DNA of 64,000 bases from Candidatus Nanosynbacter featherlites. Its GTDB lineage: Bacteria > Patescibacteriota > Saccharimonadia > Saccharimonadales > Saccharimonadaceae. The position numbers were made by a program, and so were the translations under genes. The DNA lies in contig NZ_CP040004.1 in the NCBI RefSeq assembly GCF_005697565.1, positions 682,001 through 746,000 on the forward strand, read 5' to 3'. Under the pieces are notes generated by a model. The model did no database searches. It had not been told where the DNA came from and saw nothing but the letters and a program-made list of their open reading frames with translations. Positions 1-64,000 of the stretch are shown in pieces; the stretch's first letter is position 1; every line of letters starts with the position of its first letter.

Positions 1-218
1 AAAAAGATATATTCTACGCCATTACTAAACTCTGCTCGTGACAATTCACGGACATCACAAACATCGCGCAAGATATTTGCGTTCAGCAGGAGTTTATCCG
101 ACAAGTCAACTACATCCAGCAATTTACCAGATATATGCACCCACGCGTGAGAGCGAGGACGACTAACTTTTTCTAAACGCTCACCTGCCGCTGATCGTTC
201 AAAGTATTCCACCACCAT
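1..218 (-). CDS. CorA-like Mg2+ transporter, N-terminal part (runs off left edge)
   Basis: Only the first 72 codons are present. The segment carries a short AWVHISG stretch, then a helix and an ILRDVCDVRELSR stretch. This matches the CorA N-terminal pattern (W-I/V-x...LxDxxDxxExPR) that is also seen in the complete CorA at 2192-3103. The start ATG at 218 is preceded by a TATAAT box 8 nt upstream (227-232), so the mRNA is probably leaderless. The membrane part and GMN motif lie outside the window, so the assignment rests on the cytoplasmic domain only. Confidence 0.5.
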   Translation of the reverse strand, partial: MVVEYFERSAAGERLEKVSRPRSHAWVHISGKLLDVVDLSDKLLLNANILRDVCDVRELSRAEFSNGVEYIF

Positions 219-226
219 ATACTTTG

Positions 227-232
227 ATTATA
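227..232 (-). promoter_or_regulatory. -10 box 8 nt before the CorA-like start
   Basis: TATAAT on the minus strand, 8 nt from the ATG at 218. Initiation 6-8 nt downstream of the box would fall at or next to the start codon, and no Shine-Dalgarno sequence is present. Confidence 0.5.
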
Positions 233-263
233 CGAAAAAAGGTTATGTTTTGCTACTACTCGC

Positions 264-1379
264 TTATTCCCAGCGAAATAGTTTAATAGCCAACAGGTAG
301 ACAATGACAATACACAGCAGCACTCCACCAAACTGAGGCAAGACCTCCGTCAGGGTGGCATGTTCGGTTGATATCAACCGAAGACCATCCACAACAGGAG
401 TCATTGGGATAAATTGGTTGATCGCCTTAAGCCATTCTGGGAATAAGAACGATGGGAAAAAGGCACCAGACAGGAACATCATCGGGAAGGAGATGAGGTT
501 TGATAGCGGCGCTGACTGATTCTCATTTTTTGCCCAGGCACCAACCATTAGCCCAAGCCCGACCATCATCACGGCAGCCAATGTCAAGAACGGCACAAAC
601 AGCAGCCAATCACCGCGCATGGTGAATTTGAACAGCAACATACTGACAACCAACATCAGTGCAGCACTTGCCAAAGACACCAAGGTATAGACGATGGCAG
701 TAGCAATAATCAATTGACCAGACGTAAACGGTGCAGCCCGCAAGCGACGATAATTACCTTTTTGCTTTTCAGTTGGCATTTGGTTTGCCAAGCCAAAGAT
801 ACCCATACTCATCAAGCTAAACGCCAACAGTCCAGTGAAAGTGTAGTCAAACGTTTTCAGGGCCTCATCCCCAACTGCTTGTGAGGCTACTTTAAATGGT
901 GGTTCTGGCTGACCCATGGCTTTATTGATACTACCAACAATCTGGCCCATCACAGCAGTCAGCGCACTAGCAGCCTGATCTTGCCCTTTCGCGTGCAACA
1001 CGTTCAGTGTACCAGACGGGCGAGCTTTTGCGCCTTCGCCCTTAACCTCACCAAACTCTTTTGGTAGCTCAATGATACCGTCAATTTCCGAACGCTTCAT
1101 CTTTTCTTTGGCATCATCGATGTTTTTCACGTCCTGAACTTGCAGCAGTTTTGATGTATCATTTTTTGCACCATCGACAAACTGCTTGGCGAACTCAGTG
1201 TTTGAATGATTGATAATGGCAACCTTGAAGTTAGTCGTCTGATTGTTGAAAATCGAACCAAACACAAACAAGAAAATCAGCGGGAACAAAAAAGTAAAGA
1301 ACAATGCCATTTTGTCGCGCAGCAAACGCTTAAGGCCAGCTACGACCTGACCAATGATACCTATCCAATATTTTTTCAT
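264..1379 (-). CDS. ABC-2 type exporter permease
   Basis: Membrane subunit of an ABC exporter, encoded directly behind its ATPase (1384-2139). An N-terminal membrane helix precedes an extracytoplasmic domain of about 160 residues. A C-terminal block of five to six hydrophobic segments follows, as in the DrrB/NatB/YhgE-like ABC-2 families. The ORF extends upstream of 1379, but the MKKYWIG start lies 4 nt after the ATPase stop, behind a GGGA element, and avoids a long overlap. The substrate cannot be read from the sequence; drug or lipid export is typical of the family. Confidence 0.8.
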   Translation of the reverse strand: MKKYWIGIIGQVVAGLKRLLRDKMALFFTFLFPLIFLFVFGSIFNNQTTNFKVAIINHSNTEFAKQFVDGAKNDTSKLLQVQDVKNIDDAKEKMKRSEIDGIIELPKEFGEVKGEGAKARPSGTLNVLHAKGQDQAASALTAVMGQIVGSINKAMGQPEPPFKVASQAVGDEALKTFDYTFTGLLAFSLMSMGIFGLANQMPTEKQKGNYRRLRAAPFTSGQLIIATAIVYTLVSLASAALMLVVSMLLFKFTMRGDWLLFVPFLTLAAVMMVGLGLMVGAWAKNENQSAPLSNLISFPMMFLSGAFFPSFLFPEWLKAINQFIPMTPVVDGLRLISTEHATLTEVLPQFGGVLLCIVIVYLLAIKLFRWE

Positions 1380-1383
1380 ACTA

Positions 1384-2139
1384 CTAATCCCGTATCGCCT
1401 TTCCTGTAAGATCGATGAAAACGTCTTCCAAATTTGCCTGTTCAACCACCTGCTTTTTCTTAAAACCGCGCTTGAGTAACTGTTGAATCAAGTTGTGTGG
1501 CGAATCAGTGGTGATGATTTGGCCATTGTCCATAATCGCCAATCGGTCGCACAGCAATTCAGCCTCATCCATGTAGTGTGTCGTCAAGACAATGGTAACG
1601 CCCTCTTCGCGTATTTGCTTGATCAGCTCCCACAGGTTGCGGCGCGCTTGTGGATCCAAGCCAGTGGTTGGCTCGTCTAAGAACAAGACTTTTGGATTAT
1701 TTACCAAGGTTGACGCAATAGCGAAACGCTGTTTTTGTCCACCAGACAATTGCTCAACGTAGTTCTTAGCTTTTTCTGTCAATTGTACTTTGGCTAGCAA
1801 TGCAGCCACGTCAATCATGTTGCCATACAAACTGGCAAACATTTTCAACTGCTCAGTCAATGTCAAATGGTCATAAAAATTAGTTGACTGCAGCTGAATA
1901 CCAATGATATCTTTGATCTTTTTAGGGTGTTTCGCTACGTCAATACCGTCAATGACGGCCGTACCGTCATCAATGGTGCGTAATGCCTCCAGCATCTCGA
2001 GTGTTGTTGTTTTACCAGCGCCGTTAGGGCCCAAAATACCGAAGATTTCGCCCTTTTCAACACTGAAGTCTATGCCTTTTACCACCGTTTGATCGCCGTA
2101 GCGCTTGGTCAAACCGTGAACTTCAATAATTTTACTCAT
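1384..2139 (-). CDS. ABC transporter ATP-binding protein (DrrA/CcmA-like)
   Basis: A 251-residue ATPase with Walker A GPNGAGKT near residue 38, the signature LSGGQ near 133 and Walker B VLFLDEPTTGLD near 150. It powers the ABC-2 permease that follows 4 nt after its stop. The short C-terminal tail resembles DrrA-type exporter ATPases. The gene is the first of its operon; an extended -10 (TGCTATACT) ends 6 nt before the ATG and no Shine-Dalgarno is visible, so a leaderless transcript is likely. Confidence 0.9.
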   Translation of the reverse strand: MSKIIEVHGLTKRYGDQTVVKGIDFSVEKGEIFGILGPNGAGKTTTLEMLEALRTIDDGTAVIDGIDVAKHPKKIKDIIGIQLQSTNFYDHLTLTEQLKMFASLYGNMIDVAALLAKVQLTEKAKNYVEQLSGGQKQRFAIASTLVNNPKVLFLDEPTTGLDPQARRNLWELIKQIREEGVTIVLTTHYMDEAELLCDRLAIMDNGQIITTDSPHNLIQQLLKRGFKKKQVVEQANLEDVFIDLTGKAIRD

Positions 2140-2145
2140 AATTCT

Positions 2146-2151
2146 AGTATA
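2146..2151 (-). promoter_or_regulatory. Extended -10 (TGC TATACT) of the ABC exporter operon, leaderless
   Basis: TATACT with an upstream TG dinucleotide, 6 nt from the ATG at 2139. One of about a dozen identical arrangements in the window. Confidence 0.6.
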
Positions 2152-2191
2152 GCACTAGCCAAGAAATAGAGTAATTGGGTTTTACACAAGA

Positions 2192-3103
2192 CTACCGACG
2201 TCGCAAAAAATAATAGCCAATCAATAATGCCGCCACAGCGCTGACGCCGGTGATTTTCCAAAACATTGCTGGGTCATCGCCGCCGGGAACTGGCACATTC
2301 ATACCAAATAGCCCAGCGATCATGGTCGGTATGGTGAGCGCCACTGTGATGACAGTCAGCAGCCGAATAGTTTCATTCAGGCGAGTATCCATGACTGCGC
2401 GGTAGCTGTCGCGCACATTGGTGATAGTACGAAGCAACGATTTACAACGACTAATCACCTGCTCCAGATCAATGGAAATATCTTCAACATCCTCTTTGGC
2501 GTCAGACCGAAGCATCAACGCCTTGTGAGCAATCATTCGCTCCACCGATAAATTCATCGGCACCAAGGCATCCATATAATCATTCAATTTACGCTCATAT
2601 TCAGCTAACGTGGCAATATCGCGCGCTCGCAAGGTGCGAATGTCGCCAGTCGCCGCCCGCATTTGACGGTTGATGGCAGCCACGCGGCGCTGATATTGTG
2701 TTGCTAGTGCGTCGATCATGTCAACCAGCAGGGTAATGCGACTTGAGGTAGATGCCACATGTTTATCAATGAACGGCTGCCATAGTCTCCCCAGACTGTC
2801 TCGCGATATGGTGATGATATAATCCGCATGAATCACAAACAAAATTGGTGTAGTAAAGTCATTAAAATCATCGTCAGTATCTGGCAAACGGGCAATCAAA
2901 TACGTCCGCTCGTTGTCCGCATCCAAACGAGGAACCTCGTGAGGGTCCAGTGCGTCAGTGATGATATCAGCATCAATTCCCAGTGATAACAGCTGGGAAA
3001 TCTCCTCTTCGTTTGGCCGCTCACAACGAATCCAAGAGCCCTTAACCAAGTTCTCTCTGATGGTAAGCTTGCCAGAATCGTCAGATTTAAGATATTGCAA
3101 CAT
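2192..3103 (-). CDS. corA: CorA family Mg2+/Co2+ transporter
   Basis: 303 residues with a large cytoplasmic alpha/beta domain and long helix, then two C-terminal membrane helices. The diagnostic GMN motif (LFGMNVPVPG) lies at the end of the first helix, and the C-terminus is a positive RRR as in CorA. The family forms homopentameric Mg2+ channels. A TATAAA-like box lies 8 nt before the ATG. A second CorA-like gene begins at 218, so the genome probably has two paralogues flanking the exporter. Confidence 0.9.
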   Translation of the reverse strand: MLQYLKSDDSGKLTIRENLVKGSWIRCERPNEEEISQLLSLGIDADIITDALDPHEVPRLDADNERTYLIARLPDTDDDFNDFTTPILFVIHADYIITISRDSLGRLWQPFIDKHVASTSSRITLLVDMIDALATQYQRRVAAINRQMRAATGDIRTLRARDIATLAEYERKLNDYMDALVPMNLSVERMIAHKALMLRSDAKEDVEDISIDLEQVISRCKSLLRTITNVRDSYRAVMDTRLNETIRLLTVITVALTIPTMIAGLFGMNVPVPGGDDPAMFWKITGVSAVAALLIGYYFLRRR

Positions 3104-3145
3104 ACCTGTTATTTATATCATGAAAACTAGATAAAAGCAATGTAG

Positions 3146-4099
3146 TTATGAAACGATCCGCGTCCCCGCTGTCCCGTCAATAGCCTCAGTGGTTTTTTCC
3201 AGCGAGGTAATGACTGCGGTACGCCCCCCACCACCTGACACAAACTGCAATGCTGCTTGTACCTTTGGCAACATGGATCCAGCAGCAAATTGACCATCGT
3301 CAATGTGTTTCTGCATCTCTTCTGCAGAGATTTGCCCCAACGCTTCTTCGTTCGGTTGGTTGAAATTGACCTTAGCTGCATCAACCGAAGTCAAGATCAA
3401 CAGAGTATCTGCATGCAACAAATTAGCCAAGGTTGCTGCTCCAAAGTCTTTATCAATGACTGCTTCGACACCCTTGAGCGTGCCGTCTTCCTGGCGCAAC
3501 ACGGGGATACCGCCACCACCGGTTGAGACCACTAGGACGCCCGCTTCTACCAGAGCTTTGATGATCGGTGCTTCAACAATTTCCACTGGTTTTGGCGATG
3601 GCACCACACGGCGCCAACCACGACCAGCGTCTTCCTTGACGACATAGCCACGCTCAGCCTGCACCGCTTTGGCTTCTTCTTCTGAATAGAACGGGCCGAT
3701 TGGTTTGGTTGGGTTTTGGAACACCGCATCATCACCAGAGACAATAGTCTGCGTCACCAAACTAACAGCATGTTTATCAGTCATCTGATGAGCTCTGAAA
3801 CTGTCCTGGAAGGCTTGCTGCAACCAAAAGCCGATCAGACCTTGGCTCATAGCCCCACAATCATCCAGTGGTAAGCTCGGTACATCATCAGTATTAACAG
3901 CCTCTTCATGCAAGACAATGTTTCCCACCTGGGGGCCATTGCCATGAACGATAGCTACTTTGTGTCCTGCTTGAACAAGCGGTAATAACTGTCGTATCGT
4001 CTCAGCCGCTACTCGACGCTGTGCTTCAGAAGAGGCTTCGCCCTGCTTCTGCAGGGCGTTACCTCCAAGAGCAACGACAATAGTTCGCTGCTTATCCAT
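3146..4099 (-). CDS. arcC: Carbamate kinase (arginine deiminase pathway)
   Basis: 317 residues, normal for carbamate kinase. It opens with VVALGGNAL and has the GNGPQVG loop and the VVSTGGGGIPV and AVIDKD segments of the amino-acid kinase fold. It converts carbamoyl phosphate and ADP to ATP, CO2 and NH3, the energy-yielding last step of the pathway. It is last in arcA-arcB-arcD-arcC, starting 3 nt after the arcD stop behind an AGGA element. For a cell with few other ATP sources this may be a main substrate-level phosphorylation step (inference). Confidence 0.96.
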   Translation of the reverse strand: MDKQRTIVVALGGNALQKQGEASSEAQRRVAAETIRQLLPLVQAGHKVAIVHGNGPQVGNIVLHEEAVNTDDVPSLPLDDCGAMSQGLIGFWLQQAFQDSFRAHQMTDKHAVSLVTQTIVSGDDAVFQNPTKPIGPFYSEEEAKAVQAERGYVVKEDAGRGWRRVVPSPKPVEIVEAPIIKALVEAGVLVVSTGGGGIPVLRQEDGTLKGVEAVIDKDFGAATLANLLHADTLLILTSVDAAKVNFNQPNEEALGQISAEEMQKHIDDGQFAAGSMLPKVQAALQFVSGGGGRTAVITSLEKTTEAIDGTAGTRIVS

Positions 4100-4102
4100 A
4101 GG

Positions 4103-5653
4103 CTATCCTAACACTCCAAAGACAGCAATGACTGCGACACTGATGATCGCGAAGACTGCCATGATTGGTGCTGAACGCCTGAGCCATGCACGGTATGAAA
4201 CGCCGGCTAGTGCCAAACCACCCATCAAGGATGCGATGGTTGGTGCCATCATGTTGATCAAACCTGAGGCGGTTGCAAAGGCAGCCACCATGATTTCTTT
4301 ACTGGAACCAACCAGATCGGCAATTGGTGCGATGACTGGCATGGTTGCTGCTGCCAAACCTGATGATGATGGCACAATGAATGACATTGGCAGGTAGAAC
4401 AGATATGCCAAGGCACCAACGACGCTACCACTAGTTCCCTTCAGGAATGATTCACCCCAGTGAATAACAGTGTCTTGAATTTCACCATTAGCCATAATGA
4501 CAGACACACCAGTTGCCACCGCAATAATCAAAGCGACTGGCAGAATATCTTTCACACCGTCAATGAAAGCATTAACTGGGACAACTTCTTCTTTCTTGAA
4601 CTCTTTGTAGTAAATTGCAGTGATGATGATTGTTGAAATCAAGAACAGTGTCGTAATCTCGCTAAACAACCATTCACCAAATGGCACCGTGTGAAGCACA
4701 CCAAGCACTGGACCAACGACTGGCAGTTCTGCAACCTTGTTAAATACATCCGTAAAGAAGGTGATATTCCAGCTTCCCCATGGGATGAGGGAAAGAATCA
4801 TCAACACAAAGGTGACAGCAAAGACACCCATGACAACTTTGCGTGCTGCAGTGAACTTTGGTATATTTTCCATGTCCAGAGCAGCAACGGTTGGTTTATA
4901 GCGCGCATCTTCTTTGTATTTACCAGCCTTGACCTTTGCCGCGTAGCGCATGGTAAAGACGATTGCGGCGATGAGACACAATCCCAAGATAATAGACATA
5001 ATCGGCATTACGTTACCCAATTTCACATCTGCCGTTGCTGCAGCAGTACCAGTCGAGAATGGGTTAATTGTTGAACCAAGCACACCAGTACCAGCACCCA
5101 GTACGATGATCATTACACCAGTCATGGTATTATAACCAGCAGCGATCATCATCGGTATAATCAGGGCGTAAAATGCAACAGTCTCTTCCTGCATACCATA
5201 GGTCGTACCACCAATAGCAAACAACACCATCAAGATTGGGATGAGCCATTTTTCTTTACCCTTCAGTTTGCGTAGCAAGGCACCAAGCGAAGCGTCCAAG
5301 GCACCTGTTTTCATGGTGACACCCAAGAAACCACCAAGAACCATGACGAAGACGATGACATCAAGCTTCTCTGACATACCCTTGATTGGCGCAACAAAGA
5401 CATCCCACAACCCTTGCCGGTCGTGCTTGTCAACTTCTACTTCTTTCCCATCCTTTTTTTCTTTGACAGTGCGGTCTTTCTCAACCACTTGGTATGATCC
5501 GGCGACGCGGTTACCGTCGTCATCTGTCTTATATAGACCTGATGGGATCACCCATGTCAATGCTGCCATGATCGCAATCACGACAAACAAAATCGTAAAC
5601 GCCGATGGTGACCGTCGGAGTTTCTGCTTTGTTTTTTTAATTTTTTCTACCAT
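4103..5653 (-). CDS. arcD: Arginine/ornithine antiporter-type carrier (YfcC/ArcD2 family)
   Basis: 516 residues with about 12 hydrophobic segments and a basic N-terminal tail. An early soluble insertion rich in charged residues lies near positions 45-75. Motifs such as GGTTYGMQEE and GAGTGVLGSTINPF are those of the YfcC/C4-dicarboxylate anaerobic carrier superfamily, whose members in arc operons exchange arginine for ornithine. Position between arcB and arcC supports that role. It has a strong AAGGAGG ribosome site 10 nt before the ATG. Substrate is inferred from context, not from residues. Confidence 0.85.
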   Translation of the reverse strand: MVEKIKKTKQKLRRSPSAFTILFVVIAIMAALTWVIPSGLYKTDDDGNRVAGSYQVVEKDRTVKEKKDGKEVEVDKHDRQGLWDVFVAPIKGMSEKLDVIVFVMVLGGFLGVTMKTGALDASLGALLRKLKGKEKWLIPILMVLFAIGGTTYGMQEETVAFYALIIPMMIAAGYNTMTGVMIIVLGAGTGVLGSTINPFSTGTAAATADVKLGNVMPIMSIILGLCLIAAIVFTMRYAAKVKAGKYKEDARYKPTVAALDMENIPKFTAARKVVMGVFAVTFVLMILSLIPWGSWNITFFTDVFNKVAELPVVGPVLGVLHTVPFGEWLFSEITTLFLISTIIITAIYYKEFKKEEVVPVNAFIDGVKDILPVALIIAVATGVSVIMANGEIQDTVIHWGESFLKGTSGSVVGALAYLFYLPMSFIVPSSSGLAAATMPVIAPIADLVGSSKEIMVAAFATASGLINMMAPTIASLMGGLALAGVSYRAWLRRSAPIMAVFAIISVAVIAVFGVLG

Positions 5654-5692
5654 TGCCTCGGAGCCTCCTTCACTCCCTTATTACGACAACTA

Positions 5693-6682
5693 CTACAATG
5701 TCAAAGCCATGACAGCTTTGATTGTATGCATACGATTTTCCGCTTGGTCGAACACAACTGAATGTGGTGAGCGGAACACCTCATCAGTTACTTCCATTGA
5801 TTCTAATCCAAAATCTTCCTGAACCTTTTTGCCAGTGATAGTCAGTGCGTCATGGAACGCTGGCAAACAGTGCATAAATTTCACCTCAGGGTTTCCTGTC
5901 AGATTGATCATGTCACGATTGACCTGGAAGTTGCGCAGTTGGTTGATGCGTTCAGCAAACTTGTCTTCCTCGCCCATGGACACCCAAACATCAGTGTAAA
6001 TCACGTCAGCATCACGCAAGGCTTCCTCAAAGTTATCAGTGATGGTGATGCGAGCGTGACTTGAACGTGCCAAGTGGTGCGCCCGATCCACCAGAGACTG
6101 CTCGGGATGTAGTTCACGAGGCGCCAAAATACGGAAATCAACACCCATGATTGCCGAACCAATCATCAGCGAGTTTGCCATGTTATTGCGACCGTCACCA
6201 ACAAACACCAACTTAGTACCTTTGAGTTTGCCAACATGCTCTTCAATAGTCATGAAGTCAGCCAAAATCTGCGTCGGGTGGAATTTGTCAGTCAGACCAT
6301 TCCAGACTGGAACGCCAGCATGACGAGCTAATTCCTCAACTGTCCCGTGGTCAAACCCACGAAACTCAATGCCATCAAACATGCGGCCCAGCACCTTGGC
6401 AGTGTCTTCAACTGTCTCTTTTTTGCCCAGCTGAATGTCATCTTTGCCGAGATATTCTGGCGCGACACCGAGGTCATTGGCCGCCACCGTAAAGGCGCAG
6501 CGTGTGCGAGTTGAGGTTTTCTCAAACAACAGCGCCACGTTTTTGCCTTCATGAATTCGGTGCGGTACACCAGCGTATTTCAAGCGCTTGTATTCACGTG
6601 CCGTGTCCAGCAACAGGCGGATTTCTCCAGCAGTATAATCATTCAGCGTCAGGAATGATCGTCCTTTCAAGCTCAACGCCAT
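5693..6682 (-). CDS. arcB: Ornithine carbamoyltransferase, catabolic
   Basis: 329 residues. The carbamoyl-phosphate loop STRTR is near residue 55 and the ornithine-binding HCLPA motif is near 272. It phosphorolyses citrulline to ornithine and carbamoyl phosphate. The start ATG overlaps the arcA stop (TAATG) and has a GGGAGGA ribosome site, so it is translationally coupled to arcA. No arginine biosynthesis genes are nearby, which fits a catabolic role. Confidence 0.96.
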
Positions 6683-7917
6683 TATACGTCCTCCCTTACT
6701 ATTGGCATACTCATACAGCGTGGGCCACCGCGACCGCGGCCAAGTTCTGATCCATTGACCTCAATCACTTCAACGCCGGCATCACGCAGTTTTTGGTTGG
6801 TAACATAGTTACGGTCATACGTCACCACAACGCCTGGTGCAATGGCCAGGGTGTTGGAGCCGTCATTCCACTGCTCACGGGCTGCAGCAATTCGGTCGCC
6901 ACCACCACACTCGATCAACGTGACAGCTGGCAAGCCCAACGCGACTCGCAAGACATGCTCCAGATCAGTTTCACGAGTGATGCGTGGGAATGGCTGACCT
7001 TCAACTTTTTCCAAAATAAAGCAGTTGATTTTACCACCGTGGTCGCGAATTTCTGGGTGAATGGTAAATTTATCATGGTCAATCATGGTAAACACTGTGT
7101 CGAGGTGCATGAACGCATGCGACTTTGGAATTTCCATGGCGATAACCTTTTTGAAATCAGAGCCAGCAAACAACTTGGTTGCCATCTTTTCAATTGCTTC
7201 AGCAGAAGTACGCTCACTGATACCAATTGCCATGACTTCCCGATTCAGTACTAACTCGTCACCACCTTCAATTGAATAGTTCTCACGGCGGTCGTACCAC
7301 ACTGGTACATTTTTGCCAGCAAACCGTGGGTGATGATCAATGATATAGCGCATGAACAGTGATTCACGGCGGCGAGCTGGCCAGTGCATCTTGTTGATGG
7401 TCAAACCGCGGCCAATGGCAGCAGCTGGGTCGCGCGTAAAGTACAGGTTTGGCATTGGGTCAAGATAAAATGGATAGTGATCTTTCTCGACCATGTCATG
7501 TAGCTGCTGATGGTGCTCTGGTGGCAAAGTGATTTCATCTTTACGAACACCAGCCATCAACTTGCGAACCATGGCGTGGGTTGGCAAGTCCAGCAAAAAT
7601 TGACGCAAGGTCTCGGTGACACGACGAGTGTCTTGCTTGGAGTTAGCAAGCATATCGTCGACAAACTGCTCACGCAACGCATCAGTCGCTAAGGCCTCTG
7701 CCGCCAATTGGTCCAAGTACAATACTTCCACGCCACGCTCACGCAGTACTTGCGCAAAAGCGTCGTGTTCTTCTTGAGCCTTTTTAAGATATGGGATGTC
7801 GTCAAATAAAAGGTCGGTCAGATAATCCGGAGTCAAGTTTTCCAACTCCTCACCTGGCCGATGCAAGACAACTACTTTTAATTTCCCGATTTCCGATGTA
7901 ATATGTATTGGATCCAT
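6682..7917 (-). CDS. arcA: Arginine deiminase
   Basis: 411 residues. Guanidinium-binding features include an EGGDELV segment near residue 218 and a MHLDTVFTM segment with the catalytic His. The nucleophile Cys lies in GGPRCMSMP close to the C-terminus, the canonical ADI position. It hydrolyses arginine to citrulline and ammonia and is first in the arc operon. The mRNA seems to have a real leader here: a TATATT/TATAAC region lies about 30-45 nt upstream and a GGGGACGGGG ribosome site precedes the ATG. Confidence 0.97.
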
Positions 7918-7998
7918 ACCCCGTCCCCTTTTTGTTTATGGTTATACTAATAATATAGCATATACCAAATAGAACACAAGCATTATTCAGGGGTTAGC

Positions 7999-8616
7999 TC
8001 ATCGCCGAATGATAGCCAATGACGACTCGACTGCCACCCGAGCTGGATGACGCCTCAGCCATTCATCAACCGCTCGCGCCGCGCCTGGCAAAGCTTCATT
8101 GGCGTAATCATCAACAATGATGGTCGCCGTTTCCTGAAATTTGCCGTCACACACGCGAAATGAATCGGCAATTGACTCATAAAAATCACCGTCAAAAAAT
8201 GCAAAGATGATGCTTTCCGGCACATCCTCAGGGGTGAAATCGGCAAACCAACCCTTATGGATGATCGGCAGTTTCAAGCTGGCCTTTTTAAAATTCTGGA
8301 TGAACGTTTTACGCGGCGCCAAGAGTTCACCCGCCTTGAACTGCTCACCAGCAGCACTGTTGTCTGCTTGGGTTTTTTCTGGCAAGCCAGCAAACGAATC
8401 GTAAACATGAAACTCACCAGTAAAATCATAGGCGTCCAACAGCCGCCGGATGAACAAACTCGTCGTACCAACGTAACAGCCAAACTCGACGATATTGCCA
8501 GTCACGCCGCTTTGCAACAACTTTTCCAGTTCTCGCAGCAACACGCCAAGTTCTTTGGCGTCAACTTGGTCGGAAATGATGGGATGTTTGGCGAGGAGTT
8601 GGTCGGTGATATTCAT
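7999..8616 (-). CDS. SAM-dependent methyltransferase, TylF/MycF-like
   Basis: 205 residues of class I methyltransferase fold. The SAM loop VEFGCYVGTT is near residue 43. The VYDSFAGLP segment is typical of TylF/MycF sugar O-methyltransferases, followed by FFDGDFYES and a VDDYAN metal/active-site region. The substrate is unknown; no sugar biosynthesis genes are adjacent. It is transcribed alone from a TATAAT box 9 nt before the ATG. Confidence 0.75.
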   Translation of the reverse strand: MNITDQLLAKHPIISDQVDAKELGVLLRELEKLLQSGVTGNIVEFGCYVGTTSLFIRRLLDAYDFTGEFHVYDSFAGLPEKTQADNSAAGEQFKAGELLAPRKTFIQNFKKASLKLPIIHKGWFADFTPEDVPESIIFAFFDGDFYESIADSFRVCDGKFQETATIIVDDYANEALPGAARAVDEWLRRHPARVAVESSLAIIRR

Positions 8617-8625
8617 ACAATTTAA

Positions 8626-8631
8626 ATTATA
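8626..8631 (-). promoter_or_regulatory. -10 box 9 nt before the methyltransferase start
   Basis: TATAAT on the minus strand, preceded by TGTC. No Shine-Dalgarno lies between the box and the ATG, so the leader is at most a few nucleotides. Confidence 0.5.
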
Positions 8632-8718
8632 GACAGTTCACCAAATATCAACAAACAGTTGATGACATATAACTACATGTTTTAATATTTTATAGGTTAC
8701 AATATTAAATTAGTACTT

Positions 8719-9453
8719 ATGAATAATTACGACATTATCAAAACATTTTTACCGAAACAATTAGATATAAAGCACCTCGATCTCCTGCTACCTGCCTTAC
8801 AAAAGTCAAACCTAATTGTTCATGGTGAAATTCACGGCATAAAAGAAAATGCCAATATCGTCTATACCTTGGTTAAAAAAACTTGCATACAACGATTGGC
8901 CATTGAAGCTAGCCCTACTGTGTTTGACTTCATCAATTCAGTAAAGATCAATTCTTATGATTTTTCCTTAGTTGATGAAGACCTTTTTGACTTAAGCGTT
9001 CTATCTCTTGAGATGATAAAAACGATAGCAATTCTTCTGCAGCAAAATCAACTTAAAGAGCTCGTTTTTATTGATACATTTTTTGACAATTTAGATGAGG
9101 ATGCCATCATACCACCAAGCCCGCAAGAACGAGAAGAGCAGCTAGCTAAAAATATCCTCGGAATTGACGGCTCTCTACCAACATTATGTATGATGGGACA
9201 ATGGCATACGCAACCTACTGTAGTCGAGAGTGACGGGACGCAGCACAAATCAGCGCTATATCGCTTGAGGACAATCAAACCAAATGTGCCCTTTATTCAC
9301 AATATCTACCGACAAGGACAATTGTTTAATGATGGAAAAATAATTGAATTACCAGACAACCCAGCAGTGTCGTCTTGTTACGAGATTGTCCAGAAAACCG
9401 ATATCGATTTTGACCTTCACATACCCGAAGCGACAAAAATATCACTATGCTAA
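8719..9453 (+). CDS. TIKI/EreA/ChaN-like superfamily protein
   Basis: 244 residues. VHGEIHGIKEN near residue 34 resembles the GExH(G/D)..N motif of the ChaN/erythromycin-esterase/TIKI hydrolase superfamily. Matching downstream histidine and acidic positions appear in MMGQWHT near 155. There is no signal peptide or membrane helix, so it is cytosolic. The gene is more AT-rich than its neighbours. Function beyond a possible metal-dependent hydrolase cannot be stated. Confidence 0.45.
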   Translation: MNNYDIIKTFLPKQLDIKHLDLLLPALQKSNLIVHGEIHGIKENANIVYTLVKKTCIQRLAIEASPTVFDFINSVKINSYDFSLVDEDLFDLSVLSLEMIKTIAILLQQNQLKELVFIDTFFDNLDEDAIIPPSPQEREEQLAKNILGIDGSLPTLCMMGQWHTQPTVVESDGTQHKSALYRLRTIKPNVPFIHNIYRQGQLFNDGKIIELPDNPAVSSCYEIVQKTDIDFDLHIPEATKISLC

Positions 9454-9456
9454 AAT
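9451..9456 (+). promoter_or_regulatory. Extended -10 (TGC TAAAAT), leaderless start of PEBP gene
   Basis: TAAAAT with upstream TGC, 6 nt before the ATG at 9463. It overlaps the stop codon of the preceding gene. Confidence 0.5.
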
Positions 9457-9462
9457 CATAGT

Positions 9463-9924
9463 ATGAAAATTACTAGCCCAGCTTTCACCGAAAACGCTAA
9501 ACTACCAAAAATCTACGCCAAGCTCGGCGGTAACCAACGCCCGCCGCTCGAGATTGACGATGTGCCAGCAGACGCCAAAAGCCTGGCAATCGTCTGCCAC
9601 GACCCTGACGCGCCTGGGCGCGATGGATTTTACTATTGGACGGCTTGGAATTTACCGGCCGAAACTACTGAAATAACTGGCGAGTCACTACCCGTGGATA
9701 CCGTCGAAGGTGCTACCAGTTGGGGTCGCCCAGGCTGGGGCGGGCCGCAGCCGCCGTTTGGCACGCACCGCTATCAATTTTACGTGTACGCGCTGGACAC
9801 GACACTGGATTTACCAAGCGACACTAAGCCTAAAGAACTCATCGCTGCCCTCACGCCGCATATCATCGACCAGGCTGTGCTGACCGGAAAATTCGGTGTG
9901 TTAGATATTTTCCGGCGGAGCTAA
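9463..9924 (+). CDS. YbhB/YbcL-type PEBP (Raf kinase inhibitor-like) protein
   Basis: 153 residues, the normal length for bacterial PEBP proteins. It shows the PEBP ligand-pocket blocks CHDPDAPGRDGFYYWTAWN (near 45) and PPFGTHRYQFYVYALD (near 101). It has no signal peptide. The family binds small anionic ligands; the cellular role in bacteria is poorly known. It is expressed from its own leaderless-type promoter. Confidence 0.92.
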   Translation: MKITSPAFTENAKLPKIYAKLGGNQRPPLEIDDVPADAKSLAIVCHDPDAPGRDGFYYWTAWNLPAETTEITGESLPVDTVEGATSWGRPGWGGPQPPFGTHRYQFYVYALDTTLDLPSDTKPKELIAALTPHIIDQAVLTGKFGVLDIFRRS

Positions 9925-9991
9925 ATTACTGTCATAATGCACATAGAGTTTTCATATAATCTAGATCCTACTAACGCAAAGATGGGTGCAC

Positions 9992-11185
9992 TCACAGAGT
10001 ACTTAGATTCTCTATTATATAATCCCACAAATATCTCAAATCCTGCCACTTATTAACATCGGCAGCGTCCTTTCCTTTAAATCTACTACCTACAGCACCT
10101 TTGTTAATAAGTGATCCTTGATATTTCTTAACACGATTCATATAACCACCCCACTGTACCAATTCTAAATTTCCATCATTGCCAGTAAGTATATCTTTAC
10201 CCATGTACATTTCAATTGACCCCGCGAGACCATTAATATTCATGTTAATCTCGCCCTGGGGTCCAATAGTTGGATAAGATTTCATTAAATCTAATTCAGG
10301 ATATTGTATCACCTTGATGTTGTTAGGTAAATTACGGGGTAAATTAGTCATTGCCTCACTTGCAGCAGCATCATTATCTAGAATAGCTAAGATCCTGTTA
10401 TTAATACCCGCGGCAGCAAAGCTCTTTATCATTTTCACTATAGCGGCGGCATTAGTCTCTGGCCTAAAACTTGTATCCAAAAAACGTACGTTACTCTCAA
10501 GTTTCGGGTAAATAACGTGCAGTGCCTTCTTGAGGGTTCCGATATCGGTAATCCCTTCGGTCAAAATTATGGGGATTTCAGGTATAAGCTCGTCCTGCGG
10601 TATAAGAAAATCGCTATCGGTATTTTCAAGCTCATCATTTAACCAACCTCCTTCAACTAAATCACTAATATCAAGCACTGTCATATCGCTATCTTTTACA
10701 TCTTCGTGATGCAATACACCCCAAATAGCAACAGCCTCATTATAGAAATCATTTTTTTCAAAAAACCTGTACGATAGATCTCGAAGTGGAATTTTACCGC
10801 CCCTCAAGTCATTAATCTGCTTTATATCATTTTCATAGTACGATTTCATCTCGTCACTAGAACCGCTAGACAATTCCGCTAGCCATCCAATATGGGCATC
10901 TAATGAGTCATTGAATAGCTGAGCATTATATCCATATATAGAAAGCCTTTGCTTCAGAGTAGCTACGTCAATTACAGCCAGTGCAATCTCCCAGTCTACA
11001 TCATCTTCAGTATAGTCATTGTCATACCTAGAAAGGCCATACTGCTTAATTAATCTTACTCCGTCTTTTCCTTGACCACGAATAATATCATTTTTTGTAA
11101 ACAGACTGGTCGCCATTGGACTAAGTTCATTTCTCCAATGTAAAAGCTCTTGACCATTGATATAAAAACTAGCGTAGCTGCTCAT
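9992..11185 (-). CDS. HEPN/Toprim-associated protein with C-terminal Toprim domain
   Basis: 397 residues from the ATG at 11185, chosen because a strong GAGGAGGTGAT site lies just upstream; the ORF extends 20 codons further with no support. The N-terminus (MSSYASFYINGQELLHWRN) matches the HEPN/Toprim N-terminal domain. The C-terminal half has a Toprim signature: IILTEGITD near 205 with the catalytic Glu, then ILAILDNDA near 265 with the DxD pair. Known relatives occur in defence loci. It follows the ABC exporter by 16 nt, yet is visibly more AT-rich, suggesting insertion behind that operon. Confidence 0.7.
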   Translation of the reverse strand: MSSYASFYINGQELLHWRNELSPMATSLFTKNDIIRGQGKDGVRLIKQYGLSRYDNDYTEDDVDWEIALAVIDVATLKQRLSIYGYNAQLFNDSLDAHIGWLAELSSGSSDEMKSYYENDIKQINDLRGGKIPLRDLSYRFFEKNDFYNEAVAIWGVLHHEDVKDSDMTVLDISDLVEGGWLNDELENTDSDFLIPQDELIPEIPIILTEGITDIGTLKKALHVIYPKLESNVRFLDTSFRPETNAAAIVKMIKSFAAAGINNRILAILDNDAAASEAMTNLPRNLPNNIKVIQYPELDLMKSYPTIGPQGEINMNINGLAGSIEMYMGKDILTGNDGNLELVQWGGYMNRVKKYQGSLINKGAVGSRFKGKDAADVNKWQDLRYLWDYIIENLSTL

Positions 11186-11201
11186 TATTATCACCTCCTC
11201 A

Positions 11202-13199
11202 CTACTCAGCAAACTGACTATTATACAGCTCGGCATAAAAGCCATTTTTCTTCAGCAATTCGTCGTGTTTGCCTTGTTCGATGATGTTGCCGTCGCGGAC
11301 GACCAAGATCAGGTCGGCGTCGCGGATGGTGCTCAGCCGATGGGCGATGACGAAGCTGGTTTTGCCCTGCATCAACTTGTCCATGGCTTTTTGAATGAGT
11401 ACTTCGGTGCGAGTGTCAACCGAGCTGGTAGCTTCGTCCAAAATCAGCATTGGCGTGCGCGCCAGCATTGCCCGGGCAATCGTCAGCAGCTGCTTTTCGC
11501 CCTGTGAAATGTTCGTTGCTTCCTCGCCCAGCACCATGTCGTAGCCGCCTGGCAGCGACCGCACAAAATGGTCAACGTGCGCTTCCTTGGCGGTGGCAAC
11601 CATCTCTTCTTCGCTAGCTGTTGGATTGCCGTAGAGCAAATTCTGGCGAATCGTGCCGTTAAACAACCATGTATCCTGCAACACCATGCCAAACATTTGC
11701 CGCACATCGCTGCGCTTCATCTGAGCTATATCCACGCCGTCAATCTTAATCGCACCGCTGTTAATTTCATAAAATCGCATCAGCAAATTAACCAGCGTCG
11801 TTTTGCCCGCGCCCGTTGGACCGACGATTGCCACGCGCTGACCTGGCTTGATGTGCGCCGACAAACCTTTGATGATGGTTTGGTCGGGTCGGTAGCCAAA
11901 GACTACGTTGTCAAATTCAACTTCGCCCTTGACGTGAGTCAATTTCACCAAATCCTTGCCCTCCGCCTTTTCTTCTGACTCATCCAAAAATTCAAACACA
12001 CGCTCGGCGGCAGCGGCGGTCGATTGCAACACATTGGCGATGTTGGCAACTTGCACCAGCGGCTGATTGAATTGGTTAATGTATTGGATAAACGCCTGAA
12101 TGTCACCGATTTTCAGCCGACCGTTGATCGCCAGCCAACCACCCAAAATCGCCATCACGACGTAACCAATGTTGCCGATGAAGTTCATGATTGGATAAAT
12201 CAGACCCGACAAAAATTGAGCTTTCCAGGCGCTTTCCTGCAGCTGGTTGTTAATCCGTGAAAACTTAGCCAGCGACTTTTTCTGGCCGTTAAACACGCGC
12301 ATCACCTGATGGCCACCATACATTTCTTCGATGTGGCCGTTCAATTCTCCCAGCTGCGTTTGCTGGCGGAGGAACTGTTTTTGCGAACTTTTAGCAATCA
12401 GCGTCACCACGCCGCCAGCCAGTGGCAGCACCAAGAGCGCCACCAGCGACATTTGCCAGCTGATGGAAAACATCATCGCCAAAATCCCCAGCACCATCAC
12501 TGTCGAAGACACGACCTGCGACAGGCTTTGATTGAGCGTCTGACTGATGGTATCGACATCGTTGGTGACGCGGCTGAGCACTTCGCCGTAGGTTTGCTTG
12601 TCAAAATAACTCAGCGGTAGGCGGTTGATTTTCTCGGACAATTGCCGGCGCATTCTGAAGGTGACTGTTTGCGTCACTTGGGTCATCAGCCAGGTTTGGA
12701 TGTAGCGGAAAATGGCGCTGAGCACATACAAACCAATTAGCAAACTAACGACTCGCCAAATTGCCTCAAAGTGAAATTCTGGGCGCTGGCTAAGATCCAG
12801 CTTTTTAATGGTATCAAGTTGGTTGGACGGAATTTGGCTTTCAATTTCTGACTGGTTCGGCAGACGGTTGAGGACATCAGCACCGGTTGTGCCAGCTGGC
12901 AGTGAAGCACCATTTGGCAGCTTGCTGGTGATGGTCTCATACGCCTTCATGCTGACATAATCTTCGACGATTTGGTTGGTGGCGCCGCCCAAAATTTTCG
13001 GACTAGCAATCGCAAACATCGTACTACCAACCGCGAAAATCGCCACCATGAGCATGTGCCAGCGGAACTCCGCCAAATATTTGGCTAACTTCCTGACCGT
13101 GCCTTTGAAATCTTTGGCTTTTTCGCCGGCGCCCATACCGCCGCCCATTGGACCGCCCATCTTCATTGGCTGGCGTTTTTTCATGCTTTGCTGAGCCAT
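11202..13199 (-). CDS. ABC exporter half-transporter (MdlB/LmrA type), second subunit
   Basis: 665 residues from ATG 13199. The cytosolic N-terminus is Gly/Met-rich, followed by six membrane helices and an ATPase. Walker A is GPTGAGKT, Walker B MLILDEAT and the D-loop region SSVDTR. In place of LSGGQ the signature reads NISQGEKQ, i.e. one altered motif, typical of heterodimeric exporters with one degenerate site. The start overlaps the stop of the partner (TAATG) behind an AAAGGAG site. Probable role is lipid or drug export with the 13199-14962 product. Confidence 0.9.
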   Translation of the reverse strand: MAQQSMKKRQPMKMGGPMGGGMGAGEKAKDFKGTVRKLAKYLAEFRWHMLMVAIFAVGSTMFAIASPKILGGATNQIVEDYVSMKAYETITSKLPNGASLPAGTTGADVLNRLPNQSEIESQIPSNQLDTIKKLDLSQRPEFHFEAIWRVVSLLIGLYVLSAIFRYIQTWLMTQVTQTVTFRMRRQLSEKINRLPLSYFDKQTYGEVLSRVTNDVDTISQTLNQSLSQVVSSTVMVLGILAMMFSISWQMSLVALLVLPLAGGVVTLIAKSSQKQFLRQQTQLGELNGHIEEMYGGHQVMRVFNGQKKSLAKFSRINNQLQESAWKAQFLSGLIYPIMNFIGNIGYVVMAILGGWLAINGRLKIGDIQAFIQYINQFNQPLVQVANIANVLQSTAAAAERVFEFLDESEEKAEGKDLVKLTHVKGEVEFDNVVFGYRPDQTIIKGLSAHIKPGQRVAIVGPTGAGKTTLVNLLMRFYEINSGAIKIDGVDIAQMKRSDVRQMFGMVLQDTWLFNGTIRQNLLYGNPTASEEEMVATAKEAHVDHFVRSLPGGYDMVLGEEATNISQGEKQLLTIARAMLARTPMLILDEATSSVDTRTEVLIQKAMDKLMQGKTSFVIAHRLSTIRDADLILVVRDGNIIEQGKHDELLKKNGFYAELYNSQFAE

Positions 13200-14962
13200 T
13201 ACGCCGCTCCTTTCGCGGTCGTTGCCGACATTTTCTGCAAGTCGTCTTCCGAGAGTTGGGAGGCAGCAATTTCTTGATAGACTTGGCAATTTTTCATCAA
13301 TTCCTGATGCGTGCCTTGACCAACAATCTTGCCTTCGTCCAGCACGATGATTTTGTCAGCGTTCATGATGGTGTTGATGCGCTGACCGACGATGAGCACA
13401 GTTTTATGTTTGGTTTCTTTAGCCAGTGCCGAGCGTAATTTGGCATCAGTCTTGAAATCCAGCGCCGAGAATGAATCGTCAAAAATGTAGACATTCGGCT
13501 CAACAGCAATCGCCCGAGCAATCGATAAACGCTGACGCTGGCCGCCGGAAACATTGCTGCCGCCTTGAGCGATATCATTTTTGTAGCCGTTTTTTAGCTC
13601 GTTGATGAACTCAGTTGCTTGCGCGATTTTAGCGGATTTTTCGACCAATTTTTGGCTGGCTTTGGCGTTGCCGTACTTGATATTGCTGGCGATCGTCCCG
13701 CTAAACAACACGCCTTTTTGCGGCACGTAGCCGATTTGATCGTACAAATCTTCTAGTTTGAGCTGGCGAATATCCACCCTGTCCAGCAAAATCTGCCCCG
13801 CCGACACATCGTAAAAGCGCGGGATCAAATTAATCAACGTCGATTTGCCCGAGCCGGTACTGCCAATGAACGCTGTAGTTTGCCCTGGTTCAGCCGTAAA
13901 ATTGATACTTGAGAGCACCGGCAGATCAGCGTCTGGATAGGTAAAAGTCACGTCTTTGAATTCAATTTTACCCGTAGCGTCATTTGGCAACTGCTGCGGC
14001 GACTGCGGGTCAATAATTGATGGCAGCGTGTCGAGCACCTCGCCCACCCGCTTTACCGACACGGCCGCTCGCGGCACCATGATAAACACCATCGATAGCA
14101 GCAAGAAAGAAATAATCACCTGCATGGCGTATTCCAAAAACGCCATCATATTACCAATTTGCAGATTGCCGCTGCTGATCAAATGCGCGCCGAACCAGAC
14201 GATCGCCACGCTAGAAAAGTTCATCACCAGCGTCATGATTGGGTCAAGCAGCATCATCAAGCGATTGACAAATAGATTCATCTTATTCAGCTCGGTATTG
14301 GCTTGCTGGAACTTTTTCTGCTCAATCTTTTCATTGTGAAAGGCGCGAATGACTTTCAAGCCGACCAGGTTTTCGCGCGTCACCAGATTCAGTTTGTCCA
14401 CCAGCGTCTGCAATTTCTTGAACCGAGGCACGGCAATCACGAACAGTATAGCGATGACGACCAGCAAAACTGACACCGCCAGTGCGATGATCCAGCTCAA
14501 ATTTGGCGCGTTGTGAATGGCTTTTTGCAGACCACCAATTGCCATGATTGGCGCCATCAACGCCAGACGCAGCAGCAGAATTGACGTCATCTGAATTTGC
14601 TGAATATCGTTGGTCGAGCGCGTGATCAGCGAGGCGGTGGAAAATTTATTGAAATCCGCCAGCGCGAAACTTTCGACTCGCTCAAACAATTCTGTTCGTA
14701 ATTTTTGCGCCATACCAGTAGCGATTCGCGATGCCAAAAACCCGATGACGATCGAACACAGTCCGCCCGCCGCCGTCACCAAAATCATCGCTAATCCGTT
14801 GTGCCAAATCGCTGGCATGTCTTGCTTGATGATGCCGTTATTGACAATTTCCGACATCTTGTCAGGCAGCCACAAATTCGCCATCACCATGGCGTAGGTA
14901 AAACCGACCAAGATGATAAACATCAGCCAGTAGCCGCTAAAAATCCGTAAAATATGCTTCAT
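13199..14962 (-). CDS. ABC exporter half-transporter (MdlA type), first subunit
   Basis: 587 residues: six membrane helices, then an ATPase with Walker A GSTGSGKS, signature NVSGGQRQRLSIARA and Walker B VYIFDDSFSALD. Asp follows the Walker B Asp where Glu is usual, so this subunit contributes a catalytically weak site; the partner has Glu. That asymmetry supports a heterodimer with 11202-13199. First gene of the operon; no clear Shine-Dalgarno directly precedes the ATG and a TATTAA-like box lies about 10 nt upstream. Confidence 0.9.
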   Translation of the reverse strand: MKHILRIFSGYWLMFIILVGFTYAMVMANLWLPDKMSEIVNNGIIKQDMPAIWHNGLAMILVTAAGGLCSIVIGFLASRIATGMAQKLRTELFERVESFALADFNKFSTASLITRSTNDIQQIQMTSILLLRLALMAPIMAIGGLQKAIHNAPNLSWIIALAVSVLLVVIAILFVIAVPRFKKLQTLVDKLNLVTRENLVGLKVIRAFHNEKIEQKKFQQANTELNKMNLFVNRLMMLLDPIMTLVMNFSSVAIVWFGAHLISSGNLQIGNMMAFLEYAMQVIISFLLLSMVFIMVPRAAVSVKRVGEVLDTLPSIIDPQSPQQLPNDATGKIEFKDVTFTYPDADLPVLSSINFTAEPGQTTAFIGSTGSGKSTLINLIPRFYDVSAGQILLDRVDIRQLKLEDLYDQIGYVPQKGVLFSGTIASNIKYGNAKASQKLVEKSAKIAQATEFINELKNGYKNDIAQGGSNVSGGQRQRLSIARAIAVEPNVYIFDDSFSALDFKTDAKLRSALAKETKHKTVLIVGQRINTIMNADKIIVLDEGKIVGQGTHQELMKNCQVYQEIAASQLSEDDLQKMSATTAKGAA

Positions 14963-15033
14963 AATTGTTCTTTTAATACCTCAAATCCAGTCTCTATTTT
15001 ACCATAATATGCGACATCCGTCGCAGAGCCTCA

Positions 15034-15063
15034 TTGGACAAAAGTATCAGCTGGACGTATACT
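15034..15063 (+). promoter_or_regulatory. tRNA-Pro promoter
   Basis: TTGGAC (15034-15039), 18-nt spacer, TATACT (15058-15063), placing initiation just before the tRNA 5' end at 15075. It is one of the few -35/-10 pairs in the window where both boxes are good. Confidence 0.6.
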
Positions 15064-15074
15064 GTTTTTAGCGT

Positions 15075-15151
15075 CGGGGTGTGGCGCAGCTCGGTAGCGC
15101 GCACCGTTCGGGACGGTGAGGTCGCTGGTTCAAATCCAGTCACCCCGACCA
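15075..15151 (+). tRNA. tRNA-Pro (anticodon CGG), CCA encoded
   Basis: The acceptor stem CGGGGTG pairs with CACCCCG and is followed by A and an encoded CCA. The anticodon arm CACCG-TTCGGGA-CGGTG gives anticodon CGG. The T arm CTGGTTCAAATCCAG is canonical. 77 nt including CCA. No terminator separates it from the Nudix gene that starts 69 nt downstream, so the two may share a transcript. Confidence 0.95.
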
Positions 15152-15219
15152 TCGGAATTATTCAAAGCGCATGTTCACATACGAGAACCTCTGGCGACCA
15201 CGAAAGCAAAGGAGGTTAT

Positions 15220-15687
15220 ATGCGACGGCGAGTTAATGTACGCGGAATTATCGTAAGCGATCAGGGCGAGATTTTTTGCCAACAATTGACCACGAACGAC
15301 GGCAAAGGTCGAAACTTTTGGTGTACGCCAGGCGGCGGCTTGAAAAGCGGTGAAAGTCTGCTGGACGGTTTACGCCGAGAGATGATTGAAGAAACGGGTG
15401 TTGAGCCAGAAATCAGTAAGTTGTTATTCATACAACAATTCGCCGAATCAGGCGAACAATCGGCACATGGCCCGAACGAGCAATTGGAATTTTTCTTTCT
15501 CATCACCAACTGGCAAGATTACCAGCACATCGACCTGGAACAAACATCGCACGGCGTCAAAGAAGTGGCGAAGTGCGGCTTCGTCGATCCGAAAACCACG
15601 CGAATTTTACCAAGTTATCTGACAGAAAATGATCTGGATTGGCTAATGAACAAATCAGCTGACGTCCAGATCATCAGCGAGCTATAA
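15220..15687 (+). CDS. Nudix hydrolase
   Basis: 155 residues with a complete Nudix box (G-x5-E-x7-REMIEETGV) near residues 40-62. It hydrolyses a nucleoside diphosphate linked to another moiety; the exact substrate is not evident. The start at 15220 is fixed by AAAGGAGG four nt upstream; the longer frame would run through the tRNA. It lies downstream of tRNA-Pro and converges on 15689-16474, with 1 nt between the two stops. Confidence 0.92.
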   Translation: MRRRVNVRGIIVSDQGEIFCQQLTTNDGKGRNFWCTPGGGLKSGESLLDGLRREMIEETGVEPEISKLLFIQQFAESGEQSAHGPNEQLEFFFLITNWQDYQHIDLEQTSHGVKEVAKCGFVDPKTTRILPSYLTENDLDWLMNKSADVQIISEL

Positions 15688-15688
15688 A

Positions 15689-16474
15689 CTACTCCGCTCC
15701 GTCCTTGCTATCCTCAGGCTTATCTGACTGTTGTTCGGCGGCAAGTTCTGCACGAACTTCCTGCTCGATCTCCTGGCGTAGTCGTCGACGCTCCTCGTCA
15801 GACACCGCCTGTGCCTTTTGTTTGTAAGCCTGCGCCCGCATCAACACTGGCGTAACCACCAACCCAAATACCGTTAATATGCCAAAGATGGTCAATAATT
15901 GCCAGTTAGCGGTTAAAACATCACCGCCATGTTTTTGCCACAAAATACTCAGACCCACTAAACTTAACAAGCTCGCGCTACTAATGGTCAGCGTCACCAG
16001 TCCTGAAATGATTGAATTTTTAGCGTTAAGTGAAAGAAACTTAGCAATCAACGCCGTCAGCGATGTGATGATGAACACAGTAACTGTCAGCTTGGTCAAT
16101 ATTTCTTCGAGCTGACCACACAACATATAATCATAGCCTCCAGGAAACTCGGAGCTAATATTTGTGTTACAAATTCCCAAGGAAGACAACAAGTCCCACA
16201 CTAGTATTAACGCGCCCAACAACCACAAAGCATTAACAATTAACGACATAACCGACAGTGTTTTGATCAAACGCTGGTCATCCTCCAGGCGGGCAACCCC
16301 TCCCATGGCAAACAACGAGGCGACTGCGGTAAACAAGGTAGTTGTCAAGATGCGCCAATCTACTGGACCAGACAGGGCGGCCATGATTCCCATGAGAGCA
16401 CAAACCGAGAAAAGGCTGATTGATATGTATAACAAAAATTGGCGTAATCGTGATAATTGGTTAGCTTGTTTCAT
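15689..16474 (-). CDS. Polytopic membrane protein with charged C-terminal coil
   Basis: 261 residues, not recognised. About six hydrophobic segments (roughly 13-35, 43-60, 71-95, 130-150, 155-180, 188-210) are followed by a cytosolic coiled-coil tail rich in E, R, Q and A (from about 212) ending in an acidic stretch. Two cysteines lie in an extracytoplasmic loop near residues 101 and 118. Single gene with a TGA-TATAGT box 6 nt before the ATG, hence leaderless. Confidence 0.7.
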   Translation of the reverse strand: MKQANQLSRLRQFLLYISISLFSVCALMGIMAALSGPVDWRILTTTLFTAVASLFAMGGVARLEDDQRLIKTLSVMSLIVNALWLLGALILVWDLLSSLGICNTNISSEFPGGYDYMLCGQLEEILTKLTVTVFIITSLTALIAKFLSLNAKNSIISGLVTLTISSASLLSLVGLSILWQKHGGDVLTANWQLLTIFGILTVFGLVVTPVLMRAQAYKQKAQAVSDEERRRLRQEIEQEVRAELAAEQQSDKPEDSKDGAE

Positions 16475-16480
16475 GTTGTT

Positions 16481-16486
16481 ACTATA
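16481..16486 (-). promoter_or_regulatory. Extended -10 (TGA TATAGT), leaderless start of membrane gene
   Basis: TATAGT with upstream TG, 6 nt from the ATG at 16474. Confidence 0.55.
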
Positions 16487-16501
16487 TCATATAGCTTATG
16501 T

Positions 16502-17113
16502 TTAGCGCATGGCCCGAATCATCTGTCTCAGCTGCTCAACCGCCCGAGCACGGCGCTCACGTGTCCAGTACGTATCAGCTGTGGCCTTCTCACCATCAGT
16601 GGTGGTCTCTTGGAGGAAATGACCGACGATGTGACCGTCTTTCAGCGCCGTCACATCAGGAACATAGACTCGTGGTTGTCCGTTCTCATCAGTGCGAAGA
16701 TGTGGCTTCAGTTTTTCAACCAATTTCTTATAGGTATCATCATTGGTTTCGCGGGCATGGCGAATGTCTAGATAATAAATCTTATCCAGCCCTTCAGCTT
16801 TGGCGGCTTCATCGACGATTGGTGCTAGCTGCTGACACCACGGACACTGCTGAAAACCAAGGAAAATCAAGCCACTGCCTGATTCAAATTTCTCCAAAAC
16901 CTCGCCGGCTGAAGCAAAGACAAAACGATTATCATCAGCCACGCGGGAGTAAGCAGCCTTAAAGCGGGCGGCATCTGAGGGTTGTGGTGATACGGGTGTC
17001 TGCGGGCGCGACCACATGTACCAGCCGCATATGACGGCGACAATAATACCAACAAAACCGATGGTCAAACACAGCCATTTGTTATGGTTTTTAATGACTG
17101 TGCCGTGTTTCAT
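16502..17113 (-). CDS. Membrane-anchored thioredoxin-like protein (CPWC)
   Basis: 203 residues. One membrane helix (about 13-34) anchors an extracytoplasmic thioredoxin domain with the motif C90-P-W-C93 in IFLGFQQCPWCQQLAP. A later Pro-containing YVPDV segment is in the position of the cis-Pro loop. It probably reduces or exchanges disulphides outside the membrane. It follows the amino-acid ABC ATPase by 12 nt, with an AGGAGG ribosome site, so it seems to be the last gene of that operon. Confidence 0.85.
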   Translation of the reverse strand: MKHGTVIKNHNKWLCLTIGFVGIIVAVICGWYMWSRPQTPVSPQPSDAARFKAAYSRVADDNRFVFASAGEVLEKFESGSGLIFLGFQQCPWCQQLAPIVDEAAKAEGLDKIYYLDIRHARETNDDTYKKLVEKLKPHLRTDENGQPRVYVPDVTALKDGHIVGHFLQETTTDGEKATADTYWTRERRARAVEQLRQMIRAMR

Positions 17114-17125
17114 CTGGACCTCCTG

Positions 17126-17905
17126 TTATTTCCCTTTGACGCCAAAAAACTTCTGCGCCCGCTCAGTCACTGGATGATCCATCACCTGTTCCGGCGGACC
17201 ATTTTCGATGATCTCGCCCTTATCCAGAAAAATCATCCGCGTAGCCACTTCGCGCGCAAATTTCATTTCGTGCGTGACGATAACCATGGTCATGCCTTTG
17301 GCGGCAACCTCACGAATCACGTCCAGCACTTCGCCAATCATCTCGGGATCAAGCGCCGAGGTTGGCTCATCAAACAACATAATATCCGGCTCCATGGCTA
17401 AGGCTCTGGCGATGGCGACGCGCTGCTTTTGCCCGCCCGAGAGCTGCGAAGGAAAGGCCCCGGCTTTGTCCGCCAGCCCCACGTCTGCGAGCAATTTCTT
17501 TGCCAAGCGAGTCGCCGCCCGGTCAGACAATTTGCGTAATTTCCGCGGCGCTAGTTTGATGTTGTCGAGCACACTCAAGTTCGGGAACAGATTGAACGAT
17601 TGAAACACCATGCCGACTTTTTGGCGCAGGGCGTTCAGGTCGACTTTTGGCGCTGTCGTTTCCACACCATCGATGACAATGCGCCCGCCCGTCGGCGTCT
17701 CCAGCAGATTCAAGCAGCGCAAAAAGGTTGATTTGCCTGAACCACTCGAGCCAACGACGACCACCACTTCGCCTTCGTGAATCTCAACGTCGATATCTCT
17801 GAGCACGCGGTTACTGCCAAACTGCTTTTTGAGGTTAGCTACCGTGATGATCGCTGGGCGCTCAGTGCTTGGTTGCGCCACTTCCTTCATCTTATTCACT
17901 GCCAT
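17126..17905 (-). CDS. Polar amino-acid ABC transporter ATP-binding protein (GlnQ type)
   Basis: 259 residues with Walker A GSSGSGKS, signature LSGGQKQRVAIARALA, Walker B IMLFDEPTSALD and an H-loop VTHEM. Length and motifs match GlnQ/HisP. The start at 17905 overlaps the permease stop by 14 nt behind GAGGAG; a second ATG at 17890 has no ribosome site. It powers the importer with 17892-18608 and 18605-19429. Confidence 0.93.
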   Translation of the reverse strand: MAVNKMKEVAQPSTERPAIITVANLKKQFGSNRVLRDIDVEIHEGEVVVVVGSSGSGKSTFLRCLNLLETPTGGRIVIDGVETTAPKVDLNALRQKVGMVFQSFNLFPNLSVLDNIKLAPRKLRKLSDRAATRLAKKLLADVGLADKAGAFPSQLSGGQKQRVAIARALAMEPDIMLFDEPTSALDPEMIGEVLDVIREVAAKGMTMVIVTHEMKFAREVATRMIFLDKGEIIENGPPEQVMDHPVTERAQKFFGVKGK

Positions 17906-18608
17906 CTTTCAATCTCCTCTCCACTCGCGTCATTACACGGGTAAATATCGCGGTCAACGCCAAGTACATCACGGCTGCGGCAAATAATGATTGAAACGCC
18001 GTGGCAGTTTGAAACCGAATATTGTCAGCACCGCGCATGATATCATTCAGCCCAATCCAGCCGACGACTGAGGTTTCTTTCAACAGAGCGATGAATTCGC
18101 TAATCAGCGCCGGCAAGGAATTTTTGAGCGCTTGTGGCAAAATCACCAAACGCATGGCCTGCCAGCGGCTGAATCCCAGCGAACGAGCTGCTTCCATTTG
18201 GCCCTTGTCAACACTTTCGATACCACCGCGAATGATCTCACCAATGTATGCACCGCTATTAATACCAAAGGCAATCGCTGCCACAAAAATCTTCGGCATA
18301 AACTGATACGAACCAAAGACGACGTAGTACATAATCAACAACTGGACCAGAAGTGGCGTGCCCCGAATGATGTCGACATATACTTTCCCAAGCCACGCCA
18401 GCGGATTCCAGCGACTCAAGCCTTTGGCCCACGAGTAACGACCGAGTGACTTAAACGGTCGCACGTCTGAAGTTCGCAACAGGGCGATGATGACACCGAT
18501 GGCCGTACCGAGCAGCAGCGACAAAACGGTCAAGACCAAGGTCACCTCTAGGCCGTGCCACAGATACAACCATCGACCGTCGCCAAAGATCACTTCCAGG
18601 AAATTCAC
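17892..18608 (-). CDS. Polar amino-acid ABC transporter permease (HisM/GlnP type)
   Basis: 238 residues with about five membrane segments and the EAA-loop region GQMEAARSLGFSRWQAM of the amino-acid permease family. The start is GTG at 18608, overlapping the binding-protein stop (GTGA) behind AAGGAGC. Only one permease gene is present, so the channel is presumably a homodimer. Confidence 0.92.
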   Translation of the reverse strand: MNFLEVIFGDGRWLYLWHGLEVTLVLTVLSLLLGTAIGVIIALLRTSDVRPFKSLGRYSWAKGLSRWNPLAWLGKVYVDIIRGTPLLVQLLIMYYVVFGSYQFMPKIFVAAIAFGINSGAYIGEIIRGGIESVDKGQMEAARSLGFSRWQAMRLVILPQALKNSLPALISEFIALLKETSVVGWIGLNDIMRGADNIRFQTATAFQSLFAAAVMYLALTAIFTRVMTRVERRLKDGSE

Positions 18609-19429
18609 GATTCAAGCTCCTTTTTCTTCATTGATTCAAGAGCCCTCGGCCCAAAATGTTTGCGGATAAGATTGTCGTACCGACCGTCCTTTTTCATCTC
18701 CGCCAACACTCGGTTAATTTTTTCCAGCAAATCATGGTTGTTGTTTTTGATGGCAATTGCATAATGTTCACTCGACAACTCACCTGGCAAAATTTCTAGG
18801 TCTGGAAAGCCAGCCGTGTATTGAGCCGCGGGCGCATCATCCAAAATAACTGCCTCGACGCCACCAGCATTGAGCTCCGTCAACACACTTGGCGCGGTTG
18901 GGAATTGTGACACCTTAGCGCCAGCAATTTTGCCGGCCAGCGTATCACCTGTCGTGCCCAGCTGTACGCCAATTTTCTTACCCGTCAGTTGATGTCTATT
19001 CCGAATTGGACTGCCTTTCTTGACAATGATCCGCTGCGAGGCTGAATAATACGGCTCAGAAAACAGCGCGTTTTTGGCACGCTCCGGTGTCACCGACATG
19101 CCAGCTACCGCCATGTCAATTTGCCCTGATTCCAGCGCTGGTAGCAATCCGTCAAACGACATGTCGTCAATCCTCAATTCTTTATTCATGCTACGAGCAA
19201 TTTCCTTTGCCAAATCAACGTCAAAGCCAACAATTTCATTACCCTGCTTGTACTCAAACGGCTTAAACCCAGCATTAGTACCCATCACCAACACATCATC
19301 ACTCTTACCAAATCCACCTTCGCGCTGCAAAATGTCAAACGCCATAAAGCCAATCAACGCCACAAACAGTCCAAGACCGATCCACCAACTAACTCCAAAG
19401 CCTTGACGTCGCGTTTTCGTTCCGTTCAT
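18605..19429 (-). CDS. Amino-acid ABC transporter substrate-binding protein, membrane-anchored
   Basis: 274 residues. An uncleaved-looking helix (about 13-33, no lipobox Cys) precedes a family-3 solute-binding domain, with segments such as GTNAGFKPFEY, DVDLAKEIA and SFDGLLPALESGQID. Ligand is probably a polar or basic amino acid (family inference); arginine would suit the nearby arc pathway but is not proven. First gene of the importer operon: TATACT ends 7 nt before the ATG, without a Shine-Dalgarno. Confidence 0.9.
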   Translation of the reverse strand: MNGTKTRRQGFGVSWWIGLGLFVALIGFMAFDILQREGGFGKSDDVLVMGTNAGFKPFEYKQGNEIVGFDVDLAKEIARSMNKELRIDDMSFDGLLPALESGQIDMAVAGMSVTPERAKNALFSEPYYSASQRIIVKKGSPIRNRHQLTGKKIGVQLGTTGDTLAGKIAGAKVSQFPTAPSVLTELNAGGVEAVILDDAPAAQYTAGFPDLEILPGELSSEHYAIAIKNNNHDLLEKINRVLAEMKKDGRYDNLIRKHFGPRALESMKKKELES

Positions 19430-19436
19430 GCTTATT

Positions 19437-19442
19437 AGTATA
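19437..19442 (-). promoter_or_regulatory. -10 box (TATACT) of the amino-acid importer operon, leaderless
   Basis: TATACT, 7 nt from the ATG at 19429. Divergent from the promoter at 19501. Confidence 0.55.
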
Positions 19443-19500
19443 CGCGCTTTGTAGAGAAATGATAAGCCCTAAGTTCAGCATCGTTCCTCACGTATAGTGG

Positions 19501-19506
19501 TATAAT
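19501..19506 (+). promoter_or_regulatory. Extended -10 (TGG TATAAT) of the OpgB-like gene
   Basis: TATAAT with TGG in front, 8 nt before the ATG at 19515; no ribosome site between. Confidence 0.55.
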
Positions 19507-19514
19507 TAGATAGT

Positions 19515-21035
19515 ATGAGCAAAAAAATCCTCAGCCGTTTTTGTAGTTTTCGCACTTTGGTTAAAATCAGCATCGTCCTGATGTTGGCTCTCAGTGCAAT
19601 CTTCATCGTCGCCAGTCAGTACAAAGCTGTGCAATTTCGTGATGCCAAAATTGATGAAATTTTGTTCTATTTTAACAACGGACTGGCGGGCGGACAATCC
19701 AGTAGTTTAGTTTCAGCAGTTTGGAGTAATGTGCCATATGCTATTGGATTATTTATCATCTTGCTACTCCCTATGCTCCTCAAACTGCGCTGGAAAACAA
19801 TGCCATTTCGTTTGCGTCATCAAACCTATTACGCAAGCGGCATTTTTGTTGTCAGCCTGACACTCCTGGCGCAAAGCTTTAGCATCCCAGCCTATGTCAG
19901 CGCTCTTACTCAATCATCCAAAATCTACGACAAGCACTATGTCGATCCGCGCAGCGTTAAATTGACGTTTCCTAGCACCAAACGTAATTTGATTTATATC
20001 TATGTTGAGTCGCTGGAAAACACACCGGCTTCCAAAGCCAACGGCGGCATGAGCGACAAATCAGTCATTCCAGAGCTGGAGAAATTGGCACTGACCAACA
20101 CTTCATTTTCACATCAAGCTTCAGGCCTTGGCGGTGCCCTGCCTGCACACGGTACCACCTGGACAGTCGCCGGCATGACAGCTCAGTCCGCTGGCGTGCC
20201 ACTCAAAGACGGCGGGGTGTTCGGTGGTCGCGACCGCAATGGCATGGGTGATTTTAATAAATTCCTGCCCGGTGCTTACACGCTTGGGCAAGTGCTTGAA
20301 AAAGCTGACTATAATCAATCGTTCCTCATGGGTTCAGACAAAACCTTTGGTGGACGCGATAAGCTACTGGAGCAACACGGCAATTATAACATCATCGACT
20401 TTACCTACGCTCAAAAGCACGGTTTAATTCCCCAGGATTATAAAGTATGGTGGGGCTATGAAGACAAAAAGCTCTTCCAATTCGCCCGCGATGAAGCCAC
20501 TCGCCTCAGCAAATTAGAAAAGCCATTCAACCTGCAAATGCTGACCGTTGACACCCACTTCACTGACGGCTGGCTGGACAACGACACCTGCAAACAACAA
20601 TTTGAAGCGAAATATGACAATGTTCATGCCTGCGCCTCCAAACAAATCGCCGCCTTCGTCGAATGGGCCAAACAGCAGCCATTTTATACCAACACCATCA
20701 TCATCATCAGCGGTGATCACCTCGGCATGCAAACACCATATTATGAAGAGAAAATTGCTGGCGCTCCCTACCAACGAACCGTCTATAACACCTTCATCAA
20801 CCCTGCCGTTCAGCCAACTCGCACCACCAACCGCCAATTTGCCACCTTTGACATGTACCCATCAACCTTGGCAGCGCTGGGTGTGACAGTGGATGGTGAC
20901 CGCATGGGGTTGGGTACCAATTTATTCTCAAGTCGACAGACACTGGTTGAACAGTTTGGTGGCATCGATCAGCTCAACGCTGAGCTCAGCAAACGCTCAA
21001 CCTACTACGAACGAAAAATCTTAAGCAGTTCGTAA
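19515..21035 (+). CDS. OpgB/LtaS-like phosphoglycerol transferase (sulfatase superfamily)
   Basis: 506 residues. Three N-terminal membrane helices (about 15-35, 72-90, 108-128) precede an extracytoplasmic alkaline-phosphatase-fold domain. Active-site segments include IYVESLENT, the nucleophile-Thr region HGTTWTVAGM and the metal-binding SGDHLGM near residue 396. The block around WTVAGMTAQSAGVPL is closest to OpgB/MdoB. It likely transfers phosphoglycerol from a lipid to a cell-surface polymer. The acceptor is unknown. Confidence 0.85.
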   Translation: MSKKILSRFCSFRTLVKISIVLMLALSAIFIVASQYKAVQFRDAKIDEILFYFNNGLAGGQSSSLVSAVWSNVPYAIGLFIILLLPMLLKLRWKTMPFRLRHQTYYASGIFVVSLTLLAQSFSIPAYVSALTQSSKIYDKHYVDPRSVKLTFPSTKRNLIYIYVESLENTPASKANGGMSDKSVIPELEKLALTNTSFSHQASGLGGALPAHGTTWTVAGMTAQSAGVPLKDGGVFGGRDRNGMGDFNKFLPGAYTLGQVLEKADYNQSFLMGSDKTFGGRDKLLEQHGNYNIIDFTYAQKHGLIPQDYKVWWGYEDKKLFQFARDEATRLSKLEKPFNLQMLTVDTHFTDGWLDNDTCKQQFEAKYDNVHACASKQIAAFVEWAKQQPFYTNTIIIISGDHLGMQTPYYEEKIAGAPYQRTVYNTFINPAVQPTRTTNRQFATFDMYPSTLAALGVTVDGDRMGLGTNLFSSRQTLVEQFGGIDQLNAELSKRSTYYERKILSSS

Positions 21036-21107
21036 GTGTATCACCTTATTCTGCCTCTTGCCGCAACGTAACAATACGGGGATCAGCCCAAAGAAAAAGG
21101 AGGACAC

Positions 21108-23246
21108 ATGCCACCAACCATGAACCAAGAAGAAACCACCAAGCCTCTCGAGCAGTTTGGGACGGACATCACGGCCCTGGCACGCGAGGGCAAACTCGAC
21201 CCAGTCATCGGGCGCGACGAGGAAATTCGCCGTACCATGCAAATCCTCAGCCGGCGTACCAAGAATAACCCCGTACTCATCGGTGAGCCGGGCGTCGGTA
21301 AAACCGCCATCGTCGAGGCCCTAGCGCAGCGCATCGTCAAGGGTGATGTACCGGCGTCGCTGAAAGATAAGCGGCTGATTAGCCTGGAAATTTCCAGCTT
21401 ACTGGCCGGCGCGAGCTTTCGCGGCCAATTCGAAGAGCGCCTGAAAGCAATTTTAAAAGAAGTTGAAGAAGCCGCCGGCGAAATTATTTTATTCGTTGAT
21501 GAAATTCACACCATGGTCGGTGCGGGCAAAACCGAAGGCAGCATGGACGCCGGCAATATGCTCAAACCCGCCCTGGCGCGCGGTAAATTACACATGATCG
21601 GCGCGACGACGTTGGCGGAATATCGCCAGCATGTCGAAAAAGACGCGGCTCTGGAGCGGCGCTTTCAGCCAGTCTATGTCGGCGAGCCAAGTTTTGACGA
21701 CACCGTGGCAATTTTGCGCGGCTTGAAAGAAAAATACGAGGTGCATCACGGCGTTAAAATCTCTGACGATGCCATCGTGGCGGCGGCGCGGTTGTCCACT
21801 CGCTATCTACCTGATCGCTTCTTGCCTGACAAGGCAGTGGATTTGCTGGATGAAGCGACCAGTGCGCTCAAGATGCAGCTGGAGAGTGTGCCGATTGCTC
21901 TCGATCGGCTAAATAATCGCCGTTTGCAGCTGGAGATTGAAGAAGCCGCGCTCAAAAAAGATAAATCCGACCACGCCAAGGCCCGCAAAGAGGAGATTAA
22001 TCAGCAAATCGCCGACCTTCGAGCTCAGGCCGAGGTAATTGATAATAAATGGCAGCACGAAAAAGACATTCTCCAAACCGTCAATACCGCTACCGAAAAA
22101 ATGGATGGTCTGCGCTCGCAACTAGAAATCGCCGAACGCGACGCCGACCTGGCCACTGCCAGCCGCATCAAATACGGCGACCTACCAGAGCTGGAGAAAA
22201 AACTGGCTGCCGCCCGCCAGGAACTAGCCGCCATTCCGCCGGCCGACCGCCTGCTGCGTGAAGAAGTCACTCCTGACGACATCGCCAGCGTAGTGGCGCG
22301 CTGGACGGGCATCCCGGTGGAGCGACTGATTGAGACCGAATCAAGCAAATTGACCAAATTAGAGGAACATATCAGTACCCAAGTGATTGGTCAAGACAAG
22401 GCCATCGCCGCGGTGGCCAGCGCTATTCGCCGTTCGCGTGCTGGGCTGAGTGACACCAACCGGCCGATCGGCTCCTTCCTCTTCCTCGGCCCCACCGGTG
22501 TGGGTAAAACAGAGGTGGCCCGCAGCCTGTGCCGCGAATTATTTGACGACGAGCACGCCATGATTCGTATCGATATGAGCGAATATATGGAGCGACACGC
22601 CGTAGCCCGCTTGATCGGTTCGCCGCCGGGCTATGTCGGTTACGACCAAGGTGGGCAACTCACCGAAGCGGTCCGACGCCGCCCCTATAGCGTGGTACTA
22701 TTTGACGAAATCGAAAAGGCCCATGCCGACGTCTTCAACGTGCTCCTCCAGGTGCTCGACGACGGTCGCCTAACCGATGGCCAGGGGCGAACAGTCGATT
22801 TTTCTAACACGGTAATCATCATGACCAGCAATGTCGGCTCACAGGCAATCATGGACTTTTCTGGCGACGATGTGTCGGCACTGGATAATCAAATGCTTGA
22901 GGTATTACGCCAACACTTCCGTCCGGAATTTCTCAACCGCATCGATGACATCGTTATCTTCGACCGCATTCGACCAGAGGCCATGCGAGCAATTGTCGAT
23001 GTCCAGCTAAAACGCGTCGCCCGCCAGGTCAAAGACAGCCGCGACATCACCCTGGAGTTTGACGATAGCATCCGCGACATGCTGGCCCGCGATGGCTACG
23101 ACCCGGCCTTTGGCGCCCGTCCGCTGAAGCGCTTGGTACAAAAGCGGGTGCTTGACCCGCTGGCGCTGGAGCTCATCGACGGACGAATTCACGACGGCAT
23201 GGCGGTGACTGTCAGTGTCGCTAATGACCGGGTGACCTTTCACTAA
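21108..23246 (+). CDS. clpB: ClpB-type AAA+ disaggregase lacking the N-domain
   Basis: 712 residues with two AAA+ modules: Walker A GEPGVGKT at 59-66 and GPTGVGKT near 463. A long charged coiled-coil (about 265-375) after the first module is the ClpB/Hsp104 middle domain. The usual ~140-residue ClpN domain is absent: the protein starts directly at the linker before AAA-1, like the short ClpB isoform. AAAGGAGG four nt before the ATG shows this is the true start and not a truncation artefact. It resolves protein aggregates with DnaK. Confidence 0.9.
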
Positions 23247-23321
23247 TAGTCCCTTCATTCCTATTAATCACAGATACCTGTTTCCGTGTGGTTTGAGCCC
23301 AAAGTTGCGCTCATAGCAAGA

Positions 23322-23354
23322 AAAAGCGCCCCAGCCATCAACTGGAACGCTTTT
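23322..23354. terminator. Bidirectional rho-independent terminator
   Basis: AAAAGCG pairs with CGCTTTT around an inner CCAG/CTGG stem. A- and T-rich arms make it work in both directions, between convergent clpB (ends 23246) and the FtsX-type permease (ends 23383). A small CCTCGG-A-CCGAGG hairpin follows at 23366-23378. Confidence 0.7.
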
Positions 23355-23382
23355 CGGTAGACAGCCCTCGGACCGAGGCGCA

Positions 23383-25614
23383 TTACTCAGTTTGGTTAGC
23401 CTCCGCCCGCGTCAGCTTGTCGACCATCGGCAGAATCAAGTAAATACCGATGATGGCTGCCGCCAGACCGATACCAACGATGGCAAAGTAGGTTGGCGTT
23501 AATACCGGCTTCAGCGTCGTCGAGAACATTTTCGTGAACACTGCCCCCGTCCAAACACCAATACTACACGACAAGATTGAAGTGATGACGAGCGGTGCCA
23601 CCGACTCAACCATCACCAAGCGCTTCAGCTGCACAAGGCGCATGCCGCCCAGCCGCAAGGTGTACAGCGAACGGCGGCGTTCCATTAGCCCGCCAATCGT
23701 CGAGACGATCAAGCTTGCCACCGCCACAAATAGCGTCACGCCGATACCAACATATGCCAAGTTGGCAAACTCGCGAATCGTTGGGTTAATGTGCGGTTTT
23801 TTGGAATCAGTGCCGCTCACCACATAAGTCAGATCGTATTGATTGGCGTGCACCACCACCATGCTACGTAATTTCTCGATATTATCATCTGATGTGACTG
23901 CTACCAAATACTCTTTGGCGCCGTTCGTATCAACCTTGTCGTTAATTAGCGACACGCTCTTCACCACTGGCGCGTCAAAGTTTAGTAGCGCAAATTGGTC
24001 AGGTCGAGCGTTGGTTGGGCAGGTGTGCTCAGTGTATCGTGCCACATCCTGACAGCGAATTGCATTACCATCCTCACGCGGATACACTGTCGCCACCGAC
24101 GTAACATACGACTCCTGCTGCAGCCGCTTCGCCATATCGCCTGGCAATGAACGGCCAATGACAGCTGCGGTACCGTGCTTCAACTGTGAATATCCATTGT
24201 CTTTGATGGCCTGAATATTTAAGTTCTCAATACCACTGGTCGCCGTCAAGTAGAAGCTACCAGCAAACAACGCTAACACTACCCCACTCACACCACGGAA
24301 AACTGTTCGCGAATGCACCGCCGTACGTTTACCGGCGATCAGCATTGAACCATTATTTGCCCAGCGCGCCGCCAGCAGTGACAGCTTATTCGTCAACCAG
24401 CCACCAGCTAGGATAATCCCAAACATCACCAACAGCAAAGCTGCCATTAATAGCAATATCGGCATGGCTGATTCTTTATTTGCCGTCAACCAGTCCAATC
24501 CCGGCTTTGATGACAACCAAGCAAAGATGGCGATACCGGCTGCTGGCACCAGCGCCCGCCACCCACGTAGTTTCTTCACCTTCTCAATTGAGCGTGATAC
24601 ACCTAGCGGTGAAATTTGCGCTCGGCGCATTCGTCGCCAGTTAACAAACGTCGTCAGACCCAATGTTAAGCCAATAATCAAGGCATATTGCCCGGCAGTC
24701 AACGCTAAATCACCAGGATTAAACCGCATGCCGTCCATCTTAAACTGCTGTAGCGGCGCTTGTAGCAACCAAAACGCACCCAGACCAATCACCACGCCAG
24801 CCACTGATGCTAGCAACGACTCCAACAGTAATATTCGTGTCACTTGCCGCTTAGTTGCGCCGATCAGCCGTAAGGCAGCATAGCGTTTTTCGCGTTGCGC
24901 CGCGCCCAGCTGTGTCGCCACTGACACAAAAATGACGATTGGAAACAACAAAATCGCTCCACCAACACCAAATGTAATAATGGAAATTGGATCTAATCCA
25001 ATGTTGGATTTTAGTCCATTCGCGTCTGTGCGGTAGACATTAGCAAAGTAGGAAGCTTGTCCCTGAGCTTTCGCCACATCATCACTCGCTGCCACTTCCT
25101 CGGCGCTCGCACCACGCACCATCATCAGCGCATCCGGGCTGGCGGTATATTTGCTAGGAAGTACGCCTAAGTATTTGGTGTTTTTACCGAAACGTGCCAA
25201 GATATTGTCATCAGGATACTGAGCAACCGCGTCAGCCAATGCCCGTGACAGATAGTATTCGCCAGGACCTGGCGTTTTCAACTTGGCAAATTGCGGCGAC
25301 TTCGCTGTACCGTATATTGAGTAAGTCTGGATAAGCTGGCCATGCCATTTTGACGCATTACCAAGTCGTGCCACATTACTAATTCGTAGCGGTTCAACAC
25401 CATTAATTGGTTGCTGGGAAGCCTCCTTGCGACTAGCTTGGTGTGCCGCCAGACTAATGGCTGAGCCCCCAGTACTACGTCCCATAATGCCATTGATACC
25501 AGCCATAAAGCCACACACCAGCACGATTCCCAGCGCCACCGCCGCCGTGGTCAATCCTAGACGTGCAAATGACTGGCGGCCAGACTTTTGCAGTAACATC
25601 CAACTAACGCTCAT
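23383..25614 (-). CDS. MacB/FtsX-family ABC permease
   Basis: 743 residues. One N-terminal helix is followed by two FtsX domains, one near residues 215-330 and one at the C-terminus near 630-735, with four helices between. A second extracytoplasmic region contains a cysteine pair. The segment KRYAALRLIGATKRQV is the cytosolic FtsX helix. Its ATG overlaps the stop of the ATPase (TGATG). Exporter of peptides, lipids or antibiotics (family); the PadR repressor suggests drug induction. Confidence 0.88.
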   Translation of the reverse strand: MSVSWMLLQKSGRQSFARLGLTTAAVALGIVLVCGFMAGINGIMGRSTGGSAISLAAHQASRKEASQQPINGVEPLRISNVARLGNASKWHGQLIQTYSIYGTAKSPQFAKLKTPGPGEYYLSRALADAVAQYPDDNILARFGKNTKYLGVLPSKYTASPDALMMVRGASAEEVAASDDVAKAQGQASYFANVYRTDANGLKSNIGLDPISIITFGVGGAILLFPIVIFVSVATQLGAAQREKRYAALRLIGATKRQVTRILLLESLLASVAGVVIGLGAFWLLQAPLQQFKMDGMRFNPGDLALTAGQYALIIGLTLGLTTFVNWRRMRRAQISPLGVSRSIEKVKKLRGWRALVPAAGIAIFAWLSSKPGLDWLTANKESAMPILLLMAALLLVMFGIILAGGWLTNKLSLLAARWANNGSMLIAGKRTAVHSRTVFRGVSGVVLALFAGSFYLTATSGIENLNIQAIKDNGYSQLKHGTAAVIGRSLPGDMAKRLQQESYVTSVATVYPREDGNAIRCQDVARYTEHTCPTNARPDQFALLNFDAPVVKSVSLINDKVDTNGAKEYLVAVTSDDNIEKLRSMVVVHANQYDLTYVVSGTDSKKPHINPTIREFANLAYVGIGVTLFVAVASLIVSTIGGLMERRRSLYTLRLGGMRLVQLKRLVMVESVAPLVITSILSCSIGVWTGAVFTKMFSTTLKPVLTPTYFAIVGIGLAAAIIGIYLILPMVDKLTRAEANQTE

Positions 25615-26339
25615 CAGACAATCCTCACATTAGTTTTATCAGCCCTCACCTGCGCCGGATGTACCGCTGCCTCAGCACCAGAAATCTGCCCGTCGCGAAC
25701 GATAATTTCCCGGTCAGCGTAGGCAGCAATCGTTGGCTCGTGCGTCACCATGATGACTGTCGTGCCGTGCTCTTTGGCGGTTTTAATGAATAGCTCCATA
25801 ACCTTTTCTGAATTCAAACTATCCAGTGAACCAGTCGGCTCGTCAGCAAACAGCACTTTTGGCTCAATCACCATGGCCCGGGCAATCGCCACGCGCTGCA
25901 TTTGTCCACCCGACAACTCGCCGAGCATACTGTCAGCTTTATTACCCAGCTCAACCTTATTCAGCCATGTTTTCGCCTGCTGATAGGCTTCTTTACGCTT
26001 GACACCGTTAAGCAGTAGCGGCAACGCTACATTATCCAGCGCCGTCAACTCTGGCACCAGCTGTCCAAACTGAAAGACAAAGCCAAAGCTAGTGCGCCGC
26101 AATATGCTACGCTGATCATCGCTCAGTTTGTCAATCCGCCGGCCGTCAAAATCAATTTCGCCACTATCAACTTTGGTAATCGCCGCCAAGCTGTGTAGTA
26201 GCGTCGACTTACCAGATCCCGACGGACCCATAATCGCCAGCACCTCGCCCGCCTCGACATCCAGACTGACACCGCGCAGCGCCTGTGTTTGCCCGAACGA
26301 CTTTGTAATTTTTTTAGTGCTAATTATTGGTTTGCTCAT
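25614..26339 (-). CDS. LolD/MacB-type ABC ATP-binding protein
   Basis: 241 residues. Walker A GPSGSGKS, signature LSGGQMQRVAIARAMV, Walker B VLFADEPTGSLD and H-loop VTHEP. The ATP-binding partner of 23383-25614. It overlaps the padR-like gene by 20 nt, so regulator, ATPase and permease form one tightly coupled operon. Confidence 0.92.
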   Translation of the reverse strand: MSKPIISTKKITKSFGQTQALRGVSLDVEAGEVLAIMGPSGSGKSTLLHSLAAITKVDSGEIDFDGRRIDKLSDDQRSILRRTSFGFVFQFGQLVPELTALDNVALPLLLNGVKRKEAYQQAKTWLNKVELGNKADSMLGELSGGQMQRVAIARAMVIEPKVLFADEPTGSLDSLNSEKVMELFIKTAKEHGTTVIMVTHEPTIAAYADREIIVRDGQISGAEAAVHPAQVRADKTNVRIV

Positions 26340-26862
26340 GCAAAATTTCCTCCTTTAGCCGCGTTAACCGCGAAATAGTTAATTCAATCCAGCGCAAATC
26401 CGCCTCCAAATGATACAGTGCATGATCAATCAGCAGCATGTCCGACAAATTACTATCACGCCGCTGCGCTGTCAGCTCGCGCATCCGTTGGATGTGCGCC
26501 TGCCGTTGATTATCCAAATACGGTGATGCATCGCCATCCTTCAGAATGGCTAGCACTGCTTTGATGTACATCGTCGCTTGTAGTTGTGGCGACGGTGCTT
26601 CTGGTGATTCCAGCCATGCTTGCAAATCTTGCTTGCCCTCATCGGTAATCTCATACCGAACCCTATCCGGCCCGCCTGATTCGCTGGTATCAGTAATTTC
26701 TTTGACTTTGTTGTCGCGTTTGAGCCGCGCCAGAGTTGAATATATCTGACCGGTTAAAATTGGCTTGTCCTTGCCAAAATAGCCGTCATATTTTTTCTTC
26801 AATTCATAGCCATAATTTGACTCTTCCGCTAAAAAACCTAACAGGGTATATTGAACGCTCAT
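26320..26862 (-). CDS. PadR family transcriptional regulator
   Basis: 180 residues from the ATG at 26862. The N-terminal winged helix (VQYTLLGFLAEESNYGYEL, then GQIYSTLARLKRD) is PadR. A C-terminal region with repeated charged helices (Vir_act_alpha_C-like) follows for dimerisation. The start is set by a TATAGT box 6 nt upstream, while the ORF's earlier ATG lies inside the promoter. Two palindromes over and upstream of the promoter indicate autorepression of the whole exporter operon. Confidence 0.88.
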   Translation of the reverse strand: MSVQYTLLGFLAEESNYGYELKKKYDGYFGKDKPILTGQIYSTLARLKRDNKVKEITDTSESGGPDRVRYEITDEGKQDLQAWLESPEAPSPQLQATMYIKAVLAILKDGDASPYLDNQRQAHIQRMRELTAQRRDSNLSDMLLIDHALYHLEADLRWIELTISRLTRLKEEILHEQTNN

Positions 26863-26868
26863 ACTCTT

Positions 26869-26897
26869 ACTATACACCCAGTGTTTAGTTATTGCAA
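26869..26897 (-). promoter_or_regulatory. padR operon promoter, -35 TTGCAA / -10 TATAGT
   Basis: TTGCAA (26892-26897), 17-nt spacer, TATAGT (26869-26874), then 6 nt to the ATG at 26862. Leaderless arrangement. Confidence 0.65.
26871..26887. promoter_or_regulatory. PadR operator candidate, promoter-proximal
   Basis: Imperfect palindrome TATACACCCAGTGTTTA overlapping the -10 box and spacer. Its centre lies 33 bp from that of the second copy, about three helical turns. Confidence 0.55.
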
Positions 26898-26903
26898 GAG
26901 TTT

Positions 26904-26920
26904 TATACACTCAGTGTATA
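26904..26920. promoter_or_regulatory. PadR operator candidate, perfect palindrome
   Basis: TATACACTCAGTGTATA is a perfect palindrome apart from its central base, just upstream of the -35. Same half-site as the proximal copy. Confidence 0.6.
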
Positions 26921-27039
26921 GTTTATGTTGGCGACTAGCTATCAGCCCTCTTGCCGTACGTTTTACCCCATCACAAATACCTCGCCGCCCAAAGGCGAGT
27001 AAACTGCACCAGAATGCATACTATTATGCAATTTTGACG

Positions 27040-27045
27040 TATAAT
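27040..27045 (+). promoter_or_regulatory. -10 box (TATAAT), leaderless start of the CVPC membrane gene
   Basis: TATAAT followed by 6 nt and the ATG at 27052. It fixes this start over the longer upstream frame. Confidence 0.6.
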
Positions 27046-27051
27046 GGATGC

Positions 27052-27660
27052 ATGGTTCAATTTTGCCGAGTATACAACAAGCAGCAGTCCGTCAAGTCGG
27101 CCATGATAGGCGTTGGTAAAATTATCAGCTTACCGCCCTACTTACTACTGGCAATTGTCTTATTTGTGCTGTTTGCACTCATCATTTTCTTTGCCATCAA
27201 CACCAATTTCTACGGTCCGCTGATGATGTCGCGACTACCAATATTAGACAAAATCTCTCTTCTCGGAACCATGTTTATTGATATATTCAAACAGGGCTTC
27301 AGCTCACTAAACGGCACGTTACTCCTTGTGGTGTCACTCCTCCAAGGACTGTCAATCACTGTCGTCATTTTCACTGCCAAGAAAAATAAGCGTAGTGAAC
27401 AGTCGGTCACCAGGCAAGTCGGACTCAGCGGCTTGGCCTCTGTGGCTGCTGCCATTGGCCTGGGCTGCGTCCCCTGCGGCACATCACTCATCCTGCCGCT
27501 TGTTGCCGTGTTCTTCTCAGGCGCTGCCGCTGCCACTGCCGCCACCGTCGCTGGCACCATCGTCCTGATTGTAGCCCTACTATTAAGCCTCTTTTCACTC
27601 TACAAGTCTGGACAAATTGCCTTTATATATACCGAATTAGCAAAACAGGAGGAACTATGA
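27052..27660 (+). CDS. Membrane protein with an in-membrane CVPC motif
   Basis: 202 residues, family not recognised. Hydrophobic segments lie near 27-50, 86-108, 128-160 and 165-185. Within the third is GLGCVPCGTS with C139 and C142, a CxxC next to glycines and a proline as in membrane thiol carriers of the CcdA/DsbD class, though overall similarity is not evident. The stop overlaps the start of the DsbA-like gene (ATGA), so the two are translationally coupled. Inference: redox partner for that oxidoreductase. Confidence 0.65.
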   Translation: MVQFCRVYNKQQSVKSAMIGVGKIISLPPYLLLAIVLFVLFALIIFFAINTNFYGPLMMSRLPILDKISLLGTMFIDIFKQGFSSLNGTLLLVVSLLQGLSITVVIFTAKKNKRSEQSVTRQVGLSGLASVAAAIGLGCVPCGTSLILPLVAVFFSGAAAATAATVAGTIVLIVALLLSLFSLYKSGQIAFIYTELAKQEEL

Positions 27661-28373
27661 ATCGACAAAAATCAGCGAGTATAGCAATCATTTGGATTAT
27701 TTCAGGCATTTTGATTACAGCAATCGTCGCATTGTTTATCTACGGCATCGTTAATCGTCCACCAAATCGCCACGTTGGTGACGGCAAGCCGTGGAATGAA
27801 AAGATGTCGCAAGGCTCTAGCGAAGCTAAACATGTGTTCGTTGACTACACTGACTATTTCTGCTCATTCTGTGCCGAGGTTGAAGCAGCCACCAACGCTG
27901 ATTTCTTCAAAAATGAGTATCTCAAATCAGGCAAAGTTCGCTACGAACACCGCGTGGTGACGCTGCTCAAAGAAGTTACCGACAACACAGAAACTGGCGC
28001 TCACGCTGCCTTTTGCGCCGCCGACCAAGACAAATATTGGCAATACACGCACGACATCGTGCCGCGCATTAAACGTGACTATTTTGACAAAGGAATTGGT
28101 GTGAAAAACGTTGCTGTGCCGCAAAAAATTCCACCGCTGCCACTAGACTACTTCCTGGCGTCTGCTAAAAACATTGGTATGGATGAGGCGAAATTTACTG
28201 ACTGTATGACCAAAAAACCGCACCAAAAAGAAATTGATGACAGCACCCAAAAAGCTCTTTCGCTTGGTGTGAGCGGCTTACCATATATGGTGATCAATGA
28301 TTATGTTGCCAGTGGATTTGCTGGTGGCGAGAATGGGCTGAAGGCGATTTTGAAAGCCGGCGGAGTGAACTAA
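27657..28373 (+). CDS. Membrane-anchored DsbA-like thiol oxidoreductase
   Basis: 238 residues. One N-terminal helix (about 9-31) anchors a thioredoxin_4/DsbA domain. The active site C69-S-F-C72 lies in VDYTDYFCSFC and the cis-Pro loop in VSGLPYMVI. Two further cysteines (near 122 and 182) may form a structural disulphide. AGGAGG precedes the ATG; the stop overlaps the next start (TAATG). It probably introduces disulphides into exported proteins, possibly including the two-cysteine deacetylase downstream. Confidence 0.88.
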   Translation: MNRQKSASIAIIWIISGILITAIVALFIYGIVNRPPNRHVGDGKPWNEKMSQGSSEAKHVFVDYTDYFCSFCAEVEAATNADFFKNEYLKSGKVRYEHRVVTLLKEVTDNTETGAHAAFCAADQDKYWQYTHDIVPRIKRDYFDKGIGVKNVAVPQKIPPLPLDYFLASAKNIGMDEAKFTDCMTKKPHQKEIDDSTQKALSLGVSGLPYMVINDYVASGFAGGENGLKAILKAGGVN

Positions 28374-29872
28374 TGTCTGCCAAAAAAATGCAAACAAAAC
28401 CCCAAAAACCATCAAACAAACGACCGTCAATTCAGCCTCGCCGTGAGGCAAAAACCAACACGGCATCCTACAGTACATCCAGGCTGAGCAGTGCTTTATT
28501 CACCACCCTACTCTTGCTGGCAGTCGCCGCCATGGCAGCATTGTTTTATCTCCAATCGATACAACCACCCGCCCAGCGACCAACCGTTCTGGAAGATGAA
28601 AAATACTATTTCACCGATTCGCGCTATTCTGGCATTCGCTCCAAGTTCGTGACGCGCGACACCAAACGCGAAAAGGTCTCAATTGAATATCCAATCACCA
28701 GCAATCCCAAAATCAACAAACTCATCGCCCGAGCAATTGACCGCGCCGACAGTGATTTTCGCTACACCTCGTCGAGCACCATCACCTTTGACCGGCCAAT
28801 GACCGAAACCATCAGCTACCAAGTTACGCACAATAATTCCGTGGCGCTGTCCATCATCGTCAACATCAAACAAGATACGCACGGCGCCCATCCAGTGGCA
28901 CTGACGCTATTCTGGACCTTTGATAAAAATTCTGGTGAGGTGATTAGCTTGGATAATTTGACTGAAAAATCAGAGGAAGCTACCAAGGCAATTGTAGCGG
29001 CCGCTCAGCGCGACGTCGCACAAACCATTAAACAACGCCACCAACCAGAAGCAAATCTCGAGGAGATGATCACCAAAGAAACGTTGGCGAACTTTACCAT
29101 CACCGACGATGGCAACACCTTAGCTTGGCCAATTGGACAAGCCTCCTTGCTGCCATCAGCCTACGGCGAGCTGACCATCAAAGTACCAGCCGCTGCCGTC
29201 GCCAAATACCTGCAAAATCCAACAGCTCAAAAACTGGCTAACTTCCCCAAGCCACCCGAGCCAAAGCCAGCACCAGCACCAGCGCCCGCTACGCCAGCAC
29301 CTGCACCAACCACCGGCAACAAAGTGATTGCGTTGACGTTTGATGACGGACCGGGTCCATACACCGCGCACTTACTGGACATCTTGGATCAATATGGTGC
29401 TAAAGCGACGTTTTTCTTGATTGGTAGCAAAGTCTCCGGGCAAGCTAGCATCGTGCGCAGCATACAAGCGCGTGGTCATCAACTGGGTAATCACTCGTGG
29501 TCACATCCGGAACTACCTAAGCTATCAGTTGACCAAATTGCTGGTGAAATCGACCGCACCAACGAGGCCATCAGACAAGCCACTGGTATCAAACCGAGCA
29601 TCTTGCGCCCGCCTTATGGCGCCGTCAATGGTGTGGTTTTGGAGCAACTTCGGACGCGTGGCATGTCGTCAATCTTATGGTCGGTTGACACGCGGGACTG
29701 GGCTGATCGCAATAGCCAAATTGTCTGTTCACGTGCCGTCGCTGGCGCTCGTCCTGGAGCCGTCATCTTGATGCATGACATTCACCAAACTTCCGTCAAT
29801 GCCGTGCCATGTATCCTCAGCTCACTGAAGCAGCAGGGGTATTCATTTGTGACGATACAGCGGTTACATTAG
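28373..29872 (+). CDS. Polysaccharide deacetylase (PdaC-like, CE4) with DUF3298-type domain
   Basis: 499 residues. A basic N-terminus and one helix (about 38-58) are followed by a DUF4163/DUF3298-type region (about 80-285), a Pro-Ala linker, then a CE4 NodB domain. NodB motifs: TFDDGPGPYT near 323, HSWSHPEL near 373, RPPYGAVNG near 415, ILMHDIH near 463. It deacetylates surface glycan or peptidoglycan. Two cysteines flank the last motif (VCSRA and PCIL) and could be a substrate of the DsbA-like enzyme encoded just before. Confidence 0.92.
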   Translation: MSAKKMQTKPQKPSNKRPSIQPRREAKTNTASYSTSRLSSALFTTLLLLAVAAMAALFYLQSIQPPAQRPTVLEDEKYYFTDSRYSGIRSKFVTRDTKREKVSIEYPITSNPKINKLIARAIDRADSDFRYTSSSTITFDRPMTETISYQVTHNNSVALSIIVNIKQDTHGAHPVALTLFWTFDKNSGEVISLDNLTEKSEEATKAIVAAAQRDVAQTIKQRHQPEANLEEMITKETLANFTITDDGNTLAWPIGQASLLPSAYGELTIKVPAAAVAKYLQNPTAQKLANFPKPPEPKPAPAPAPATPAPAPTTGNKVIALTFDDGPGPYTAHLLDILDQYGAKATFFLIGSKVSGQASIVRSIQARGHQLGNHSWSHPELPKLSVDQIAGEIDRTNEAIRQATGIKPSILRPPYGAVNGVVLEQLRTRGMSSILWSVDTRDWADRNSQIVCSRAVAGARPGAVILMHDIHQTSVNAVPCILSSLKQQGYSFVTIQRLH

Positions 29873-30099
29873 TCCACCTGATCAATCTCAAATATCTTGT
29901 ATTTCGAGGTTGCACCGCGCACCAATTTTACCTTTGAAGGTGCCACGCCGAGATGCTTTGCTAGTAGTTTCGCCGCCGCTAGATTCGCCCGCCCCTCAAT
30001 GGCTGGCGCCTTGGTGTAGATCGTCAGCAAACCATCATCGTTCGGGACGACTTCTTCGCGGTGGCGGGAGTTGGGCTTGAGATGGGCGGAGATTTTCAT
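29869..30099 (-). CDS. DUF167/YggU family small protein
   Basis: 76 residues. The sequence around LTIYTKAPAIEGRANLAAAKLLAKH and VRGATSKYK is the DUF167 fingerprint. Function is unknown in all bacteria. It converges on the deacetylase gene, the two stops overlapping in TTAG. No clear ribosome site; a TATTGA-like box lies just before the ATG. Confidence 0.88.
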   Translation of the reverse strand: MKISAHLKPNSRHREEVVPNDDGLLTIYTKAPAIEGRANLAAAKLLAKHLGVAPSKVKLVRGATSKYKIFEIDQVD

Positions 30100-30118
30100 A
30101 ATTCAATAATCATTACCC

Positions 30119-30721
30119 TTAAAACGACATCGCCTCCAACTCCCGTGGTAAAATCTCCTGCACTTCTACCGAACCGACCACCAAGTGGTAACCATGCAAG
30201 TTTGGCGGTAAGTCGTGCCTAGCTGAACCCCAATGAAATGGCTGATTTACACTAAAATAATCGAGCAGTTCTGCATTCAAAAAATGCTCGCGCGGCAGAT
30301 CCACCGAACCGTCCTGAGTGACGACCAGCGCTATCGATAAGCCAGCCGTTACACCACCTTCGTTTTTAGCATACGCCGCCGTCACCAGATGAATCATTGG
30401 CTCAAATTTCAGCACAGACTGATCGCTCGCCTCCACCTGCGCCTGACCGCGACAAGCTAACTGCTGATTGATTTTTGTTGTTAATTCGTCAACACTCGAC
30501 TTACCGTCGCCGGCGCGGCAATAATCACAACCATCTGCCGCCTCGACATATTCCAATAGCAAATCCATATCGACGTCAGTGTCCTTAACGCCATGCCGTG
30601 ACAGTTGCGCCACCATTTCATGCAGCGCGCCCAGCAAACTATAGTCATTGGCATTCCTGGCAGCGTCACCAATGCGGATGATGGCGCGAGCGACGGTAAT
30701 GGTTTTGTTTGGCTTGTTCAT
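30119..30721 (-). CDS. Hypothetical protein behind the restriction subunit
   Basis: 200 residues, not recognised. The ATG at 30721 has GGGAGA in front; the frame extends further up into the restriction gene. The first half is helical and acidic, with a CDYC pair near residue 63. The second half looks like a beta-rich domain. No signal peptide. It starts 41 nt after the restriction subunit stop, so it may be the last gene of that operon. Confidence 0.55.
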   Translation of the reverse strand: MNKPNKTITVARAIIRIGDAARNANDYSLLGALHEMVAQLSRHGVKDTDVDMDLLLEYVEAADGCDYCRAGDGKSSVDELTTKINQQLACRGQAQVEASDQSVLKFEPMIHLVTAAYAKNEGGVTAGLSIALVVTQDGSVDLPREHFLNAELLDYFSVNQPFHWGSARHDLPPNLHGYHLVVGSVEVQEILPRELEAMSF

Positions 30722-30762
30722 ATATTCTCCCGAGGGTATCTCGCAGCTCTTTATCGACATAC

Positions 30763-33675
30763 CTACACCCGCCAATCATCGGGAGTTGACTTAGTATAAT
30801 CATACATACCAATCGTCTCGAAGTGTTTTTTGGCACAAGCAATTTTATGCAGTTCATTTTCACGCTCACCGCCATTCTTCGTCTCACGCACCATATATAC
30901 TTTTTCTACGCCATTGACTTCTTTGACAATTGCCCAATCTGGATTGTAGTCACCAACTGGCGTTGGTATCGTAAACTTCGACGGCAGCTTGAGGAATAGT
31001 TTGATATCTTCACGACTGTCCAAATATTCGGCAAACTTTTGTTCAGTCGCCGAATCTAGCACCAATCTATCTGTCACTGTTTTTTGTTGATTCTTAACTT
31101 GATACAGTCGATCAATAAAACGTTCGACTTCTTCATCACTATCTTTTTGGAAATTGCGAAGTTCATAATTACGCTCACCCATCTTTTCATACTCAACGCC
31201 GTCTACCACAACCTGCGCCAGTACCGACTTAATTGCACTCTTCACCATTTGCACATAGTCGTAAGGGTTTTTCAAGAATTCATGTAGCCGACCACTACCA
31301 ATCAAAATGTCAACAATTGTTCGTCGAGTGAGACCAGTGCTATCCTGTAATTCAGAGATGATATCCGGCAGTTCAAACGTTCCCGCCAAGTCACGGGTTG
31401 CTTCACCTACCATACCATCGTTATGAACGCCGCCACGCTTCAAAAGCACTCTATGCCTTTTCACCTCAATTCTTAACGGCTTAAGCTCAGGCTTGGATTT
31501 AATGGCGCCAATGGCCGCCATAATAATCTGGCCGTTATCAAATGCCACACGGTACGTCGTCTTGTGCGAGATTCGCTTCCATAATTCCTCAAGTAGCGGA
31601 CTATACAAGACTTCCTTGTTTGGACAAATCTTCTCTTTTTTACGCGCATCCTTAACAAATTTATCAATTTTACAACCCTCAATAATATCCACCACCTCGG
31701 CATGATATTTTTGCAGATCACCAGGTAAATCAAGCGTAAAGCCAATATTATTTGGCGTGAAATTCGCCAACACCCGACCCTCGTCATCAATCATACTGCG
31801 ACGCCGCAAACACTCCCAGACCTCATTTGATTTCTGATGTCCCAATGTACTGTTTGGATCGTCATGTACTGGTATCCGCGCAAATTCACTACGCCGCACA
31901 AAACCAATCTTAACACCAGCTTTCTTATATTCCTTTTGTAAATTATTAGCAAAATCACGATACGATTCATTGGCTACTACCATCAACTGATTGATCTGTT
32001 CGTCAAACACTCGTGTACCGTCCTGACGCACTGGCAAGCGCAAGCCTCGCCCAATCGTCTGTCTACGATCATTTTCACTGCCGCTCTCGCGCATCATACA
32101 AATTTGAAATACGTTCGGATTATCCCAACCCTCTTTCAGTGCCGAGTGGCTAAAAATAAACCGCACTGGATTTGCCTGATCGAGCAGTTTTTCTTTGCCT
32201 TTCATGATTAGGTCATAAGCCGACTCGTCCTGTGCATTGCCTTTGCCCTCTTTGCTGTCGACAAAGCTCGTTTTGCCGCCCTTACGCATCTCAGCAAAAT
32301 ATGCTTTTCGAACTTCACTTGAATCTTCAGGCATGATATCTTCGTAAAAACGGCTCTTTCTTCGCTCTTCCTGGTACAATTCATCAAACCAACGCGCAAA
32401 TTTTCCGTCAACCATATTACCGTCAGCATCATATTCCAAATAACTTGCCACCTTATCAACAAAAAATAGACTCAATACCTTAATTCCTTGATCGCGCAGT
32501 AAATATTCTCGCTTAATATGCTCGGCAATAGTCACGCGAATCATTTCGCGCATAACTTGATCTTCGTTACCGCCCCAATTTTCACCAAGCATCAGGACTC
32601 CTTGCGACCCAACCTCCACACTCGCTGGAACCGTCGAAATTTCATTGATGGTATAACCTTCGTAAATACTGTTACCAGTGCGAATATCCAGTTTGTCGTG
32701 ATGATTAACCCATAGTGGTTTTCGACCAACATTGCCATTTTTATCGCGAACCAACACTTCGACATAAGCTTGAAGCTTCGGCGTATTGCGCACATCGATG
32801 AGTTTGATATACGGCTTAGCATCACTGCCCTCTTGCCGAGCATTCGCCACCACGATGCTTTTCACCAACTTCTCTCGGTGAGCATCAACTGGATCGAGCC
32901 GATACATCATGTTGTATTCGTGAGTATGCGTGGCGCTATAACGTAATGTACATATTGGGTTCAGGTCATTAATCGCGCTCGTCGACAGTTCACTCTCCAT
33001 ATTTTGCGGCTCATCCATAATGACAATCGGATTAACGGCGGCCAGATATTCAATTGGGGCAATACCATTTAGCTTGTCGCGTTCTTGATGAATCACTCGC
33101 GTGTTCTTATTACCGCGAATTGCATCAATTGTCATAACCATAAACTGCGTCATAGTGCTAGTAGCATAACTCTGTACCACCTCTGGATTTTTGCCGTCGT
33201 ACACCGACGCTTCGTACGGACTATACCCCATCTCACGCGTGAAATGTTCACGCATGCCATCGAGACTACTTTTCACGCCCTCTTTGATGGCAATGCTCGG
33301 CACGATGATAATGAACTTTGAAAAACCATATAATTTCGCCATTTCCAGCGCTGTACGCAAGTATACGTACGTCTTGCCAGTGCCAGTTTCCATCTCCACG
33401 GAAAAGTTCATGCCGTCCAATTCTTTAACCGGAGCGATGCCGTTGTCGTTTTGAATTGACCGAACATTCTCCAAAATAGCATCGTCATCAAGCAGCAAAT
33501 TATTGCCAATTGCACCAATTTCGTCGAACAGCCCGACCTGGGCACCGCGCACCGATCGCGACCGCAAAACTGCATCAAACGCGTCGGCACTGTCAGGCTG
33601 ACCTTCAAAAACACTAGTGATAGAACTGATAGCTTGTAACTGGAACAGCTGACTGGAATCGTATTTAATTTTCAT
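30763..33675 (-). CDS. res: Type III restriction enzyme, Res subunit
   Basis: 970 residues. SF2 helicase with Walker A TGTGKT (98-102) and motif II DEPQ (221-224). A later GRGLRLP segment carries the motif VI arginines. The C-terminal nuclease has a PD-(D/E)xK-like pattern, NPDWAIV followed by VRETK near residue 930. It cleaves DNA as a complex with Mod (34434-36443). Its ATG overlaps the stop of the inserted gene 33672-34430 (ATGA). Confidence 0.93.
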   Translation of the reverse strand: MKIKYDSSQLFQLQAISSITSVFEGQPDSADAFDAVLRSRSVRGAQVGLFDEIGAIGNNLLLDDDAILENVRSIQNDNGIAPVKELDGMNFSVEMETGTGKTYVYLRTALEMAKLYGFSKFIIIVPSIAIKEGVKSSLDGMREHFTREMGYSPYEASVYDGKNPEVVQSYATSTMTQFMVMTIDAIRGNKNTRVIHQERDKLNGIAPIEYLAAVNPIVIMDEPQNMESELSTSAINDLNPICTLRYSATHTHEYNMMYRLDPVDAHREKLVKSIVVANARQEGSDAKPYIKLIDVRNTPKLQAYVEVLVRDKNGNVGRKPLWVNHHDKLDIRTGNSIYEGYTINEISTVPASVEVGSQGVLMLGENWGGNEDQVMREMIRVTIAEHIKREYLLRDQGIKVLSLFFVDKVASYLEYDADGNMVDGKFARWFDELYQEERRKSRFYEDIMPEDSSEVRKAYFAEMRKGGKTSFVDSKEGKGNAQDESAYDLIMKGKEKLLDQANPVRFIFSHSALKEGWDNPNVFQICMMRESGSENDRRQTIGRGLRLPVRQDGTRVFDEQINQLMVVANESYRDFANNLQKEYKKAGVKIGFVRRSEFARIPVHDDPNSTLGHQKSNEVWECLRRRSMIDDEGRVLANFTPNNIGFTLDLPGDLQKYHAEVVDIIEGCKIDKFVKDARKKEKICPNKEVLYSPLLEELWKRISHKTTYRVAFDNGQIIMAAIGAIKSKPELKPLRIEVKRHRVLLKRGGVHNDGMVGEATRDLAGTFELPDIISELQDSTGLTRRTIVDILIGSGRLHEFLKNPYDYVQMVKSAIKSVLAQVVVDGVEYEKMGERNYELRNFQKDSDEEVERFIDRLYQVKNQQKTVTDRLVLDSATEQKFAEYLDSREDIKLFLKLPSKFTIPTPVGDYNPDWAIVKEVNGVEKVYMVRETKNGGERENELHKIACAKKHFETIGMYDYTKSTPDDWRV

Positions 33676-34430
33676 GAGGCGTTATCCAGTCTATTATCTT
33701 TTAACCCATCAAGTGTTATCATACGACGCCTATCCCTTGAATCAATCTCCTTAAGAGTTTTCTTCATCGGCTTAGCGATTAGATTGTTATACACAAGCTT
33801 CAGCACATCATCTACACACTCTCCAAATTCTTCAGCACGCTCGATATTATCATACGTGTCATCCTTAAGCCAATCATATTGTAGAGTGGTTATATCCTCT
33901 ATCTCCAACTTCGTCCATTTATTTTGTATCTTTTGCATTGAAATATTTAAATCATGATACACAAGCCATAGTGCGTTATAAGCCTTGGAATTGCTGCCAA
34001 AATCAGCTCCACTCATATCTAACATCCTAGTTAGGTCAAGCGCGTTAGCTAAGAGTTTATGTGAGTTATCTAGGATACTCTTGGTAGATTCAGCCCATTC
34101 TTTGGCTAGTTGACGTTTTCGTTCATCTGAAGCAGCTTCACCCTGGAAACCACCTAAACCGTGCCACTCATTCAGCAATTCTGCAGTACGATCAATATGA
34201 AATCTTAAGCCAGTAGTGTAACTAGAGTTCTTCTTAATGATGCTATTCACCTGGTTTAGAATATCTTTATAAATGTCATAATTGGTCGACATTATTGATT
34301 CCTGGATGGCTTGATCTCTTGCAGTCTTACTAGCTTCCTTCCAACCTCGCCAAGTCATAAAAACAGCGACAAATGCAGCGATTGCAGTAGCAACCTGCGA
34401 CATATCAATTATTAACTTCCAAGTATCCAT
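33672..34430 (-). CDS. Membrane-anchored hypothetical protein inserted between mod and res
   Basis: 252 residues, not recognised. One N-terminal helix (about 8-27, QVATAIAAFVAVFMTW) is followed by a charged cytosolic alpha-helical domain, an architecture often seen in hypothetical proteins of defence islands. It starts 3 nt after the mod stop and overlaps the res start, so it is co-translated with both subunits. Mod and Res normally are adjacent, so it is an added component: cargo or a regulator. More AT-rich than res. Confidence 0.6.
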   Translation of the reverse strand: MDTWKLIIDMSQVATAIAAFVAVFMTWRGWKEASKTARDQAIQESIMSTNYDIYKDILNQVNSIIKKNSSYTTGLRFHIDRTAELLNEWHGLGGFQGEAASDERKRQLAKEWAESTKSILDNSHKLLANALDLTRMLDMSGADFGSNSKAYNALWLVYHDLNISMQKIQNKWTKLEIEDITTLQYDWLKDDTYDNIERAEEFGECVDDVLKLVYNNLIAKPMKKTLKEIDSRDRRRMITLDGLKDNRLDNAS

Positions 34431-34433
34431 ATT

Positions 34434-36443
34434 CTACGCCGTCCACAATTCTACATCATAGCTTTTACAAGTCTGGACCAGATTGGTTTTGAGCTGATTG
34501 TCGCCCTGGAAGGCGTCATCGAGAATGACAAATTTACTTGGAGCAAGGTCGGTGATAATAGTGCGTAATTGCTCCAAAGCTGGCTTAACATGCTCATTGA
34601 GATATAGCACTGGTTGGCCATCTGACGAATCGCCCTCAGTCACAACTTGATGCACATGAATTCCATCGACGTCGACGGTTTTAGTCCGCGTAGTCAGCGG
34701 CAGGCCCATTTTCAAAAGCACTTCCACCAGCAAATCTTCCTCGCTGGCATTGTCATTACTACTTTCACGCATCAGGTTCAGGCGTACCTGCAGTTCTGTC
34801 AAATCGCCCGTCGGCGTACTTTGCCACTTAGTAAAATTAGTGTCAGCTAGTTTGTAAGTGCGATATCCAACGTCCAGCGGGGTATCACGCTCAGCCAGCT
34901 TGTCAGCAAAGTCAGCCTTGATCTTTTCGCCCGCCCGGTTGATGCGTTCACGAGCAATATCACTAATCTTTTTGTAGCCAGCCTTGAACGCCTCGCTCTT
35001 TTCATCGGTCGGCTCAGGCAGCTGCACCATAATGTGCTTACGATTACCACCATCTTCGGCATTGAGTTGCATGACGGCATGAGCGGTGGTGGCAGAGCCC
35101 GCGAAGAAGTCGAGAATGATACCGTCTCCTTGTAGTCCAATCATTGCCAAAAAGTAAATTAATGTCATCGGTTTTGGAAAATCAAACAATTTAGGATTAA
35201 GATTTATTTTTGCTATATCACTAGATCCATGCGTAGTATTTATGTCGGTAATAACATCCTTAACTGTAGTGTCTCCAATGTCGCGGACTTTTGTATATAT
35301 CTTAAAATTGTCGCCTACTTTTACAAATTCTAGGTTGTAAGATTCAGATATAACTTTATCTCTACTCCATCTATACGCATGGTATTTATTGGTTCCGTTA
35401 TTATTAAGTTTGGGACTAATTTTTACATAGCCATCAAGCTGAGGTACTACATTAACATCAAATGTCTTTATATCGTTGGTATCAGGATTATAAAAAATAT
35501 CAAACACAAGATTAGGGCGCGTCTCTTCATTGAATGCGGAATTAGAGTTATACAGCTCATTCTTCAATACATAGTCACCATATTTATCTGACTGAACCTT
35601 ATAATCAAATCCTTTATATACTGACGGCATAGCTCTCTTTAGTCGTTCTGCATTAGCCCGAAATTCATTTACGAGGCTTATTTTACGAGCAAAACAAACT
35701 ATATACTCATATGTACGGGCAGCACCATGGCCAGATATCTGCCTACCCTTTAGGTTATTCACCCAGGTAAACGTGTTGACATAATTTGCTTCGCCAAAGA
35801 TCTCCAGCAGTAATTTCAATAGGTTATCATATTCATGGCCATCAATCGAAATAAATATCACCCCGTCATCCGTCAACAAATTGCGTGCCAGCTTCAAACG
35901 CGGATACATCATATTCAGCCAGTTGCTGTGATAACGGCCGGCGGTTTCAGTGTTGGTACTAATCTTTTTGTTACCCTCGTCCACCTGCTGGCTAAACTCC
36001 AGGTAGTTTTGCAAACCTTCCTTGAAATTATCCGGATAGACAAAGTCTTTGCCAGTATTGTATGGCGGATCGATGTAAATCATCTTGATACTGTTGTGAT
36101 ACTGTTTTTGCAATACTTTTAGCACCTCGAGGTTATCGCCCTCGATGAAAATGTTGTTGGTCGTATCCCAATCCTTACTCTCATCCTTGGCAGGTCGGAG
36201 CGTCGCGGTCGTCGGCTCTTGTGCCGCCCGAAGCGCCTGCTTCTTGCCCGGCCAAAACAACCCAAACCGCTCATTCGGCTCGCCAGCATCTTCCGCCAGC
36301 AGCTCCTTCAACTTGACGACATCCACCTTACCATCCGCAATCACCTCCGGAACCAGCTCCTCCAGCTTTTTGGCTAGGTCGGTGCGGAAGTTGGGAGAAG
36401 TGGATGGTAATTGATTTAAGTTTTGATTTTCATGATTCTGCAT
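34434..36443 (-). CDS. mod: Type III DNA methyltransferase, Mod subunit
   Basis: 669 residues, beta-class order: catalytic DPPY at 125-128 (in YIDPPYNTG), SAM motif DFFAGSATTAH near 440. The central, AT-rich stretch (about 200-400) is the variable target-recognition domain. The chemistry is N6-adenine methylation of an asymmetric site, not predictable here. It has its own TGA-TATAAT promoter at 36484-36489, overlapping the RT stop, so it need not be co-transcribed with the retron RT. Confidence 0.94.
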   Translation of the reverse strand: MQNHENQNLNQLPSTSPNFRTDLAKKLEELVPEVIADGKVDVVKLKELLAEDAGEPNERFGLFWPGKKQALRAAQEPTTATLRPAKDESKDWDTTNNIFIEGDNLEVLKVLQKQYHNSIKMIYIDPPYNTGKDFVYPDNFKEGLQNYLEFSQQVDEGNKKISTNTETAGRYHSNWLNMMYPRLKLARNLLTDDGVIFISIDGHEYDNLLKLLLEIFGEANYVNTFTWVNNLKGRQISGHGAARTYEYIVCFARKISLVNEFRANAERLKRAMPSVYKGFDYKVQSDKYGDYVLKNELYNSNSAFNEETRPNLVFDIFYNPDTNDIKTFDVNVVPQLDGYVKISPKLNNNGTNKYHAYRWSRDKVISESYNLEFVKVGDNFKIYTKVRDIGDTTVKDVITDINTTHGSSDIAKINLNPKLFDFPKPMTLIYFLAMIGLQGDGIILDFFAGSATTAHAVMQLNAEDGGNRKHIMVQLPEPTDEKSEAFKAGYKKISDIARERINRAGEKIKADFADKLAERDTPLDVGYRTYKLADTNFTKWQSTPTGDLTELQVRLNLMRESSNDNASEEDLLVEVLLKMGLPLTTRTKTVDVDGIHVHQVVTEGDSSDGQPVLYLNEHVKPALEQLRTIITDLAPSKFVILDDAFQGDNQLKTNLVQTCKSYDVELWTA

Positions 36444-36483
36444 ATATTTTATTCCTAATACCTCTATTTATCACTTATCTCGT

Positions 36484-36489
36484 ATTATA
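36484..36489 (-). promoter_or_regulatory. Extended -10 (TGA TATAAT) upstream of mod
   Basis: The TG of the extended box falls in the RT stop region; about 40 nt separate it from the mod ATG, which has a TAGGA element. Confidence 0.5.
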
Positions 36490-37407
36490 TCAATTTTTGC
36501 GATGCTTTTCTGCATACTCATGTATCAACCTACGGGCCTGATGCTTATTAACCTGTAGTAAAAACTGCAATCTACCCCTTAGTTTATCAGACGGTCTAGT
36601 TGAACGTTTAACCTGCCTCCGCAGACGAGAGAGCTTACTATGTCCAACTGTCAATCTACCGTCGTTAGAGATTATTACACCAGTAACACTCCGTCCTTTT
36701 TGTCCTTTTTTCACTATTCCACTGTCCTTATCAGGATTAATTCTGTAGTGCGTAGAGTTTAGTATATGGTTAATTGTCGATCTATGCCTACACAGTTTGT
36801 CGTATGGGCCGGATATAGTGATATCATCAACCCAAATTGAAAATTTTAGCCCGTTTTCTCTACAATAATCATCAACTGCACACGACATCTTCTCAACCGC
36901 AAATATAGCTATACTCATGCTGGTTGGTGAACCTTGCGGAACGTGCACCCCGTGTTGAGAATTCTCAAAAGTAGTCAAGTGTGCAAGAATATTAGCAGCT
37001 TCTTCACAATAATTAAGTTGGTATCGAAATATATGAAAGACGTCGGCATATTTGATAGAAGGAAAGAAGTCTTTAATGTCATACTTCATAAGAGCAGGCG
37101 CGGAGGCATGATATTTTGCATTATCAACGACAGAATATCCCTTTCTGCCACCCATTACTCCATATGGTAGCCTCTCCATCTGTGGCTGTAAGACCGTGAT
37201 GTTAATTTTTTTAAGAACTCTTTTAAGATATCCATGAGGAGGCTCAATGGTTCTAATCTTAACCCGACCTCCAGCCGTAATTTTCTTTTTTTCGAACGGT
37301 ACATAATAAGACTGTCTGTCGGCCAGCAGAGCCAAGAGTTCTTCCTTAGGAATTTTAAGGATATCCCTACACAATTTTGTAGTTGTAATACACTTCTGGT
37401 TCACCAT
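36490..37407 (-). CDS. Retron-type reverse transcriptase
   Basis: 305 residues, RT domain only. Retron marks: NAKYH at 96-100 (NAxxH, region X) and VTG at 241-243 (region Y). Catalytic motifs: first Asp at 110 in YDIKDFFPSI, VPQGSP at 156-161, and WVDD at 192-195 in place of the usual YADD. No maturase or endonuclease domain (against a group II intron) and no DGR-type SQ in the QG motif. The start region has only a weak GGTGA site and can fold into a stem that includes the ATG. Downstream is mod; upstream is a structured RNA region. Confidence 0.88.
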   Translation of the reverse strand: MVNQKCITTTKLCRDILKIPKEELLALLADRQSYYVPFEKKKITAGGRVKIRTIEPPHGYLKRVLKKINITVLQPQMERLPYGVMGGRKGYSVVDNAKYHASAPALMKYDIKDFFPSIKYADVFHIFRYQLNYCEEAANILAHLTTFENSQHGVHVPQGSPTSMSIAIFAVEKMSCAVDDYCRENGLKFSIWVDDITISGPYDKLCRHRSTINHILNSTHYRINPDKDSGIVKKGQKGRSVTGVIISNDGRLTVGHSKLSRLRRQVKRSTRPSDKLRGRLQFLLQVNKHQARRLIHEYAEKHRKN

Positions 37408-37455
37408 GATTCACCATTAATTATTGGGTGTTAATAGCAAGTCATGGTGCTCTAC

Positions 37456-37581
37456 CTATTTCATAAACATGAAGATCAGTAGAGCTAGTGTAGTGCTGTC
37501 GATCTGAATGGTCAGATATTTACAATCAACAATTAAGCTATTGACTTGAATTGTTAGATTTTCACAGCTGATTGCTAACAT
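37456..37581 (-). CDS. 41-aa small protein upstream of the RT
   Basis: ATG at 37581 behind a very strong AAAGGAAAGGAG site. The peptide has an internal repeat, LTIQVNS then LTIQIDS, whose codons differ mainly at third positions (for example ACA/ACC, CAA/CAG). That supports real translation. The C-terminus is hydrophobic (LALLIFMFMK). No known family recognised. It ends 48 nt before the RT start, inside the hairpin at 37449-37485. Possible roles: small toxin or effector of the retron, or a translated leader controlling RT. Confidence 0.55.
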   Translation of the reverse strand: MLAISCENLTIQVNSLIVDCKYLTIQIDSTTLALLIFMFMK

Positions 37582-37594
37582 ACCTTCTCCTTTC

Positions 37595-37660
37595 CTTTAG
37601 TTCGGCTATTTCGCCGCTGCGCATTTACGAAAAGCAAAACTAAAGAGTAGACAAATAGCC
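37595..37660 (-). promoter_or_regulatory. H-type pseudoknot before the 41-aa ORF
   Basis: GGCTATTT (37653-37660) pairs with AAATAGCC (37604-37611), and CTTTAGTT (37638-37645) with AACTAAAG (37595-37602). The order is 1-2-1'-2', two 8-bp perfect stems with a single nucleotide between the 3' arms. The last arm runs into the ribosome site at 37587-37598. Confidence 0.55.
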
Positions 37661-37878
37661 AACACTACACAACCAGGAGGCCATCCGCCAACTGAGGATA
37701 ACGCTGCGCACCTTTAATAGGTAAACTTAATTATTCCACATCAGCGTGTGCCAGGCCCGTTATGGCATCAATGACGCCGGCGTAAACGCCAACAAGCTCT
37801 TCGCAATAACGCAACAAGAAAAGGTTAGGAATGTACAGGACAGATTTGGCACAACATACCGTACCTGTCTCAATTGAT

Positions 37879-37884
37879 ATTATA
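37879..37884 (-). promoter_or_regulatory. Extended -10 (TGG TATAAT) of the retron unit
   Basis: No good -35 is visible at 17 nt, but the extended -10 is perfect. It lies just downstream (minus sense) of a terminator at 37955-37997, so the retron appears to be its own transcription unit. Confidence 0.55.
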
Positions 37885-37954
37885 CCACAACAACCTCAAT
37901 GACCGCACGAACCAGCACACCCTTCTATAACAAAAACTAAAGCGAAAGGCTTAT

Positions 37955-37997
37955 AAAAACACTCTCCAGAATATAGCAAATTTGGAGAATGCTTTTT
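37955..37997. terminator. Bidirectional terminator between nuclease operon and retron unit
   Basis: TCTCCA (37963-37968) pairs with TGGAGA (37983-37988). T-runs lie on both sides: five U after the stem on the minus strand (37955-37959) and five on the plus strand (37993-37997). Confidence 0.6.
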
Positions 37998-38039
37998 ATC
38001 GTTAAAGAAATAAGCAGCGACCACAAGACAAAGAAACCT

Positions 38040-38137
38040 GTCAATAGTTTTTTGATAAAAAGCGTATTCAATTTTTACAGATGTAAGCTGTGGATAAAAT
38101 ACGCTTATGCTATTGACAAAATACCGAAACTATTGAC
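38040..38137. repeat. CTATTGAC repeats and nested inverted repeats
   Basis: GTCAATAGTTT (38040-38050) is the exact inverse of AAACTATTGAC (38127-38137), and another CTATTGAC starts at 38110, 20 bp before the third copy. Inside lies AAGCGTATT (38060-38068) / AATACGCTT (38098-38106), a perfect 9-bp pair with 29 bp between. The layout suggests a protein-binding or recombination site. Confidence 0.5.
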
Positions 38138-38161
38138 TTAATTATAATCCTATGCTATACT
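38133..38161 (+). promoter_or_regulatory. Consensus promoter of the small plus-strand RNA
   Basis: TTGACT, 17-nt spacer ending in TGC, TATACT (38156-38161). Best complete sigma-70 promoter in the window, yet no ORF follows before the terminator at 38200-38223. Confidence 0.65.
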
Positions 38162-38167
38162 AGTTGT

Positions 38168-38223
38168 GTTAACGTGCCAGGTTGTATCGATTAACACTGA
38201 AAGCGTCCTCAAGGGCGCTTTTT
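38168..38223 (+). ncRNA. Candidate ~55-nt small RNA
   Basis: Between the consensus promoter and a terminator. GTGTTAA (38166-38172) pairs with TTAACAC (38191-38197) around an 18-nt loop; the terminator hairpin follows at once. No start codon with ribosome site inside. It lies opposite in strand to both the RT unit and the nuclease gene, whose stop is 15 nt away. Function unknown. Confidence 0.5.
38200..38223 (+). terminator. Rho-independent terminator of the small RNA
   Basis: AAAGCG-TCC-TCAA-GGG-CGCTTT followed by further T residues. Confidence 0.7.
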
Positions 38224-38237
38224 GCGTGTGAAATAAG

Positions 38238-38741
38238 TTACAATCGACGGGTAGAGTTACCATACTTCTTCTGTAAGTCGCGTTTTGTGTACGGCTCATC
38301 TATGTAGTACGCGGTAATAATCATTCTTTTTTGACCAATAACGATATTCCTTTCATCTTTCGGGCGAATAACTACAACGAAGTCGAGATCTGCAAGCCAT
38401 AAATAAAGCGTAGCGCCCTTAGGAGTTTCGGACCAAAAAGCCGTGACCTCGGGTGCAGTATAATTCTCGAGGATAGCTCGTACCCATGGTAACTTTTTAG
38501 CTCTGTCGTAGTCAATCGTACGCTCCTTAGCGCCGCGCGTTACTATATGAGTGAATCCATGTGGGTATTTACCCTCCCATATAGACCTATCTGGAATACT
38601 GTTGACATAAACCGGTGCATCATCGACCACGCATACACTGCCGTCTATAAAGTCTCTCTTGTAAAGAGCATACAGCTCATCTATGTCCTCTTGCAAAGAA
38701 CGGTTAAGTCTTAGTTCATCTGGTAGCCAATCTGGATACAT
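38238..38741 (-). CDS. Possible BECR-fold (phage barnase-EndoU-like) nuclease
   Basis: 167 residues. The C-terminal segment, with strands around LYLWLADLDFVVVIRP and a final RMIITAYYIDEPY, resembles the barnase-EndoU-ColicinE5/RelE-like domain of phage polyvalent proteins, in which such a strand and a Tyr end the fold. I am not certain. The ATG follows the DUF3800 stop directly (TAGATG), so the two are translationally coupled. AT-rich. A toxin-like nuclease would fit the defence island. Confidence 0.4.
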   Translation of the reverse strand: MYPDWLPDELRLNRSLQEDIDELYALYKRDFIDGSVCVVDDAPVYVNSIPDRSIWEGKYPHGFTHIVTRGAKERTIDYDRAKKLPWVRAILENYTAPEVTAFWSETPKGATLYLWLADLDFVVVIRPKDERNIVIGQKRMIITAYYIDEPYTKRDLQKKYGNSTRRL

Positions 38742-39461
38742 CTATCTTTTTGGCTTCCATTTGAGTATGTTTATTTTTTCCGAGCTATAGGGAGTACCGC
38801 AAGTTAACTTTTGCCCAGAACGCTGTTCTATGTGCGCTATAAGTTCTTTTTTTGCATCTGATTTTTGCTCTTCCTGCGGCTTATTTGCATACATAACTGC
38901 GCCAGTTAATATATCAGATAGCTGCAGTCCAACAACCTCATGCGACCTTACGGGCTGTGCACTCAGTGATTTACTGTTCAGACTAGATGTATTATTAAGA
39001 TAGCCTGCAAGCTTAGTAGTCCTTATACCAGACCAAGCATCTTTATAATCAAGAAAAAGGCGCATATCACCATATCTTTTTTCTGCAATAGTCCTGACAA
39101 GGATATAGGTCATTGAATAATAAAAGTCATCTCGAGTTTTATTATAGGTTTCATAATCAATAATTGATTTATCGATAACTACTGCTCGATAATTTACCTG
39201 TTCAACAGCAAAGAATACATCGACCAACTCTTTGTAATAATCAAGCTTCGCTGGACTTACTTTCGTCCATTTAATCTCTCTATGCGAAGCTATATTGTGC
39301 TTCTTTTTAACTGTTCTGATCGCATCGGTAAACAGAGAAAGCTGAGGGACACTAATCCAAAGCGCGCCGAGCACCATAGTATTACTGCTCGGATCATCAG
39401 TATGACCAGATTCGTCTATATATACATTGGTTGCGCTCAAAAGCGTTTCTATATTCTCCAT
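38742..39461 (-). CDS. DUF3800 family protein
   Basis: 239 residues from ATG 39461. VYIDESGHTDD near residue 12 is the DUF3800 hallmark (YIDESG). The family's C-terminal LQLSDILTGAV is near residue 188, and FLDYKDAW near 138 supplies another acidic pair. RNase H-like nuclease activity has been proposed for the family. The start is set by TATAAT 6 nt upstream; the frame extends 28 codons further with no support. It sits upstream of and coupled to the putative nuclease 38238-38741. Confidence 0.85.
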   Translation of the reverse strand: MENIETLLSATNVYIDESGHTDDPSSNTMVLGALWISVPQLSLFTDAIRTVKKKHNIASHREIKWTKVSPAKLDYYKELVDVFFAVEQVNYRAVVIDKSIIDYETYNKTRDDFYYSMTYILVRTIAEKRYGDMRLFLDYKDAWSGIRTTKLAGYLNNTSSLNSKSLSAQPVRSHEVVGLQLSDILTGAVMYANKPQEEQKSDAKKELIAHIEQRSGQKLTCGTPYSSEKINILKWKPKR

Positions 39462-39467
39462 ATCTAT

Positions 39468-39473
39468 ATTATA
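39468..39473 (-). promoter_or_regulatory. -10 box (TATAAT), leaderless start of the DUF3800 gene
   Basis: TATAAT followed by 6 nt and the ATG at 39461. Confidence 0.6.
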
Positions 39474-39506
39474 CAATATTCGCTTATGGATTAACTCCGC
39501 AGACTG

Positions 39507-39552
39507 ACTTACCGTGAAAATCACCAGCTTTTTACCATTTTTCACGGTAAGT
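39507..39552. repeat. Perfect 14-bp inverted repeat
   Basis: ACTTACCGTGAAAA (39507-39520) and TTTTCACGGTAAGT (39539-39552) with an 18-bp loop. It lies between the helicase stop and the DUF3800 promoter. No U-run follows on the minus strand, so it is not a standard terminator for the helicase gene. Confidence 0.65.
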
Positions 39553-39555
39553 TGC

Positions 39556-42405
39556 TTATTCTATGGTAAATTCTATGGTAAATAACCTCTCGGTAATTAC
39601 CCCGCCCTCAGACGCTTGTTGTGCTAGAGATATTTTATCGGATATTTGCTCGTCCATGCTGTCTTCAAGGTCATACTTCTCGCGGTTGAGGGCGCGGACT
39701 TTTTTGCGCAAAACTTGGACTTCGCTGGCAATTTTTAGACGAGAGGCGGCGTCGCCCGCTTGGCGCTCTTGTTTTTGCAAGTCTCTGATTTTAGCGTCAA
39801 GCTTATCGACTTTCATTTCGTATTCAACAATTTTGTCTTTATATTGACGCTCTAGCAGATCTTTTTTGTCGAGATAAACCTCAGTATTTCGGCCCTTGAC
39901 TTCTTCTTGGCGTTCGGCGATCTGCTTAGCCAGGTGATTTTGCAACACTTCACCTGGAGGGACTTTCCTGTGATTGACACTGGTAACACATAAATCAAGT
40001 ATCTTACGGCAAGTCTCTGTGTCGAGCAGTACACTATCGTCTGTCTGTGCTGATGCCAAAATGTAACTTTCGCTCATGTCTGACGAATCTATTTTCATCG
40101 GAAAGGTTACTTGCTCGACAATCATTGTTGCCCGCACGCCAACTAGCTTTTTCACCTCAGAAGCGACTCGATCAGATTGACCAATATCAAAGATAAGTTC
40201 TGCTGGAGGTGTTTGCGCAGTCTTTGCACTGTGACGTACGTATTCAGCTAAATCATCGGCGTATTTATACTGCCTGGCATGCGGTAAGCGTTCAGTTTTA
40301 TAGAAATATGTTCCGCATTCGATATCCTTTTTTGGTGCAGTTTTTAGATCAAAAACATGTTCGTTTTCAAATGACGCCTTGTCGCGCAATATATACCGCG
40401 TTAAGCCCATAAATAATCGCTCAAATCGCGTAAAAGCTTCTTCGGCTTGTTCGTCATAACGACGAAAACGATCCTGTACGTGAGGATCAAGTCCTTCAAA
40501 AATCCGGGTACGCGCCGCTTGTTGCTCAGTATCAATTTCTGACTTAAATTCTTCTTGCAGCTTTTCAAACCGTTGGCTAATCTCATCATCGGTGCGACAG
40601 GTATTCAAGATATCGCTAATTTTCTTCTCAAAGTCGAGTCCACTTTCAATCGCACCAAGCACATCATTACTAGCACCAAACGTGCTTTTAAATAAACTGA
40701 ATTTATCAGTCAACAGTTCAAGAATACGCTGCTCGGCGACATTACCTTGATTGCTAAAATTCACCACAACAACATCATATTTCTGCCCCATGCGGTGGAC
40801 ACGCCCAATTCGCTGCTCAACGCGCTGCGGATTCCATGGCAGGTCATAGTTGATTAGCATGGAGCAAAACTGCAGATTGATACCCTCGCTAGCTGCTTCG
40901 GTGGCGATCATAACCTGCATTTCGGATTCTTTGAATTTATCAATTAATGCCTTGCGGCGATCTGCTGATTCTATGCCGGTGACGACATCGGAATCTTCAT
41001 TATCCGCCAACCATTGGCGATAAATCTCGGTACTTTCCGGCGAGTTATTTTGTCCATTGAATAACACTATTTTTCCGTCATAGCCCTGCTTTTTTAGCGT
41101 TTTAGCAATGTAGTTTTGCGTCAAGGTTGACTCAGTAAAAATGATTGCTTTGCGAGCAGCTTTTGATTCCAGCGCATTAAAGCCGACATTGATCGCCTCG
41201 ACCAATTTTTCGGCTTTGACATTTTCTTTGATTGAATCGGCAAAGTCGGCGTATGATTTTAGTTCGTCGATTTCAGCCTGAAACTCGGCGCGCTCTTTGG
41301 CCGATTTGATTATATAGTCATCATAAGCACCAGTTTCCTCAAAAGCCTCAATCTCTTCGTCATTCAGATCACCCAGCTCGTCAATCAAGCCACCACGGTT
41401 ATCACGAACCTTACCCGTAGCATACTCTTCCTCCATGCGCCGTACGATATTTCGAAGTGTACTAGCAACCGCGAACGTGGACGAGCCAAGACGCTTGCGA
41501 AGAATCAGCGCTGACAAGTGACGCTGCGAAGATGCAAAGGCATACAGTTTATCGCGATGCAAATATTCGTCCACCAGCTCATATAATTTTTGCTCGTCGC
41601 CCGACGGCTCAAAACAAACAGTTTTAGCAATGCGATCAGTATATTTAATATATTTCTTGACTTCTGAGCGTAAAGTGCGTTTGGCGATTTTGCTCATGCG
41701 CGAGCGAAGATCATCGAGTGCAAACGGATGATTTGACTTAATATAGCGTTGGCGAAAAACATCAAGTTTATAAAAATATTTAGGGTCAACAACCGACACT
41801 AAGCCGTACAGTTCTTCAAGCCGATTTTGTAACGGCGTGGCTGTGAGAAGTAGCGATTTTTCGGAACCTTTGGCGATATCAGAGACCGCACTAGCGATAC
41901 CCTTTTGGTTGTTATAGAAATTTCTTAACTTATGTGCCTCATCAAGAACCAATAAATTCCAACCATTCGATAGCTTTTCTGAATGGCGATTTGCAAATTC
42001 GTAAGAACAGATATAAATACCATCTTTCTCAATAGTTCTTTTTGACTTAATCCATTTAGCATCGACAACAGTCGCCGGTAAATTAAACTTTTCCTGCAGT
42101 TCCTGCGCCCACTGCTGACGCAAACTTGATGGCGTAATAATCAGAATCTTTCGTTTGCGTTCCGAGTAGTATTGCATAATAACGATCCCCGCCTCAATGG
42201 TTTTACCGAGGCCGACTTCATCCGCCAAGATAATACCGCGAGCCATTGGCGAATTCAATGCAAACAGCGCCGCGTCAATTTGGTGCGGTGTCGGGATAAT
42301 CTGAGCATCAAACATCAGGCCCGACAACTTAGCAACGTCATCGTTAGCATAGACGCGCTCAAGCTCATGGGCAATATATTTCGCCTGATAATCAGAGGTA
42401 ATCAT
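39556..42405 (-). CDS. SNF2/RapA-type helicase
   Basis: 949 residues from the ATG at 42405 (a TTG one codon earlier is less likely). Motif I DEVGLGKT near residue 63, motif II LDEAHKLRN near 153, motif VI QRIGRVHRMGQ near 530. The C-terminal third has a long coiled coil (about 845-910). SNF2 translocases of this layout occur in DISARM- and Zorya-like loci, but no partner genes of those systems are visible. The last eight residues are a duplicated FTIE, from a 12-bp tandem repeat. Confidence 0.88.
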   Translation of the reverse strand: MITSDYQAKYIAHELERVYANDDVAKLSGLMFDAQIIPTPHQIDAALFALNSPMARGIILADEVGLGKTIEAGIVIMQYYSERKRKILIITPSSLRQQWAQELQEKFNLPATVVDAKWIKSKRTIEKDGIYICSYEFANRHSEKLSNGWNLLVLDEAHKLRNFYNNQKGIASAVSDIAKGSEKSLLLTATPLQNRLEELYGLVSVVDPKYFYKLDVFRQRYIKSNHPFALDDLRSRMSKIAKRTLRSEVKKYIKYTDRIAKTVCFEPSGDEQKLYELVDEYLHRDKLYAFASSQRHLSALILRKRLGSSTFAVASTLRNIVRRMEEEYATGKVRDNRGGLIDELGDLNDEEIEAFEETGAYDDYIIKSAKERAEFQAEIDELKSYADFADSIKENVKAEKLVEAINVGFNALESKAARKAIIFTESTLTQNYIAKTLKKQGYDGKIVLFNGQNNSPESTEIYRQWLADNEDSDVVTGIESADRRKALIDKFKESEMQVMIATEAASEGINLQFCSMLINYDLPWNPQRVEQRIGRVHRMGQKYDVVVVNFSNQGNVAEQRILELLTDKFSLFKSTFGASNDVLGAIESGLDFEKKISDILNTCRTDDEISQRFEKLQEEFKSEIDTEQQAARTRIFEGLDPHVQDRFRRYDEQAEEAFTRFERLFMGLTRYILRDKASFENEHVFDLKTAPKKDIECGTYFYKTERLPHARQYKYADDLAEYVRHSAKTAQTPPAELIFDIGQSDRVASEVKKLVGVRATMIVEQVTFPMKIDSSDMSESYILASAQTDDSVLLDTETCRKILDLCVTSVNHRKVPPGEVLQNHLAKQIAERQEEVKGRNTEVYLDKKDLLERQYKDKIVEYEMKVDKLDAKIRDLQKQERQAGDAASRLKIASEVQVLRKKVRALNREKYDLEDSMDEQISDKISLAQQASEGGVITERLFTIEFTIE
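39559..39582 (-). repeat. 12-bp tandem duplication at the helicase C-terminus
   Basis: TTTACCATAGAA occurs twice in tandem, encoding FTIE-FTIE directly before the stop. Confidence 0.8.
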
Positions 42406-42412
42406 CAAGACT

Positions 42413-42418
42413 ATTATA
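42413..42418 (-). promoter_or_regulatory. Extended -10 (TGT TATAAT), leaderless start of the helicase gene
   Basis: TATAAT followed by 7 nt and the ATG at 42405. Confidence 0.6.
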
Positions 42419-42426
42419 ACATTTAT

Positions 42427-43074
42427 CTAGTCGATGACTCGGGAGGATTGCTTGGTGATTAACAGATGAGATATAAGAGGTATGCCAAGCAACTCGCCGG
42501 CACGTTTGAGCCGATTGGTCGTTTCTATGTCAGCCTGGCTTGGTCTCATACTCCCGCTCGGATGATTATGCGCCACGATGATCGAGGCCGCGCGGTCGGC
42601 GATAGCGTCGGCGAAGACCTCGCGCGGGTGCACTAAGCTGGCAGTTAGCGTGCCGATGGTCACCACCCGCTTGGCAATCAAGCGATTCGCGCCGTCCAGC
42701 GTCAGACAGACAAAATATTCCTGCTTTTTGTCGCGAATGTCGGCCAGTAGCTCGACGGCCTTTTCTGGGCTATCGATGATTGGCTGGTCGCTGTCCAGCA
42801 AGTACCGCTGCGCCAGCTCCAAACTCGCCAGAATCACCGGGATTTTCGCTTCGCCCAAACCAACCACGCTACGCAGATCATCATACAAAACATCACCACC
42901 TTTTTGACGCAAAATTTTCAGCACTTCGCGTGCAATTTTACCGACATCCGCCTGTCTATTACCGCTACCAATCACCGCCATCAGCAGCTCCAAGTCGCTC
43001 AGCCGCGCCGTACCGTAACGCGCCAATTTCTCGCGTGGACGATCATCAGGACGGCGATCATGCATTTTCATCAT
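42427..43074 (-). CDS. radC: RadC family JAB/MPN domain protein
   Basis: 215 residues from ATG 43074, which overlaps the prenyltransferase stop (ATGA). An N-terminal HhH-like region precedes the JAB domain, whose metal motif reads IIVAHNHPSG then SQAD. RadC is widespread, its biochemical role is unsettled, and it is common beside mobile or defence loci. Here it ends the crt operon and borders the defence island. Confidence 0.93.
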   Translation of the reverse strand: MMKMHDRRPDDRPREKLARYGTARLSDLELLMAVIGSGNRQADVGKIAREVLKILRQKGGDVLYDDLRSVVGLGEAKIPVILASLELAQRYLLDSDQPIIDSPEKAVELLADIRDKKQEYFVCLTLDGANRLIAKRVVTIGTLTASLVHPREVFADAIADRAASIIVAHNHPSGSMRPSQADIETTNRLKRAGELLGIPLISHLLITKQSSRVID

Positions 43075-43904
43075 ACACCCCACACCTTCATCAATAACGT
43101 CACGGTTACCACCGCCCCAGCAACATAATTCAGCCACAAGAAACGTCGCCAGCCGGCCCGTGCATTCGCTGAATCTTTATCATGAATTCGCACGAACGGC
43201 AGCAGGTTAATAATATATAAGCCGCCTGCGACTGCCACTGGCCATGCCGCCACGCCCAGGCACGCCACCAACCCGACCGCTGCCGCGTACAGCACTATCG
43301 CCAGCCACACCGTCGCCCGCGCACCAAACACCGTGGCAATGGAGCGAATATTGGCTTCACGGTCAGGAATAATATCCTGCACCGCACCAAACGCCTGACT
43401 AGCCATACCCCAGCAGAAAAACGCGACAGCCACCAACCACCCCGCTTGTGTCGTGCCGACCAACGAATAGGCATAGAGTAATGGACCGACAAAATGTAGG
43501 CTCGACGTCACCGAATCCAACAGTGGCACTTCCTTAAACCGCAGCCCCTTCGCACTATATGCCACCACAAAAAACAACACCGCTGCCAGCACCGACGCAC
43601 TTTGCCAATTACTCAGAAACACCAACGCCACCACAAACGGCAGGCATGATAGCACCGCCGACCACACGATCAACCGATGATACTTCCGTGGTGTCACCGC
43701 TCCCTCTACGCCGCCCTTGCGGGGATTTCGCATATCCGATTCATAGTCACACACGTCATTGATGCCGTACATCAGCAGATTGTACGGGCTGAGGAAGAAT
43801 AGCGTACCAATAATCAGCCGTGCATCAACCACCCCGCCCATTACCACATAGCCCGCCGCAAACGGATAGGCCGTGTTCACCCACGACAGCGGCCGCGAGG
43901 TCAT
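43071..43904 (-). CDS. crtEb: UbiA-type prenyltransferase, lycopene elongase-like
   Basis: 277 residues with about eight membrane helices. The first Asp-rich motif is NDVCDYESD (N49-D57) and the second DIIPDREAN near 185. Position behind crtYe/crtYf matches CrtEb of Corynebacterium, which adds two C5 units to lycopene to make C50 flavuxanthin. The start ATG 43904 has TAAGG upstream; a GTG at 43928 would overlap crtYf. A different UbiA substrate is possible without the cluster context. Confidence 0.82.
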   Translation of the reverse strand: MTSRPLSWVNTAYPFAAGYVVMGGVVDARLIIGTLFFLSPYNLLMYGINDVCDYESDMRNPRKGGVEGAVTPRKYHRLIVWSAVLSCLPFVVALVFLSNWQSASVLAAVLFFVVAYSAKGLRFKEVPLLDSVTSSLHFVGPLLYAYSLVGTTQAGWLVAVAFFCWGMASQAFGAVQDIIPDREANIRSIATVFGARATVWLAIVLYAAAVGLVACLGVAAWPVAVAGGLYIINLLPFVRIHDKDSANARAGWRRFLWLNYVAGAVVTVTLLMKVWGV

Positions 43905-43914
43905 AAATAGTACC

Positions 43915-44211
43915 TTACACTTTTCTTTCACGATCCAGCCCCTTCCAAATCGCTGGCACAACTAGGCCGGCCAGTAGTGCATAAAACAAATCTTCAATCG
44001 GCGCTAACCCCACGCGTATGCCCAAAATTTTATCCGCAGGATAGGTAAACATGCCCAGGTAAATCAGTAGTGAATCAAACACAATCGTCGTCACCAGCAG
44101 TACCGCTAGCGTCGCCCACACCACACGGCCAAATGTCAATAATTTCCACCATGCCAGCACACCCAGCACCGTCGTCAAAAACAGTAGATTGAGTACTATA
44201 TATGTCGCCAT
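43915..44211 (-). CDS. crtYf: Lycopene/C50 carotenoid cyclase subunit (CrtYf type)
   Basis: 98 residues, three membrane helices. The LAPIEDLFYALLAGLVVPAIW segment is the cyclase-domain motif P-x-E(D/E)-x-F/Y. Such heterodimeric cyclases have two ~100-residue subunits encoded side by side. It overlaps crtYe by 16 nt. Confidence 0.85.
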   Translation of the reverse strand: MATYIVLNLLFLTTVLGVLAWWKLLTFGRVVWATLAVLLVTTIVFDSLLIYLGMFTYPADKILGIRVGLAPIEDLFYALLAGLVVPAIWKGLDRERKV

Positions 44212-44510
44212 CGCTTTACTCCTGCCCGGTAAATTACCAGGCTAAAATAGCTCAAAAATAGCAAGAAGAACAATTCTTCCAGCGGAAATTCTGGGAATAA
44301 GTACACGCCCAACATGTATGGCGAATGCCCGCTGAGAAAGATGCCGAGCGAAATACCACAAATATCCCACACGATAAACACGCTGGTCATAATGAGCACC
44401 GTTAATACCGTACGGCGAGCATCATACCAGTAAGCTAGCCTATACCGCCAGTCCAGCACTATCATACCCGCAAAACTAAATATAATTCCCGCTAAGTACA
44501 GCCAACTCAT
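44196..44510 (-). CDS. crtYe: Lycopene/C50 carotenoid cyclase subunit (CrtYe type)
   Basis: 104 residues, three membrane helices, with the motif FPLEELFFLLFLSYFSL. Partner of the crtYf product. Together the two close the epsilon-type rings in C50 carotenoid synthesis in actinobacteria. The start overlaps the crtI stop (ATGA). Confidence 0.85.
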   Translation of the reverse strand: MSWLYLAGIIFSFAGMIVLDWRYRLAYWYDARRTVLTVLIMTSVFIVWDICGISLGIFLSGHSPYMLGVYLFPEFPLEELFFLLFLSYFSLVIYRAGVKRWRHI

Positions 44511-46021
44511 ATATCCTCCTTCGTGAGCGGTCCACGGCGGCGGTTTCCTGTGATGCGCTTGTAGGTCAGCTGGGCGCTAATCAGGCACATCGGCAAACCG
44601 ATTCCCGGCAATGTTCCCGCGCCAACATAATACAGATTTGACACTTTTTTGCTGCGATTACGCGTACGGAACATAACGCTTTGGCTGAGCAAGTGCGACT
44701 CGCCACCAAAGGCGTTGTACTGCCAGGCATTAAATTGCTCACTAAACTGCTCTGGGCTGTAGATAAGCCGAGAAACAATTCGCTTTGGTAAATCTGATTC
44801 GCCGCTCATCTCGGTAAGAATCTTGACGATCTTCTTCACACACGCCGCTTCTTGCTGTGGCGTCAGCGTCACGCCTGCTGGTAGTGGCAATAGCACAAAC
44901 AGATTTTCATGCTCTGGCGGAGCGAGCGATGGGTCAGTTTTAGTTGGATTACACACATAAAGCGACGCATGTTCCGGCACGGTATGGGTTTCGTAAATCG
45001 CCGCAAAGTTTTCGCGCCACTTGTTCACAAAGTAGAGATTATGGTGCTGCAAATTTGGTAGCTTTCCTTTGATGCCCAGCGCAACTAGCAACGCGCCTGG
45101 CCCCGGCTGGCGTTTTTGCCAATACTTTTCGGGGTAGCTTTGGGCAGCTGGCGGCAATAATTTGGTTTCAGTATGATGAATATCAGCTGCCGAAATTACC
45201 AAGTCAGCCGCAATGCGTTCGCCATTCATCAGTTCAATACCTGTGGCCTGATGACCATCCAGCACAATCTGCTTCACCGGTGAGTTATAGTGATATGCCA
45301 CGCCCAAACTTCTTCCCAACCGCTCCATGCTGTTCACCAATTCCAACATTCCACGCCGCGGATAATACACACCGCTTCGAAAATCGAGATGACTCATCAG
45401 GCTATAGACGGCTGGGGCTTGAAACGGGCTGGAACCCAAAAATACCATATGATATTCGAGCAATTGTTTAAGCCGAAGATCTCGAAACCAGCGGCTAACA
45501 TGTGCGTCCAGTGTCCGCCACACTAGCGGCAACATGGTTGGTAGCTGGCGCAAAAGTGGCCACTGTAACACATCACTAACCCGCGTGAAATTATTATATA
45601 GCGCGTGCTTCACCGCCACCTCATATATCTGGCTACTGCGCGTGACATAGCGCTGCAATTTTTTGCCCGCACCAGGCTCAATGGCTTCAAAGGTTGTCAT
45701 GTCTTTATCAACATCACCCTGAATGATCAGTGGATCATAGCCTTCGCTCCACACTTTGTAGCCGGGCGAAAATCGCACCAAGTCGAGCTCTGTTTTGGCT
45801 GATCGACCAAACAATTGATAATACTGCTCAAAAATCTCTGGCATCAAATACCATGACGGGCCAAGATCAAAGGTAAATCCGTTTTGCTTGACCACCTGAA
45901 TCCGGCCACCGGCTGACGGGTTCTTCTCGTACACCGCCACCTCGTACCCTGCTTTCGCCAGCAAATTTGCCAGCGCCAGCCCGCCATATCCTGCGCCAAT
46001 AATCACCGCTTTCTTCTTCAT
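44507..46021 (-). CDS. crtI: Phytoene desaturase
   Basis: 504 residues. N-terminal FAD dinucleotide motif GAGYGGLALANLLAKAG (8-24) followed by YEKN and GGRI. The C-terminal GAGTLPGIGLPMCLIS block is the CrtI signature. It desaturates phytoene, probably to lycopene given the cyclases downstream. The start overlaps the crtB stop by 4 nt. Confidence 0.94.
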   Translation of the reverse strand: MKKKAVIIGAGYGGLALANLLAKAGYEVAVYEKNPSAGGRIQVVKQNGFTFDLGPSWYLMPEIFEQYYQLFGRSAKTELDLVRFSPGYKVWSEGYDPLIIQGDVDKDMTTFEAIEPGAGKKLQRYVTRSSQIYEVAVKHALYNNFTRVSDVLQWPLLRQLPTMLPLVWRTLDAHVSRWFRDLRLKQLLEYHMVFLGSSPFQAPAVYSLMSHLDFRSGVYYPRRGMLELVNSMERLGRSLGVAYHYNSPVKQIVLDGHQATGIELMNGERIAADLVISAADIHHTETKLLPPAAQSYPEKYWQKRQPGPGALLVALGIKGKLPNLQHHNLYFVNKWRENFAAIYETHTVPEHASLYVCNPTKTDPSLAPPEHENLFVLLPLPAGVTLTPQQEAACVKKIVKILTEMSGESDLPKRIVSRLIYSPEQFSEQFNAWQYNAFGGESHLLSQSVMFRTRNRSKKVSNLYYVGAGTLPGIGLPMCLISAQLTYKRITGNRRRGPLTKEDI

Positions 46022-46836
46022 AATCCCACCGCTCCTCGCGCGAATAGTACAGACTTCACACTGTTCGGCACCCGAATGCGCCGCGCTTTAAGATCGGCAA
46101 CTGATGCATTCTGCAGCCGCTGAAACAGTGCTTCATAATATATTACACTGGTATGCACTGCTCGGCGGGCAGTTGACGGAAGTTGCTGCACACTCGCTTT
46201 GGCTACGGCAAAATCCGCCGCAATATCCGCTTCGATGGTCCGCTTGCTGGCATCACTAAACGATAGGTAATCAACGCCCGGAAAATACATCCGCCCCAAA
46301 ACTTCGTGATCTGCCTTCATGTCACGCAAAAAATTCACTTTTTGGTAGGCCGCACCCAAATGGCTGGCACCTTCACGCAACTGTTCATACTGAGCCGCAT
46401 CGCCTTCAACGAACACCTTGAGACACATCAACCCCACCACTTCCGCCGAGCCGTAAATATAGCGTCGGTATGCCGCTTCATCATATTCCATGGTCGTAAT
46501 ATCCATCCGCATACTTGCAAAAAATGGGGAAATTAGCTCTCGCTCGATACCGTACTTTTGGGCCGTGAGAGCAAAAGCATGAACGATTGGATTGGTCGAA
46601 TAGCCCTGCTTGCACGCCTGGTAAACCACTGCTTCAAAGTTGTCGAGCTGAGCCATCGCATCATCGCCACGGTACGTATCGACAATTTCATCCACTAGCC
46701 GCACCATGCCATAGATCGCGTAAATATGCGGCCGAATGCGTGACGCCAACAGCCAGCTGCTCGTCGAAAACGAAGTCGAGTAGCGCCGCATTAATCGCTC
46801 TGCCAGCTCATAGCTTACCTGCTGGTATAGCTCCAT
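46018..46836 (-). CDS. crtB: Phytoene synthase
   Basis: 272 residues from ATG 46836, preferred because AAGGA lies 11 nt upstream; the ATG at 46848 has AAGG abutting it. The first Asp-rich motif DEIVD is near 48-52 and the second near 155-165 (NFLRDMKAD). It condenses two GGPP to phytoene. First gene of the crt operon. A GGTATGAT box lies about 20 nt upstream. No GGPP synthase (crtE) is in the window. Confidence 0.92.
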   Translation of the reverse strand: MELYQQVSYELAERLMRRYSTSFSTSSWLLASRIRPHIYAIYGMVRLVDEIVDTYRGDDAMAQLDNFEAVVYQACKQGYSTNPIVHAFALTAQKYGIERELISPFFASMRMDITTMEYDEAAYRRYIYGSAEVVGLMCLKVFVEGDAAQYEQLREGASHLGAAYQKVNFLRDMKADHEVLGRMYFPGVDYLSFSDASKRTIEADIAADFAVAKASVQQLPSTARRAVHTSVIYYEALFQRLQNASVADLKARRIRVPNSVKSVLFARGAVGL

Positions 46837-46864
46837 CAACAGCACCATCCTTGCATGATACTAA

Positions 46865-49021
46865 TCATACCCTAATGATATACCAAACCATCCAATAAAA
46901 CGACCATTTGCCAAACGTTATTTTCTGATAACGACAGGCGATGGTAATTGGACCTAGTTTTATTCTATACGGACATTGCTTGACAGTTGGATCTTCCGTC
47001 TGAGGGGTAGGCGTCTTATTATCAATCTGTATGGTCTTAGATCTACCAACATACCCGTCGGCTTTCATGCCTGTCACGGTAATCGTTCTCGTTGTTGATA
47101 TATCTACATCAGTGATGTCAAGTTGTCGCTGCTCGCCAACAGCCCAGCCCAGATTATTGTCATCCAACCTGATCAACCAACGCGAAGACAGCTCGTCAAC
47201 CGGTTGCCAATTGAGTCGAATTGTCGCCTTATTACCATTTCGTTCAATAATTTTTGCCGAAACCTGAGGTGCTCCAGGACCAACAGGTAAATTAGGTTTT
47301 ATGCCAACTTTAACAGGTGCCGATATGTTTGACACCGTGTCGTTACTGGCACTTATTCGCACTTGCATGACGCCATCAAATTTTTCATTATAGACATGAC
47401 TGGTGACTGGACTTGTTGTCGTTTGATCAATCTTGCCATCACCATTAAAATCCCATTCGTACTTTGTGATACTACCATCAACGACGTACGAATCACTGGC
47501 ATCAAAGGTAATTTCCTGGCCAACCTCCGCATAATATTCACCTATTTTCAGTTTGGCATTCGGACGATTCTTGATTTTAGTTAAGGCTTTTGTTAATGCG
47601 CCAATTGTGTCATTCTCGCCGCCACTGACAACGACCTGGCCCGAGGTTTGTTTAGCGACATCTGCGTACGAATTCACCAGATGATGTTCCACAACCGGAT
47701 ACACATTTACTGGATCAATCTCCAGCGAGCGTTTAGCTACAGCCGCCACCGTTGAGCCGTCAACTCTATCCGGCTCGTGATAGCCAGCATCAGTCAACAG
47801 AATGATTGCTTTTGTCGCTCCCTTCTGCCACTTCATCTCATTCATCGCCACCATACTAGCATGCAACGCCGCCTCTGGTGTGTCACCACCACCATCAACT
47901 GAAATGCTATCAAGCTTGGTAAGCAGGTCGGTAGTATCCGATTGTAAATCTGATAATTTTTTAGCAGTATATTCATCACCAGCGTCACGATACACAACCA
48001 ATCCAACTCGCCCGTTCATTTCTTTGATCTTCGAGCTATAATTTCTGATGAACGTTTTCATCTGATCAATATATGGACGCATCGACCCGGTGGTATCCAA
48101 AACAAACACTACGTCAGTTCCCGTCGTGCCCATATTATTATTTGAACGCTTGTCATTGATTATTGGACCGTCTTGCGGAGTAGACTGAATAGCCTTATTT
48201 AACCGAATAGCCGCCTCAAATACACCATCATCGATTGGCCCATTGGTATTAGCATACTTACCATGTCCATCCGTATCCCAAGCAAATTTTGAGCTACCGC
48301 ATACATAATCATGACCGAGACACCATAGTCCAGTTTTTACATTATCTTCGTCTGGCAAAAACGGTTTTCGCGCACCAAGGGCACCGTTATCAACAAAACA
48401 ATTAGCAATTTCCCGGCGATAGGTTGATAACTTTTTCTTAAAGCACGCTGGCGGCAGGATACCTTCACCCTCTGGCAAATATAATTTAGGATCGCCGAAC
48501 AACATCGTAAAGACTATCTTCTGCTTGATGTCAGATGATATGCCAGGCAAGGTCTGTCCAACCACCTGCGCACCCTGTGAGTAACCTCCCAAAATGAAAA
48601 ACTCTTTGGGACATTTGCGGTGGCGAGCAGTTAAATAGGTGTTCAATTCTGCGACACCTTGATTTACACTTTTGCCATAATCATGTTTCATACCACCACT
48701 CATCTTGGCGCCAATGGCGTTGCCATTCATAAGATCACTAACATTAACCGCCGGGTACTGGTTGCCGCCGTAACTTTCGCTGCCTAGTTCGTAGAAATTG
48801 AATTTGGATTTATCACCAATCCTAGACAATAACTGACTCCTAAATCGTGCCGCTTCACCTTTATCTTGACCAACCTCCTGACCAGAGCCTCTAGCAAATA
48901 TCCCCGTAACCAGCGTACATTTATTATTAACATTCTCTGCCGCAGCATTAACGTTAAAAGCAACTAGATTGACAATTATAGCCGCTACAAGTGTATAGCT
49001 TATTACAGCTCGCTTCTTCAT
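46865..49021 (-). CDS. Secreted cutinase-like esterase fused to VWA and PKD domains
   Basis: 718 residues from ATG 49021 (GGGGTGG site; the frame's earlier GTG is unsupported). Signal peptide 1-26, cleavage at VNA-A. Cutinase domain about 34-280: nucleophile Ser148 in GGYSQGA, Asp238 inside C-LGHDYV-C, His253. VWA domain about 302-480 with MIDAS-like DTTGS (309-313). PKD about 500-590 with WDFNGDGKID, then an FN3-like domain. A hydrophobic C-terminus (about 700-718) may anchor it. Cutinases of this type are typical of mycolate actinobacteria, so it may act on host lipids. Confidence 0.88.
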   Translation of the reverse strand: MKKRAVISYTLVAAIIVNLVAFNVNAAAENVNNKCTLVTGIFARGSGQEVGQDKGEAARFRSQLLSRIGDKSKFNFYELGSESYGGNQYPAVNVSDLMNGNAIGAKMSGGMKHDYGKSVNQGVAELNTYLTARHRKCPKEFFILGGYSQGAQVVGQTLPGISSDIKQKIVFTMLFGDPKLYLPEGEGILPPACFKKKLSTYRREIANCFVDNGALGARKPFLPDEDNVKTGLWCLGHDYVCGSSKFAWDTDGHGKYANTNGPIDDGVFEAAIRLNKAIQSTPQDGPIINDKRSNNNMGTTGTDVVFVLDTTGSMRPYIDQMKTFIRNYSSKIKEMNGRVGLVVYRDAGDEYTAKKLSDLQSDTTDLLTKLDSISVDGGGDTPEAALHASMVAMNEMKWQKGATKAIILLTDAGYHEPDRVDGSTVAAVAKRSLEIDPVNVYPVVEHHLVNSYADVAKQTSGQVVVSGGENDTIGALTKALTKIKNRPNAKLKIGEYYAEVGQEITFDASDSYVVDGSITKYEWDFNGDGKIDQTTTSPVTSHVYNEKFDGVMQVRISASNDTVSNISAPVKVGIKPNLPVGPGAPQVSAKIIERNGNKATIRLNWQPVDELSSRWLIRLDDNNLGWAVGEQRQLDITDVDISTTRTITVTGMKADGYVGRSKTIQIDNKTPTPQTEDPTVKQCPYRIKLGPITIACRYQKITFGKWSFYWMVWYIIRV

Positions 49022-49073
49022 AAAGACTACCACCCCATCATCTTAATAATTAACAGTTCATACTTAAAATAAT

Positions 49074-49532
49074 TTAATCAATATTATCAACAAATCCCCT
49101 TTCTCTTACCGTTAGTCCTATACTCGTCATATCATCACGACGTGAAACATTTATTCTATACTGATAGCCATTTCTTTTTCCACTAAATTCACAAACGTCA
49201 AGGTTCTTATCCTTACATCCATCCTCTATCTCCAGTAATTTATCGTTATTAGTAAACTTCTTAATATCATCATAGTTTATAAAATCCTTATATACCCATA
49301 CTTTATACACTTCTGGACAGTTTCCCATCAAACATAAGAACTGTGGCGGAACTACTTCATACTTAGCCTGCTGCCACCCCTCAAGTGGCTTAAAACTGTC
49401 AGCCACCGCCTCAATATCTTTCGTACTACCTCGCCAGAGTACCAAACAAATCACTAGTCCAGCCAAGACTATCAAGCTGATAACTATATATGATACTATT
49501 TTCCTAATATTAATTTGTTTACCACTATTCAT
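49074..49532 (-). CDS. Small membrane-anchored extracytoplasmic protein
   Basis: 152 residues, not recognised. One helix (about 12-34) followed by an extracytoplasmic domain with four cysteines (near 79, 84, 118 and 126), probably two disulphides. The ATG has AAGGAGG. It precedes the cutinase-VWA gene by 53 nt on the same strand, so the two may be co-expressed. The 5' leader carries a terminator-like hairpin. Confidence 0.65.
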   Translation of the reverse strand: MNSGKQINIRKIVSYIVISLIVLAGLVICLVLWRGSTKDIEAVADSFKPLEGWQQAKYEVVPPQFLCLMGNCPEVYKVWVYKDFINYDDIKKFTNNDKLLEIEDGCKDKNLDVCEFSGKRNGYQYRINVSRRDDMTSIGLTVRERGFVDNID

Positions 49533-49550
49533 CTGGTCCTCCTTACAATC

Positions 49551-49573
49551 AAAAGACGCCCCAAAGGGCGCTT
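49551..49573 (-). terminator. Terminator-like hairpin in the leader of 49074-49532 (attenuator?)
   Basis: CGCCC/GGGCG stem with flanking A-T pairs, followed on the minus strand by TCTTTT. It lies between the promoter at 49633 and the gene's ribosome site, so it either attenuates the gene or ends a ~75-nt RNA. Confidence 0.5.
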
Positions 49574-49632
49574 GAAAACTAAAATAATTTGCATATTGAC
49601 TGGCGGTGCATAATCACAAACCATATGCGGTT

Positions 49633-49661
49633 ATTATAGCTTATGGTTTTTATAATGTCTA
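49633..49661 (-). promoter_or_regulatory. Promoter -35 TAGACA / -10 TATAAT
   Basis: TAGACA (49656-49661), 17-nt spacer, TATAAT (49633-49638). It overlaps the stop of the acidic-protein gene and drives 49532 downward with a ~95-nt leader. Confidence 0.6.
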
Positions 49662-51944
49662 TTGTATGCTCAGCTTATTTTCGTTTGTGTTATAAACAAC
49701 ATGTACCGCCACCACTCCAACCAACTTCGTTAACCATGAAACGACGCTGGCGCTACCAGTGGTCGGGGTTTTACTGTCTTCCGGATTCAATCGACTATCA
49801 TCCGTCCATAAGCCCAATGATGGATGATGTTTGACAATCAGGAAATCATCCGCGGCATTTACTTCGCTGTCATAACCATACCCATCAGCCACATCGTCAG
49901 TCATCAAATCATCTCGCTCGCTCAGTTCTGTTTCTGTCACCTCAGCCACCCTGTCAATGACAATAGACACTTCTTGCTCTTCAGACAAATCACCACTTTG
50001 TTCTGCGTCGCTACCGTCCATAACCATAGTCTCGGGCTCATCACTTCCAAGCCACAAGCCGTTTTCTTCCGGTGTTATCGTAATTACATTATCCTGCTTC
50101 TCACGAGGCAAACCATATTCCTCTGACATTTGTACCGGCGCCTTGTCTAATGTAGCATTAGACGCTGGTTCAATAGCTGATGAAACAGGAACCATACTCC
50201 GTTCCACCGGCTCATGGTCATCCTTGGTGATTTCGGGCACTGATATTACCTGGATATTATCCAACGGCTCCACAGGCTCAATTTCAATCTCATCAGCCAC
50301 AAAAACTTCCGGCTCATCAATTTCTTCGCTTGCCACAATCGTCGCTTCCGTTAACGGCTCCGTTGTCACTGCCTCAGTCAAAGTCGCTTCTGGCTCCGCC
50401 ACTGACGACTGTTCAACAAAGAATACCACATTCTCCTCGGCCCACACTTCTTCGTCACTATCACAGGAGCACCTCTCCATCACCGCATCGTCAAGCTGCT
50501 CAACTGGGGAAGTCGGCGTTTCATAAACCGTCTGATCCACTGCTACTTCCTGACCGCCACCCTGCAGTGGATCGGTCCAAAGTTCATCCTCATCAACAAT
50601 AGTCTCGACAGGAATAACTGGAGTCGGTGCTTCTGGCTCGATTGCGGCATTCTCCGTCGGTACCACTTCCACCACCTCGTGCGCTACTGGCATATCAACA
50701 ACAACAGGTTGTGTTGAGTTATGATCAACCGCGGGCTCCTCACCATATTCAACATAATCTTGAATTGGCAACGTCATGACTGCCGGCTGGTCAGGTTGCT
50801 CCTTTACTGGCACTGACACCTCCACCGCAACCACTTCTTTGGCAGGTGTTTCATGTTTCGCATCTTCCATCGGCACATTGACTGATGCGTCCGGCATCTG
50901 GACAGAGGGTTCCTGCTCAGTAGCTGGTGGTGCGCTCTTTTCTTCTGGCTTACTCACCATATGATAGCTATTGTCATAATCTCCTGCATGATCGACGGTG
51001 GTATTATCTGGTGGCGTTTCTCTTGATGGTATCTCAACCGGTGAAGTTGGTAATGAACTATCAACCGGCTTCACTGTTTCAGCTGACTTTGGCTCTTTTA
51101 CCTCAATCTGCGGTGACGCTTGAATATCACTCACTACCATATCGGCAAAATCGTCACTTACCTTGTTCACATCCTTGACAGCAGGCGCGACTGGCTCAGC
51201 TTCAACTGCCATTGGCGTTGGCAAAACCACTGTGTCTTCCGGCGTTAATTGCTCGCTCATCTCAGCCAGTTCATCAAGAACAGGATTGGTAGCTTGTGGC
51301 TTTGCCGCATAATCATCTACTCCCGCATCCTTCACAACTTCAATGGTAGTCTCCGCTGCCTTAAAATCTTCCTCATCATGAACATTACTCGTCTGCTCTT
51401 TAGAGCCGTCATCTTCTGTTATATTTTCACCATCCAAAACCACCCCCATCACCTCAGGACTTGCCGTTTCCGACACCTCTTCAGTTTGACCCAAGTTGCC
51501 AGCCTCATCAGTTTCTGGCACCACCTGCGCCCAAACGATTTCACCTGGCGCTTCGTCCTCTCGGAGTAATTGCTCCAAGGTGCTCAGCTGCTCTTCGGGC
51601 TGAAGGTCATTATTTTTCTCCATCATTGCGGCTTGACGATCTTGACATAGCCCTAAATTGACACAACCAAGGCACGCCGCTGTACCAAAGTTTCGGCAAC
51701 GCTCAGGATCAATCGGTGCAAAGTCTTCTTTTGTGTCGTCATCAGACATAGCAACATCAAGCTCCGCTTTACCACCAGCCACCGCCACCAAGTCAAACTG
51801 ACTCACACCATCAGTCACCGCTTCATCAATACCAGACGAAAAATCCTCACCCTCACTACCATCTCTCAGCGACGAAAACACATCAAAACCATCACCGTCA
51901 ATTCCTGTTGGTGATAATTCTACTGTAGTCGTCGCCCCAATCAT
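49659..51944 (-). CDS. Long acidic low-complexity protein with a Cys4 motif
   Basis: 761 residues, not recognised. A cluster C83-x7-C91-x2-C94-x5-C100 near the N-terminus could hold a Fe-S cluster or zinc. The rest is strongly acidic and rich in E, D, V, T, P and S, probably disordered. A hydrophobic stretch at the C-terminus (WLTKLVGVVAVHVVY) may be a membrane anchor. The ATG overlaps the stop of the flavin reductase (ATGA). The context with nrdD-nrdG suggests, but does not show, a role in electron delivery. Confidence 0.6.
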   Translation of the reverse strand: MIGATTTVELSPTGIDGDGFDVFSSLRDGSEGEDFSSGIDEAVTDGVSQFDLVAVAGGKAELDVAMSDDDTKEDFAPIDPERCRNFGTAACLGCVNLGLCQDRQAAMMEKNNDLQPEEQLSTLEQLLREDEAPGEIVWAQVVPETDEAGNLGQTEEVSETASPEVMGVVLDGENITEDDGSKEQTSNVHDEEDFKAAETTIEVVKDAGVDDYAAKPQATNPVLDELAEMSEQLTPEDTVVLPTPMAVEAEPVAPAVKDVNKVSDDFADMVVSDIQASPQIEVKEPKSAETVKPVDSSLPTSPVEIPSRETPPDNTTVDHAGDYDNSYHMVSKPEEKSAPPATEQEPSVQMPDASVNVPMEDAKHETPAKEVVAVEVSVPVKEQPDQPAVMTLPIQDYVEYGEEPAVDHNSTQPVVVDMPVAHEVVEVVPTENAAIEPEAPTPVIPVETIVDEDELWTDPLQGGGQEVAVDQTVYETPTSPVEQLDDAVMERCSCDSDEEVWAEENVVFFVEQSSVAEPEATLTEAVTTEPLTEATIVASEEIDEPEVFVADEIEIEPVEPLDNIQVISVPEITKDDHEPVERSMVPVSSAIEPASNATLDKAPVQMSEEYGLPREKQDNVITITPEENGLWLGSDEPETMVMDGSDAEQSGDLSEEQEVSIVIDRVAEVTETELSERDDLMTDDVADGYGYDSEVNAADDFLIVKHHPSLGLWTDDSRLNPEDSKTPTTGSASVVSWLTKLVGVVAVHVVYNTNENKLSIQ

Positions 51945-52603
51945 TGCTCAAAAAATGTCTCCGTTGAAATATGTGATTCGTCGACGCCAGCGGCGGTTAG
52001 TTTTTGCCAAACATCGCGCACAAACGGCAAACTTCCGCAGACCAGAAAGTGCGCATCGTCCGGCGTTTCAGCGACGATTTTCGCCACCTCAAACCGCCCG
52101 TTCCGCCAGCCGTCTTTTTCCTCAATCTGCTGGCAAGTACTAAACTTATTGACCCGGATGGATGAGGCCGCTAACTCCTCTGAGAACACCATGTATTCTG
52201 GCGATTTTTGGCTCAAATAGAGAAAAGTCGGCTGCTTGGCGCCCGCCAAAATACTCCAAATCGGGCTGAGTCCACACCCCGCCGCGATGCCGACTAGCGG
52301 CCGCTCAGTCTGCGGATTGAAATCGCCGTATGCCCGGCTAATGTGCAGCCTATCACCAACCTGGCGCGAACACAAATAGCTCGAGAATTCGCCGCCCACA
52401 TTTTTCACGGTAATCGACATCAATTCCTCATGCGGACGCGAGGAAATACTATACGCCTTACCTTCGCGCACCTGGCTACCCCCGATGAACACTGTGATAT
52501 ATTGCCCCGCCATAAAGTCAAACGGCCGCACAACATACAGCGTCGTCACCTCTGGGTTTTCCTGACGCACGCGCACAATTTCGACAGTTAGTGAATCACG
52601 CAT
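51941..52603 (-). CDS. FNR-family flavin reductase (FAD/NAD(P)H oxidoreductase)
   Basis: 220 residues. The FAD-binding barrel has KAYSISS (RxYS-type) near residue 45 and the NAD(P) domain has VGIAAGCGLSPIWS near 103. No 2Fe-2S domain is attached. It overlaps nrdG by 16 nt. Known anaerobic RNR activases need a reduced flavodoxin or ferredoxin, so this enzyme is a plausible electron donor to NrdG, perhaps through the adjacent Cys4 protein. Confidence 0.85.
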   Translation of the reverse strand: MRDSLTVEIVRVRQENPEVTTLYVVRPFDFMAGQYITVFIGGSQVREGKAYSISSRPHEELMSITVKNVGGEFSSYLCSRQVGDRLHISRAYGDFNPQTERPLVGIAAGCGLSPIWSILAGAKQPTFLYLSQKSPEYMVFSEELAASSIRVNKFSTCQQIEEKDGWRNGRFEVAKIVAETPDDAHFLVCGSLPFVRDVWQKLTAAGVDESHISTETFFEQ

Positions 52604-53331
52604 TCTTCAACATACCTTTCCATTATTTTTTGGGCGGCTCTAAACTCTTCGTCGGTAAAGGTGTGGTAGTTGGCAAATTTTGGACTAATGGTGGTACCAG
52701 TGCGAAAATGTTGCAGAGCAAAGCGCTTGGCGCCTTTGACTAGCTCGCCAATCTTTTCAAAATCCGCTACCTCCAGCTGCTCGCGAACGATGGTCGTCCG
52801 AAATTCATGGCCGATCCCTGAGTCAATCATCAGCCGCACATTGTCTTTGATTGCCGCTAGATCAATCGGCCGGGCCGCAATCTCCACGTATTTTTCCAGC
52901 GGCCCCTTGACATCCATGGCGATGAAGTCAATCGTCCCCTCCTCGACCATACTGCGCACCATGTCAGGGTGTGTACCGTTGGTATCCAGCTTGACATCAA
53001 AACCGAGGCTCTTGATCATCCGGCACAGCACCGGCAAATCCTCGTTGACTGTCGGCTCGCCGCCAGAAATCACCACGCCGTCTAGTCGACCAATGCGCGA
53101 TTTTAGGAATATCATCGCTTCCTCAACCGGGATGCTCGGCGCCAAGCGTTCGGGCAACACCAGCTCCGGATTATGGCAATAGCCGCAGCGCATATTACAG
53201 CCAGAGAGAAACAGCGCTGCCGCCACGTGTCCTGGATAGTCCACCAGCGACAGCTTCTGAATCCCGCCAATCGATACCTTAAGCTGGGACAGCGACGGTG
53301 TTGACTCGCTGGTGTTCGGCGGCATCGTCAT
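52588..53331 (-). CDS. nrdG: Anaerobic ribonucleotide reductase activating protein (radical SAM)
   Basis: 247 residues. The Cys triad C45-x3-C49-x2-C52 lies in SGCNMRCGYCHNP, with VISGGEPT near 92. It generates the glycyl radical on NrdD. The ATG at 53331 lies 53 nt inside nrdD and has GAGGGAG five nt upstream. The N-terminal ~20 residues are extra relative to short NrdG forms. Confidence 0.92.
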   Translation of the reverse strand: MTMPPNTSESTPSLSQLKVSIGGIQKLSLVDYPGHVAAALFLSGCNMRCGYCHNPELVLPERLAPSIPVEEAMIFLKSRIGRLDGVVISGGEPTVNEDLPVLCRMIKSLGFDVKLDTNGTHPDMVRSMVEEGTIDFIAMDVKGPLEKYVEIAARPIDLAAIKDNVRLMIDSGIGHEFRTTIVREQLEVADFEKIGELVKGAKRFALQHFRTGTTISPKFANYHTFTDEEFRAAQKIMERYVEECVIH

Positions 53332-55408
53332 AATGCTCCCTCATGTCAAATTCAGCTTGCTTGCCCTTGTTCCACTGGGACGTCGGACGCAAGAAACCAA
53401 CCACGCGTGAGTAAATTTCAGTCGTTTCATTACAGCTTGGACAGGTTGGATGCTCACCAACCAAATAACCGTGATTCTTACAAATGCTGAAGCTTGGGCT
53501 GAAGGTGAAGTATGGCAGTTTGTAGTTTTCACAAATCGTTTTGACCAGTTTTTTCAGCGTCTGCGGATCATCCATGCGTTCACCCAGGAAGAAGTGAATC
53601 ACTGTACCGCCCGTGTACTTAGTCTGCAAATTATCCTGCAAATCCATCAGTTCAAACAGGTCGTCAGTGTAGTTGACCGGCAAGTGGCTGGAGTTGGTGT
53701 AGAACGGATGTTTAACTTCCGCACCCAAACCATTGGCAAAGTGCGCTTGGTCAGGGAAGCTAGCCTTGTCGAGCTGCGCCAAGCGGTAGGTTGTACCCTC
53801 AGCTGGCGTTGCTTCTAGATTGTAGTTGTTGCCCGTTTCTTTCTGGTATTTCACCAAGCGGTCGCGCATAAAGTCAAGCGTTTTCTCGGCAAACGCCTGA
53901 CCCTTTTCCGTGCCAATGTCAACACCCAGCAAGTTCAACGCCGCTTCGTTAGTGCCAATCAAACCGATGGTTGAAAAGTGATTTTTCCAGTATTGGTTAA
54001 ATCGCTGCTTAATGTTGCGCAAGTAAAACTTAGTGTACGGATAAAGGTTAGCGTCAGTCAATCGCTCCAGGACCTTGCGCTTAGTCTCCAGACTATCTTT
54101 TGCCATATCCATGAGTTCGCCTAGGCCCTTGAAGAACTCTTTCTCATTCTTTGACTTCAGCGCCAAACGTGGCAAGTTGATCGTCACCACACCAACTGAA
54201 CCAGTCATTGGGTTTGAGCCGAACAGTCCACCGCCGCGATATTCCAGCTGGCGATTATCGATGCGCAGGCGACAGCACATCGAGCGCGCGTCCTCTGGAT
54301 CCATGTCAGAATTGATGAAGTTTGAGAAGTATGGAATGCCGTATTTAGCACTGGCCTCCCACAGGCTTTCAATCACTGGATTATCCCAGTTGAAATCCTT
54401 GGTGATATTAACCGTTGGGATTGGGAAGGTAAAGACTCGGCCGTTAGCATCACCCTCAGACAACACCTCTAGCAGCGCCTTATTCAGCATATTCATCTCT
54501 TCTTGATATTCGCCGTAAGTAGTGTCCTGCATTTCACCACCGATGATCACTGGATTGTCAGCCATGTGCTTTGGACACTCGAGATCAAGCGTAATATTGG
54601 TAAACGGTGTTTGGAAACCAACTCGTGTTGGCACATTGACGTTAAAGACGAATTCTTGCAGCGCCTGCTTCACCTCGTCGTAGTTCAATTTATCAGCGCG
54701 AATAAATGGCGCCAGCAGTGTATCAAAATCAGAGAATGCCTGAGCACCAGCTGCCTCACCCTGCAAGGTGTAGAAGAAGTTTACCACCTGGCCCAAGGCT
54801 GAGCGGAAATGCTTGGCTGGCTTGGAGGCCACCTTTCCAGCAACACCCGTAAAGCCTTCTTGCAACAGATCAGTCAAGTCCCAACCAACACAATACACAC
54901 TGAGGAGATTTAGGTCGTGAATATGCAAATCACCCTCTTTGTGTGCCTGACCAATCCTTGATGTGTAAATTTTGTCCAGCCAGTAAGTCTTCGTAACTTC
55001 CGCCGATACGTAATTATTCAACCCCTGTAGGCTGTAGCCCATGTTGGAGTTCTCATTCACCTTCCAGTCCAGGTTACCAATATATTGATCGATTAAATCA
55101 ACATGCGCGTTAGATGTAATTTCGCGCAATTTTTTGTGCTGGTCACGGTAGATGATGTAGGCCTTGGCGGTCTTCTTAAACTTAGAATCAATCAGTGCAT
55201 CTTCGACAATGTCTTGGATATCTTCGACGCCCGGTAATTGTTTTTGGTTGCGAGCTTCCAGTACCGCCAATACTTTTTCGGTCAGTTCCTTGGCTGTTTT
55301 TTTGTCAAATTCGCCAGTCTCCAAGCCCGCTTTTTCAATGGCTTTTTCGATTTTTTTGCGATCAAATTTGACGGTGCGACCATCACGTTTTTTGATTGAT
55401 TTGTACAT
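53279..55408 (-). CDS. nrdD: Anaerobic (class III) ribonucleoside-triphosphate reductase
   Basis: 709 residues: ATP-cone at 1-90, then the glycyl-radical barrel. Near the C-terminus a CKNHG...CPSC zinc site is followed by the radical loop RVVGFLRPTSQWNKGK. Its Cys-to-Val change (RVVGF versus RVCGY) is within family variation. It makes dNTPs without oxygen. Two NrdR boxes precede it. AAGGAGG lies close to the ATG. Confidence 0.95.
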   Translation of the reverse strand: MYKSIKKRDGRTVKFDRKKIEKAIEKAGLETGEFDKKTAKELTEKVLAVLEARNQKQLPGVEDIQDIVEDALIDSKFKKTAKAYIIYRDQHKKLREITSNAHVDLIDQYIGNLDWKVNENSNMGYSLQGLNNYVSAEVTKTYWLDKIYTSRIGQAHKEGDLHIHDLNLLSVYCVGWDLTDLLQEGFTGVAGKVASKPAKHFRSALGQVVNFFYTLQGEAAGAQAFSDFDTLLAPFIRADKLNYDEVKQALQEFVFNVNVPTRVGFQTPFTNITLDLECPKHMADNPVIIGGEMQDTTYGEYQEEMNMLNKALLEVLSEGDANGRVFTFPIPTVNITKDFNWDNPVIESLWEASAKYGIPYFSNFINSDMDPEDARSMCCRLRIDNRQLEYRGGGLFGSNPMTGSVGVVTINLPRLALKSKNEKEFFKGLGELMDMAKDSLETKRKVLERLTDANLYPYTKFYLRNIKQRFNQYWKNHFSTIGLIGTNEAALNLLGVDIGTEKGQAFAEKTLDFMRDRLVKYQKETGNNYNLEATPAEGTTYRLAQLDKASFPDQAHFANGLGAEVKHPFYTNSSHLPVNYTDDLFELMDLQDNLQTKYTGGTVIHFFLGERMDDPQTLKKLVKTICENYKLPYFTFSPSFSICKNHGYLVGEHPTCPSCNETTEIYSRVVGFLRPTSQWNKGKQAEFDMREHYDDAAEHQRVNTVAVPA

Positions 55409-55493
55409 ACCCCTCCTTATTATGACAACAACAAACAGACCCCAACCTCCCCAAGGGGTGCGTGTTGCAAAAAACGTTATTTATTTTCTAAAA

Positions 55494-55509
55494 ACACCAT
55501 ATATAGTGC
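55494..55509. promoter_or_regulatory. NrdR box, promoter-proximal
   Basis: ACACCATATATAGTGC fits the NrdR consensus ACACWATATATWGTGT closely. The second box starts 32 bp further, three helical turns. Confidence 0.7.
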
Positions 55510-55525
55510 TTAATATAGAATATAC

Positions 55526-55541
55526 ACGCGATATATAGCGT
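55526..55541. promoter_or_regulatory. NrdR box, distal
   Basis: ACGCGATATATAGCGT keeps the palindromic ATATAT core. The pair at 32-bp spacing is the typical NrdR arrangement and implies ATP/dATP-dependent repression of nrdDG. Confidence 0.65.
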
Positions 55542-55567
55542 CTGTCAACGAAAATACATTGTATTAT

Positions 55568-56107
55568 TTACATGTGAGACGCGGAAGATGTTGTTCCCTC
55601 TGATGATGCCAAAACGTCGCGGTGAATCATATCAATAATTTCTGCCTGAACCAGCTTCTCGCCAATTCGCTACTCACCTGGCACACCTAAAATATCTTGG
55701 TCTTTCCACCACTGGCGCATTTCCGATTCGCCAAATTCATGAGCGTTTGGCTTCGTGGCGTGGCGGCGCACCGTTTCCTTAAACGATACGTCAAAATAAT
55801 AAATCAATTTTTCGCCCTGAAAATCATTCAGCAGCTGGTGCAGCATCGTGCCGTATCTTTTATTGCTCAAAATACCTTCCAAAATCACCGCATAACCAAC
55901 GTTATTGCCGTACATGCATAGATCGTAAATCAGCTGAATCGCCGGGTTGCTTTCACTATCTTTCACGCGAAGCATTTCCCGCCGCACCATATCCTGCGAC
56001 ACCAGCATCGCGCCGTAGCCTAGTTGACGCTGGAGTAGGCGCGCCGTGCTGGTTTTACCACAGCCAGAATTACCGCGGAGAATGATTAGCGGATGAGAAG
56101 TAATCAC
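55568..56107 (-). pseudogene. P-loop kinase (zeta-toxin-like) interrupted by an amber codon
   Basis: Walker A is GNSGCGKT near residue 13 (start GTG 56107, overlapping the previous stop as GTGA). The open frame ends at TAG 55670-55672 after ILGVPGE, about 145 codons. The same frame then continues for 33 more codons with protein-like sequence (RIGEKLVQAEIIDMIHRDVL) to TAA 55568. Related kinases run on past this point, so the TAG probably truncates the last helix. It could still be functional, or read through. Confidence 0.6.
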
Positions 56108-57114
56108 GTGCACTCCAGCAAATCATAAGCGGTGGCCGCTGACAGCGCCTGCATTTGACGAAGAGTATCGCCCGGCTGGAGCGGCGGTTTGAGGCTGCGG
56201 ATGAGATAAAAACCGACAAATGCCGCTAACATCTCCACATTAAGTTCGTCTAGCCATGGTGTTACATCCTGACCATGCCGCGCCATGTCGACCAGAAACT
56301 CCGTCGCCCCAGACCTTCGCGGTGCATAGGAAGCCCAATTCCAATCAACTAATTTCAACTCACCAGTTTGCATATGAAATGCTAAATTATCACTGCGAAG
56401 ATCAGAATGGTTAAAGCAATCTTCTGGCTGTTTGGCAAATTGTTTAGTACGTACCGAAATATCTGCTAATTCATCACTCCTGCTCAGTAACTCCATCATC
56501 TTCTGGCAGCACCGCTGATTGGCTTCTGATTGCTCCGGTAATAATGTTCGGTAGTTATCAATTAGCTGACGGCGAATATCAGCCTCGGCAATAATCTGGT
56601 CAATGCCGTCATCCAAGCCAAGCTCCGCCGCTACAAATGGTTGCAACTGCAGTTCCTCAATCACCTTATATGGTAGCTCTGTTTGTTCCAGTTCACGAGC
56701 CGCCGTCACCACCGCTGAAATATACCGCTTGGCCACAGATTTTTCCGCTGGCGGCCGCCACAACCAGCCGTCAGCTGACGCATAACTGGTTGTCATCAGC
56801 ACATATCCATCACCAGCCAGCGTAGTCCAGTCAGCCACATATTGCGGGTGAAGTTTCTGTAATAACCGCGTCACTTCATAGTCTTTTTTCAGCCAAGCCA
56901 ATTCCCGCTCGCCGTCGTCCGGCAGTAAATCAACATCAACCTCTTTAACAAAAATTGTCTTATCGCCCGCCGACACCAAGGCGCGGCGATTGCGCGAAAA
57001 GCCGCCGCTCACTGATGCAATTTGTAAATCAGATACATCGACACCGAGCTCCGCTGCAGCACATTGCAATGATCTGTCGGTCAGCAACTTATCAGGGCGA
57101 GGCAAGGTTTCCAT
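56104..57114 (-). CDS. Aminoglycoside phosphotransferase-like kinase (APH fold)
   Basis: 336 residues. Catalytic loop HSDLRSDN near residue 232 and metal motif KLVDWNWAS near 250 (DWN in place of DFG/DFE). A FVKEVD segment near 53 gives the ATP-binding Lys. Substrate unknown; many APH-fold proteins act on metabolites and not on drugs. The adjacent gene, coupled by GTGA, is a P-loop kinase. TGT-TATAAT lies 6 nt before the ATG. Confidence 0.78.
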   Translation of the reverse strand: METLPRPDKLLTDRSLQCAAAELGVDVSDLQIASVSGGFSRNRRALVSAGDKTIFVKEVDVDLLPDDGERELAWLKKDYEVTRLLQKLHPQYVADWTTLAGDGYVLMTTSYASADGWLWRPPAEKSVAKRYISAVVTAARELEQTELPYKVIEELQLQPFVAAELGLDDGIDQIIAEADIRRQLIDNYRTLLPEQSEANQRCCQKMMELLSRSDELADISVRTKQFAKQPEDCFNHSDLRSDNLAFHMQTGELKLVDWNWASYAPRRSGATEFLVDMARHGQDVTPWLDELNVEMLAAFVGFYLIRSLKPPLQPGDTLRQMQALSAATAYDLLECT

Positions 57115-57120
57115 ATGGAA

Positions 57121-57126
57121 ATTATA
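57121..57126 (-). promoter_or_regulatory. Extended -10 (TGT TATAAT), leaderless start of the APH-like gene
   Basis: TATAAT followed by 6 nt and the ATG at 57114. Confidence 0.6.
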
Positions 57127-57204
57127 ACATTTACCATATACCTGTTCTATTGCGCCATATAATCAAACAGATCTATGTCAGTCATATAACGTCAGTTTCC
57201 TGAA

Positions 57205-57984
57205 TTACACTCCCGTATCTCGCCGATAAAAGCCAATCGCTGCCACACCAAGCGCCGCTAAGCTCACAAAGATTAAGACTATCAATTTTCCTAGGTCTAA
57301 TCCATCCATCAAACTGCCCGGAATGTTGTAGTAATGGATCAGCGACCAAACGTCGTAATCTTTCCAGCTTTCAATCAATTTAGCAGTAATCGACAGGGCG
57401 TACATTGCTAGAAAAAGCAGGCTGCCAACGCCAACAGCCAGCCCGCGCCGGCCCGTCACCGCCTGGGTGACAAAGGTGAGACTACCAAAACTAAGGCCCA
57501 AAAGCCACAAGCTCACACAAGCCCCAGCAACATGTGTGAGATTTGGATGAAAATCAAACAGCGGACCGATGAGTGCAATGGTCGCCAACAACATCACTGG
57601 AGGAATCACCAACAATCCCGCCATCGCCAAATATTTTTGTAGTACAATCATTACGCGATTCCGCCGGCTGGCGAGCAATAGTTCGAGCGTTCCCGAATCT
57701 TCTTCTCGACCAATTACCCCAGCGCCGAAAATAATCGCTGTAATCACCACGCCGACCATCGCCACCAGTGGAAACAGCTCAATACTCAGCCAACCTTCTG
57801 GCGTGGTACCAATCGCCAAATCGCCAACCACCGCTTTCATCCCAGCCGGCATCATGTCGATGAACGGACTTAGTTGATCGCTAAATTTATTGAACAACGC
57901 TGAAAACAATACTGCCACAACGCTAATGCCAACACCCAAAAACAGCGGCAATCTGTAATTTTGCCGTACCGTCTGCCACATCAT
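57205..57984 (-). CDS. ABC-2 type transporter permease
   Basis: 259 residues with about six membrane helices. The segment GREEDSGTLELLLASRRNR between helices 2 and 3 is the ABC-2 coupling region. It overlaps the ATPase stop by 4 nt (ATGA). Exporter; substrate unknown. Confidence 0.85.
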   Translation of the reverse strand: MMWQTVRQNYRLPLFLGVGISVVAVLFSALFNKFSDQLSPFIDMMPAGMKAVVGDLAIGTTPEGWLSIELFPLVAMVGVVITAIIFGAGVIGREEDSGTLELLLASRRNRVMIVLQKYLAMAGLLVIPPVMLLATIALIGPLFDFHPNLTHVAGACVSLWLLGLSFGSLTFVTQAVTGRRGLAVGVGSLLFLAMYALSITAKLIESWKDYDVWSLIHYYNIPGSLMDGLDLGKLIVLIFVSLAALGVAAIGFYRRDTGV

Positions 57985-58886
57985 CGCTTTACCTCCTCGC
58001 CTTCATAATACCGCATGAATAATTCTTCCAATTCTAGTTCTGATTCGCGCAGGACTTTTGGTTTATGTTCGGCGATGAATGAAACAAACTCTGCCGCGTC
58101 ACCTTTGACAGTGAATTCGTATTCGTCACCGCGGCGTTGAACATCGGTGATGGATGGCAGTTTTCTGGCTGCCGCCAGGGACGGTTTTTTAGCAAAGGTC
58201 ACAATGTAGCGGTGAGTCGCCAGATGTTTCATGGTCGCGATAGGTTCAATAGCAATCAATTTTCCATCACGAATAAAGCCAGCGCGGTGGCAAATTTTTT
58301 GCACTTCAGTCAGATCGTGGCTACTGACAAATACCGTCGCGCCTTGCTCGGAAACTTCGCGCACCAAATCGTAAAACACTTGTTTCATCAGCGGATCCAA
58401 CCCGCTGGTCGGTTCGTCCAAAATCAGCAATTTTGGTCGGTGCATAAAGGCCTGAATTAGACCAATTTTCTGGCGATTACCCTTGGAAAGCTGGCGGATC
58501 GGTCGATCCAGTACCGCCTCAAAACGCTCAGCCAGCTCATCAACATACTTCCAATCAACCTTCCGACCTATCCGCGCCAAAAACTTTAGCAATTTTCGGC
58601 CAGTCATATTTTCATATAGCGCAATATCGCCCGCCAGATAACCAACCTGATCATGAAGCACCGTTCGTTCCTCGACACTCTGTCCGCCCAGCAACTCTAC
58701 CCAGCCATCCGTCGGCCTCAAGAAATCCATCACCGACCGAATCGTTGTACTTTTACCCGCACCATTCGGCCCGAGAGAACCAAATACTTCACCTTCGTAT
58801 AGCTCCAACGACACATTGTTGACTGCTAGTTTGCGGCCAAAGCGCTTGGTAAGTCCGTGTAATATCAGCGGTGAAGTATCACTCAT
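57981..58886 (-). CDS. ABC transporter ATP-binding protein
   Basis: 301 residues: Walker A GPNGAGKS, Walker B LLILDEPTSGLD, H-loop VSSHD. The signature LSKGNRQK departs from LSGGQ as in some ABC-2 ATPases. The C-terminal ~80-residue extension is usual for BcrA-like exporters. The gene has an AAAGGAG site and a leader of about 35 nt from a GATATACTG box. Confidence 0.9.
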   Translation of the reverse strand: MSDTSPLILHGLTKRFGRKLAVNNVSLELYEGEVFGSLGPNGAGKSTTIRSVMDFLRPTDGWVELLGGQSVEERTVLHDQVGYLAGDIALYENMTGRKLLKFLARIGRKVDWKYVDELAERFEAVLDRPIRQLSKGNRQKIGLIQAFMHRPKLLILDEPTSGLDPLMKQVFYDLVREVSEQGATVFVSSHDLTEVQKICHRAGFIRDGKLIAIEPIATMKHLATHRYIVTFAKKPSLAAARKLPSITDVQRRGDEYEFTVKGDAAEFVSFIAEHKPKVLRESELELEELFMRYYEGEEVKR

Positions 58887-59001
58887 AACGACTCCTTTTA
58901 GTTATTATTTGCTATGGTTTCAGTATATCGCATAGTAGGAATTTACACCACCAAACCAAAACTTAACTTTTATTAATTGTAAGCGATCAACTGGTCAACT
59001 A

Positions 59002-59970
59002 TCAGAAATGTAAGCTGAAGGTAGAGCCCTGACCCGCTTCGCTTTTAACGCTCAATTGATAACCGTTCTTATCAGCCACCGCCTTGGCGATAGCCAGCCC
59101 GAGACCATAGCCCGAGTTTTGCCCGCGAGTGCGAGCTTCATCGCTACGATAAAATCTGTCAAAAATTTTCGCCTGGTCTTTTTTTGCAATGCCAATCCCC
59201 TGGTCGACAACCGACAGGGCTCGTCCGTCCAGCCGAATTATGACAGTGCTGTCTGGTGACGAATATTTGATGGCGTTATCAATCAGTGTGCCTAAAATTT
59301 GCGTCACCGCCGTGACCGCTACTGTGTGTGTTATTGATGCCACTTGCATATCCAGTGCCACTCGTTTCTTGTCAGCTGCCGGCTGGTAGCGATCAACTGT
59401 GTCGCGGACAAGCTCGGCCATATCGACTGCCCGTTTTTCAATCTGCTGATTATTAACCTGGGTAAGTTGCAACAAATTATCCGTCAGTGTGCGCAATTGT
59501 TCAACCTCGTCAATGTTGCGCTGAAACACCACTCTCGCCCTGTCGTCATCCAGCGTTTTTTTGCGCAGCGCCACTTCGTTGGTGGTCATCAATGCTGTCA
59601 ATGGCGTCCGCAGTTCATGGCTGGCATCCGACACAAACTGCGCTTGCTGCTCAATCGACCGCTCAATTGGTGCCAATGTCCGACGTGCCAATAGCAGACT
59701 CAGCCAATAACCGACCAGCAACATCACGCCATTGAGTACCACCAGCGACATAATCACCGACCCGCGCGTCTCGCGGTTGCGTTGCTCCAGGCGGCGACTA
59801 AACTGACGTTCAATAAGCTCTGGCGGTTGCTGAGCATGTTCACCCGGCGGTAATGGACGATTTAATTGCACGGAGGTGATAGCATAAATAATCACACTAA
59901 AGGCCAGCGACAACGTCATGATCACCGCTAAATAACTCAATGCCAACCGCCTGACGCGCTGCTGTTTCAT
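59002..59970 (-). CDS. Sensor histidine kinase
   Basis: 322 residues: helix 1 (10-33), short extracytoplasmic loop, helix 2 (72-94), no obvious HAMP. HisKA has the phospho-acceptor H118 in SDASHELRTPL. The ATPase has N, G1 (DQGIG) and G2 (GYGLGLAI) boxes. It pairs with the response regulator, whose stop it overlaps (ATGA). Confidence 0.92.
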   Translation of the reverse strand: MKQQRVRRLALSYLAVIMTLSLAFSVIIYAITSVQLNRPLPPGEHAQQPPELIERQFSRRLEQRNRETRGSVIMSLVVLNGVMLLVGYWLSLLLARRTLAPIERSIEQQAQFVSDASHELRTPLTALMTTNEVALRKKTLDDDRARVVFQRNIDEVEQLRTLTDNLLQLTQVNNQQIEKRAVDMAELVRDTVDRYQPAADKKRVALDMQVASITHTVAVTAVTQILGTLIDNAIKYSSPDSTVIIRLDGRALSVVDQGIGIAKKDQAKIFDRFYRSDEARTRGQNSGYGLGLAIAKAVADKNGYQLSVKSEAGQGSTFSLHF

Positions 59971-60641
59971 GATTTATCCTCCAGTTTGTAGCCAAAGCCC
60001 GGGACGGTGTGAATCAATTTTGAGTCAAATGGTTTATCGATTTTGCGCCGCAAAAACATGATGAATAATTCAACATTGTTCGGCAAGACATCGGCATCAA
60101 AATCCCACACGTGCGAGATGATTTGCTCTTTGGACAAAACCTTGCCAGCGTTACGCATCAGATATTCCAAGACAGCATATTCTTTGGTGGTTAGGCTAAT
60201 TTCCTGATTCGCCCGCGTCACTTTTTTCAAGCTCGGATCAAGCGTCAAATCACCAACTCGCAAGACTTCTTCCAGCTTCTCATTCGGACGACGCAGCAAA
60301 GCACGAAGACGCGCCAATAACACCTCAAAACTAAACGGCTTCGCCAAATAATCGTCAGCGCCCACGTCCAAGCCTTCGACAATATCCCGCTCGGCATCAC
60401 GTGCTGTCAACATCAAAATCGGCGTCTGATTACCATCTTTGCGCAGCACCCGGCACACTTCATAGCCATTCATTTCCGGCAGCATCACATCAAGAATAAT
60501 CACATCGTACTCGTCCGCCGTCGCCGTCCGGTAACCCTCGTCACCGTCATGTGCTACATCAACTGCATAGGCTTCGTCTTCCAAGCCTTCCTTCAGCGAC
60601 TGGGCGATCGCCACGTCATCTTCTACTAGTAAAATCCGCAT
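59967..60641 (-). CDS. OmpR-family response regulator
   Basis: 224 residues. Receiver with D51 in VIILDVMLPE, the acidic pair ED near residues 7-8 and K near 101 (LAKPF). C-terminal winged helix ending GFGYKLE. Three nt separate it from the DUF1697 stop. Targets are unknown; the adjacent ABC-2 exporter (57205-58886) is a candidate. Confidence 0.94.
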   Translation of the reverse strand: MRILLVEDDVAIAQSLKEGLEDEAYAVDVAHDGDEGYRTATADEYDVIILDVMLPEMNGYEVCRVLRKDGNQTPILMLTARDAERDIVEGLDVGADDYLAKPFSFEVLLARLRALLRRPNEKLEEVLRVGDLTLDPSLKKVTRANQEISLTTKEYAVLEYLMRNAGKVLSKEQIISHVWDFDADVLPNNVELFIMFLRRKIDKPFDSKLIHTVPGFGYKLEDKS

Positions 60642-60644
60642 GCC

Positions 60645-61178
60645 CTACCCCAGCATCTTTCCTAACATATCAAATGTTCGTCCATTGCGAATAGTAATCA
60701 GCGGGTAAAACTTTTCTTTCATCAGTAGCTTGTGATATGACGTACGCAAAAATTCTTTCTCACTATATTTACCCCAAAATACCGCCTTTTTGCCAAAATG
60801 AACAACCTCATCATGAAGTGGCATTTGACCAATCCGCTCCTTGATATACTCAGGATCAACGTCATCGGTATAGAACAACACGTCGGTCCGTGCCAGAGGC
60901 TGGTGCCACCATTCTGGCAGACCAGATACTTCGCCTAAATACTCTTCTTTCGTCAGAATGACGTGTTTGATGATAAACGGAAAACGCCCTAACATGACAG
61001 CAATATTCTCTTTGACTGTCGTCAGGTCATCATCAGTATCAAATATGGCATTACCGCTATTAATGTAAGTGACGACATGCTGATACCCCAAATCTTCGAG
61101 ACTCGCCGTGAGGTCTTTCATGGAGACTTTGTTTTTACCGCCGACATTGATGCCCCGGAGCAACAGGATATATCTCAT
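60645..61178 (-). CDS. DUF1697 family protein
   Basis: 177 residues. RYILLLRGINVGGKNKVSM at the N-terminus is the DUF1697 hallmark. The start at 61178 is supported by TATACT 7 nt upstream, a box that overlaps the stop codon of the preceding HTH gene. The earlier ATG of the frame lies inside that gene. Function unknown. Confidence 0.88.
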   Translation of the reverse strand: MRYILLLRGINVGGKNKVSMKDLTASLEDLGYQHVVTYINSGNAIFDTDDDLTTVKENIAVMLGRFPFIIKHVILTKEEYLGEVSGLPEWWHQPLARTDVLFYTDDVDPEYIKERIGQMPLHDEVVHFGKKAVFWGKYSEKEFLRTSYHKLLMKEKFYPLITIRNGRTFDMLGKMLG

Positions 61179-61183
61179 ATTCT

Positions 61184-61456
61184 TTAGTATACTATCGCCT
61201 GCGCCTCCGGCCAAATTCGCTGCACCAGTCGTTTACCGCGCGTGGTTGGTCGCACCCAGGCGTCGCCATAGGCTTGGTCGATCGCCATCAAACCTTTATG
61301 CCGCAAGTCCGCCAGCACATTCATCGCCGTTCGACGTGGCATGCCCATTTGCGCTGCCAGCGTGGCTGCATCATCGCCGCCATCTTCGTAGACTTGTTGC
61401 AATACCAGCGCCTCGTTGGTAGTTAAACTAATTTCGTTTGCGTATGCCTTATTCAT
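61184..61456 (-). CDS. Small winged-helix DNA-binding protein
   Basis: 90 residues. A MarR/ArsR-like helix-turn-helix spans the middle (LAAQMGMPRRTAMNVLADL), followed by a wing with VRPTTRGK. The start ATG 61456 has AAAGG six nt before it. It precedes DUF1697 and the two-component genes on the same strand and may regulate that group. Confidence 0.75.
   Translation of the reverse strand: MNKAYANEISLTTNEALVLQQVYEDGGDDAATLAAQMGMPRRTAMNVLADLRHKGLMAIDQAYGDAWVRPTTRGKRLVQRIWPEAQAIVY
61186..61191 (-). promoter_or_regulatory. -10 box (TATACT), leaderless start of the DUF1697 gene
   Basis: TATACT overlaps the TAA of the HTH gene and lies 7 nt before the ATG at 61178. Confidence 0.5.
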
Positions 61457-61524
61457 GATCATCCTTTCTGTTAGTGATACCTTGATGATACGCTGCCAGT
61501 CTTTAAAAAAGCTGTAAACAATGA

Positions 61525-61932
61525 TTATTTGGTAGGATTGTAGAACAATGTGTCTGGCTTGCGAACCACGTGCGTTATAGTACTACTACGATTGCCGTAT
61601 TTACTCTGTAGATCAATGATGGTGACGTGCTGTTCTGTTGGTTCTGGGCCTGTTTTGAGTACCTGAACCGTGACAACGTCATTTGTTGTCGTCACGCCAT
61701 ATAAGCGCCCGGCCGACAGACGAACATTGTCTGGCGAGGGGTCTTTGACTGACTGATTAAAATAAAATCGCCACTGGGCAACACTACCAGATTTTGGTGC
61801 CGGGACGTATTCGGCACGCCGCAACCGTGGACCTTGCCTGTCGACCAGGACAAACATAGTAGCAACAGCAATAATCGCGACCGCCATCACCCATTGCCAC
61901 CGCTGAGTTCGTTTCACAAAACTAATAGACAT
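61525..61932 (-). CDS. Membrane-anchored protein after the YcgQ-like gene
   Basis: 135 residues from ATG 61932 (AAGGAG nine nt upstream); the ORF's earlier starts lie deep inside the previous gene. One helix (about 16-32) and an extracytoplasmic beta-rich domain. Not recognised. It overlaps 61922-62671 by 11 nt, so it is part of the permease operon. Confidence 0.65.
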   Translation of the reverse strand: MSISFVKRTQRWQWVMAVAIIAVATMFVLVDRQGPRLRRAEYVPAPKSGSVAQWRFYFNQSVKDPSPDNVRLSAGRLYGVTTTNDVVTVQVLKTGPEPTEQHVTIIDLQSKYGNRSSTITHVVRKPDTLFYNPTK

Positions 61933-62671
61933 ATTGGTTTTTCTCCTTATCAATCGGTCTGACATAATCAGGCGACAGGACCGTACGCTCGGTAGTGTTG
62001 GTATTTGGATTGGCGATGAACACGCCACTAGTTTCTACCCACTGATCTGGAGCAAAAGTTTTGCGCCAACCTGGGCTGTACACCGGCACGCCAATTGGGC
62101 GAGCATCCAAAGCACAACAGGTCACCACAAAACGCGAAACAAAGAAAACATTCTCATCCTTGCTGGCCGTGATAAATCCACTAACTTTGGCTGGTTTGTT
62201 TTGGTATTGTTTTGGGTCGCTGGATTGGGATAATAAGAGCGACCAATCTTTGATGGTGAAGTTGGTGTAGCTACCTCTTTCTTTGAGAATGGCCGACTCA
62301 CGAGCATCGCTGGTCGCGTTTGCCCCACTGTTCATCACCCGCTGGCTCACCGTCAAACTGGTCAACGCTGCCGGCTGTATCACCAGCAGCATGACGATTG
62401 AGATGATGATTATCACCATGGTGCCATATGGCCGATATCGTTTATGTGAGGTTTTGTGATTGTGCTTTGGTAGTGTGATGAGTGTGGCGAGAGCGAGTAA
62501 AACGCCAGTCGTTGCTAATGCCAGGGAAAATAATTCATAGCGCGGATGAATATACCATTTGAGATTTTCCTCGAAAGATAGCCATATAGTGGCAATGCTG
62601 GCAGTCAATATCAGCACAATACCACTCCATTCGTCTACCTTGTTAATCCATCTCGATACCTTAGAATACAT
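61922..62671 (-). CDS. TIGR03943 family (YcgQ/DUF1980) putative permease subunit
   Basis: 249 residues. Three membrane helices in the N-terminal half, then an extracytoplasmic domain with VVTCCALDARPIGVPVY, the conserved CC block of the family. Normally encoded next to a YcgR/DUF318 permease, as here (62661-63641, 11-nt overlap). Transport substrate uncertain. Confidence 0.88.
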   Translation of the reverse strand: MYSKVSRWINKVDEWSGIVLILTASIATIWLSFEENLKWYIHPRYELFSLALATTGVLLALATLITLPKHNHKTSHKRYRPYGTMVIIIISIVMLLVIQPAALTSLTVSQRVMNSGANATSDARESAILKERGSYTNFTIKDWSLLLSQSSDPKQYQNKPAKVSGFITASKDENVFFVSRFVVTCCALDARPIGVPVYSPGWRKTFAPDQWVETSGVFIANPNTNTTERTVLSPDYVRPIDKEKNQYVY

Positions 62672-63641
62672 AGTTTACCACCAATCCCAGTAGCGCTGTT
62701 AGTAGTACTACCAAAAATGACACTTGCACCAGTACCGTTCGGCGATATGTCGTGCGCATCAAACTCAGCATTTTAATGTCAATCATCGGACCAAATGTCA
62801 GAAAGCTGACCAGTGAACCAGAGGTGAACGTACCGCGGAATGCCAATGCAAAGAATGCATCAACACTAGAGCAAATTGACACCACGAACGCCAACAATAT
62901 CATAACCAACACTGACCAGGCCGGGCTGTTTCCTAACAACAAGATGGTTTCGCGTGGCACAACAACTTGGATGAGACCAGCAACCATGGCGCCGATGATC
63001 AGCGCTGGCATCATGGTGCGAGTTTCATGCTTGAAAAAATGTAGCGCGTCAACGAGCCTGTTTGAATTGTCACGTTTTTCTTTACAACTGGCGACGAACT
63101 CTGGACGCAGCATGGCGTCTTGTCGCGTGGAACTATATATCCAACCAATGAGATTGGCGATCAAAAAACCGCCCAGAATTCTGGCAATCAGTACAGTGGT
63201 ATCATCAGAGAATGCCTGCTGAGTTGTGATGATGGTCACAGGATTTAGTATTGGTGCCGCCAAAAGAAAAGTGAGAGATTCTGCTGGCGTTAAACCTTTG
63301 GCAAGCAGCCCGCGCGCTAACGGCACGTTGCCACATTCACAGACCGGCATAAACACCCCGAGCAGTGATATGAGAGCACGGCGCAGGAATGGTTGTTTTG
63401 GTAAGTGCTGAAGCAGCCAGTCGTGAGGCAACCACACTCGAACAGCCATGGAAAAAAACATACCCAGCATCACAAACGGCAATGCTTCAATGATGACACT
63501 CAAACTCAGAGTAATAAAATCTTGAAAATATTTAGGTAGTTCCATGGACAGGTTACGTCCAATAACTTTCACCATAAGAAGCACCGCAACTACCACTGCA
63601 GCCAATAGCCAACGTTTATTTGTACTTTGACGTTTTTTCAC
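62661..63641 (-). CDS. YcgR/YraQ (DUF318) permease
   Basis: 326 residues, about eight membrane helices. GVFMPVCECGNVPLARGLL near residue 95 is the conserved motif of this permease family, with related segments LLAAPILNPVT and CSSVDAFFAL. The start is GTG at 63641, placed 6 nt after a TATAAT box: a leaderless GTG start. First gene of the three-gene operon. Confidence 0.9.
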   Translation of the reverse strand: MKKRQSTNKRWLLAAVVVAVLLMVKVIGRNLSMELPKYFQDFITLSLSVIIEALPFVMLGMFFSMAVRVWLPHDWLLQHLPKQPFLRRALISLLGVFMPVCECGNVPLARGLLAKGLTPAESLTFLLAAPILNPVTIITTQQAFSDDTTVLIARILGGFLIANLIGWIYSSTRQDAMLRPEFVASCKEKRDNSNRLVDALHFFKHETRTMMPALIIGAMVAGLIQVVVPRETILLLGNSPAWSVLVMILLAFVVSICSSVDAFFALAFRGTFTSGSLVSFLTFGPMIDIKMLSLMRTTYRRTVLVQVSFLVVLLTALLGLVVNYVF

Positions 63642-63647
63642 TCATCT

Positions 63648-63653
63648 ATTATA
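63648..63653 (-). promoter_or_regulatory. -10 box (TATAAT), leaderless GTG start of the permease
   Basis: TATAAT, 6 nt, then GTG at 63641. Confidence 0.6.
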
Positions 63654-63681
63654 CGTCTGATCTGCCATTTTTAACAATCAA

Positions 63682-63718
63682 GAAAAGCAGCGCCCGAGGA
63701 GGCAGACGCTACTTTTTT
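63682..63718. terminator. Rho-independent terminator
   Basis: AGCAGCG pairs with CGCTACT (one wobble) around a partly paired loop. T-runs flank both sides, TTTTC on the minus strand and TTTTTT on the plus strand. It ends the partial gene at the right edge. Confidence 0.6.
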
Positions 63719-63735
63719 GCTGATTTGCACGCCGG

Positions 63736-64000
63736 TTAATTGGACTGCGGCGCGGTGTTAGTGGTTGGCGGCTGTGCTGAGCCGGTCTGTGACGACGGCG
63801 CAGTTTGGTTATTTTGCCCTGTGCCGTTGCTACTCTGCGTCGCTGGCGTTTGTGAATTTTGACCAGTCTGGTTCTGACCACCACCCGGTGCGCCGCCCGT
63901 TTGTCCACCTGGGCCGCCTGGCTGACTATTCTGGCTTCGGCTCATACCCGGCGGACCACCAGCCTGACTATTCATGCCACTATTTTGCGAGCCGCCGACT
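63736..64000 (-). CDS. Low-complexity G/Q/N/S/P-rich C-terminus (runs off right edge)
   Basis: The frame is open to the window edge, so this is the C-terminal 88 residues of a longer protein. The composition is Gly, Gln, Asn, Ser, Thr and Pro with repeats such as GGPPG and QNSQ, and no hydrophobic segment. Probably a disordered tail of a surface or secreted protein. The internal ATG at 63975 has no ribosome site. Confidence 0.6.
   Translation of the reverse strand, partial: VGGSQNSGMNSQAGGPPGMSRSQNSQPGGPGGQTGGAPGGGQNQTGQNSQTPATQSSNGTGQNNQTAPSSQTGSAQPPTTNTAPQSN

Follow-up and report, generated by a model that had tools for sequence, protein, structure and literature searches.

In the present study, we describe a locus of Candidatus Nanosynbacter featherlites that is probably a compact type VI-like retron without an HTH gene, in which the retron complex, including msDNA made by its reverse transcriptase (RT), would restrain a 41-aa peptide serving as the effector or an auxiliary protein. 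The identity of the RT, the structured leader, and the gene order, in which no HTH gene was found, are directly supported. Type VI retrons are already known, and this streamlined form is without their usual DNA-binding partner. All coordinates refer to the window, the whole stretch of 64,000 nucleotides that was analyzed (contig NZ_CP040004.1, positions 682,001 to 746,000 of the forward strand).

Organization of the locus

The locus comprises the following features.

36490-37407, minus strand: retron-type RT of 305 aa, type VI-like (PADLOC, tree, AlphaFold2, PDB fold matches)
37403-37485, minus strand: two predicted hairpins, one at 37485-37449 and one at 37448-37403, the latter spanning the RT start codon (z -5.56, 0 of 200 shuffles)
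37456-37581, minus strand: 41-aa ORF, a candidate small auxiliary or effector peptide (kept in relatives; no family match)
37578-37834, minus strand: candidate msr-msd RNA of ~257 nt
37578-37635, minus strand: candidate a2 arm, which overlaps the translation start signals (ribosome site, start codon) of the 41-aa ORF
37636-37763, minus strand: candidate msd region with an uncertain fold (mean p of the helices 0.08-0.34)
37764-37790, minus strand: two tandem short stem-loops, msr-like (GGCG/CGCC at p 0.98; GGCGUC/GAUGCC at p 0.81)
37796-37834, minus strand: candidate a1 arm, pairing with 37635-37578 (mean p 0.87-0.95)
37879-37887, minus strand: extended -10-like motif TGGTATAAT (TGG-TATAAT), read from the sequence
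37955-37996, no strand assigned: terminator-like hairpin upstream of the retron (z -4.73)

It is plausible that the retron forms its own transcription unit. The original prediction had placed an extended -10 in front of the leader and a bidirectional terminator upstream of it, and each of these claims stands in part. The literal motif is present at 37887-37879, but because the consensus -35/-10 scan lists no promoter there, which counts against the retron reading, we regard this stretch as a motif only. The hairpin at 37955-37996 is strong and has A- and T-rich flanks, whereas the strict terminator scan of 36300-38400 returned none. Downstream, the gene for a type III methylase starts 46 nt after the RT gene on the same strand, and a TGA-TATAAT motif lies over the RT stop codon (36492-36484). 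As a separate observation, a perfect 11-nt inverted repeat (GTCAATAGTTT/AAACTATTGAC) is located within 38040-38137, and TATTGAC copies related to it occur at 38105-38117 and 37533-37547.

The reverse transcriptase

That the 305-aa protein is a retron-type RT was borne out by family models, the tree, the form of the active site, and the predicted fold. The marks NAxxH, VTG, and WVDD, which had been claimed for this protein, were all read in it, as NAKYH, SVTG, and WVDD. The top PADLOC model was RT_VI (203.7 bits), 61 bits ahead of the runner-up, III-A (142.4 bits), and the best RT_VI scores in the four genomes around L001-L004 were 279, 221.1, 216.9, and 205.9. The nearest NCBIfam model, that of retron St85, reached 145.6 bits, under its cut-off of 235. 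When the AlphaFold2 model of the RT (pLDDT 93.7) was compared with the PDB, ranks 1-16 were all retron RTs (query TM 0.61-0.77), and DRT9 followed at rank 17. Ec86 ranked first as the closest fold (7v9x and 7v9u; query TM 0.72-0.73, 26% identity), was also the best solved relative by sequence profile (112.4 bits), and belongs to another type of retron, whose effector differs.

A protein search with the RT gave 94 matches, and since these split into 59 at 47% identity or above and 35 at 35% or below, the RT family is regarded as a distinct clade. The clade is deep and consists of metagenomic RTs; one of them, P0049, bears the name Candidatus Saccharimonadales, which is consistent with a patescibacterial origin. 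Alignment A1 took 40 of the 59 close matches, and a tree of 97 RTs took 14 of those 40 together with 10 of the 35 distant matches. An ORF that matched the A1 profile was present in 80 of the 100 loci, and 72 of these entered the tree; left out were L001, L002, and L004, which duplicate L012, L009, and L010 by position, L003 and L011, in which the RT is broken, L005 and L006, two weak loci at one place, and the fragment L065.

Placement of the RT in a phylogeny had been proposed as a check on the original prediction, and the resulting tree suggests that the window RT groups inside or beside the type VI retrons. The window RT and its 14 close relatives form a clade with support of 100/100, which is nested in a 47-row group (97/81) together with 27 loci of the type VI kind, a group named only after the tree had been seen, and five distant proteins (P0060, P0061, P0065, P0066, and P0078). 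The best PADLOC model was RT_VI for P0060 and P0061 and III-A for P0065 and P0066. The tree does not separate a position inside type VI from one beside it (p-AU 0.271 with the 27 and 15 rows held together, 0.386 with the 27 alone).

An active site of the form [VI]DD, as in the window, is found in type VI reference loci. It occurs in 24 of the 27 type VI-group loci versus 2 of the 45 other loci (Fisher p 1e-13), in all 15 rows of the window clade, and in four of the ten distant proteins; YADD is the form in 37 of the 45 other loci. Because [VI]DD is common in the type VI group and rare elsewhere among the loci, WVDD fits type VI. The NAxxH and VTG marks, the fold, and the phylogeny are those of a retron-type RT, and the 61-bit lead of RT_VI, the position inside or beside type VI in the tree, and the [VI]DD form point to a type VI RT.

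Scans of viral contigs with the RT, its alignment, and two leader patterns found no relative. A scan of genome contigs confirmed five distant loci only, and more genome searches for type VI loci added nothing new. In alignment A1, 32 of the 41 rows have Val as the second RT residue (an MV start), though the residues that follow differ in number, and this may perhaps reflect an RNA constraint on the start codon.

Gene order in comparison with type VI retrons

The scheme of retron types, including type VI, reportedly goes back to Mestre et al. in 2020, who are cited in PMC8541194. According to that source, the RT of a type VI retron is accompanied by a gene for a DNA-binding protein and by a small auxiliary gene (PMC8541194). 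The usual order is RNA, small gene, XRE-HTH gene, and RT, and a published Klebsiella phage locus has a small ORF (51 aa), an XRE regulator, and the RT in that order. The window has the same order minus the HTH gene. It shares the RT model with type VI retrons such as those of the Klebsiella phage ST147-VIM1phi7.1 (L101) and the Shewanella phage MuM16-1 (L102), and in L101 the RT is likewise preceded by a non-coding stretch and a small gene. Unlike these retrons, the window has no XRE-HTH gene between the small gene and the RT, its 41-aa peptide matches just near-identical copies, and its RT belongs to a deep, separate clade.

An XRE-HTH gene precedes the RT in 20 of the 27 type VI-group loci and in none of the 45 others, a count that includes the 13 loci that seeded the HTH profile and becomes 7 of 14 when taken independently. 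The window has no such gene just upstream of the RT: the XRE-HTH profile matched none of the stop-to-stop frames of at least 40 aa across the window at E 0.01, and PADLOC gave no match for six leader ORFs. Seven of the 27 type VI-group loci also have no HTH gene. In six of these (L015, L019, L049, L051, L053, and L073), a small ORF lies straight before the RT, as in the window, but it is longer (57-76 aa), the RTs belong to other branches of the group, and the active sites of L049 and L051 are LLDD, in contrast to WVDD in the window. At the seventh, L057, the small-ORF candidate is weak (29 aa). The absence of a standard effector, as originally claimed, therefore needs qualification: the XRE-HTH partner was not found, but the claim is only partly right because the 41-aa gene sits where the type VI small gene sits.

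Concerning the small proteins of the HTH-bearing loci, we observed that those preceding the XRE gene in L014, L016, L017, L018, L020, L021, and L029, all from one phylum, have, as judged by eye, an SLS-EE-like motif in the middle and a hydrophobic C-terminus; they are perhaps one family.

The 41-aa ORF and the neighboring defense genes

In line with the claim that the leader encodes a small protein, it contains a 41-aa ORF with AAAGGAG located 5 nt before its ATG; the ORF starts inside the end of a2. Besides its own record, its relatives are P0096 (98%), P0097 (90%), and P0098 (27 aa), the last of which has one 14-residue unit fewer and an identical last 19 residues. The longest contig of P0098 (18979) does not occur in the list of longest contigs of the RT clusters, so the link of this small ORF to an RT is only putative, which counts against the retron reading. 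The ORF occupies the position of the small auxiliary gene and is kept in three relatives; homology to other small proteins was not detected, family models gave no match, and the search found only the near relatives.

The RT locus lies in an antiviral defense island and is flanked on either side by defense genes identified by PADLOC, as listed below.

30763-33675, minus strand: type III restriction enzyme (PADLOC REase_III, 878 bits)
34434-36443, minus strand: type III DNA methyltransferase (PADLOC MTase_III, 583.3 bits)
38238-42408, minus strand: PDC-M04B, PDC-M04A (DUF3800), and a DrmD-like SNF2 helicase (PADLOC, family models)

These neighbors are relevant to an unlikely alternative, namely that the retron is real and the 41-aa ORF is a leader peptide or a chance ORF, the effector being a neighbor (PDC-M04 or the type III restriction-modification system) or an unlinked gene. 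In line with this alternative, defense genes lie on both sides, the peptide has no family matches, and the hydropathy of its tail does not exceed the null, since equally hydrophobic tails occur in 9% of 1847 null ORFs and in 2398 of 5000 shuffles of its own composition. On the other hand, AAAGGAG precedes the ATG by 5 nt, and the last 19 residues and the stop are kept in the three relatives, even in the one that is a 14-residue unit shorter. Moreover, a candidate small ORF lies in a like position at 26 of the 27 type VI-group loci, where each was chosen as the most hydrophobic candidate and that of L057 is weak.

Several further observations were made on the surrounding genes. PDC-M04A and PDC-M04B, a candidate defense pair, come right after the DrmD-like SNF2 helicase, on the same strand and tightly packed. 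A 252-aa protein with a hydrophobic N-terminus (33672-34430, minus strand), encoded between the genes for the type III methylase and the restriction enzyme, had no match in PADLOC, Pfam, or NCBIfam. At 43071-46848 (minus strand), a run of genes for a UbiA prenyltransferase, a 104-aa protein without a Pfam match, a protein of the flavin amine-oxidase family, and a squalene/phytoene synthase looks, from its gene content, like a pathway for carotenoid synthesis.

The leader RNA

The leader extends from 37872, its assumed start, to 37408 (465 nt), and folding, which had been suggested as a check, showed it to be structured (z -5.10 over the 484 nt of 37390-37873, 0 of 100 shuffles). The original prediction regarded the leader as longer than is typical; the length of 465 nt stands, but it is better read as an RNA of ~257 nt and a separate 41-aa gene. 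The 258-nt part at 37577-37834 gave a z of -4.65 (20 shuffles), a value reached by none of the 426 control windows taken in steps of 300 nt along the two strands of the 64 kb, with the reservation that its borders were picked after seeing the fold, which favors its z over controls with fixed borders. Retron RNAs have the layout a1, msr, msd, a2. The predicted fold of the leader matches this layout, and the msr-msd is a candidate only. An alternative fold with a local hairpin at 37646-37595 was 3.6 kcal/mol worse. The comparison with covariance models, which had also been suggested as a check, counts against a retron RNA: Rfam gave nothing at the gathering score in the leader, and four sub-threshold matches were to unrelated families, none of them a retron. 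The leaders of 19 distant type VI loci were folded and looked too divergent for alignment. A hairpin before the ribosome site of the small gene, which seemed by eye to recur in these leaders, was set aside as evidence: z was below -2 in 6 of 21 loci and -1.38 in the window, and four of the 21 loci (L010, L016, L018, and L046) had been cut at the wrong start.

The start codons of both genes are paired in the predicted folds. For the 41-aa ORF, AAAGG is paired at p 0.57-1.0 and AUG at p 0.55-0.99, and the A-G-A after AAAGG is mostly free (p 0.03-0.40); the AUG of the RT is paired at p 1.0 once the bases downstream of it are included. This predicted pairing therefore suggests that the translation of the 41-aa ORF and the RT is limited by RNA structure.

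Retron RTs are known to use RNA that is encoded beside them. A reading on which the leader is instead a regulatory 5' UTR or attenuator of the 41-aa ORF, the RT, and perhaps the methylase, with the RT acting on another RNA, appears rather improbable. It would account for the hairpins over both start codons, for the poor definition of the msd part, with its low mean pairing, and for the a1/a2 duplex, which is not significant by itself (70 of 1000 shuffles equal the duplex of the 5' and 3' 90 nt, a result that counts against a retron RNA). It does not fit well with an RT of the retron kind or with the presence of the a1, msr, msd, and a2 layout.

Another reading, to which we give little weight, is that in this lineage the retron RNA itself took on the role of an antitoxin and the HTH gene was shed: the a1/a2 helix in the template of the msDNA would also occlude the ribosome site of the 41-aa effector along with its start codon, and loss of the RNA complex in infection would directly release translation of the effector.

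Proposed mechanism and significance

Returning to the reading of a compact retron that restrains its peptide, which we consider probable, we infer the production of msDNA, a function for the peptide, and a role in defense as follows. The leader would be transcribed as one RNA, the 5' part of which (37834-37578) would be the msr-msd. The RT would bind the msr-msd and reverse-transcribe the msd (37763-37636) into msDNA. Immediately downstream of a2, the leader encodes the 41-aa peptide, which is likely to be the effector or an auxiliary protein, and, by analogy with other retrons, the complex of RT, RNA, and msDNA would keep the peptide in check until a phage disturbs the complex, whereupon the freed peptide would harm the infected cell. 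Translation of both genes is predicted to be limited, that of the peptide by the a1/a2 pairing, which covers its ribosome site and start codon, and that of the RT by the hairpin over its start codon.

It is very improbable that the locus is a decayed type VI retron that has lost its HTH gene, and perhaps its effector, and retains an RT and an RNA of little or no function. Although no HTH gene was found in the frames of the window and the known kin of the peptide are limited to near-identical copies, the RT, which has a full active site, is intact, the 59 of 94 protein matches at 47% identity or above keep the family alive, and loci without an HTH gene recur (7 of 27 reference loci).

Saccharibacteria are ultra-small epibionts, and, to our knowledge, their phage defenses have been little described. 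In a literature search of limited scope on retrons in Saccharibacteria, Patescibacteria, TM7, and the candidate phyla radiation, none of the titles concerned such a retron. If the proposed reading is true, the locus, with only an RNA, a tiny gene, and an RT, would be among the smallest forms of type VI retrons. It would also make the question of the type VI effector directly testable, in that the HTH protein would not be required, leaving the small peptide as the candidate.
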